A stretch of DNA of 32,434 nt from positions 1 through 32,434 of the forward strand of contig JANXTL010000121.1 of assembly GCA_025352375.1 (NCBI GenBank), read 5' to 3'. A model generated the notes under the pieces. The model saw only the letters and a program-made list of their open reading frames with translations. It was not told where the DNA came from and did not search any database. The position numbers and the translations under genes are program-made. Source of the stretch: Acetobacteraceae bacterium. Its GTDB lineage: Bacteria > Pseudomonadota > Alphaproteobacteria > Acetobacterales > Acetobacteraceae. This document shows positions 1 to 32,434 of the stretch, in pieces (within the stretch, counting starts at the first letter, position 1; the number at the start of each line of letters is the position of its first letter).

Positions 1-33
1 GGTGCGTGCGGAATGCGGCGCCGTGTTGTCCAT
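1..33 (-). CDS. Possible 5' end of a leftward gene cut by the window edge
   Basis: Reading leftward from an ATG at 33, eleven codons stay open to the window edge (MDNTAPHSART). No strong ribosome binding site is visible, and eleven codons prove nothing. The idea rests on position: a perfect 6-bp inverted repeat with a 7-bp spacer lies 10 bp upstream, as expected if this were a TetR-type regulator that controls itself. No domain can be seen. It could equally be non-coding flank. Confidence 0.22.
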   Translation of the reverse strand, partial: MDNTAPHSART

Positions 34-42
34 GGTTGGTGG

Positions 43-61
43 ACTAACATCGTCCGTTAGT
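43..61. promoter_or_regulatory. Operator-like inverted repeat
   Basis: ACTAAC and GTTAGT form a perfect 6-bp inverted repeat separated by 7 bp. Size and symmetry fit a dimeric regulator site, for example of the TetR family. The site sits just upstream of the putative leftward start at 33. Which protein binds it is inference. No gene of recognisable function starts to its right. Confidence 0.3.
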
Positions 62-110
62 TTTGTCAAGAGGGATGGGGGGCCGAAATGAGGGACTCCG
101 ACCGATATGA

Positions 111-229
111 CTAGCCCATGATCGTTTGAGGTTGCTTGCGATCTCGGCGTTGGATCATGGTCTAAGCCTTTGTTTGAGAGGGTGATTCACGCCCGAGGTT
201 GAAGTCAACCTCAGGCGATCACGCTCTAG
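111..229. mobile_element. MITE-like element, copy 1
   Basis: This 119-bp element begins and ends with CTAG and has 24-bp terminal inverted repeats (111-134 and 206-229) matching at 19 of 24 positions. A second copy lies at 968-1086 in the same orientation, differing at two positions. Inside, 195-212 is a perfect 8-bp stem with a 2-nt loop, which extends imperfectly outward to GTGAT/ATCAC (182-186/218-222). It encodes no transposase. CTAG at both ends may be a 4-bp target duplication, as seen with some IS5-family elements; that attribution is from memory. The right-hand CTAG supplies the TAG stop of the neighbouring nitroreductase gene, so its transcript would carry a strong hairpin a few bases after the stop. 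Confidence 0.72.
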
Positions 230-906
230 CCCAGCGCACCAAACCCCTGGAACGTCGCGAATTCCCGCGCCGGCGCGCGTTCGGTGATCATGGCATTCTC
301 CGGCGCGTCCGGGTCGGCGTAGCCCAGGGCCATGCCGCAGACCACGACCTCGGTGTCGGCCAATCCCAGCACCGGGCGCATCGCTGTGTGGTAGTGGGTC
401 CAAGCGGCCTGGGCGCACGTATCCAGGCCCCGCGCCCTGGCGGCGGTCATGACGTTTTGCAGGAACATGCCGTAGTCGAGCCAGGAACCCGTCGCCAGCC
501 GCCGGTCGATCGTGAACACGATCCCCACGGGCGCATCGAAGAATTGGAAGTTGCGGCGGTGCTGTGCCTTCATCTTCGCGTTTTCCCCGCGCGCGATGCC
601 CAACCGGCCGTAAAGGTCCCAGCCAACTTTGCGCCGCCGCGCCAAAAACGGTTCGAAGAACGCGTCGGGGTAGTACTGCACCTCCTGCTTATGGCCTGGC
701 TCCCCGGCGTCGAAGACCGCCTGCACGGCCGCGATCAGGCGGTCTTTCGGCTCCCCCGTCAGCACGCGCGCCATCCATGGCTGCATGTTCGTGCCACTCG
801 GGGCCCGCGCGGCGACGTCGAGGATCGCCTCCAACGTTTCCTGCGAAACCGGCGTTGGCAGGAAAGCGCGGATGGAGTGACGTGACGTGATGGCGAGATC
901 GGGCAT
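226..906 (-). CDS. Nitroreductase-family FMN oxidoreductase
   Basis: The 226-aa product is a typical full-length nitroreductase (NfsA/NfsB-like fold, FMN cofactor, NAD(P)H-dependent, cytoplasmic). Residues 8-15 (SRHSIRAF) are the R-x-S-x-R-x-F FMN-phosphate motif at the usual N-terminal place. AARAPSGTNMQPW (near 32-44) is the usual SxxNxQPW-type flavin loop. A C-terminal GMALGYAD segment followed by a short tail ending near FQGFGALG matches the family end. Such enzymes reduce nitroaromatics, quinones or enones; the natural substrate cannot be read here. The start at 906 has only a weak GGA upstream. The TAG stop lies in the CTAG edge of a MITE-like element, and the gene is flanked on both sides by copies of that element. 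It is followed upstream, on the same strand, by a flavin monooxygenase gene. Confidence 0.9.
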   Translation of the reverse strand: MPDLAITSRHSIRAFLPTPVSQETLEAILDVAARAPSGTNMQPWMARVLTGEPKDRLIAAVQAVFDAGEPGHKQEVQYYPDAFFEPFLARRRKVGWDLYGRLGIARGENAKMKAQHRRNFQFFDAPVGIVFTIDRRLATGSWLDYGMFLQNVMTAARARGLDTCAQAAWTHYHTAMRPVLGLADTEVVVCGMALGYADPDAPENAMITERAPAREFATFQGFGALG

Positions 907-967
907 GGGTCATCCAGCGGTGAAGCGCAGCCGCGCATAGCACCGGGATGGCCTCTCGCAACAGAGC

Positions 968-1086
968 CTAGACCATGATCGTTTGAGGTTGCATGCGATC
1001 TCGGCGTTGGATCATGGTCTAAGCCTTTGTTTGAGAGGGTGATTCACGCCCGAGGTTGAAGTCAACCTCAGGCGATCACGCTCTAG
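968..1086. mobile_element. MITE-like element, copy 2
   Basis: This is the second copy of the 119-bp element at 111-229, in the same orientation. Its ends match better than those of copy 1 (20 of 24 positions). A further internal inverted pair, GACCATGATC and GATCATGGTC, is perfect 10 bp here but decayed at its outer end in copy 1. The right end again provides the TAG stop codon, this time of the monooxygenase gene. Removing one CTAG plus the element restores a continuous sequence in which the monooxygenase would still end at the same TAG. No transposase is present in the window, so movement would need one supplied in trans. Confidence 0.72.
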
Positions 1087-2567
1087 CGGTAGACGAAGGC
1101 GGCGTCGTCCAGATTGGTGGCCGGAATTTCGTCCTTCTCGGACCAGTAATCCTGGTTGTGCATCCATTCCGGCTTGTTGCCGCGCCGCGGGAGCAGGTGC
1201 ATGCCGCGCTGCATATAGCCGGGATTGAAATTGTCGGTGTCGATCCAATCGAGCAACGGCATATCCTTGTCCTCGGGCCGTAGCGCCACGGTCACCTGCC
1301 GAACGTTTTTGGTACGCATCTGCTTCAACATCTTGCAGACGAAATCGGCCACCAGATCGGCTCGCAGCGTCCAGCTTGCTCGGAAATACCCAAACACCCA
1401 CACCATGTTGGGCACGCCGGTGAACATCATGCCGCGGTACGTAACGGTATCGTGGAAAGCCAGAGGCTTGCCGTCGATGACGAAATCGATATCGCCGAGG
1501 GGGCAAAGATCGAATCCGGTGGCGGTGACGACGATGTCGGCCTCCAGCAGTTTGCCGGATTTCAGCAGCACGCCCGTCTCGGTGAAATGCTCGATTTCGT
1601 CCGTGACAACCGAGGCTTTGCCGGCCGCGATACCCTTGAACAGGTCTCCATCCGGCACGAACGCCAGGCGTTGCCGCCACGGACGATATTTCGGGGTGAA
1701 GTGGGTTTCGATGTCGTAGTCAGGGCCGAGGTAGGACCGCACGCCGGCCAGGAGTTCTTCCCGCACCGTCTCGGGTTCCTCGAACGTTCGTTTGGTGAAG
1801 GCCGCCTGATCGTGCAGGATTTTGCGTCGGGAGATTTCGTGGATCCATGCCTCGTCGACCTGGAGCTCGCGCAGGGTTTCGGCGATCTCGATGGCATTGC
1901 GCCCCGCGCGGAAATAGGTGGGGGAGCGTTGCAGCATCGTGATGTGCGCGGCATCCGCCGCCATGGCCGGAATCACTGTCGCCGCGGTAGCGCCGGAGCC
2001 GATCACCAGAACGTTCTTGCCTTTGTAATCCAGGCCCTCCGGCCAGGTTTGCGGATGCACCAGGACGCCCTTGTAGTTCTCCATCCCGTCCCATTGGGGC
2101 GTATAGCCCTTGGAGTGGCGGTAATAACCCTGGCACATCCATAGGAAATTGCACGACAACCGGCATTTTTCTCCGGTATCGGTGCGGGTTGCATCGACGA
2201 TCCACTGGGCGTCCTTCGACGACCACTCCGCCTTCTCGATGCGGTGCTTGTAGCGAATGTGTTCGCCGAGGCCGCTCTCCTCGATCGCATCGCCCATATA
2301 TTTTAGGATTTCCTCCGCCGTTGCAATCGGGGCACCGACCCATGGCTTGAACCGGTATCCGAACGTGTGCAGGTCGCTATCGGAGCGAATGCCGGGGTAT
2401 TTGTGGGTCGTCCAGGTGCCGCCGAAGGTGTCTTGCGATTCTAGCACCACGTAGCTGGTGCCGGGCATTTGGTGCGTCAGGTGGTAGGCCCCGCCGACGC
2501 CGGAAATGCCGGCGCCCGCTATTATCACGTCGAAGTGTTCGGTTTTCTGAGCCATTGTCATGTCCAT
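1083..2567 (-). CDS. Flavin-containing Baeyer-Villiger-type monooxygenase
   Basis: The product is about 494 aa, the usual length for EthA-like class B flavoprotein monooxygenases (FAD, NADPH, O2). GAGISG (18-23) is the N-terminal FAD Rossmann motif. YKGVLVHPQTWP (about 165-176) is the F/YxGxxxHxxxWP fingerprint of Baeyer-Villiger and N-oxidising monooxygenases. VIGSGATAAT (about 187-196) is the second, NADPH-binding Rossmann motif. The ATG at 2567 is chosen because GAGG lies about 9 bp upstream; the reading frame stays open to 2714 but that extension is not family-like, and ATGs at 2561 and 2555 are alternatives. The substrate, a ketone, aldehyde or sulfide, is unknown. It may share a transcript with the downstream nitroreductase, though a MITE now lies between them. 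Confidence 0.9.
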   Translation of the reverse strand: MDMTMAQKTEHFDVIIAGAGISGVGGAYHLTHQMPGTSYVVLESQDTFGGTWTTHKYPGIRSDSDLHTFGYRFKPWVGAPIATAEEILKYMGDAIEESGLGEHIRYKHRIEKAEWSSKDAQWIVDATRTDTGEKCRLSCNFLWMCQGYYRHSKGYTPQWDGMENYKGVLVHPQTWPEGLDYKGKNVLVIGSGATAATVIPAMAADAAHITMLQRSPTYFRAGRNAIEIAETLRELQVDEAWIHEISRRKILHDQAAFTKRTFEEPETVREELLAGVRSYLGPDYDIETHFTPKYRPWRQRLAFVPDGDLFKGIAAGKASVVTDEIEHFTETGVLLKSGKLLEADIVVTATGFDLCPLGDIDFVIDGKPLAFHDTVTYRGMMFTGVPNMVWVFGYFRASWTLRADLVADFVCKMLKQMRTKNVRQVTVALRPEDKDMPLLDWIDTDNFNPGYMQRGMHLLPRRGNKPEWMHNQDYWSEKDEIPATNLDDAAFVYR

Positions 2568-2774
2568 TGAAATGGGCCTCGGGTTGGCGTTGTGGATAAC
2601 CTCATCCATGGCAGTTGGATTGACCTGGATCAAGCCTCTGTGCGTTCGGCAGGAAAACGGTTGACCGACAGCCGGAATGAATGTCTGCTTCCGCAACAGG
2701 GACGTTCGCCCCAACCGCCGCTCCGCCCCAAAACCAGCCGTCTAAGCCCCTGAAGAAGCGAAAGGTACAGCACT

Positions 2775-5513
2775 ATGGAGGGGGTGGTCCTCGTCGTACT
2801 GATCGTCCTGGGTGCGATCGGGTTGGGGTTTGTCGCCTTCATCATGGCGATGGGTCAGCGGACCAAGCTGGCAGATCTGACGAGCCGGCTCGACGCCAGT
2901 ATCCGAGCGATTAGCGCGCTCTCGGAGGAGGTGAAGGCCCTGCGCGGGGGGGCCGTCGCGGTGCCACCTATCCCGCCCTTGCCCGTCGTGGCCGAGCCGG
3001 GGGCCCAACCCGAGCCAGTGGCAATCGTCAGCGAACCCGTCGCGCCGCTGGAGCCCGCGATCGTTGCCGTGGCGCCCGAGCTGGCCATCGTTCCGGTCCC
3101 TGCTACGGAAACCCTCGAACAAAAGCTCGCCAATCGCTGGATGCTTTGGGCCGGTGCGGTCGCGCTCGCTTTGGGCGGTGCCTTCCTGGTAAAATTCGCC
3201 ATCGACCAGGGCTGGTTCGGACCCACCGCCCGCACGCTGATGGGATTTCTTTCTGGCTGCGCGCTCATGGCCGGGGGGGAATGGTTGCGCCGGCGACCGC
3301 CGCAACTGGCCCTCGCCGCCTTGCGCCCCAACTACGTGCCGCCGGCTTTCACCGCCGCAGGCGTATCGATCGCCTACACCAGCGCCTATGCGGCGTTCGA
3401 ACTTTACAGCCTGCTCCCGCCCCTCGCCGCGTTCATCGTGCTTGGTATCCTCTCGATGGCAGCGGTGTTTCTGGCGCTTTTGCAGGGACCGTTGGTGGCG
3501 GTGCTGGGTATTGTCGGCGGCTTCGTCACGCCGCTGCTCGTGACGTCCGAGGACCCCTCGACCTGGGGCCTGTATATCTACCTGACGTTCATCGTCGGCT
3601 CCGGCTTGGCGGTCGTCCGCTTCACCCGGGCATGGTGGCTGGGTTTCATCACCTTGGCCGGGACCACCGCTTGGCTGGCTCTGAGTTTCGCGGAATATGG
3701 GCGACCGCAGGACGCGGAGGCAATTGGCGCCTTCCTGCTTGCCGCGGCCGCGCTGGCCTTGTTCGTCCCGGCGCCCGGCTTGCTCGATCAAGACCCGCCT
3801 GCCTGGGACGATATCCTGGAGGGCAGGCTCCCAGCATCGGCAGTTCTGGCGTGGCTGACGATGTTGCTGGTGGCGGTGTTTGTATTCGTGTTGCTCCGCA
3901 TGGACTCCTACGGCACCACGTCAATTGTCTTCCTGGCGCTGTTCGCGATCCTTTGCCTCTACACCGGTCGGCGAGCGGCATCGTTCGATGGTTTGCCGGT
4001 GCTGGCTGGCTTGCTGACCCTAGCCGCGATCGCCGCTTGGCACTTGCCGGCCATTATCCCGCCTGGAGCGATCCCGAACCCGATCCATCCGCCCCAGCCG
4101 GAGGTTTTCGTCAATGGTTACAATCCCAGCCCGATCATCGCGCCGTCCCTGGCATCCTTTCTTTCGATAACGGCGGGTTTCGGGGCATTGTTTGGCGTCG
4201 GCGGCTTCGCGATCCTGTGGCGCGCCCGTCGCCCGGCGGTTTGGGCCGGCCTTGCCGCTACGATGCCGGTGCTGCTGCTCGCCATCGCGTACTGGCGCAT
4301 TGAGGCGTTCGACATTGCGTTCAGTTGGGCCGCCGTTTCGATCGTGCTCGCGGCTGCCAATGTATTGGCGGCATCGCAGCTTCGAAAGCACAGCGACGCG
4401 CTGAGCTTCACCATCGGCGTCGGGGCATTCGCGGCCGCCGCTGTCGCCGCGATCACCTTGGGCGCGGCCATGACGCTGCGGGAAGCATGGCTGACCGTCG
4501 CCCTTTCGCTGCAATTGCCGGCTTTGGCCTGGATCGGCGATCGTCTGGGACTGAAGGTTCTGCGCCCCGTCGCGATGGCTGTCGCGGGAATGGTCCTGGT
4601 GCGCCTGATCCTCAATCCGGAATTGCTGCAATATCATCTTGCCAGCATGCCGGTGCTGAACTGGATCTTGTATGGCTACGGCATTCCCGCGGCGGCGTTT
4701 TTCGGTGCGGCCAAATGGTTTCGCCGCATGGCGGACGATGCCCTGGTCGCCGTGCTGGAGGCTGGAGCACTCCTGTTCACGACCATTCTGATTACCATGG
4801 AAATTCATCAGGTGTTGACGGGATCGCTCCGGGCGGCGAGCGAAGGATTGTTGGAGCCGAGCATGCGGAGCATCGCGTGGCTGGTCCTGGCAATCGGGGT
4901 CGCGCGCGATGTCCAGCGGCGGGCGCGGCCGGTATTCGTGTGGGGACGGAACATTCTTGCCGGCGGCGCGGCCCTGCATATCGTCACGATGCAGGTGCTT
5001 TATGCCAACCCGTTATGGTCGAACGACGCTGTCGGGACGATGCTAATCTTCAATAACCTGTTGCTTGCTTACGGGATGCCCGCCGCGCTGATCCTGATAT
5101 TTACCCGCTCGGCCATCCGCGAGCCTGTCTTGGTTCGGATTGCCACGATACTCAGTCTTGTACTATTGTTTATTAACGTGACCCTAGAAGTACGGCATCA
5201 TTTCCAAGGGCCGATCCTTTCCAATGGGAGCGTATCCGATGCCGAATGGTACGCCTATTCCGCTGCTTGGCTCTGTCTGTCCGGCGTATTGCTGGCGTTG
5301 GGTATCCGCGGTCGAAGCGCCACCCTTCGTTACGGCTCCCTGGGCGTGCTGGTGGTTACGGTCGGTAAAGTGTTCCTGTTCGATATGGCGGCATTGACGG
5401 GGCTGTATCGGGCGGCATCGTTCGCAGGGTTGGGGCTGTGCTTGATTGGCGTTGGGTATCTGTATCAACGGTTCGTCTTTAACGAACCGCCGCCCAAGCT
5501 GGTGGACCTTTGA
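2775..5513 (+). CDS. DUF2339 family polytopic membrane protein
   Basis: The 912-aa product has an N-terminal membrane helix (about 4-25), a short heptad-like segment (about 30-57), and a Pro/Val/Ala-rich linker (about 60-112). A long run of more than 20 hydrophobic segments then follows to the C-terminus. The segment after the linker (LANRWMLWAGAVALALGGAF, then KFAIDQGW) is the typical entry to DUF2339, a family of large bacterial inner-membrane proteins of unknown function. The ATG at 2775 has AAAGG about 11 bp upstream. It is divergent from the monooxygenase gene across about 207 bp, where I see no further gene. The family role is unknown; no catalytic motif is visible. Confidence 0.88.
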   Translation: MEGVVLVVLIVLGAIGLGFVAFIMAMGQRTKLADLTSRLDASIRAISALSEEVKALRGGAVAVPPIPPLPVVAEPGAQPEPVAIVSEPVAPLEPAIVAVAPELAIVPVPATETLEQKLANRWMLWAGAVALALGGAFLVKFAIDQGWFGPTARTLMGFLSGCALMAGGEWLRRRPPQLALAALRPNYVPPAFTAAGVSIAYTSAYAAFELYSLLPPLAAFIVLGILSMAAVFLALLQGPLVAVLGIVGGFVTPLLVTSEDPSTWGLYIYLTFIVGSGLAVVRFTRAWWLGFITLAGTTAWLALSFAEYGRPQDAEAIGAFLLAAAALALFVPAPGLLDQDPPAWDDILEGRLPASAVLAWLTMLLVAVFVFVLLRMDSYGTTSIVFLALFAILCLYTGRRAASFDGLPVLAGLLTLAAIAAWHLPAIIPPGAIPNPIHPPQPEVFVNGYNPSPIIAPSLASFLSITAGFGALFGVGGFAILWRARRPAVWAGLAATMPVLLLAIAYWRIEAFDIAFSWAAVSIVLAAANVLAASQLRKHSDALSFTIGVGAFAAAAVAAITLGAAMTLREAWLTVALSLQLPALAWIGDRLGLKVLRPVAMAVAGMVLVRLILNPELLQYHLASMPVLNWILYGYGIPAAAFFGAAKWFRRMADDALVAVLEAGALLFTTILITMEIHQVLTGSLRAASEGLLEPSMRSIAWLVLAIGVARDVQRRARPVFVWGRNILAGGAALHIVTMQVLYANPLWSNDAVGTMLIFNNLLLAYGMPAALILIFTRSAIREPVLVRIATILSLVLLFINVTLEVRHHFQGPILSNGSVSDAEWYAYSAAWLCLSGVLLALGIRGRSATLRYGSLGVLVVTVGKVFLFDMAALTGLYRAASFAGLGLCLIGVGYLYQRFVFNEPPPKLVDL

Positions 5514-5586
5514 CCTCCCGCCCAACCCGGCGTTAACCTTCCGCCTTAAGGAAGATCCATTCGCCACAACCCAAAGGGAGGGCGCC

Positions 5587-7137
5587 ATGTTGCAAGCCGC
5601 CGACACGCTGCGTCAGGACAAAGCCTTTGACGCGCTCACCAGCGCGATCCTCGATCGCGACCCGGCGCGTACCGCGGACACCTTCTTCCGCATGGTCAAG
5701 GACGAAGGTCGATCCATCCCCCAAGCCGTCAGCGTCGTGATGGCGGCGGAGGCACCCTTCGTCCAGGTTCCCAATCATATCAACGTCAAAGACGGCCAAC
5801 TCGTGCTGGTCAACAACGATCATACCATTCTCGGCATCCGCACCTCCGCGGCCCTGATCCCCTATATGCCCAAGGGTTACGAGATGCTGCCGATGTTGCA
5901 AAGCGTCTGGTACATCACCGCCGGCCTCGACATCTGGAACCAGCTGCTGGGCAAATACCCCGGCCGCTACGCCAGCATGAAGGGCATGAATGTGCCGCCG
6001 CCGGATTACGGCCCGGTGGTATGGAACCAGGACCAGAAGCCCCTGCGGGAGGGCAATACGATCGAAGAACGCCTGTATAACCACATGCTTGCCACCATGG
6101 GCGGGGAGGTCGTGCGGTCCTATCGGCTTTTCCTCGATCTCGCGGCGGACCCCGACGCTCGGGACCAATTGCGCGATCAGATGATGTTCCTCGGGCTGAT
6201 CGACATCCAGGACACGATTTCCGGCCGCAAGGCTCGGAACACCGGCCACAAGGCGCTACGGGCACGCGCGATCACTGGCCTCGCGGATTACGTCGGCTGG
6301 GACAACGCCCACGGCGTTTTTTACACCGGCGTGCCGGACATGGCGATCGGGCCGCTTTACTACTCGGCCTACGACGCCGCCTGCGTCGTGCTGAATGAGG
6401 CATTCCCCGATGGCCACACGCACCTGCGGGAGGGAAATAAAATCCCGCTGAGCCCGGTCGAGGTCGAATCCTTTATCGACCTGCTGATGACCGGCACCGG
6501 CCCGGCGGTCTGGAACCAGCTGACCGAATATTTGAAGGTGGGCAAATCCATCCGCAGTCTGGGCGATACTATTCAAATTGCCGCCGCCGAACTGATCCTG
6601 CGCAATGTGGTCCCACGTAAGTTTACCGATGGGCAGCATCCGTTCGACTATTCCAACACCGCCAACCACTGGATCCGAACCAGCACCAGCCCCTACCAGC
6701 CGCGCATCCTGTATCTGATGGCGAATTTCGTGAACGATTCGTCGCAGGCCAATAAATGGTTCACCTCCGGCCTGAATGAAGAAATCGAAGGGTTTGACGG
6801 CAAGGGACGCTCGCCAGCGCAACTGCTAACGCAGCTTGATGAATCCATCATGTCGTTCGACATTGCCGGCAGCACCGCGGTCGCCAACGCCTATCTGCAA
6901 TCCGGCGCCGACGTGAAGGCCTATTTCTCGACCGTCGCGGTGACGGCCAGCAAGTTCCAGGATGACCCGCACAACCAGAAGATCACCCACTCGGCGATAC
7001 AGGAATACGAGAACAACAGCACCCACCTCAAGGATCGCTTACTGTTGGCAGCCGTTCGCCAACTCGCGGGATGGCCGAAAATGCCTGGGGAGCGGGACTG
7101 CTACGCCCGCTTCATGTCGGACTGGATCAAGCACTAA
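5587..7137 (+). CDS. Uncharacterised 516-aa soluble protein
   Basis: I do not recognise the family with confidence. The start at 5587 is preceded by a good GGGAGG site 6 bp upstream; the frame is open further left but overlaps the previous gene. The product has no signal peptide or membrane segment and looks mostly alpha-helical. Histidines recur in polar settings (for example VPNHIN, NNDHTI, YNHMLA, DGHTHLREGN, GQHPFDY), which would fit a metal or cofactor site, but no standard motif is met. A loose resemblance to the non-Rieske half of some large Rieske-type hypothetical proteins came to mind and could not be tested. It follows the DUF2339 gene by 73 bp on the same strand and may be cotranscribed with it. 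Codon use looks like that of its neighbours. Confidence 0.82.
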   Translation: MLQAADTLRQDKAFDALTSAILDRDPARTADTFFRMVKDEGRSIPQAVSVVMAAEAPFVQVPNHINVKDGQLVLVNNDHTILGIRTSAALIPYMPKGYEMLPMLQSVWYITAGLDIWNQLLGKYPGRYASMKGMNVPPPDYGPVVWNQDQKPLREGNTIEERLYNHMLATMGGEVVRSYRLFLDLAADPDARDQLRDQMMFLGLIDIQDTISGRKARNTGHKALRARAITGLADYVGWDNAHGVFYTGVPDMAIGPLYYSAYDAACVVLNEAFPDGHTHLREGNKIPLSPVEVESFIDLLMTGTGPAVWNQLTEYLKVGKSIRSLGDTIQIAAAELILRNVVPRKFTDGQHPFDYSNTANHWIRTSTSPYQPRILYLMANFVNDSSQANKWFTSGLNEEIEGFDGKGRSPAQLLTQLDESIMSFDIAGSTAVANAYLQSGADVKAYFSTVAVTASKFQDDPHNQKITHSAIQEYENNSTHLKDRLLLAAVRQLAGWPKMPGERDCYARFMSDWIKH

Positions 7138-7186
7138 GGCCCTGTCCAAAGATAATCGAATCGATCATGCGGATCGGACAGGGCCT
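7137..7186. terminator. 11-bp inverted repeat between convergent genes
   Basis: AGGCCCTGTCC (7137-7147) and GGACAGGGCCT (7176-7186) pair perfectly around a 28-nt loop. The repeat starts at the last base of the preceding stop codon and lies in the 110-bp gap before the convergent lytic transglycosylase gene. A CTCTTGTTTT run follows on the plus strand, so it may end transcription. The loop is too long for a classical terminator. It may instead be a solo copy of a dispersed palindromic repeat: CTAAGC followed by a T-rich GTTTGA-like stretch also occurs in the MITE-like elements. Confidence 0.4.
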
Positions 7187-7247
7187 AAGCTCTTGTTTTG
7201 AACGGCAACTTTGCCGGCGTGCTGACGCACTTATTTGCCGGCGTTGC

Positions 7248-7949
7248 CTAACGCACCGCACTGCTAACAGTCGGTAAAGCGCGCGTCGCATCCGGTCCAA
7301 TATGGATCACCGACGCCGCCGAGCCCGGGCTGCTTGGCGTCCAAAGCTGGATCCCGAAGGGCAATTGCCGGGGGCTGGCGGGCACCAGCGCTTCCGCCAC
7401 GACGGCGCCGGCGGTGACTGGCGGAGCACCCTGAAGGCTGGCATAGACCTTGTCCCGATAAGGGATTCCGCGAACGGGGTCGGCCGAGTGATAGGCCGCC
7501 ACCGCATCCGGCCAATTGCCAAGCCGCGCCTTCAGGGACGCCAGAAGCTTGCCGGCATATCGGCCATTGGTGGGCGGATCGAACGCCTGTTCCATCGTTT
7601 CGAACGCGTTGGGATGGTGCATCAGGCTGACCTGGAAGCAGCCGACGTCAATGTTTGCGATACCCTTATCCCGCAGCCATTGGGTTGTGCGCACGACCTC
7701 CATCGCGGTATCGAACTGCCGCCCGTCCCCGGCGACATCGATCGTCCAGGGCCAGGGGACAACCCGCCCCTCCTGCGCGTCGAAACGCCCACTTTCGACG
7801 CGGCCGATCGCAGACAGCAACCCTGCCGGTACATCGAAGGTTTTCTCGGCCGCAAGCGCCGCTTGCTCGCACGGGCTCGCGGCCCCAGCGGCCACGCCGA
7901 GTGCGAAACCGAACGCGGGCAATTTCAAACGTTTTAATCGATCGTTCAT
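7248..7949 (-). CDS. Lytic transglycosylase-like (Slt fold) exported protein
   Basis: The product is 233 aa with a basic, hydrophobic N-terminus (about 1-33, ending ALAA) that looks like a signal peptide. The SLT-type domain follows: GLLSAIGRVESGR carries the predicted catalytic Glu (residue 52), IDVGCFQVS is the usual GxxQ-type block, and AVAAYHSADP matches the AxxAYNAG-type motif. Such enzymes cleave the MurNAc-GlcNAc bond of peptidoglycan in the periplasm. The start at 7949 is preferred over 7961 because GGAAAG lies 6 bp upstream of it. The C-terminal 60 residues are low in complexity and not family-like. It is divergent from the GT-C membrane protein gene, with 101 bp between them. Confidence 0.85.
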   Translation of the reverse strand: MNDRLKRLKLPAFGFALGVAAGAASPCEQAALAAEKTFDVPAGLLSAIGRVESGRFDAQEGRVVPWPWTIDVAGDGRQFDTAMEVVRTTQWLRDKGIANIDVGCFQVSLMHHPNAFETMEQAFDPPTNGRYAGKLLASLKARLGNWPDAVAAYHSADPVRGIPYRDKVYASLQGAPPVTAGAVVAEALVPASPRQLPFGIQLWTPSSPGSAASVIHIGPDATRALPTVSSAVR

Positions 7950-8050
7950 GTCTTTCCACAACAGGTCGACGCCGTCATATAACCGGCTTCAGGACAACCT
8001 CAAAGCATGGTACGCACACGGTCTTACACGGTTCCGGCATGGGAGAACGC

Positions 8051-9787
8051 ATGACTTCGCCAAACGCGCGCCCGATCGGCTGGCGAGAAGGAACCGCGTG
8101 CGCGCTGATCCCCGTCCTGATCGAGACAATCTCCTGTCTGAGCTTATCGGGTTTTCGGGATTTCGGCAGGTTCCTCGACCCGGACAGCTATATGCGGCTG
8201 GTGCGGCTGCGGGATATCGTCGCGGCGCACCGCCCTTTGCATATCGTGGCGAACGATGCCTCCGGCCATGGGACCATTCTGCATTGGTCGCATTTCCTCG
8301 ATAGTTTCATTCTGCTGCTGGCGATGCCGCTCGATTGGTTTATGCCGGTCGACACCGCCCAGCATGCCGCGGGCGTGCTGGTCGGCGTTTTGTCGGTCGC
8401 CGCGCTGGGCTATGCCTCCGCCTGGGCCGTCGCGCCGTTTGTCACGCGGGATTGGCGATGGATGGCACCGGTCGCGGCGATCCTCGCACCCGCGGTTTGG
8501 GGCTATGGGCTGGTCGGCGTGGTGCATCACCACATTCCCGTGGTGGTAGTCGCGGTGATGGGCTGGGGTTGGGCCGGACGCCTGATCGCGGGGTTCCCGG
8601 GCGGTGTTGCCCTCGGGGCCTGGGCCGCGGCCGGACTGTGGCTGACCCCGGAAGCTGTGCCCCTTTCATTGCTGGCATTCGGCGCGGTGTTCGTCGTGTG
8701 GGTGGAGCGCGGGGGCATCGGACCAGCGGCCGCGATCCGAGCGGCCGGTTTGACGCTGCTGGTTTTGACGGCCGCGGCTTGGTTGGTGGACCCGCCGGCG
8801 GATGGCCATAGGGCCGTGGAATTTGGCCGGCTCTCCATCGTTTTCGTCGGCGTCTCGGCCGTGTTCGCCGCACTTGGTTGCGCCTTGGTGCCGATCGACC
8901 GGCAGGCCCGAAACTGGGGTGGCAGGCTAATCGGCGCCAGTTTGGCGGGCATGGCCGCTTTCGGCCTGTGGTTGCTGTGCTTTCCGGCGGCATTGGACGG
9001 TTCCGCTTCGCTTATGAGCAACGCCGAATGGCATATCGTTTTCGACCACATCGTCGAAATGCAACCGGTTACGACCGTGACCGGTGCCATGTCGTATTTA
9101 TGTACCTCCTTCCTCGGTCTGTTATTTCTGGCTTGGCTGGCCCTTCGTCACCGATCGGTCGTGCTCGCCTATGCCTTTGTCGGCATGGCCGTGCTGATCG
9201 TATTCAGCGCAATGCATGTGCGCTTCTCCCCTTACCCCGAAGTCGCGGCCGCTCTTTTGGTTCCAGCGGTGCTGGACAGGGTCCGCCGGCAATGGCCGGT
9301 CGCCCGAATCGGGATTGTCGCTCTAATTCTGGTGGTGCCGCTCGCGGGTTTCGCGATTGACGGCGCGAAACAGGTCCAAACCGGCCCATCTTGCGAAATC
9401 GGCGGAATGTCCGATACGCTGGCCCAGTTCGGCGACGCCGTGGTGCTGGCCGACGTGAACATCACGCCGGAGCTGCTGTACCGAACCAGACTGAAAACGG
9501 TGGGATCGCTCTATTCCTTCAATCCCCGTGCCTTTCTGCGGTTGTGGGCCGCATGGCGCAGCCAGCCGGGAACTGCCGCGACCGATACGGCACCACCACC
9601 GCAAGTGCTGGCCACCGAGGCGACGCTGCTGATGTTTTGTCCAACGCCGGGACGGTCCTTGTTGGTCGCCGATTTGCCGGACGGCACCCTGATTGATTGG
9701 TTGAATCGGGGTCAAATCCCGCGCTGGCTGCACGAGGTCGCGCGCGATCCGAAATCCGGTAATATCGTCTACCGTATCGACCGGTGA
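8051..9787 (+). CDS. GT-C/STT3-like polytopic membrane protein
   Basis: The product is 578 aa with one N-terminal helix, then a soluble loop containing LDPDSYMRLVRLRDI, then about ten more hydrophobic segments and a C-terminal soluble region of about 150 aa. An acidic DxDxY(M)R-type loop after helix 1 is typical of GT-C glycosyltransferases and STT3/PglB-like oligosaccharyltransferases, which use polyprenyl-linked sugar donors at the outer face of the membrane. The start at 8051 has GGGAGA 4 bp upstream; the frame is open to 7655 but that part overlaps the divergent gene. No sugar-synthesis genes adjoin it, so donor and acceptor are unknown. The stop abuts the convergent transporter ATPase gene with no gap. 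Confidence 0.72.
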   Translation: MTSPNARPIGWREGTACALIPVLIETISCLSLSGFRDFGRFLDPDSYMRLVRLRDIVAAHRPLHIVANDASGHGTILHWSHFLDSFILLLAMPLDWFMPVDTAQHAAGVLVGVLSVAALGYASAWAVAPFVTRDWRWMAPVAAILAPAVWGYGLVGVVHHHIPVVVVAVMGWGWAGRLIAGFPGGVALGAWAAAGLWLTPEAVPLSLLAFGAVFVVWVERGGIGPAAAIRAAGLTLLVLTAAAWLVDPPADGHRAVEFGRLSIVFVGVSAVFAALGCALVPIDRQARNWGGRLIGASLAGMAAFGLWLLCFPAALDGSASLMSNAEWHIVFDHIVEMQPVTTVTGAMSYLCTSFLGLLFLAWLALRHRSVVLAYAFVGMAVLIVFSAMHVRFSPYPEVAAALLVPAVLDRVRRQWPVARIGIVALILVVPLAGFAIDGAKQVQTGPSCEIGGMSDTLAQFGDAVVLADVNITPELLYRTRLKTVGSLYSFNPRAFLRLWAAWRSQPGTAATDTAPPPQVLATEATLLMFCPTPGRSLLVADLPDGTLIDWLNRGQIPRWLHEVARDPKSGNIVYRIDR

Positions 9788-10762
9788 TTATTCCGCCATA
9801 TGGCAGGCCACCAGGTGCCCCGGCGCGGGTTCGGTCGTCGCCGGTTCGCGCTCCCGGCAGACAGACTGCACGAGGGGGCACCGCGTGTGGAACCGGCAGC
9901 CCGAGGGCGGATGCAGAGCGCTCGGAATATCGCCCTCCAGCCGTTTGCGCTCCGCCCGCCCGCGTGCCCGTTGCGCCGGGTGCGTGACCGGAACAGAGGC
10001 AATCAGGCCGCGCGTATAGGGGTGCTTCGGGTTGGCGTATAAGGCCGCCTTCGCCGCGACTTCCACCACCTTGCCGAGGTACATCACAGCGACCCGTGTC
10101 GAAATGTGCTTCACCACGCCCAGATCGTGCGCGATGAACAGATAGGTCAGGCCGAGTTCCCCTTGCAGGTCCTGCAACAGGTTGACGATCTGCGCCTGCA
10201 CCGAAACGTCCAAAGCCGAAACGGGTTCGTCGCATACCACGAATTTCGGGCGCAGGATCAAGGCGCGCGCGATCCCAATACGCTGGCGCTGGCCGCCGGA
10301 AAACTCGTGCGGAAACCGTTCCCTGGCGCGCGCCGGCAGGCCGACCAGCGACAGCATATCCGTCACCCGTTGCCCCGCGTTCGCGGTGTCACCGTGGATC
10401 GCCAGTGGCTCCATGACGATATCCTCCACCGTCATGCGTGGATTGAGCGCACCGTACGGATCCTGGAAAACGATCTGCATGGAGCGCCGGATGTCTCGTA
10501 GCACTTTGCCGCGCAGCGTCCCGATATCGGTCCCGCCGAACCGGATCGTTCCAGCGGTCGCCGGCAGTAAACGGATCAGCAATCGCCCCAGCGTGGATTT
10601 TCCGCAGCCGGACTCACCGACAAGACCGAGCGTCTCGCCGTCGTTGACGGTTAATGAAACGGTATCGACCGCACGGAGCGGGATGGTCCTACGGCGCAGG
10701 AAACCACCGATCTCCACCGGGTAATGCTTGCTGACGTCGATAGCCTCGACCAGGACTGTCAT
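9788..10762 (-). CDS. Oligopeptide/dipeptide ABC transporter ATPase (OppF/DppF-like)
   Basis: The 324-aa ATPase has Walker [10 protein letters not shown] (49-57), the signature [12 protein letters not shown], Walker [13 protein letters not shown], and the H-loop in FIAHDLG. The C-terminal [12 protein letters not shown] block is the cysteine-rich oligopeptide-transporter extension of this subfamily. Its ATG at 10762 overlaps the stop of the upstream ATPase gene by 4 bp (ATGA), so the two are translationally coupled. It is the last gene of the leftward transporter group and would form the ATP-hydrolysing heterodimer with the next ATPase. Confidence 0.93.
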
Positions 10763-11736
10763 ACCGTTGCTAATTCGGCGATGCGGATGCAGGCGGCGGT
10801 GTGGCCGTTGCCCTGGTCCAGCAATGGGGGGATGGCGGTGCCGCACGCGGCGATGGCGTAACGGCAACGCGGCGCGAAGCGGCAACCTGGCGGGCGACGC
10901 GCGGGCTCCGGCAACGTGCCGGGGATAGCGATCAGGCGCTCCCGCTCGGTCGCCAAAGATGGCACGCATTCCAGCAAGCCGCGTGTGTAGGGGTGGCGGG
11001 GGTCGTCGAACAGGGTGGCGACGGGCGCTTCCTCCACGATGCGGCCGGCATACATGACGATCACCCGGTCGGCGGCTTCCGCGATCACGCCCATGTTGTG
11101 GGTGATCAGCATGATGGCCATGCCGAACTCATCGCGCAGATCCAGCAACAGATCGAGGATTTGCGCCTGAATGGTCACATCCAGCGCCGTGGTGGGTTCG
11201 TCGGCGATCAGCACGCGGGGCCGGCAGACCAGCGCGATTGCCAGCATCACCCGCTGGCGCTGGCCGCCGGAAAGCTGGTGCGGATAATCCGTCATCCGTG
11301 TGGCTGCCGAGGCAATGCCGACCTTCTCCAGCATCTCCACCGCCCGAACGAACAGCGTCCGTTGCGGCAGGCGTTCATGCGCTCGGATCGTTTCCATGAT
11401 CTGGTCGCCGATGGTGAACACCGGGTTGAGGGAGGTCATCGGTTCCTGGAACACCATCGCGATGCCCGGGCCGCGAATGTGCTGCATGCGGCGGTCGGGC
11501 AAATTGGTCAGGTCTTCCCCATCGAAGCGAATGCTACCAGCGGCGATGCGCGCGGGTGGGCGGGGCAGCAGGCCCATGATGGTCAGGGCGGTAACGCTTT
11601 TGCCGCTGCCGGATTCGCCCACGATGCCCAGGATTTCGCCTTGGTTCAGGTCGAACGTCACGTCCTCCACGGCGGTAATTTCGCCGCGACCGGTTTGGAA
11701 GGCGGTGGTGAGGTTGCGGACTTCGAGCAGGCTCAT
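10759..11736 (-). CDS. Oligopeptide/dipeptide ABC transporter ATPase (OppD/DppD-like)
   Basis: The 325-aa ATPase has Walker A GESGSGKS (40-47), the signature [12 protein letters not shown], Walker [13 protein letters not shown], and the H-loop in LITHNMG. The C-terminal [12 protein letters not shown] segment is the oligopeptide-family extension. It pairs with the OppF-like protein encoded directly downstream. In normal Opp operons this gene follows the second permease gene within a few bases. Here 754 bp separate them, filled by a rightward two-gene cassette. The ATPase pair may therefore need its own promoter or readthrough across antisense DNA. Confidence 0.93.
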
Positions 11737-11760
11737 TGGAATCGTTGCACGCTATGCGTG

Positions 11761-11852
11761 TTCTGATAAGATCGTTGTAGATAATCCCAGGTTGCATCAA
11801 ACCCTATTTGAGAGAAGTGCTCGACCATGCATACGTTGCAAGGGAACTCAGA
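11761..11852 (+). promoter_or_regulatory. AT-rich leader of the inserted cassette
   Basis: Counting 11761-11860 gives 44% GC, far below the flanking transporter genes. The stretch lies upstream of the 48-aa ORF and right after the divergent ATPase start, so promoters in both directions are likely. I see no convincing -35/-10 pair; TTGCAC (11745) with TAAGAT (11767) is weak. AAGGGA at 11840-11845 is the ribosome binding site for the ORF at 11853. Confidence 0.3.
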
Positions 11853-11999
11853 ATGTCCGTGCTTGCCGTGACGACGAATCTCCATCTCATCAAACAAGGA
11901 CACGGCATGCGAGGCCGTTCGATTTGGCTGTGTTTGGACCAGGGCGACGTCTACGATCCGGTTTCGCTGGATTATTTGGGCAATGTGTGCGATGGGTGA
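11853..11999 (+). CDS. Small 48-aa ORF upstream of the DUF4279 gene
   Basis: ATG at 11853 is preceded by AAGGGA with a 7-bp spacer. The 48-aa product starts MSVLAVTTNLHLIKQ and ends LDYLGNVCDG; it matches no family I know. A TTG start at 11808 would add 15 residues. Its stop (TGA at 11997-11999) overlaps the GGTGA that serves as ribosome binding site of the next gene, which starts 6 bp later, so the two look translationally coupled. It could be a small partner of the DUF4279 protein, a leader peptide, or the remnant of a longer gene. Confidence 0.5.
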   Translation: MSVLAVTTNLHLIKQGHGMRGRSIWLCLDQGDVYDPVSLDYLGNVCDG

Positions 12000-12005
12000 C
12001 CTGTC

Positions 12006-12500
12006 ATGAGCATATCTGTGGACCCGCCGCTCTCTACCGCGCGACTGTTCCGCGACCGCCTTGACCCCGAGGCGATTACCGCGCTCCTGGCGACGACTCC
12101 TTATCGCGCTGCCCCAAAAGGCGGGAACCTCCGTCCACTGACCGCTGCGCCATGGCGTCCGCCGGTCGTCGCGAAAACCGGGACTTGGTTTATCACGACG
12201 CAGGGCCGTCCGATCGGGATCCGGCCCGTAGACCACCTTGCATGGGTGTTGCGGCTCATGCGACCGGTCATTACCAAAATTCGGCACACAATGCCTGAAA
12301 TCGAGCTGGACTTTTCTCTTCTGGTGCATGATCCGGAATTTCAGTTGGGCGATATCCCCGCGGAGGTCGTCGAAGACGCGCTTTCCATGGGACGCCTGTG
12401 GATCGAATGCCCCGCCAATGGGAAGGATTGGCTGCTCACGGCCGACACCTGGCACTCGCCGCCCGCCCCGGCTCTGTCCAGATCCGGGGCTCACGACTGA
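12006..12500 (+). CDS. DUF4279 domain protein inserted in the transporter operon
   Basis: The 164-aa product matches the DUF4279 pattern: LDPEAITALL near the N-terminus, then a P..A.KG turn, a TGTWFITT strand, a DHLAWVLRLM helix, and a C-terminal PAEVVEDALSMGRLWIECPA segment. This assignment is from memory of the family consensus. DUF4279 proteins are small, soluble and of unknown function; some occur near toxin or defence genes. GGTGA lies 8 bp upstream of the ATG. The gene reads opposite to the transporter genes on both sides, and its last 10 bp overlap the convergent permease stop. With its small upstream ORF it looks like an acquired cassette. Confidence 0.72.
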   Translation: MSISVDPPLSTARLFRDRLDPEAITALLATTPYRAAPKGGNLRPLTAAPWRPPVVAKTGTWFITTQGRPIGIRPVDHLAWVLRLMRPVITKIRHTMPEIELDFSLLVHDPEFQLGDIPAEVVEDALSMGRLWIECPANGKDWLLTADTWHSPPAPALSRSGAHD

Positions 12501-13366
12501 ATCCTCAGCCGGGGATCCAGCACGTCCCGCAGCCCGTCGCCCAGCAAATTCAGCCCCAACACCGTAATCATCAGCGCCACCCCCGGAATGGCGATGATCC
12601 AGGGGGCGTCGATCATGTATTGCCGGCCCTCGGCCATGATGTTGCCCCAGGTGGGCGTCGGCGGCACCGCGCCGACGCCGAGGAACGACAATGTCGCCTC
12701 GGTCAGCACGGCATAGGCGAACAGGAAGGACAACTGCACGATCAGCGGCGCCATGGCATTCGGGAGAATATGCCGCCGCAGGATGCGCCAGTGGCCGGCC
12801 CCGGCGGCGACGGCGGCCTGCACATACTCCATTTCGCGTAAAACGATCACCGACGACCGCACGATACGCGCGGTGCGCGGCGTGTAGACGATGCCGAGCG
12901 CGATGATGACGTCGTTGACGGACGGACCGAGGACGGCGGTTACGGCGATGGCCAGCAGCACGGCGGGGAAAGCCATGAGCGCGTCGTTGAACCGCATCAG
13001 GATATTGTCCAGCTTGCGGAAATAGCCGGCGGCGGCGCCGATCGCGGTACCGGCGATGGCGTTGATCAGCACGACGGCGGACCCGATGAACATCGACAGT
13101 CGCGCGCCCCAGACGACCCGGGACCACAACGAGCGCCCGAAATTATCCGTGCCGAAAATGAAATCCCGGTCCGGCGCGTGAAACTTGAAGCGCATCGCCA
13201 GCTTGTTGGGGTCCTGCGGTGCGATCCACGGGGCCAGGATCGCAACGACCGCGATGACCAGAAACAGCGCCAGGCCCAACAGGAACAGCCGGTGATGCAT
13301 CAGCCGGCGGAGATTTGCCTTCCACGGGCTTTGGCGGGGGCCTTCCAGTTCCTCAGGCGCCGTCAT
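12491..13366 (-). CDS. Peptide ABC transporter permease 2 (OppC/DppC-like)
   Basis: The 291-aa permease has an N-terminal cytoplasmic segment, one helix (LFLLGLALFLVIAVVAIL) and then the core five-helix BPD_transp_1 domain. The EAA loop is seen as EMEYVQAAVAAGAGHWRILR followed by HILPNAMAPLIV. The ATG at 13366 is preferred because GAGG lies 7-8 bp upstream; 13402 is possible but deepens the overlap. It overlaps the first permease gene by 14 bp. In typical operons the ATPases follow directly, but here the cassette intervenes and the stop overlaps the DUF4279 gene convergently. Confidence 0.93.
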   Translation of the reverse strand: MTAPEELEGPRQSPWKANLRRLMHHRLFLLGLALFLVIAVVAILAPWIAPQDPNKLAMRFKFHAPDRDFIFGTDNFGRSLWSRVVWGARLSMFIGSAVVLINAIAGTAIGAAAGYFRKLDNILMRFNDALMAFPAVLLAIAVTAVLGPSVNDVIIALGIVYTPRTARIVRSSVIVLREMEYVQAAVAAGAGHWRILRRHILPNAMAPLIVQLSFLFAYAVLTEATLSFLGVGAVPPTPTWGNIMAEGRQYMIDAPWIIAIPGVALMITVLGLNLLGDGLRDVLDPRLRIQS

Positions 13367-14303
13367 AGCGGACCCTCGGGTCGAGCAAGGCGTAGCAGAC
13401 ATCGACCAGGATGTTGACCAGCACCAAAAGCGCGGTAGTGATCAGCAGCCCGCCCTGCACCATCGGATAATCGCGGTTCAACACGGCCTGTGTCAGCAAT
13501 TGCCCGACGCCGGGGATGGAGAACAGCGTCTCGGTTACCACCGAGCCCGAAATTAACAGGCTGATGATGATCCCCACCACGGTGGTGATGGGGATGAGCG
13601 CGTTGGCCAGCGCGTGTTTCAGCACCACGCGGTGATTGGGCAGGCCTTTGGCGCGGGCGGTGCGGATGTAGTCCTGGCGGAGAACCTCCAGCATGGTGGA
13701 CCGGGTGATCCGCGCCAGCAGGCCGGCGAGCAGCAGCGCCAGGGAAATGGCCGGCATGGTAGAGGTCGCGAGCCAGCCCAACGGGTCCTTGCTGAGCGCG
13801 ACATAGCCCCCGGTCGGCAGCCACCCCAGATCGACCGCGAACAGAATGATCATCAGAAGACCGAGGTAGAAGTTGGGCAGCGAAATACCCAGCATGGCGA
13901 ACACCATCGTCGCCTGATCGATCCAGGTGTTCTGCTTCAACGCCGCGACGATGCCGCTGACCAGCCCGATCGTCAGCGTCAGCACCAGCGCATAGGCGGA
14001 CAGCGCCAATGTCACCGGCAGGCGTTGCATCATCACCTGCACCACCGGCTGTCCCAGCAGCAGCGACCGCCCGAGGTCCCCGATCAGCAGATTGGCATAC
14101 CACCGCCAAAGCTGCGTCAGCACCGGCTGATCCAGGCCGAGGTCGTGCCGGATGTTGGCGATCTGCTCCGCCGTGGCCGAGATGCCGGCGATGGCAATGG
14201 CCGGGTCGCCAGGGATCATGTGGATCATGCCGAAGGTAATCAGGCTGACGATCAGCATGATCGGCAGGGCGCTACCCAGCCGTTGGACCAGAACGCGACC
14301 CAT
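13353..14303 (-). CDS. Peptide ABC transporter permease 1 (OppB/DppB-like)
   Basis: The 316-aa permease starts MGRVLVQRLGSALPIMLIVS, the classical OppB N-terminal helix, followed by HMIPGDPA, the periplasmic motif of the family. The BPD_transp_1 core follows with an EAA loop in QDYIRTARAKGLPNHRVVLK and HALANALIPITT. It ends at VRYDGA, as many OppB proteins end near DPRxRY. The ATG at 14303 follows the binding-protein stop with no gap. It forms the membrane channel with the OppC-like protein. Confidence 0.95.
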   Translation of the reverse strand: MGRVLVQRLGSALPIMLIVSLITFGMIHMIPGDPAIAIAGISATAEQIANIRHDLGLDQPVLTQLWRWYANLLIGDLGRSLLLGQPVVQVMMQRLPVTLALSAYALVLTLTIGLVSGIVAALKQNTWIDQATMVFAMLGISLPNFYLGLLMIILFAVDLGWLPTGGYVALSKDPLGWLATSTMPAISLALLLAGLLARITRSTMLEVLRQDYIRTARAKGLPNHRVVLKHALANALIPITTVVGIIISLLISGSVVTETLFSIPGVGQLLTQAVLNRDYPMVQGGLLITTALLVLVNILVDVCYALLDPRVRYDGA

Positions 14304-15869
14304 TCAGCGGGTTAGCCACACATTGGACATGCGCGGGATGCGGAACGGCGCGAAACCCCCGACATTGGCGCGCGTGCCTTGCACCTTGGTGTAGGAGCCG
14401 AACGGGATGGCGTAGACTTTCTCAAGCACCAGCTTCTGCATCTTCGCGAAGGCCGCCTGGCGACCCTCGGCCGTCGGCAGGTCGTTCATTTCCTTCCAGA
14501 TGGCGAGCACCTCGGGGTCGTCCACCCCGCCCTTTGGCTTATAGGTCGCGTTGGGCTGCACCAGGAACTGCATGGTGGCCAGGGCGCCGAGCGCGGGCTG
14601 GGTGCCCCAGCCGGTGAAGTGAAAATTCCAGCCTTCGGTGGTGTTCAGCATCAACTGCACCGATGTCGGCCAATCCACCACCTTCATCTGGGCGTTGATC
14701 CCGACGGCCTGGAGCTGCTGCTGCATGACCAGCGCCGCGTTGTACATCGACGGGTAGTCCTTGTTGGTCATCAGGATGACCGGCTCGCCTTTATAGCCTG
14801 CCTCGGTCAGGTATTTCTTCGCCAGGTCGGCGTTGTGGAGGTTGTAGGTTTCCTTGCCCGCGTCGGTGTAGCTGGGTTGGTTCGGATACTGAAAACCGAC
14901 ATTCAGCCGGTAATTGCCGTCGGACGCGGCATCCATGATCTCATCCATGTCCAGCGCCGCCTGGATGGCTTTGCGGACCAACAGGTTGTCGGTGGGCGGC
15001 GCGGAGGTGTTGGGATCGGCGATCTGAATCCACCAGTTGTTCAGCGGCAGAATGGTAATTTTGGGGTCTTTCTTCAGGTCCGGCAGCGATTTGGTGGGCA
15101 GGTCCTCGACCGCGTGCAATTCGCCGGTTTTCAGGCCGGCGACACGCGCGCCGGGTTCGGTCACGATACGGAATGTCACCGTATCCAGGCACGCCACCTT
15201 GTAGCCGCCAAAACCCGTGCGGTTTTCGAAGCTGGTGTTAGGCTGGTAGGCGTCGTAGCGCTTCAGTTTGACGAAGCTGCCGGGCACGGACTCCACCAAC
15301 TGGAACGGGCCGGTGCCGATCGGGTTGGTCAGCTGCTGCGCTGCCACGTCCCGGTTTTCCGAGGGGATAATGACGATGGGGACGCTGAAGGAACTCAGCG
15401 CCTCGATGAACGTCGGCTGCACCACCTTCATGTGGATCACAAAGGTCGAAGCATCCGGTGCGTCCCAGCTTTTGACGTTGTCCAGCGTGGAGCGCTGGTT
15501 GCCAACCTTGCTGTATCGGTCGAACGACGCCACCACATCGGCCGATGTCATGGGTTTGCCGTTGTGAAAATGGATGTTGGGCCGCAGCTTGAACGTATAG
15601 GTCAGACGATCCGGCGCTTCCTCCATCGACGCCGCGAGTTCCAGGATCGGACGGTTATTGTCATCCCGCGTCATCAGCGTTTCGTAGATGTTCATCGCGA
15701 TGTTACGGGTCGAAATCGTCGACGACGTCATCTGGTCCAGGGTGTTGATGTTCGCTTCCTGCCCGAAGACAAAATCCCCGCCCGTGGTGGGGCATTTGAA
15801 CGGCGCCGCATGGGCAACGGGCACGGCAAGGCCAAGGCCGGCAAGCAGCATGAACGAATATCGGCGCAT
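14304..15869 (-). CDS. Periplasmic peptide/opine-type substrate-binding protein (SBP family 5)
   Basis: The 521-aa product has a clear signal peptide (MRRYSFMLLAGLGLAVPVAHA). The SBP_bac_5 fold follows: LTYTFKLRPNIHFHNGKPMT is the family signature with the ADVVASFDR helix, then IGTGPFQL, and late in the chain the RQAAFAKMQKLV helix. Family members bind peptides, opines, glutathione or nickel complexes; the ligand cannot be told here. The ATG at 15869 is chosen because it begins the signal peptide. It is the first gene of the leftward transporter group and diverges from the amidase gene across 109 bp, so the two may share regulation. Confidence 0.92.
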   Translation of the reverse strand: MRRYSFMLLAGLGLAVPVAHAAPFKCPTTGGDFVFGQEANINTLDQMTSSTISTRNIAMNIYETLMTRDDNNRPILELAASMEEAPDRLTYTFKLRPNIHFHNGKPMTSADVVASFDRYSKVGNQRSTLDNVKSWDAPDASTFVIHMKVVQPTFIEALSSFSVPIVIIPSENRDVAAQQLTNPIGTGPFQLVESVPGSFVKLKRYDAYQPNTSFENRTGFGGYKVACLDTVTFRIVTEPGARVAGLKTGELHAVEDLPTKSLPDLKKDPKITILPLNNWWIQIADPNTSAPPTDNLLVRKAIQAALDMDEIMDAASDGNYRLNVGFQYPNQPSYTDAGKETYNLHNADLAKKYLTEAGYKGEPVILMTNKDYPSMYNAALVMQQQLQAVGINAQMKVVDWPTSVQLMLNTTEGWNFHFTGWGTQPALGALATMQFLVQPNATYKPKGGVDDPEVLAIWKEMNDLPTAEGRQAAFAKMQKLVLEKVYAIPFGSYTKVQGTRANVGGFAPFRIPRMSNVWLTR

Positions 15870-15978
15870 CGGCGGAAGCCCCTGTCTGGTTCTTTCGCCG
15901 GAGCCTGGGCGCGGGCGAACCCCCGCGTCAAGGCCTTGTTGCTTGACATCTGTTCGGCTTGGCGCCCAGCGTCGCGGC

Positions 15979-18138
15979 ATGTTGCAGATGGAACTGCCGG
16001 TCACCGGCTACCTCGACCGGTTCTCCCACCGGCCCGGCGAGGTTTTCACCGCCTTTGTGAGCCTGCGTGAGGGTTCGGCCTATCGGGCGCGCCTGGTACG
16101 CGTTATCGGCGGCGACCCCAATCCGGATGGGCCGGGCATGCGGTTGGAGGATCTGGCGCACCGCCTCGACCGCGCATGCGTCGGCGTACGGCAAGACATC
16201 GCATTGGGTTCGTACGCAACCATCCAATGTGGGCCAGCAGCCGGCCCGAATGCCCGACGCACCTGGAGCATCCTGGTGTGCCCGACCTTGCCGGGTACCG
16301 AAGGCACCGTGTTCTCCGAAGAGGCGGATGGCTGCCGCGTGTCGCTGTCCGTGTCGGGCGACGGCGCGGCTGCTCGCCTTCGTTGGCCGTCAGGTTCGGT
16401 GACGGTGACAACCAATGGCCGCATGCTGGCAAACCATTGGTACCGCGTGTGGGTTGGCGCCGATCCCGTCAGCGGGCAGGTCATTGTCGGCCAGCAGCCG
16501 CTCGATGGTGGCGCAGCGGTCTGCATGCGGGCTACCGCGTCCGGGCTGGAACTGCCGGACCGCGGCACAATTATGTTCGCGGCGGAAAACCCGGCCGCAC
16601 CGACGCATCATTTCACCGGCAAGCTGGAAGATCCGTCGATCCTGCGAGGCTGTGTCGAGGCGTGGCCTTCGCCGTTTACCGTTCTGGCAGCATGGGATTT
16701 CTCCCGCGACATTCCCAGCCAAACGGTAGTCGATACCGGCCCCGACGCCTGCCATGGCCAGCTGATCAATCTGCCCACCCGCGCGGTGGTCGGCGCCGCC
16801 TGGACCGGCTTGGAAATGTGCTGGCGGCACGCCCCGCGCGACTATGCCGCCATCCATTTCCATGCCGACGATCTCGGCGATTGCGAGTGGGAGCCAAGCT
16901 ACACCTGGAACGTGCCCGACGATTTGCCCAGCGGCGCCTACGCTTTTCATCTGACCTGCGAAAGCGGGGAGGATTTTCTGCCGTTCTATGTGCTGCCCAA
17001 GCGGGCGGGCCCCTTTGCTCCGATCGCGTTCCTGGCTTCGACGTTTACCTATCAGGCCTATGCCAATCACGCGCGCGGCAGCGCGGATGCCGCTTACCAG
17101 GATCGTGTCGGCGCCTGGGGGGCCTATCCCTACAATCCAGACCAATACCCCGCGTACGGGCGGTCGATGTACAACGTGCATCTGGACGGCAGCGGCATCG
17201 GGTTTTCCTCCCGCCTGCGCCCGATGCTGACCATGCGGCCGGGATTCCTGACGTTCAACGACGCGCGCGGGTCGGGATTGCGGCACTATCCGGCGGACAC
17301 GCATTTACTGGCCTGGCTGGATGCCAAGGGCATCGCATTCGACATCGTCACGGATGAAGACCTGGACGATGGCGGTGTGGAACTGTTGCGTCCCTACCGC
17401 GCCGTGCTGACCGGATCGCACCCGGAATACCACACGCCGCGGACGCTGGACGCGTTGGCCGCCTTCACCCATGGCGGCGGGCGGATGGCCTATCTCGGCG
17501 GCAATGGCTTCTACTGGCGGGTGGCACGCGACCCCGCGATGCCCTGGGCGATCGAGCTGCGTCGGGCCGAAGGCGGCGTTCGCACATGGGCCGCCGAACC
17601 GGGCGAATATTACCACCAGCTCGATGGCGCCTACGGCGGGCTATGGCGGCGCAACCGGCGGCCGCCGCAGATGCTGGCCGGCGTTGGATTCTCCGGCCAG
17701 GGACTGTTCGAGGGCACCCATTATCGGCTGCTGCCGGCGGCGCGGGATCCCGCATTCGCCTGGATGTTCGAGGGCATCGACGGTGATATACTGGGCGATT
17801 ACGGCCTGTCCGGCGGAGGCGCGGCGGGGTTTGAGATGGACCGCGCCGACCCCGCCTTGGGCACCCCCGACGGCACCGTGATTTTGGCGCGATCCGAGGA
17901 CCCGCCCGCGTCCTTCTTCACCGTCCCGGAAGAAGTGCTGGCGGGCCGTCGTACCGTATCCGGGGAACGGTTGGAGGATTTGATGCGGGCAGAAATCGTT
18001 TATTTCGAAACCGCGGGCGGCGGCGCGGTGTTCTCGGTCGGATCGATCACTTTCTGCGGCAGCCTGTGGCGCAACGGTTTCGAGGGACCGGTATCCCGGT
18101 TGCTAGAGAACATCGTTCGCAAGTTCGGCGCGCCATGA
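15979..18138 (+). CDS. N,N-dimethylformamidase beta-subunit-like amidohydrolase
   Basis: The product is about 719 aa. The first half is beta-rich and contains a LamG-like segment (about 180-280). The second half matches the dimethylformamidase large-subunit C-terminal domain: STFTYQAYAN (around 358), YGRSMYNVHLDG (393-404), RPYRAVLTGSHPEYHT with His481 and Glu483, and MAYLGGNGFYWRV. In the Paracoccus enzyme a mononuclear iron is held by two Tyr and one Glu of an HPE motif (from memory); candidate Tyr and HPE residues are all present. Such enzymes hydrolyse small amides. I see no gene for the usual small subunit nearby. The start is uncertain: 15979 or 15988, both with poor ribosome sites. It overlaps the next gene by ATGA and diverges from the transporter. 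Confidence 0.85.
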   Translation: MLQMELPVTGYLDRFSHRPGEVFTAFVSLREGSAYRARLVRVIGGDPNPDGPGMRLEDLAHRLDRACVGVRQDIALGSYATIQCGPAAGPNARRTWSILVCPTLPGTEGTVFSEEADGCRVSLSVSGDGAAARLRWPSGSVTVTTNGRMLANHWYRVWVGADPVSGQVIVGQQPLDGGAAVCMRATASGLELPDRGTIMFAAENPAAPTHHFTGKLEDPSILRGCVEAWPSPFTVLAAWDFSRDIPSQTVVDTGPDACHGQLINLPTRAVVGAAWTGLEMCWRHAPRDYAAIHFHADDLGDCEWEPSYTWNVPDDLPSGAYAFHLTCESGEDFLPFYVLPKRAGPFAPIAFLASTFTYQAYANHARGSADAAYQDRVGAWGAYPYNPDQYPAYGRSMYNVHLDGSGIGFSSRLRPMLTMRPGFLTFNDARGSGLRHYPADTHLLAWLDAKGIAFDIVTDEDLDDGGVELLRPYRAVLTGSHPEYHTPRTLDALAAFTHGGGRMAYLGGNGFYWRVARDPAMPWAIELRRAEGGVRTWAAEPGEYYHQLDGAYGGLWRRNRRPPQMLAGVGFSGQGLFEGTHYRLLPAARDPAFAWMFEGIDGDILGDYGLSGGGAAGFEMDRADPALGTPDGTVILARSEDPPASFFTVPEEVLAGRRTVSGERLEDLMRAEIVYFETAGGGAVFSVGSITFCGSLWRNGFEGPVSRLLENIVRKFGAP

Positions 18139-18875
18139 CGGATAATGGATCGCAGAAACGCTCCGCGAGTTATCGTCTGCCAGTGACCGACACCGATTTC
18201 CTGCTGCGCGACGAAATGCGGGATATCCGATTCGCGCTGGAATACTCGAAGGCCGAGTTGGGCCTGCGCGACTGGGGAATTCGCTCCACCGTTATCGTTT
18301 TCGGCAGTGCGCGCGTGCTGCCGGACACAACCCGTTACGATGCGGCTCGCGCCTTCGCTCGCATTGCGTCCGAACGCGGTGGTGCGCAGGCGCCGCACCA
18401 CCGGTGGCGGGACAACGTCATCGCCACCGGCGGCGGGGGCGGCATCATGGAAGCCGCCAATCGCGGCGCCATGGAGGCCGGTGCGCCAAGCATCGGTTTC
18501 AACATCGCCCTGCCGCATGAGCAGGAGCCGAATGCGTATTCCACGCCGGAATTGACGTTCCAGTTCCATTATTTCGCGATGCGCAAGATGCACATGGCGA
18601 TGCGGGCCAACGCGCTGGTGGTGTTCCCTGGCGGGTTTGGAACTATGGATGAGCTTTTCGAGTTGCTCACCCTGGTTCAGACGAAGAAGATGCGTGCGGT
18701 GCCGATCGTGCTGTTCGAGGAAGCCTACTGGCGGAAGGTGTTATCCTTCGAATCGTTTCTGGAAGAGGGAATGGTCGACGCGGACGAACTGGCTCTGTTC
18801 GAGTTCGCGGACACACCGGAGGCCATATGGGATGTTTTGGTGCGGCGCGGGCTGAAAATGGGGGAGAGCGCCTAA
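18135..18875 (+). CDS. LOG-family protein (cytokinin riboside 5'-monophosphate phosphoribohydrolase-like)
   Basis: The 246-aa product carries both LOG signatures: GGGGGIMEAANRGAMEAG (about 98-115) and PGGFGTMDE (about 165-173), the latter with the catalytic Glu. Family enzymes cleave nucleoside 5'-monophosphates to base and ribose 5-phosphate. Old annotation as lysine decarboxylase is wrong for this family. About 50 extra residues precede the domain, as in the longer bacterial group. The ATG overlaps the amidase stop (ATGA), so the two are coupled although no shared pathway is known. Its stop lies in the loop of a hairpin shared with the convergent acyl-CoA dehydrogenase. Confidence 0.9.
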   Translation: MTDNGSQKRSASYRLPVTDTDFLLRDEMRDIRFALEYSKAELGLRDWGIRSTVIVFGSARVLPDTTRYDAARAFARIASERGGAQAPHHRWRDNVIATGGGGGIMEAANRGAMEAGAPSIGFNIALPHEQEPNAYSTPELTFQFHYFAMRKMHMAMRANALVVFPGGFGTMDELFELLTLVQTKKMRAVPIVLFEEAYWRKVLSFESFLEEGMVDADELALFEFADTPEAIWDVLVRRGLKMGESA

Positions 18876-18882
18876 CGCTCTC
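18864..18882. terminator. Hairpin between convergent stops, likely bidirectional terminator
   Basis: GAGAGCG (18864-18870) and CGCTCTC (18876-18882) form a perfect 7-bp stem with a 5-nt loop. The loop holds the TAA of the LOG gene, and the acyl-CoA dehydrogenase stop begins at the next base, so one hairpin serves both converging transcripts. There is no strong T tract to the right; on the leftward strand CCCCATTTTC follows. Confidence 0.55.
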
Positions 18883-20037
18883 TTACCCCGGCAACTCCAA
18901 TACATTCTTCGATAGAATATTCCGCTGGATTTCGTTCGAGCCGGCATAAATCGTCGCTGGCCTGGATTGCAGGAACAGACCTGTGGGATTCAATTCCCTG
19001 TTGCCGTCCATTGGACCGAGGTCGCCGCCATACTCCCCGGCGATTTCCAACGCCGTTTCCGTAATGCGCTGAAATAACTCCGTCTGGTTGATTTTCAGCA
19101 TCGAAACATCGGAGCCGAGCGTCTCGCCACGGCGGACTTTTTCGACGAATGTTTCAAATAGGTCCTTGTGATCTTCAAGGTCCAGCCGCAGCCTGGTGTA
19201 GCGGTCCTGGAATCGATCGTCCTCCCACACACCCATTCGTTCCGCGACGCCCTTCAGCGCTTTCAGGGCGTAGGCCGACTGGCGGGGGGAACCGGAGCCA
19301 ATGCGTTCGAAACTGAGCAGGGCCTTGGCCATGCTCCAGCCTTTGTCGATCTGGCCGACCAGGTTGTCCTTGGGCACGCGGACATTGTCGAAGAAGGTTT
19401 CGCAGAACTCGTCCGCCATATCGATGTTGGTGATCGGGCGAACGGTGATGCCGGGTGTGTCCATGGGAACGAGCAGGAAGCTGATGCCATCCTGCTTCTT
19501 GGCCTGCTTGTTGGTGCGAACGAGCAAAAAGATCCAGTTGGCGTCCATAGCCAGCGAGGTCCAGATTTTCTGCCCGTTCACCACCCAATGGTCGCCGTCC
19601 AGCACCGCCTCGGTGCGCAGCGACGCCAGATCGGAGCCGGCGTTCGGTTCGGAGTAGCCCTGGCACCAGATATGTTCGCCGACGAGGATTTTCGGCAGGA
19701 AATTCTGCTGCTGCTCAGGGCGGCCAAACTTGATCAGCAGCGGGCCGATCATGGTCATGCCCATGTCGTTCAGGCGGGCGCAGCCGTAGCGTTCCTTTTC
19801 CTCCAGGAAGATCAGTTGCTTGCTGGCGGAGATGCCCATCCCGCCGAATTGCTTGGGCCAGTTGGGGGCGAGCCAGCCTTGCGCGGCGAGCTTCATGTAC
19901 CACGGCTTGTTTTCGTGGAAATGCAGTCGTTTCGGCGGGTTGCGGATGTCCGCCGGGTAGTTGTCATGGATCCAGGTCCGCACATGCGTGCGGAATTGGT
20001 CGTCGGACAGGGAGTCGAGGTCTTCGGCGGCGGACAT
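18883..20037 (-). CDS. Acyl-CoA dehydrogenase
   Basis: The 384-aa FAD enzyme would carry out the first step of a beta-oxidation or acyl-CoA catabolic route. CQGYSEPNAGSDLASL contains the family signature SEPxAGSD (129-136). GQKIWTSLA is the middle-domain motif, and the C-terminal YAGSNEIQRNILSKNVL is the closing FAD-contact block of FadE-like members. The ATG at 20037 has AAAGGG about 9 bp upstream. It lies 13 bp downstream of the bifunctional FadB-like gene, so the two form a leftward operon. Substrate chain type cannot be inferred. Its stop is convergent with the LOG gene. Confidence 0.93.
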   Translation of the reverse strand: MSAAEDLDSLSDDQFRTHVRTWIHDNYPADIRNPPKRLHFHENKPWYMKLAAQGWLAPNWPKQFGGMGISASKQLIFLEEKERYGCARLNDMGMTMIGPLLIKFGRPEQQQNFLPKILVGEHIWCQGYSEPNAGSDLASLRTEAVLDGDHWVVNGQKIWTSLAMDANWIFLLVRTNKQAKKQDGISFLLVPMDTPGITVRPITNIDMADEFCETFFDNVRVPKDNLVGQIDKGWSMAKALLSFERIGSGSPRQSAYALKALKGVAERMGVWEDDRFQDRYTRLRLDLEDHKDLFETFVEKVRRGETLGSDVSMLKINQTELFQRITETALEIAGEYGGDLGPMDGNRELNPTGLFLQSRPATIYAGSNEIQRNILSKNVLELPG

Positions 20038-20050
20038 GGTTCCGACCCTT

Positions 20051-22159
20051 TCAAACAAACGGTGCCGGCTTCGCCTCACGGAACGAAGTCCCGCTTTCAG
20101 CGAGTTGCCGCAACAGCGCGGATGGTGCCCAGCGCTCGCCATACTGCTGATGCCAGTTCGCGATCTGGTTGTACACGTCCCGCACCCCGATGCCGTCGGC
20201 CCAGAACATCAGCCCGCCGCGATATCGTGGGAAACCGAACCCATGCAGCCACATCACGTCGATGTCGCTGGCTCGGTAGGCCTTACCTTCCTCCAGGATT
20301 TTGCACGCCTCGTTGACCGAGGAAAACAGCAACCGCCGCAGGATTTCCTGATCGGTGAATTGCTTCTGCGGCACGCGCATCTCCGCGGCCACGCTCTTGA
20401 TGATCGCCGCGACTTCCGGGTCTGGATGAGGCGTCCGGTCACCCTTCTCGTAGCGGTACCAACCAGCGCTGGTCTTTTGCCCGAAGCGGCCCATCTCCAC
20501 CAACTTATCGGCGATCGGCAGCTTGCGGTAATTGGGGTTCGCCAAAGCGCGGCGTTTGCGCCCTTCGGCGCCGATATCCAAACCCGCAAGATCGCCCACC
20601 GCGAAGGGCCCCATCGGGTAGCCGAAATCGACCATCGCCTTGTCGACCTGCTCGGGGAGGCATCCTTCCTCGAGGAGAATAACCATTTCGCTGTTGAACG
20701 GCGCCCGCGACCGGTTGGCCACGAACCCATCGGTGTTGCCGGCCATGGCAGAAATCTTGCCGATCCGCCGGCCCAGCGCCATCGCGGTCGCCAGCGTGTC
20801 CGGCGATGCTTTCGGCGGACGCACCACTTCCAGCAGTTTCATCACGTTGGCCGGGGAGAAGAAATGCGTGCCCGCCACCTTCTCCGGCCGTTTCGTCACC
20901 ATCGACAACTCGTCGAGGTCCAGCGCCGAGCTGTTGGAGAACAGATATGCGTTGGGGTTCATCACCTCATCGAGTTTTTGGAAGACCGGGATTTTCACGT
21001 CCATGCGCTCGAACACCGCTTCGACAACAACGTCGCAGTCCTTGATATCGTCGTAGCCGGCGACGGGATGGATGCGGGCCAGACGGCGATCCATTTCGTC
21101 CTGTGCTAGGCTGCCGCGTTTCACCGACGTGGCGTAATTGGCCGCGATCCGCGCCATGCCGCGATTGAGGCCTTCCTCCGTCGCGTCCATAATCCGCACG
21201 TCATAGCCGAAATCGGCGAACGACATGGCGATGCCGCCGCCCATGGTGCCAGCGCCGATTACCGCGGGTTTGGAGAAATCCGCCGCCTTCATCGAAGCCG
21301 GCATATCCGGCAGTTTCGCGACCTCCCGTTCGGCGAAGAAGGCGTAACGCAGGGCCTTGGCCTCGTCGGCGTTTTCCAGTTCGAGGAAGAGTTCCTGCTC
21401 CCGCTTCATGCCCTCATCGAACGGCAACGCGCAGGCCGCTTCTACGGCCGCGATGCAGTTATACGGCGCCTTCTGGTTGCGCGCCCGGCGGGCGATGGAT
21501 TTGCGCATGGCGTCGAAAATGCCGGGCTCGGCCTTTGCTTCGCGGTCGCGCACGCGGGGCAGCGGGCGGATGTTAGCGACGGCACGCGCCTTCTTCACGG
21601 CGGCTTCGCGCAGGTTGGCGCCTTCGGGGATCACTTCATCCAGAATGCCCAGCTTCAACGCCTCCGGCGCCGGAACGTGGCGACCGGACACGATCATTTC
21701 CAGCGCGGTTTGCGGGCCGGCCAGCCGAGGCAGCCGCTGTGTGCCGCCGCCACCCGGCAGAATGCCGATCAGAACCTCCGGCAGACCGACTTTCGCCGAG
21801 GGCACCGCGATCCGGTAATGGCAACCCATCGCGTTTTCCAGCCCGCCGCCGAGGGCAAAACCGTGGATGGCCGCCACGACCGGTTTTGGGCTGCGATCCA
21901 TGATGTCGTAGGTGCGCTCCCCCAGCGGCGCGCGCTTGCGGCCGGTGCCGAAGCCGCGAATGTCGGCGCCGGCGATGAAGCTGCGGCCGTCGCCCATCAG
22001 CACCATCGCCTTGATCGAGGGATCGCCATTGGCCTTATTCAGGCACGCGATAATGCCATCGGCCACACCTGGCCCGAGCGCGTTGACGGGCGGGTAGTTG
22101 ACGATGATGACGCCGATATCGCCGTCTTTTTCCAGGCGGACGACAGGTTGGTCGGTCAT
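20051..22159 (-). CDS. Bifunctional enoyl-CoA hydratase / 3-hydroxyacyl-CoA dehydrogenase (FadB/FadJ-like)
   Basis: The 702-aa fusion has an N-terminal crotonase domain with the oxyanion loop SFIAGADIRGF and two acid residues, GGGLENAMG (Glu about 107) and GLPEVLIG (Glu about 127). Their 20-residue spacing equals the catalytic pair of E. coli FadB. The NAD-binding motif VIGAGTMGGGIA (about 300) begins the dehydrogenase, with the catalytic His in AGTHFFSPANVMKLLEVV (about 431). Two 3HCDH C-terminal domains follow. It would convert enoyl-CoA to 3-ketoacyl-CoA. The start at 22159 has GAGGAA about 9 bp upstream; the frame is open to 22783 but that part overlaps the divergent restriction gene. No thiolase is in the window. 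Confidence 0.94.
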   Translation of the reverse strand: MTDQPVVRLEKDGDIGVIIVNYPPVNALGPGVADGIIACLNKANGDPSIKAMVLMGDGRSFIAGADIRGFGTGRKRAPLGERTYDIMDRSPKPVVAAIHGFALGGGLENAMGCHYRIAVPSAKVGLPEVLIGILPGGGGTQRLPRLAGPQTALEMIVSGRHVPAPEALKLGILDEVIPEGANLREAAVKKARAVANIRPLPRVRDREAKAEPGIFDAMRKSIARRARNQKAPYNCIAAVEAACALPFDEGMKREQELFLELENADEAKALRYAFFAEREVAKLPDMPASMKAADFSKPAVIGAGTMGGGIAMSFADFGYDVRIMDATEEGLNRGMARIAANYATSVKRGSLAQDEMDRRLARIHPVAGYDDIKDCDVVVEAVFERMDVKIPVFQKLDEVMNPNAYLFSNSSALDLDELSMVTKRPEKVAGTHFFSPANVMKLLEVVRPPKASPDTLATAMALGRRIGKISAMAGNTDGFVANRSRAPFNSEMVILLEEGCLPEQVDKAMVDFGYPMGPFAVGDLAGLDIGAEGRKRRALANPNYRKLPIADKLVEMGRFGQKTSAGWYRYEKGDRTPHPDPEVAAIIKSVAAEMRVPQKQFTDQEILRRLLFSSVNEACKILEEGKAYRASDIDVMWLHGFGFPRYRGGLMFWADGIGVRDVYNQIANWHQQYGERWAPSALLRQLAESGTSFREAKPAPFV

Positions 22160-22247
22160 TGCTGCGTTCCTCGGTTTGGTGGGAGGGAGGATAGGCGGGG
22201 TGGCGGCACCCTGTCCACGACTCGGCGGGAAGCGGTAGTGTGCCGGA

Positions 22248-25094
22248 ATGACGCCGCAGGAATTCATCGCCAAATGGCAGGCCAGCACCCGCAATGAGCG
22301 CGCGGCGTGCCAGGAGCATTTCATCGACCTCTGCCACTTGCTGGAGGAGCCGACTCCTGGCTCCGATCCGACGGGGGAGAAGTATGCGTTCGAGAAGGGC
22401 GCCACCAAGTTTACCGGCGACGGCGGCTGGGCCGATGTTTGGAAGGCCGGGCATTTCGCGTGGGAGTACAAGAAGAAGCGCGGCGATCTGAACGCGGCGC
22501 ACCGGCAGTTGCTGCTGTATGCCGGCCCGCTGGGCAATCCGGCGCTGCTGATTGTGTCCGATATCGAGCGGATCGTGATCCGCACCAACTGGACGAACGC
22601 GGTCACCGAGACGCATGAAATCCTGCTGACCGAGTTGGCCAACCCGCTCCGGTTACGGTTGCTGAAATGGGCGTTTTCCGACCCCGAGCAATTGCGGCCG
22701 GCGCGGACTCGGCAGGCGCTGACGGAAGAAGCCGCGGCCGAGTTCGCTGACCTGGCTCGGCGGCTCCGAGAACGTGGGCACAATCCTCAAGTGGTGGCAC
22801 ATTTCGTCAACCGGCTGGTGTTTTGTTTTTTCGCCAATGACGTTGGGCTCCTGCCGAAGGGCCTGTTCGACCAGATGCTAGCGATGTCCAAGCGCCGTCC
22901 GACCAGAGCCGCTGACTTTATCGGCCAACTGTTTGGTGCCATGGCAAAAAGTGGCGGTATGGTCGGGTTTGTCGACGTGCCCTGGTTCAACGGTGGGTTG
23001 TTCGAAGACGGCGCCGCGCTACCGCTCGATGTAAAAGACATCGATATTCTGATCGGCGTCGGCAAGCTGCATTGGGCGGAGATCGACCCATCGGTGCTCG
23101 GCACGTTGTTCGAGCGGGGCCTGGATCCAGACAAGCGCAGTCAATTGGGAGCACACTACACTGATCGGGCCAAGATCGAGATGCTGATCGACCCGGTGAT
23201 TCGGCGACCCTTGCTCGCTGAGTGGGCGGAGGTGCGGGCCCGTATTGAAACTGCGCTGGCCCAATCGGCGCCTCGCGGACGGCGAGCGATGGATGGAAAA
23301 GACGCCGCGCAGGAACTGTACCATGGATATTTGCAGCGGCTGCGGAACTTCCGCGTGCTCGATCCCGCCTGCGGGTCCGGCAATTTCCTGTACGTGAGTT
23401 TGCAGGCGCTGAAGGATTTGGAGCATCGAGCCAGTGTAGAGGCGGAAACCCTTGGGCTGCAGCGTGAATTCCCGCAGGTCGGGCCGGAAACGATGCTCGG
23501 GATCGAGATCAACCCCTATGCGGCGGAGCTCGCTCGGGTTTCGGTGTGGATCGGACATATCCAGTGGACCCGATCTCATGGGTACGCGGCACCGTCCGAT
23601 CCTGTATTAAAGCCGTTGGACACGATCGAATGTCGGGACGCGATACTGACGCCTGACGGTAGGATGGCGGAATGGCCGAAGGCGGATGTTATTGTAAGTA
23701 ATCCCCCCTTCTTGGGCGACAAGGAGATGATTGGACGGTTAGGTGAGGAATACACCCAAGCATTGAGGCATGCCTACCGATCGAGGATTGCGTCGGCGGT
23801 CGATCTTGTATGTTACTGGTTTTTAAGAGCGTGGGACCAAATCGTATCCGGGTCGGCCCAACGAGTCGGGTTGGTTGCGACTCAGTCAATTCGCCGTGGT
23901 TCGAACCGGCAGGCATTGGAGCAAATCGCCAAGATCGGCGGGATATTCGACGCTTGGAGCGATGAGCCGTGGACCGTCGATGGCGCTGCCGTACGCGTTT
24001 CCCTGGTGTGTTTTGCCGAAGCCCCAGCGGACAGAATAACACTCAACAACCGGTCAGTACCAGTTATATACTCCGACCTTTCGGCAACTGGTGCAGACCT
24101 CACCACAGCGGCACGATTGACCGAGAATCGCGGCATATGCTTTCAGGGGCCTGTGAAAATCGGTGATTTCGATGTCCCTGGTGAAACAGCGCGGGCATGG
24201 CTGACAGCCCCTCTGAATCCGAATGGTAGGGGTAACTTGGACGTCGTACGACCGTGGGTGAACGGCCACGATCTGACGCAGCGGCCTTCGGACACTTGGA
24301 TTATCGACTTCTATGACATGTCGGAGACCGATGCTTCGTACTATGTGCAGCCATTTTCATGGGTGAAGACACACGTAAAGCCGGCTCGGGATAAAAACAG
24401 GCGAGATAAGCGACGACTTTGCTGGTGGAAGCACGGGGAGACAGTACCGGGCCTTCGCAATGCCGCTGCTGAAGTAGAACGATTCATCGCGACGTCGCGA
24501 GTTGCTAAACATCGCATTTTCGTTTGGTGCGATGCTACAACACTGCCGGATAGCCGTGTATATGCGTGGATGCGTGCGGACGACGTCTTTTTGGGCATCC
24601 TGCACAGTCATGTACACCAAATCTGGACGCTGGCGCTCGCCTCGCGTCATGGCGTTGGGAATGATCCCACCTACAACAGCCGGACTTGTTTCGAAACATT
24701 CCCATTCCCCGAACACTTAACCCCCAACCTTCCAGCCGCGTCCTATGCCGACAACCCGCACGCCCAGGCCATCGCCATAGCCGCCCGGGACCTCGTGGAG
24801 AAACGCGACCTCTGGCTCAACCCGCCGGACCTCACCGAACGTGTGCCGGAGGTCGTGCCCGGCTACCCCGACCGGATCGTCCCTCGTGACGCCAAAGCGG
24901 CTGCCACCCTGAAAACCCGCACCCTAACAAACCTCTACAACACACGCGGCACGCCGGAGGGCACCTGGCTCGACGCGCTCCATCGCGTCTTGGACGAAGC
25001 CGTTGCCGCCGCTTACGGCTGGCCGGCCGATCTTCCGGACGACGAAATACTGGCGCGCCTGCTCGCTCTCAATCAGGCACGCCAGCCGAAGTAG
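22248..25094 (+). CDS. MmeI-like type IIL restriction-modification enzyme (fused nuclease-methyltransferase)
   Basis: The 948-aa product has MmeI-like domain order. An N-terminal nuclease (about 1-160) carries GWADVWKAGHFAWEYKKK, a D-x9-ExK-type PD-(D/E)xK site. A helical spacer follows, then a gamma-class adenine methyltransferase with motif X GAHYT (about 300), motif I VLDPACGSGNF (about 370) and motif IV NPPF (about 483). A target-recognition region spans about 620-825 and a C-terminal domain ends the chain. Such enzymes methylate one strand and cut at a distance, alone. Sampled GC is about 62-65% in the 5' third, falls to 43-53% through much of 23700-24700, and jumps to 70% at 24721. This suggests an exchanged methyltransferase/recognition segment. 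It is divergent from the fadB-like gene. Cleavage activity is inferred from the intact motif. Confidence 0.88.
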   Translation: MTPQEFIAKWQASTRNERAACQEHFIDLCHLLEEPTPGSDPTGEKYAFEKGATKFTGDGGWADVWKAGHFAWEYKKKRGDLNAAHRQLLLYAGPLGNPALLIVSDIERIVIRTNWTNAVTETHEILLTELANPLRLRLLKWAFSDPEQLRPARTRQALTEEAAAEFADLARRLRERGHNPQVVAHFVNRLVFCFFANDVGLLPKGLFDQMLAMSKRRPTRAADFIGQLFGAMAKSGGMVGFVDVPWFNGGLFEDGAALPLDVKDIDILIGVGKLHWAEIDPSVLGTLFERGLDPDKRSQLGAHYTDRAKIEMLIDPVIRRPLLAEWAEVRARIETALAQSAPRGRRAMDGKDAAQELYHGYLQRLRNFRVLDPACGSGNFLYVSLQALKDLEHRASVEAETLGLQREFPQVGPETMLGIEINPYAAELARVSVWIGHIQWTRSHGYAAPSDPVLKPLDTIECRDAILTPDGRMAEWPKADVIVSNPPFLGDKEMIGRLGEEYTQALRHAYRSRIASAVDLVCYWFLRAWDQIVSGSAQRVGLVATQSIRRGSNRQALEQIAKIGGIFDAWSDEPWTVDGAAVRVSLVCFAEAPADRITLNNRSVPVIYSDLSATGADLTTAARLTENRGICFQGPVKIGDFDVPGETARAWLTAPLNPNGRGNLDVVRPWVNGHDLTQRPSDTWIIDFYDMSETDASYYVQPFSWVKTHVKPARDKNRRDKRRLCWWKHGETVPGLRNAAAEVERFIATSRVAKHRIFVWCDATTLPDSRVYAWMRADDVFLGILHSHVHQIWTLALASRHGVGNDPTYNSRTCFETFPFPEHLTPNLPAASYADNPHAQAIAIAARDLVEKRDLWLNPPDLTERVPEVVPGYPDRIVPRDAKAAATLKTRTLTNLYNTRGTPEGTWLDALHRVLDEAVAAAYGWPADLPDDEILARLLALNQARQPK

Positions 25095-25174
25095 TCAGCG
25101 CCGCGGATTGCAGAAGCCGGATCCAGCGTTGGCAAAATACGGTCACCGCCCTCGCGGATCTTCAGCAGGACCGG

Positions 25175-25411
25175 ATGAGACGGCAGCTCAACGAACGCCA
25201 GCAGAGGGCCCTGTTGCGCCTGCTACGCGAAGGGTCGTATGGCTTCGATCTTGGCTTGACCGCCGCCAACTATATCGCGATCAGCAAGGCGTCGGCCGCG
25301 ACGGCGACCCGCGATCTGGCGGACATGGTGGCGGAAGCTGCGTTGGTCCGAACGGGCGAGCGGCGGTATGCTCGTTATGCCGTCAACATCGTGCCCCGCC
25401 ACATAAGGTAG
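25175..25411 (+). CDS. Small winged-helix ORF resembling the C-terminus of Fic proteins, possibly a remnant
   Basis: The 78-aa product (LNERQQRALLRLL, then a GLTAANYIAISKASAATATR helix-turn-helix and DLADMVAEAALV) resembles the winged-helix tail that follows the Fic (AMP-transferase) domain in many bacterial Fic proteins. The same frame remains open and plausible upstream to about 25097 (RSRIQRWQNTVTALADLQQD), just after the restriction gene stop, but has no start codon there. No Fic core (HxFxxGNGR) exists in the window. It is therefore either a decayed Fic gene whose front was lost, or a small stand-alone DNA-binding protein started at 25175. It ends 3 bp before the L,D-transpeptidase gene. 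Confidence 0.5.
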   Translation: MRRQLNERQQRALLRLLREGSYGFDLGLTAANYIAISKASAATATRDLADMVAEAALVRTGERRYARYAVNIVPRHIR

Positions 25412-25414
25412 CCC

Positions 25415-25912
25415 ATGCAAGCCATCGTCCGCCCCTCCGGCCAACTCGTTGTCCGCGACCGCATATACCGCGCGGCGATCGGCGCACACGGCGTGCTGAT
25501 ACATAAGGAGGAAGGGGACGAAGCCACCCCCGCCGGGTTGCTTCCCTTGCGCCGCGTCTTGTATCGCGCCGACCGGGTTCCGCCGCCGCGATGCGCCGTG
25601 CCGCTGGAGCCGATCGGCCGCGACGACGGGTGGTGCGACGATCCATACTCACGCGATTACAACAAGATGATCCGCCTGCCGCACGACGATCGGCACGAGG
25701 AACTTTGGCGCAAAGACGGCCTCTACGACATCGTCGGCGTGTTGGGGTGGAACGACCGCCCCATTCAGAAAAAGCGCGGGTCGGCAATCTTCCTGCATGT
25801 CGCGCGCCCGGATTATGCGCCCACACAGGGTTGCGTCGCGTTGTCGCTGCCGGACCTCCGCGCCGTACTGGCGGCAGGCGTGACGGAACTGCTGGTGTTG
25901 GATATGCGGTAA
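25415..25912 (+). CDS. L,D-transpeptidase (YkuD) family protein
   Basis: The 165-aa product is a minimal YkuD domain. IFLHVARPDYAPTQGCVALS holds the catalytic His128 and Cys140 in the H-x(n)-GC motif. DEATPAGLLPLRRV is the N-terminal ExATPxG block. Such enzymes form 3-3 peptidoglycan crosslinks or attach lipoproteins. No signal peptide or membrane anchor is seen, which is odd for a periplasmic role. The ATG at 25415 has AAGG 8 bp upstream. The last 100 bp overlap the convergent amidohydrolase gene. Confidence 0.9.
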   Translation: MQAIVRPSGQLVVRDRIYRAAIGAHGVLIHKEEGDEATPAGLLPLRRVLYRADRVPPPRCAVPLEPIGRDDGWCDDPYSRDYNKMIRLPHDDRHEELWRKDGLYDIVGVLGWNDRPIQKKRGSAIFLHVARPDYAPTQGCVALSLPDLRAVLAAGVTELLVLDMR

Positions 25913-26802
25913 AAAGCCAACGCGTTTTCCGCGAACAGTTTTCGCCGCGCGGCCTCCGGCATATCGGCCGTCACCATCTTGAACTGGCAGAAAATCCAGT
26001 CCCAGCTTGCCTTCACCCCATCCACCGGGTGGTTGGAGGCGAACATGCAACGGTCCGCCCCGAACATCGAAATGGTGTCGCGGATGATCTCGCCGTGCAT
26101 CGCCAGCGTCCAGGGCTTGCCCTTCACGGTGAAGCCGGAGATTTTGCACCAAACATTGGGGCAAGCTGCCAGTGCCTCCATGCCCTTACGCCATATCGCG
26201 ACTTGTTCCGGGGAACGATCCAGCGGGTAGCCGGTGTGGTTCAGCACGATCCGCATGGCCGGATGTTCGCGGCAGACCTCCGCCGCTTCTTCCAGGTGGT
26301 ACCATGGAACTCGCAAATCCCACGACAGGTCGTATTTCTCCAACAGCGCCAAGCCCTTGCGCCATTTCGGGTCCTGCAGGCTGCGGGGCTGGCCACGTAC
26401 GCTGTCGCCGGGGCCGGAGGCGATGATGGGCTTGGTGCGAATGCCGCGCACCAGCGGGAAGCGCTTGTGGCCGGCCAGGATTTCCTCGGAGTGCGGCGTA
26501 TCCACCCATACATGCGCCACGATCGCGTTGGGCATGCCGTGTTCGGCCGCCATGCGCGTGACCCATTCGGTTTCGGCCAGTTGCTGGGAGCGATCGCACT
26601 CGGCTTCGATATGAACGGTGGCGATGACGTTGTGCAACGCCGTGTCGCGGCGGTATTCCGGTGGCAGATACGACCGGCAAATGCGGGAATAATCGCCGAG
26701 GAACCCGTGATCTCCCGTTTCGAGCCAGGGGTATCGGATAGGGCCGTCCAGGTCCCACAGGTGGTGATGGGCGTCGGCGATCGGCAGCTCGTCGTCGGTC
26801 AT
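25813..26802 (-). CDS. Amidohydrolase (PF04909 TIM-barrel metal-dependent hydrolase)
   Basis: The 329-aa product has the N-terminal HxH metal motif in IADAHHHLWDL (His12, His14), a strand-end His in MRIVLNHTG, and MFASNHPVDG at the C-terminal barrel end. In that last motif Asn stands where many relatives have the metal-ligand Asp, but an SNxPVD form is, from memory, usual in this subgroup (L-fuconolactonase/2-pyrone-dicarboxylate-lactonase-like, COG3618). The family-like sequence ends at AFYRI. The last 30 residues (SNTSSSVTPAAS onward) are antisense to the L,D-transpeptidase gene, suggesting a lost stop. Its ATG overlaps the upstream LLM oxidoreductase stop (ATGA), so the two act together. 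Substrate unknown. Confidence 0.88.
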   Translation of the reverse strand: MTDDELPIADAHHHLWDLDGPIRYPWLETGDHGFLGDYSRICRSYLPPEYRRDTALHNVIATVHIEAECDRSQQLAETEWVTRMAAEHGMPNAIVAHVWVDTPHSEEILAGHKRFPLVRGIRTKPIIASGPGDSVRGQPRSLQDPKWRKGLALLEKYDLSWDLRVPWYHLEEAAEVCREHPAMRIVLNHTGYPLDRSPEQVAIWRKGMEALAACPNVWCKISGFTVKGKPWTLAMHGEIIRDTISMFGADRCMFASNHPVDGVKASWDWIFCQFKMVTADMPEAARRKLFAENALAFYRISNTSSSVTPAASTARRSGSDNATQPCVGA

Positions 26803-27824
26803 GGCGTGTTATTCTCCCGAAATTCAGGCATCACTTCCTTGCCGAAAATGCGTAATGCCTCTCGCGAACCACCGACATCCATCAACAGCATATAGCGGAT
26901 CCCCGCGGCTTCGTACACCCGCAGACGAGCAATGATTTCCTCGGGCGTGCCGATCAGCGCATCGGTTTCGGTCATGCGGCGCATGTCGGCCTCGTCGCCG
27001 TGGCCCTGGAAATGATTTCCTTCCACCGGTCCGGATGGCGGCAGCGACAATTCCTGCACATTCTTCATGAAGCGGATGCGTAACTCGTGCTGGCGGTTCC
27101 GTTCCTCCGGCGTATAGCAAACGTGCAGCGCGCGCGTGACCCCGGCCGAGAAGGGATCGTAGATCCGCCCGGTCTGTTCCACGGCATCGCGGAAAATTGC
27201 GACCTTTTCGCCCACGGCCTCGGGCGTGCCGTGCTGCGCGATCAGCAGGTTCATGCCGTCGTTCGCGGTCTTGATAATCGACGCCGCGCTGTTGGCGCCG
27301 ATCCACAGCGGGGGGTGCGGGCGTTGCAGCGGTGCCGGCTCCACCACCACGTCGTCGTAGTTCCAATACGGACCGCGATGCGAAAAGCGGCCCGGCGTCG
27401 TCCACGCTTTGCGGATGAACGCCAGGCATTCCCGATACCGAGCCTCGGCCTCGTCCATGGACATGTGGAAGCCGTGAAATTCGTTGTAGCGGTAGCCGCG
27501 CCCCACCCCGAGGTCCAAGCGGCCGCCGGAAAGCACGTCAACCGTTGCCGCCTGTTCGGCGAGCAAAGCCGGGTTGTGCCAGGGCAGTACCAGCACGGCG
27601 GTGCCGAGGCGCATGCGTTTGGTCCGCGCCGCCAGGAACGACAGCAGGTTGAGCGACGCCGACACCTGGCCAAAGCCGGTAAAATGGTGCTCCACCAGGA
27701 ATACACTCTCGAACCCGAGTTCCTCGGCTTCCACCACGTAATCGATGAAATCGTGCAGCTGCTGGCTGTCGCTGGGCTGGTCGCCCACGGACGTGCGGGC
27801 GCCACCGAAAAGTCCGAAGCGCAT
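26799..27824 (-). CDS. LLM-class (luciferase-like) flavin-dependent monooxygenase 1
   Basis: The 341-aa product is a full-length bacterial luciferase-fold (PF00296) enzyme: MRFGLFGGAR start, FLVEHHFTGFG, LGTAVLVLPWHNPALLAEQ, and VLSGGRLDLGVGRGY, all typical blocks. It would use reduced FMN or F420 from a partner reductase and O2. The ATG at 27824 has GGGGAG 6 bp upstream. It is coupled by ATGA to the amidohydrolase downstream and is divergent from a second LLM gene 68 bp away. The window has one flavin reductase candidate far to the left (the nitroreductase), but no dedicated partner. Substrate unknown. Confidence 0.9.
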   Translation of the reverse strand: MRFGLFGGARTSVGDQPSDSQQLHDFIDYVVEAEELGFESVFLVEHHFTGFGQVSASLNLLSFLAARTKRMRLGTAVLVLPWHNPALLAEQAATVDVLSGGRLDLGVGRGYRYNEFHGFHMSMDEAEARYRECLAFIRKAWTTPGRFSHRGPYWNYDDVVVEPAPLQRPHPPLWIGANSAASIIKTANDGMNLLIAQHGTPEAVGEKVAIFRDAVEQTGRIYDPFSAGVTRALHVCYTPEERNRQHELRIRFMKNVQELSLPPSGPVEGNHFQGHGDEADMRRMTETDALIGTPEEIIARLRVYEAAGIRYMLLMDVGGSREALRIFGKEVMPEFRENNTP

Positions 27825-27892
27825 TGTGTCTCCCCTCTGGACGAAACGCCGGCAAAGCGTCACGGTTCGACGATAGAATTGGGAGAACGACC

Positions 27893-28717
27893 ATGCAACT
27901 CGGGATCCATTTGCCGCATATCGGTCGCAAAGCGGGGCCGGACTCCATCCGCCGGGTGGCGATGCAGGCCGAGGAACTGGGTTTGTCCGACGTATGGGTC
28001 AGCGAGCACATCATCGTGCCGAAGGATGGCGGCTACCCGCCGTCGCCCAATTTCTGGGACCCGGTGCTGACCCTCACCTGGGCCGCTGCCTGCACCAGCC
28101 GCGTCCGACTCGGCACGTCCGTGCTGGTGTTGCCGCTGCGGCATCCGTTGCCGTTGGCAAAGGAACTGGCGACGCTGCACAACCTGTCGAACGGACGCCT
28201 GATCCTGGGCGGCGGCGTCGGCTGGCTGGAGGCGGAGTTCAACGCACTCGGCGTTCCCTTTAAGGAGCGAGGTCGCCGCATGGACGAAGGCATCGCCATG
28301 ATGCGCGCCGTATGGACGCAGGACCCGGTAACATTCCCAACGAAATATATCCCGGCCGAAATCGAGAACATGCGGTCCCAACCGCAGCCGATCTCGCACA
28401 TTCCCATCTGGATTGGCGGATCCTCCGACGCCGCCATTGCCCGCGCCCAGCGCAACGACGGCTGGCACGGCAGCCGCGTGAAGCCGGAAGGGGCGGCGGA
28501 CATGGTAAAGCGCTTGCGCGCCGGCCGGCCCGACGAAGACTGGATCATTTCGCTGCGGGTGAACATCGACGCCGCCAACGTTGACGAAATGAAAACCGCG
28601 CTCGCGATATATCGCGACGCCGGGGTGCAGCATGTGATGGCCGCGCCGGAAGATCGCGACATCGACACATACATGCGGACTGTGGAACGGTTCGCCCGTG
28701 TTGGCGAAGGGCTGTAG
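27893..28717 (+). CDS. LLM-class flavin/F420-dependent oxidoreductase 2
   Basis: The 274-aa product is shorter and of a different LLM subgroup than its divergent neighbour: MQLGIHLPHIG, SDVWVSEHIIVP, RVRLGTSVLVLPLRHPL, LSNGRLILGGGVGW and IPIWIGGSSDAA. It resembles the F420-associated LLM families (TIGR03619-type), though FMN use is equally possible. The ATG at 27893 has GGGAGA 6 bp upstream. It leads a tight rightward operon with two amidohydrolases (6-bp gap, then ATGA overlap). Confidence 0.9.
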   Translation: MQLGIHLPHIGRKAGPDSIRRVAMQAEELGLSDVWVSEHIIVPKDGGYPPSPNFWDPVLTLTWAAACTSRVRLGTSVLVLPLRHPLPLAKELATLHNLSNGRLILGGGVGWLEAEFNALGVPFKERGRRMDEGIAMMRAVWTQDPVTFPTKYIPAEIENMRSQPQPISHIPIWIGGSSDAAIARAQRNDGWHGSRVKPEGAADMVKRLRAGRPDEDWIISLRVNIDAANVDEMKTALAIYRDAGVQHVMAAPEDRDIDTYMRTVERFARVGEGL

Positions 28718-28723
28718 GAGGTC

Positions 28724-29776
28724 ATGACCGCACTCCCTCCAGGCGCCATCGACTGCGACCTCCACGTCACCGTCCCCAACATGGCGGCGTTGCTGCCGTA
28801 CATGAGCGAAGCGTGGCGGGAGATGATTGTCTCCCGCGGCACCGACGGGCTGGAGCTGGCGAGCTACCCGAAGGATGCGCCGATCGCCTGCCGCCCCGGC
28901 TGGCGGCCGGCCGGCGATCTGCCTTGGCTCCAGAAGCACGCGCTGGACGGGTTCGGGACCAGCCGAGCGATCCTGACCTGCCTGCATGGGGGGCAAGCGG
29001 TGCATTCGGAGGATTTGGCGCAGGCGCTGTGCGGCGCGGTGAACGACTGGTTGATCGATCATTGGCTGAATAAAGACGAGCGCCTGCGTGCCGGCATCGT
29101 GGTACCCTTCCAAAGTCCCCTTTACGCGGCGGCGGAGATCGAAAAACGCGCCGCCGACCAACGCTTCGTCCAAGTACAGCTTCTCGCATCCGGAGAAATG
29201 CTGCTCGGCCGCCGCTATTACTGGCCGATCTATGAGGCGGCGGTGAAACACGACCTCCCCATCGCAATCCACGCCGGCAGCGCGTACCGGCATGCGCCGA
29301 CGTCGGTTGGCTGGCCGTCGCATTTCACACAAGACTACGTGCACCAGACGATGGCGTTCGAGGCGCAGCTGCTCAGCCTGATGGGGGAGGGCGTGTTCAA
29401 CCATTTCCCGACGCTGAAGGTCGTGCTGCTGGAGTCCGGCGTGACCTGGCTTCCGGCCTTCTTGTGGCGCGCCATCAAGTCCTGGCGCGGTCTGCGCGGC
29501 GAAACCCCATGGTTCACCCAATCCCCCGGCGACCTGGTGCGTCAGCACGTGCGGCTGACCGCGCAGCCGTTCGACGCGCCGGGCGCCGCCGAGGTGGAAC
29601 GCATTGTCGAACACATCGGCGGCGATCATATGCTATTATTCGCCACCGATTTTCCCCACCACCACTTCGAGGGGACCGACTCCCTGCCCCCCGGCCTGTC
29701 GGCCGAAGCGATCCGCAAGATGGCCATCGACAACCCGATGGAAACGTACCCGCGCCTCAAGGAGACTCTACCATGA
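28724..29776 (+). CDS. Amidohydrolase, ACMSD-like family, 1
   Basis: The 350-aa TIM-barrel hydrolase/decarboxylase has the N-terminal metal motif IDCDLHV (Asp12, His14), a strand His in LPIAIHAGS, and the C-terminal LLFATDFPHHHFEG with the catalytic Asp. It belongs to the PF04909 group that includes aminocarboxymuconate-semialdehyde decarboxylase and related ring-cleavage enzymes. GGAGG lies 3 bp before the ATG. Its stop overlaps the next start (ATGA). The neighbouring paralogue shares the same order of motifs, so the pair probably arose by tandem duplication and may form a heteromer. Confidence 0.9.
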   Translation: MTALPPGAIDCDLHVTVPNMAALLPYMSEAWREMIVSRGTDGLELASYPKDAPIACRPGWRPAGDLPWLQKHALDGFGTSRAILTCLHGGQAVHSEDLAQALCGAVNDWLIDHWLNKDERLRAGIVVPFQSPLYAAAEIEKRAADQRFVQVQLLASGEMLLGRRYYWPIYEAAVKHDLPIAIHAGSAYRHAPTSVGWPSHFTQDYVHQTMAFEAQLLSLMGEGVFNHFPTLKVVLLESGVTWLPAFLWRAIKSWRGLRGETPWFTQSPGDLVRQHVRLTAQPFDAPGAAEVERIVEHIGGDHMLLFATDFPHHHFEGTDSLPPGLSAEAIRKMAIDNPMETYPRLKETLP

Positions 29777-30876
29777 GCGATGTCCTGGAACGCCCCAATG
29801 ACGAAACGACGGGGGCCGTGAAAGCGGGCATCGTCGACTGCGACATCCACCCGACGATGAAGTCGAAGTCGGAGCTATATCCCTGGCTGGCGGAGCGCTG
29901 GCGCAAACATCTGGCGGAGTATGGAGCGCAACCGAGGGTGCCGTTTACCACGGGCACGCAATATCCCAAGGCCGCGCCCGCCACGGCCCGTCGCGACGCC
30001 TGGCCACCGAATGGAGGGCCGCCGGGGTCCGATCTGGCCTTCATGCAGGCGCAGTTGCTGGACGCGAACGACATTGCGCTGGGCATTCTGGCACCGCTGT
30101 CGGGGGCCGCGCGCAACACCGATCTCGGCGCGGCTTACTGCCATGCAGTGAACGAGTGGCAGATTGAAAACTGGGTAAAGCCGGAGCCGCGGCTGCGTGC
30201 GTGCGTCACCGTCGCCCATGAGGACTCTGACCTGGCAGTCGAGGAAATCTCCCTGCGCGCCGGCGATCCGAATTTCGTCCAGGTGCTAATGCCGTCGAAG
30301 ACGAATGAACCGTTGGGACGCAAGCGATACTGGCCGATCTACGCCGCCGCGCAGGCGTCGAACTTCCCCATAGCCATCCATGTGAACAGCGTCGGCGGCG
30401 GCTATGCCTCCACTCCCGGCGGCTGGCCGAGCTATTATTTGCAGGACCACCACATCAACGTGCACAGCTTCCAGGCGCAGGTTGCCTCGCTGGCGCTGGA
30501 GGGCGTGTTCGAAGAATTTCCTCGGTTGCGCTTCCTGATGATTGAGGGCGGCTTCGCCTGGCTGCCGTCTTTGTGCTGGCGGCTTGACAAGCAATGGGCG
30601 CTGAACCGCGATGAGCTGCCTCGGTGCAAGCGCCCGCCGTCGGAATACATCCGGGAAAGCATGTGGTTCACCACCCAGCCGATGGAGGAACCCGAACACG
30701 CCGAACATTTGCGGGATACGCTGGGCTGGATCGGCTGGGACCGGGTGTTGTTCGCCACCGACTACCCGCATTGGGATTACGATGACCCACGCGGCGCCTT
30801 CCCCATTCGGTTGAGCAACGCCGAGCACACCATGGTGTTCCGGGACAATGCCATGGGGTTGTACGGGCTGACCTGA
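29773..30876 (+). CDS. Amidohydrolase, ACMSD-like family, 2
   Basis: The 367-aa paralogue of the preceding gene has IVDCDIHPTM (Asp24, His26), FPIAIHVNS, and LFATDYPHWDYDDP with the catalytic Asp. It has about 12 extra N-terminal residues and a longer WPPNGGPPGSD loop. AGGAGA lies 7 bp before the ATG, inside the end of the preceding gene. It is the last gene of the rightward LLM-amidohydrolase group; 75 bp separate it from the aminotransferase. All metal ligands look intact in both copies. Confidence 0.9.
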   Translation: MSDVLERPNDETTGAVKAGIVDCDIHPTMKSKSELYPWLAERWRKHLAEYGAQPRVPFTTGTQYPKAAPATARRDAWPPNGGPPGSDLAFMQAQLLDANDIALGILAPLSGAARNTDLGAAYCHAVNEWQIENWVKPEPRLRACVTVAHEDSDLAVEEISLRAGDPNFVQVLMPSKTNEPLGRKRYWPIYAAAQASNFPIAIHVNSVGGGYASTPGGWPSYYLQDHHINVHSFQAQVASLALEGVFEEFPRLRFLMIEGGFAWLPSLCWRLDKQWALNRDELPRCKRPPSEYIRESMWFTTQPMEEPEHAEHLRDTLGWIGWDRVLFATDYPHWDYDDPRGAFPIRLSNAEHTMVFRDNAMGLYGLT

Positions 30877-30951
30877 CTCTCGACTTGTAAGGACAGCCGT
30901 ACTGCCGTATTTACCTACCCAACGTCCAACCCTGATCGCGCGAGACAAAAA

Positions 30952-32031
30952 GTGACCGAAATCGCCATCACCCGCACCGCCACGCCCAAACAGCCCCCGG
31001 CCGATGAGACGCTGACGTTCGGAACGGTCTTCACCGACCACATGTTCATGATGGAGTACCATGAGGGGCAGGGCTGGCACGACCCGCGCATCGTTCCCTA
31101 CGCGCCGTTCAGCATGGATCCGGCCACCTGCGTGCTGCACTACGGGCAGGCGGTCTTCGACGGATGCAAGGCGTTCCGCGGCGCCGACGGGCAGATCCGC
31201 CTGTTTCGCCTGAAGGATCATGCGGCCCGCTTGAATAAGTCCGGCCATTACCTCTGCATGCCGGAGATTGACCCGGCACTGGTCGAGGAATCGATCCGGG
31301 CGCTGGTGGAGGTCGACCAGCATTGGGTGCCGAAAAAGGCGGGCACATCTTTATACGTGCGTCCGACCATCATCGCGACCGAGGCGTTCCTGGGCGTGCA
31401 CCCGTCGCATTCGTATTTGTACTACGTGATCCTTTGCCCGGTGGGTGCTTACTACAAGGAAGGCATGAACCCGGTGCGCATCCTGGCCTCCGACACACAT
31501 GTGCGGGCGGTTAAAGGCGGGTTGGGCGCGGCGAAAACCGCCGGCAACTACGCCGCGTCGCTGTTCGGCGCCGAGGAAGCGCAGAAGGCCGGCTACACCC
31601 AGGTGCTGTGGCTGGACGGCGTTGAGCACAAATACCTCGACGAGGTCGGCACCATGAACATCATGGTCAAGATCGGTGACGAGGTGATCACCCCGCCGCT
31701 GAACGGTGCGATCCTGGCCGGGGTGACACGTGACTCCGTGCTGACGTTGCTGCGGTCCTGGGGCTTGCGCGCGTCGGAGCGGCAGGTCTCCATCGATGAG
31801 GTCCTTGCCGCCGCGAAGGCCGGGAATTTGGAAATGTGGGGCACCGGCACCGCCGCCGTGATCTCCCCGGTTGGGGAGCTTGGTTACAAAGGCGAGCGCT
31901 ACATTATCGGCGACGGCAAGACAGGCGCGCTGACGCAAAAGCTGTACGACACCATCGTGGGGATCCAGTACGGCACCGAAGCCGATCCGCACGGCTGGAC
32001 CCGGCTGCTGGGGAACCGCATCGGGGGGTGA
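30952..32031 (+). CDS. ilvE: Branched-chain amino acid aminotransferase
   Basis: The 359-aa fold-type IV PLP enzyme transfers amino groups between Leu/Ile/Val and 2-oxoglutarate. The catalytic Lys195 lies in GGLGAAKTAGNYAAS, the known PLP-lysine block. CVLHYGQAVFDGCKAFRG, SLYVRPTIIATEAFLGV and the C-terminal EMWGTGTAAVISPVG are typical of the longer ilvE type II group (about 350 aa). The start is GTG at 30952, with only a weak GAGA about 8 bp upstream; the N-terminal 25 residues are variable in the family. No attenuator-like leader peptide rich in branched-chain codons is seen in the 75-bp gap. Confidence 0.93.
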   Translation: MTEIAITRTATPKQPPADETLTFGTVFTDHMFMMEYHEGQGWHDPRIVPYAPFSMDPATCVLHYGQAVFDGCKAFRGADGQIRLFRLKDHAARLNKSGHYLCMPEIDPALVEESIRALVEVDQHWVPKKAGTSLYVRPTIIATEAFLGVHPSHSYLYYVILCPVGAYYKEGMNPVRILASDTHVRAVKGGLGAAKTAGNYAASLFGAEEAQKAGYTQVLWLDGVEHKYLDEVGTMNIMVKIGDEVITPPLNGAILAGVTRDSVLTLLRSWGLRASERQVSIDEVLAAAKAGNLEMWGTGTAAVISPVGELGYKGERYIIGDGKTGALTQKLYDTIVGIQYGTEADPHGWTRLLGNRIGG

Positions 32032-32059
32032 CCCGGATGCGCGGTCCCTGTTAGCATCA

Positions 32060-32105
32060 GACAGCGTCGGCGTTTGGTCGGCGCGGAGCAGGCTCCGATG
32101 CTGTC
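32060..32105 (+). promoter_or_regulatory. 11-bp RNA stem enclosing the start codon of the AlbA_2 gene
   Basis: GACAGCGTCGG (32060-32070) can pair with CCGATGCTGTC (32095-32105) over all 11 positions, one as G-U in RNA. The right arm contains the ATG at 32098. The loop holds the GGAG ribosome site, which can itself form an alternative 6-bp hairpin, CGGAGC/GCTCCG (32084-32097). Either structure would hinder initiation. Regulation is inference. Confidence 0.4.
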
Positions 32106-32434
32106 AGACGACGACCTCCGCCGCTATCTGCGCGATTTGGAAGCCGACAATGTCGAGCGAACGTCCGGTATCGCCGACAAGGAAAAGTTCGGCCAGGCGA
32201 TTTGTGCGTTTGGGAACGATCTGCCGAACCGGGGCGACACCGGTGTGCTGTTCGTCGGCGTTCGGGATAACGGCGATTGCGCGAATCTCGCGGTCGACGA
32301 GCGGCTCATTCAAACGCTCGCCGGATTTCGGTCCGATGGGTCCATCACGCCATTTCCTGTCATGCATGTCCGCAAACACACTTTAGATGGTTGTACGATG
32401 GCCATCGTCGAGGTCGCACCGTCCGACAACCCAC
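32098..32434 (+). CDS. AlbA_2 (Schlafen-type) domain protein, N-terminal part
   Basis: The frame is open from ATG 32098 to the window end (112 codons, incomplete). MLSDDDLRRYLRDLEADNVE then KEKFGQAICAFGNDLPN and TGVLFVGVRDNG follow the AlbA_2 pattern (PF04326, formerly divergent AAA-4), with E..R..K near the N-terminus, an ICAFGNDLPN helix and the GxLxxGVxDxG strand. Such domains bind nucleic acid and occur in regulators and anti-phage proteins. GGAG lies about 9 bp upstream, within a predicted stem-loop. The C-terminal domains that would tell its role lie outside the window. Confidence 0.8.
   Translation, partial: MLSDDDLRRYLRDLEADNVERTSGIADKEKFGQAICAFGNDLPNRGDTGVLFVGVRDNGDCANLAVDERLIQTLAGFRSDGSITPFPVMHVRKHTLDGCTMAIVEVAPSDNP

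What the first reader, a model, noticed from the sequence alone, without database searches (positions are those of the whole stretch)
25813..30876. Mirrored LLM monooxygenase-amidohydrolase modules
Two LLM flavin oxidoreductases of different subgroups diverge from a 68-bp gap, each coupled to amidohydrolase genes (one leftward, two rightward) by ATGA overlaps or 6 bp. LLM oxygenation followed by amidohydrolase ring opening, hydrolysis or decarboxylation is a sensible catabolic logic, and no standard pathway I know has exactly this set. It is the best candidate here for an undescribed degradation route, possibly with the distant amidase, transporter and beta-oxidation genes.
Basis: partly seen in the sequence, partly recalled or inferred. 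Interest (0 to 1): 0.5.

Follow-up and report, generated by a model that had tools for sequence, protein, structure and literature searches.

The report
Metal oxygenase pair beside flavin enzymes
Two of the three supposed ring-opening hydrolases are most likely the two halves of a recently discovered kind of metal oxygenase, and their branch of that family repeatedly sits beside luciferase-like flavin enzymes.

Summary
The five genes, the 68-bp divergent gap and the overlaps are real. The chemistry given to the right half is probably wrong. AH2 (28724-29776) and AH3 (29773-30876) match AibH1 and AibH2, the heteromeric Mn/Fe C-H hydroxylase of Rhodococcus (E 6e-79 and 2e-96). AH3 keeps all six dinuclear metal ligands and Asp342; AH2 is AibH1-type. 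They are best read as an amidohydrolase-related dinuclear oxygenase (ARO), not hydrolases. The left half, LLM1-AH1, remains a plausible oxidoreductase-hydrolase operon. The locus is a mosaic: relatives carry LLM2 near IlvE with LLM1-AH1, with AH2-AH3, or with AH1 alone, so one five-gene pathway is unlikely. The LLM-ARO link still exceeds controls: the window pair's clade has an LLM gene within 5 kb at 8 of 10 loci, against 2 of 51 other AH3-type genes of the same genus. No Rieske ferredoxin, the family's usual electron carrier, was found beside any of the 10 (4 cut short by contig ends), but 31 of the 51 controls lack one too. LLM partners are mostly non-orthologous between lineages. Substrate and electron donor are unknown. 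Verdict: new variant of a known kind, worth testing.

The parts
25813..26802 (-). AH1: PF04909 amidohydrolase of the fuconolactonase-like branch; inferred lactonase/hydrolase. Its last 33 codons overlap YkuD
   Evidence: Pfam 120.6 bits; NF052480 89.8 bits against cut-off 400; nearest solved chain 4dlf E 9e-14 with HxH kept and the late Asp replaced by Asn; G009, G001 and G016 orthologues end two residues after FYRI
26799..27824 (-). LLM1: luciferase-like flavin/F420 oxidoreductase, 4-bp overlap with AH1
   Evidence: PF00296 217 bits; TIGR03619 151.3 bits, below cut-off 166.9; LLM1-AH1 kept in G009 and G001
27825..27892 (.). 68-bp divergent intergenic gap
   Evidence: no sigma-70-type consensus found; G009 has the same divergent pair with a 69-bp gap
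27893..28717 (+). LLM2: TIGR03619-type LLM oxidoreductase found in most genomes of the genus
   Evidence: TIGR03619 212 bits over cut-off 166.9; match at E<=1e-50 in 30 of 33 genus genomes; next to IlvE in G016 and G009, one gene away in G001
28724..29776 (+). AH2: AibH1-type (non-catalytic) subunit of an ARO
   Evidence: 6m1w_A E 5.8e-79; position 342 is H/Q/R in 95 of 95 AH2-type rows; groups with AibH1
29773..30876 (+). AH3: AibH2-type catalytic subunit, all six dinuclear metal ligands plus Asp342
   Evidence: 6m1w_B E 2.1e-96; ligands kept in the family; groups with AibH2
30952..32031 (+). IlvE branched-chain aminotransferase, flanking housekeeping gene that marks where AH2-AH3 sits
   Evidence: NF009897 455.5 bits; next to LLM2 without AH2-AH3 in G016 and G009
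25415..25912 (+). YkuD L,D-transpeptidase, convergent with and overlapping AH1
   Evidence: PF03734; orthologue at this locus in G009, G001 and G003

Best explanation
AH2 and AH3 encode the two subunits of an AibH1H2-type amidohydrolase-related dinuclear oxygenase (ARO). AH3 carries an O2-activating Mn/Fe (or Fe2) centre; AH2 is the AibH1-like partner. Together they hydroxylate a C-H bond of an unknown small molecule, with electrons supplied from elsewhere because no Rieske ferredoxin lies beside them. LLM2 probably acts in the same small pathway, before or after the hydroxylation. LLM1-AH1 is a separate operon in which an LLM oxidoreductase feeds a lactonase-type hydrolase. The locus was assembled from separately gained or lost blocks around LLM2 and IlvE. 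Shown: homology, ligand conservation, pairing, mosaicism, LLM enrichment. Inferred: oxygenase activity, metal identity, co-transcription, substrate class, every reaction step.
For: AH2 and AH3 match AibH1 and AibH2 by more than 200 bits over any decarboxylase listed. In 102 AH3-type rows the six AibH2 ligands are kept apart from one N-terminal gap, and Asp342 in 102; in 95 AH2-type rows position 342 is H (18), Q (76) or R (1). AH2-type with AibH1, and AH3-type with AibH2 and SfbO, fall on two sides of a branch with support 100/99 (53 of 200 sequences used). 86 of 90 AH3 genes have AH2 directly upstream. Activity and ligands of AibH2: PMC7782822 and PMC10401708, sections read. Mosaic locus. LLM enrichment: 8 of 10 loci against 2 of 51, unchanged with an HMM trained without the clade.
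Against: No activity or metal data. The usual adjacent Rieske gene was not found here or at the nine orthologous loci, so the electron route is unknown; 31 of 51 control genes lack one too, so its absence is not special to this clade. LLM partners are mostly non-orthologous between lineages, which one fixed pathway would not predict. LLM2 has other neighbours in most genomes. The enrichment test ignores shared descent (ten loci, six lineages), and the control loci are themselves LLM-poor (2 in 405 kb against about 1 per 56 kb genome-wide).
Confidence: 0.8

Rival explanations
1. One reading: one undescribed route in which LLM oxygenation is followed by hydrolysis, ring opening or decarboxylation by three amidohydrolases, all five genes acting together.
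For: Tight coupling in the window; LLM1-AH1 kept in two relatives; AH1 has a hydrolase-type HxH motif.
Against: AH2/AH3 are AibH1/AibH2-type with oxygenase ligands. The full set was found in none of the other 32 genus genomes; blocks occur separately in G003, G009, G001 and G016.
Confidence: 0.08
2. Ordinary Rieske-driven ARO: AH2-AH3 works with one of the genome's other small Rieske ferredoxins in trans, and the LLM neighbours reflect repeated landing in flavoenzyme-rich catabolic regions.
For: The genome has 19 PF00355 matches, including Rieske genes beside other ARO genes at C311 and C111. Four other AH3-type genes of this genome and 31 of 51 control AH3 genes of the genus also lack an adjacent Rieske. 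LLM genes are very abundant (91).
Against: Other AROs of the genus do not show the LLM neighbours: 2 of 51, and 0 of the 31 without a Rieske.
Confidence: 0.5
3. The AH pair is a degenerate or non-redox PF04909 enzyme that only resembles AROs.
For: No activity known; the ligand residues are also present in AibH1, which binds a single metal (PMC7782822).
Against: Asp342 in 102 of 102 AH3-type rows against 0 of 95 AH2-type rows; dN/dS 0.026 for AH3 and 0.058 for AH2 against G003; SfbO and three other candidate AROs hold redox-active diiron centres (PMC10811679).
Confidence: 0.08

Closest known systems
AibH1H2GF, 2-aminoisobutyrate monooxygenase of Rhodococcus wratislaviensis
   Same: Two adjacent PF04909 genes, AibH1-type then AibH2-type; six dinuclear ligands and Asp342 in the second
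   Different: No adjacent AibG (Rieske) or AibF (reductase); an LLM gene instead; no aib-cluster gene families among the window genes
SfbO and other candidate AROs (PDB 8sm6-8sm9)
   Same: Same ligand set and fold family; those candidates were picked by adjacency to a Rieske gene (PMC10811679)
   Different: Described there as single proteins; the window enzyme belongs to the paired AibH1/AibH2 branch and has no Rieske neighbour
TIGR03619 (Rv2161c-type) F420 LLM oxidoreductases
   Same: LLM2 scores over the cut-off; the genome encodes CofD
   Different: No cofactor tested; LLM1 is below the cut-off
L-fuconolactonase-like amidohydrolases (4dlf)
   Same: AH1 full-length similarity, HxH motif
   Different: Far below the NF052480 cut-off; late Asp is Asn in AH1. 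That 4dlf is a lactonase is recalled, not from a call

Membership tests
Amidohydrolase-related dinuclear oxygenase (ARO, AibH2-like) | Six metal ligands of AibH2 (D25, H27, H211, E265, D337, H340) | tested here: met
   Window AH3 in the alignment; 102 AH3-type rows with one N-terminal gap as the only exception
Amidohydrolase-related dinuclear oxygenase (ARO, AibH2-like) | Second-sphere Asp342, whose mutation lowers AibH2 activity (PMC10401708) | tested here: met
   DYPHWD in AH3; 102 of 102 AH3-type rows
Amidohydrolase-related dinuclear oxygenase (ARO, AibH2-like) | Adjacent small Rieske ferredoxin (common, 90% in PMC10401708, not defining) | tested here: not met
   0 of 10 for the window pair and nine orthologous loci, 4 of the 10 cut by contig ends; no PF00355 match on the window contig C345
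Amidohydrolase-related dinuclear oxygenase (ARO, AibH2-like) | Dinuclear Mn/Fe or Fe2 centre and O2-dependent C-H hydroxylation | not testable with these tools
   needs purified protein
AibH1H2 heteromer | AibH1-type partner gene directly upstream | tested here: met
   AH2 matches 6m1w_A and groups with AibH1; 86 of 90 AH3 genes paired
Aib catabolic system (aib cluster) | AibG, AibF, AibD1, AibE, AibC neighbours | tested here: not met
   None of these families among the window genes scanned by Pfam; no Rieske on C345
TIGR03619 F420-type LLM | Score over curated cut-off 166.9 | tested here: inconclusive
   LLM2 212 bits, met; LLM1 151.3 bits, not met
TIGR03619 F420-type LLM | Host makes F420 | tested here: inconclusive
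   CofD (TIGR01819) 308.7 bits over cut-off 257.45 at C62; the only gene of the pathway tested
L-fuconolactonase NF052480 | Score over curated cut-off 400 | tested here: not met
   AH1 89.8 bits

The most novel reading that the evidence does not exclude
The window pair represents an ARO clade, seen only in this genus, that works with luciferase-like flavin/F420 enzymes instead of a dedicated Rieske ferredoxin. Either reduced-flavin or F420 chemistry feeds the Mn/Fe oxygenase, or LLM and ARO carry out coupled successive oxidations, with different LLM subfamilies filling the role in different lineages.
Probability: 0.2. Interest if true: 0.65.

Novelty: new variant of a known kind. Interest (0 to 1): 0.45.

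Why it matters
Genes that Pfam calls amidohydrolases are numerous in this genome (42 PF04909 matches), and several are probably O2-activating metal oxygenases. Reading them as hydrolases would send pathway work the wrong way. An ARO clade linked to LLM enzymes and without a Rieske neighbour gives a concrete test of how these enzymes get their electrons, and offers new enzymes for C-H hydroxylation.

Tried and rejected
Rejected: one mirrored pathway, because the blocks occur separately. LLM2 as a stable ARO partner, because it is found in 30 of 33 genus genomes while its neighbours vary. A statistical claim from adjacency alone, because about 1.6 pairs are expected by chance. The idea that loss of the Rieske neighbour marks this clade, because 31 of 51 controls lack it too; for this I lowered the novel case from 0.25 to 0.2 and raised the Rieske-in-trans rival to 0.5 on re-checking. 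Rieske detection by a strict motif failed (0 of 73) because many of these ferredoxins have a longer spacing; tblastn replaced it. The pairing counts are unreliable because ORFs there begin at the first start codon; one search is used. Control loci L231 and L237 show that LLMs can lie near other AROs. I first took a 289-aa gene in G001 for LLM2; it is a solute-binding-protein gene between IlvE and LLM2. Promoter/terminator scan gave nothing above shuffles. Paper searches on a heterodimeric amidohydrolase, an LLM-amidohydrolase cluster, and the genus with these families gave nothing on point. Structure prediction was not run.

Rows dropped: proteins under 320 aa and identical copies, AH3 ORFs under 250 aa and copies. 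The 40 extra control loci were same-genus AH3 relatives taken roughly in rank order from the list (about 49-56% identity), a list that was itself cut. In the first control set two of 14 loci came from other genera of the family; all controls are from the genus.
Full report
WHAT IS THERE. The anatomy in the finding is correct: AH1 25813-26802 (-), LLM1 26799-27824 (-), a 68-bp gap, LLM2 27893-28717 (+), AH2 28724-29776 (+), AH3 29773-30876 (+), then IlvE 30952-32031 (+). Pfam gives PF00296 for both LLMs and PF04909 for all three AHs. The window is one contig (C345) of a 5.1-Mb, 98%-complete draft genome of an Acetobacteraceae genus, judged from the record titles of its nine closest matches (one of them bears the name Nitrosovibrio and one Asaia). 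That genome has 42 PF04909 and 91 PF00296 matches, so an AH next to an LLM is not rare by chance: about 1.6 expected with an assumed 4,700 genes, 3 counted within 500 bp.

WHAT AH2 AND AH3 ARE. The best solved relatives are AibH1 for AH2 (6m1w_A, E 5.8e-79) and AibH2 for AH3 (6m1w_B, E 2.1e-96); decarboxylases score far lower. AibH1H2 is the hydroxylase of the Rhodococcus 2-aminoisobutyrate monooxygenase (PMC7782822: abstract and sections 7 and 8 read). It needs manganese and has a redox-active Mn/Fe site in AibH2 (PMC10401708: abstract, section 7 and part 1 of section 6 read). The class is called amidohydrolase-related dinuclear oxygenases, AROs (PMC10811679: parts 1 and 2 of 3 read). A 2025 review says AibH1 more likely has a structural role and that AibH2 homologues do not always occur with AibH1-like proteins (PMC12141560, passages only). 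On an alignment of 197 family members plus three PDB chains, the six AibH2 ligands are kept in the 102 AH3-type rows apart from one N-terminal gap, and Asp342 in all 102. In the 95 AH2-type rows the ligand positions are nearly always kept (5 N-terminal gaps, two substitutions), but position 342 is H, Q or R. A tree of 53 of those 200 sequences puts AH2-type with AibH1 on one side of a branch and AH3-type with AibH2 and SfbO on the other, support 100/99; the tool warns of long branches for the three PDB chains. Of 90 AH3 genes in the window, the named loci L021-L100 and six other own-genome loci, 86 have AH2 directly upstream, 29 with a 4-bp overlap. The pair is best read as a heteromeric oxygenase.

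THE LOCUS IS A MOSAIC. In G016 the order is AH1 divergent from LLM2-IlvE, with no LLM1 there. In G009 it is IlvE-LLM2 divergent, over a 69-bp gap, from LLM1-AH1, followed by a Vgb_lyase gene and then YkuD on the other strand. G001 is alike but has a solute-binding-protein gene between IlvE and LLM2 and an MFS transporter gene before LLM1. In G003, YkuD and LLM2 end one contig, and the end of LLM2, AH2, AH3 and IlvE begin another; the two ends share 141 identical bases, so the order is very probably YkuD-LLM2-AH2-AH3-IlvE without LLM1 and AH1. AH2-AH3 between LLM2 and IlvE is thus seen only in this genome and G003, and LLM1-AH1 comes and goes independently. In the window the Vgb_lyase gene is missing and AH1 runs on into YkuD antisense. 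LLM2 matches at E<=1e-50 in 30 of 33 genus genomes; in most of the other LLM2 loci read, neither IlvE nor an AH stands next to it (neighbours named include MoCF, GNAT-NUDIX, GMC and enolase-family genes).

AH1 ELSEWHERE. In four genomes (G010, G026, G029, G023) an AH1 orthologue (75-79% identity) lies upstream of one or two SDR genes, a 105-109-aa Rieske-type ferredoxin gene and another AH2-AH3-type pair, though in G010 an opposite-strand gene intervenes (Pfam on the G010 copies). AH1 thus has an ARO link elsewhere, with a different ARO clade. The own genome keeps a Rieske gene 70% identical to that ferredoxin and the start of an AH2-type gene at C111, and an AH3-type gene of that clade at C262. 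LLM1-AH1 coupling has a parallel: an LLM1-family gene is followed by a 270-273-aa PF04909 gene in five genomes (L164, L178, L183, L184, L188), divergent from another LLM in each. That protein is only distantly related to AH1. The remaining LLM1-family loci show no gene similar to it; in L177 the following gene is a racemase-family one, and a 270-aa gene beside the LLM in L182 has no Pfam match.

RIESKE NEIGHBOURS. A Rieske ferredoxin lies within 3 kb for 73 of 74 AH3 genes in L030-L100, which are mostly Bradyrhizobium and so not independent. It was found for 0 of 10 in the window clade, where 6 of the 10 have enough flanking DNA by my criterion and 4 are cut short. This is not special to the clade: four other AH3-type genes of the own genome and 31 of 51 control AH3 genes of the genus also show none.

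LLM NEIGHBOURS. 8 of 10 clade loci have an LLM gene within 5 kb (10 LLM genes in 76.8 kb), against 2 of 51 other AH3 genes of the genus (2 in 405 kb); Fisher p 6.4e-7. Against the own genome's average of one LLM per 56 kb, about 1.35 would be expected (Poisson p 1.6e-6, on the 75.8 kb); the controls are themselves LLM-poor. One search, with an HMM trained without clade loci and looser thresholds, finds the same LLM loci; counted over whole loci it adds three distant LLMs in L157 and one truncated LLM in control L163. Misses in the clade: L157 (G003), whose LLM2 is cut by the contig end, and L022 (G023), a 6-kb contig. Without the window and its sister G003, 7 of 8 loci have an LLM. On a quick tree I group the ten into six lineages, G000/G003, G032, G014/G031, G023/G026, G022 and G004/G007; each has at least one LLM. 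The test does not correct for shared descent.

THE PARTNERS DIFFER. LLM2 and a 280-aa LLM in G026 are both over the TIGR03619 cut-off but 31% identical. G031 has an NtaA/DmoA-type enzyme and G014 a 98% identical one. G007 and G004 share an LLM (84% identical); in G007 a flavin reductase gene follows it. G032 and G022 have other PF00296 proteins. The LLM is on the same strand in five lineages, opposite in G004/G007, where G004 has a second LLM on the same strand. Some lie up to 4 kb away with other genes between. Non-orthologous partners argue against one fixed pathway and for either an interchangeable role or repeated landing in LLM-rich regions.

MECHANISM. Most likely AH3 activates O2 at a dinuclear centre and hydroxylates a small molecule, with AH2 as structural partner (inferred from AibH1H2). 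LLM2, which may use F420 (CofD present), acts on the same compound before or after (inferred). LLM1 feeds AH1, a lactonase-like hydrolase (inferred; AH1 has Asn where its solved relative has Asp). Electron supply to AH3 is unknown: a Rieske ferredoxin in trans is the simplest answer, flavin-based supply the boldest.

NOVELTY. AROs are known. Searches listed no paper on an LLM link of AROs; the words luciferase and LLM do not occur in the main texts of the two JACS papers, nor luciferase in the review. The library holds open-licence papers only, so this is weak evidence of absence.

Noticed in passing
G000 whole genome: 91 PF00296 and 42 PF04909 matches in one 5.1-Mb Acetobacteraceae genome, a large load of luciferase-like enzymes.
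   Followed up: partly
25813-25912: AH1's 3' end overlaps convergent YkuD by 100 bp; G009 and G001 have a Vgb_lyase gene between them, so a deletion probably removed it together with AH1's own end.
   Followed up: partly
G000 C131, C279, C344 (L161-L163): AH3-type genes without a directly adjacent AH2-type partner and without a Rieske gene.
   Followed up: no
G000 C2 (L164) and L178, L183, L184, L188: A paralogous mirrored module: two divergent LLM genes, one followed by a small PF04909 gene.
   Followed up: partly
L145-L148: AH1 orthologue with SDR, Rieske ferredoxin and another AH2-AH3 pair in four genomes, a likely ARO pathway of its own.
   Followed up: partly
window 22248-25094: Type IIG restriction enzyme-methyltransferase (PADLOC 991 bits, MmeI-type domains).
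   Followed up: partly
window 15979-18138: Protein with an N,N-dimethylformamidase beta-like C-terminal domain, divergent from an Opp-type transporter gene run.
   Followed up: no
window 32098-32434: Start of a Schlafen/AlbA_2-domain gene cut by the window end.
   Followed up: no
window 5587-7137 and 8192-9787: Two long genes without Pfam or PADLOC match, near a DUF2339 membrane protein gene; relatives of all three lie together in G016.
   Followed up: no
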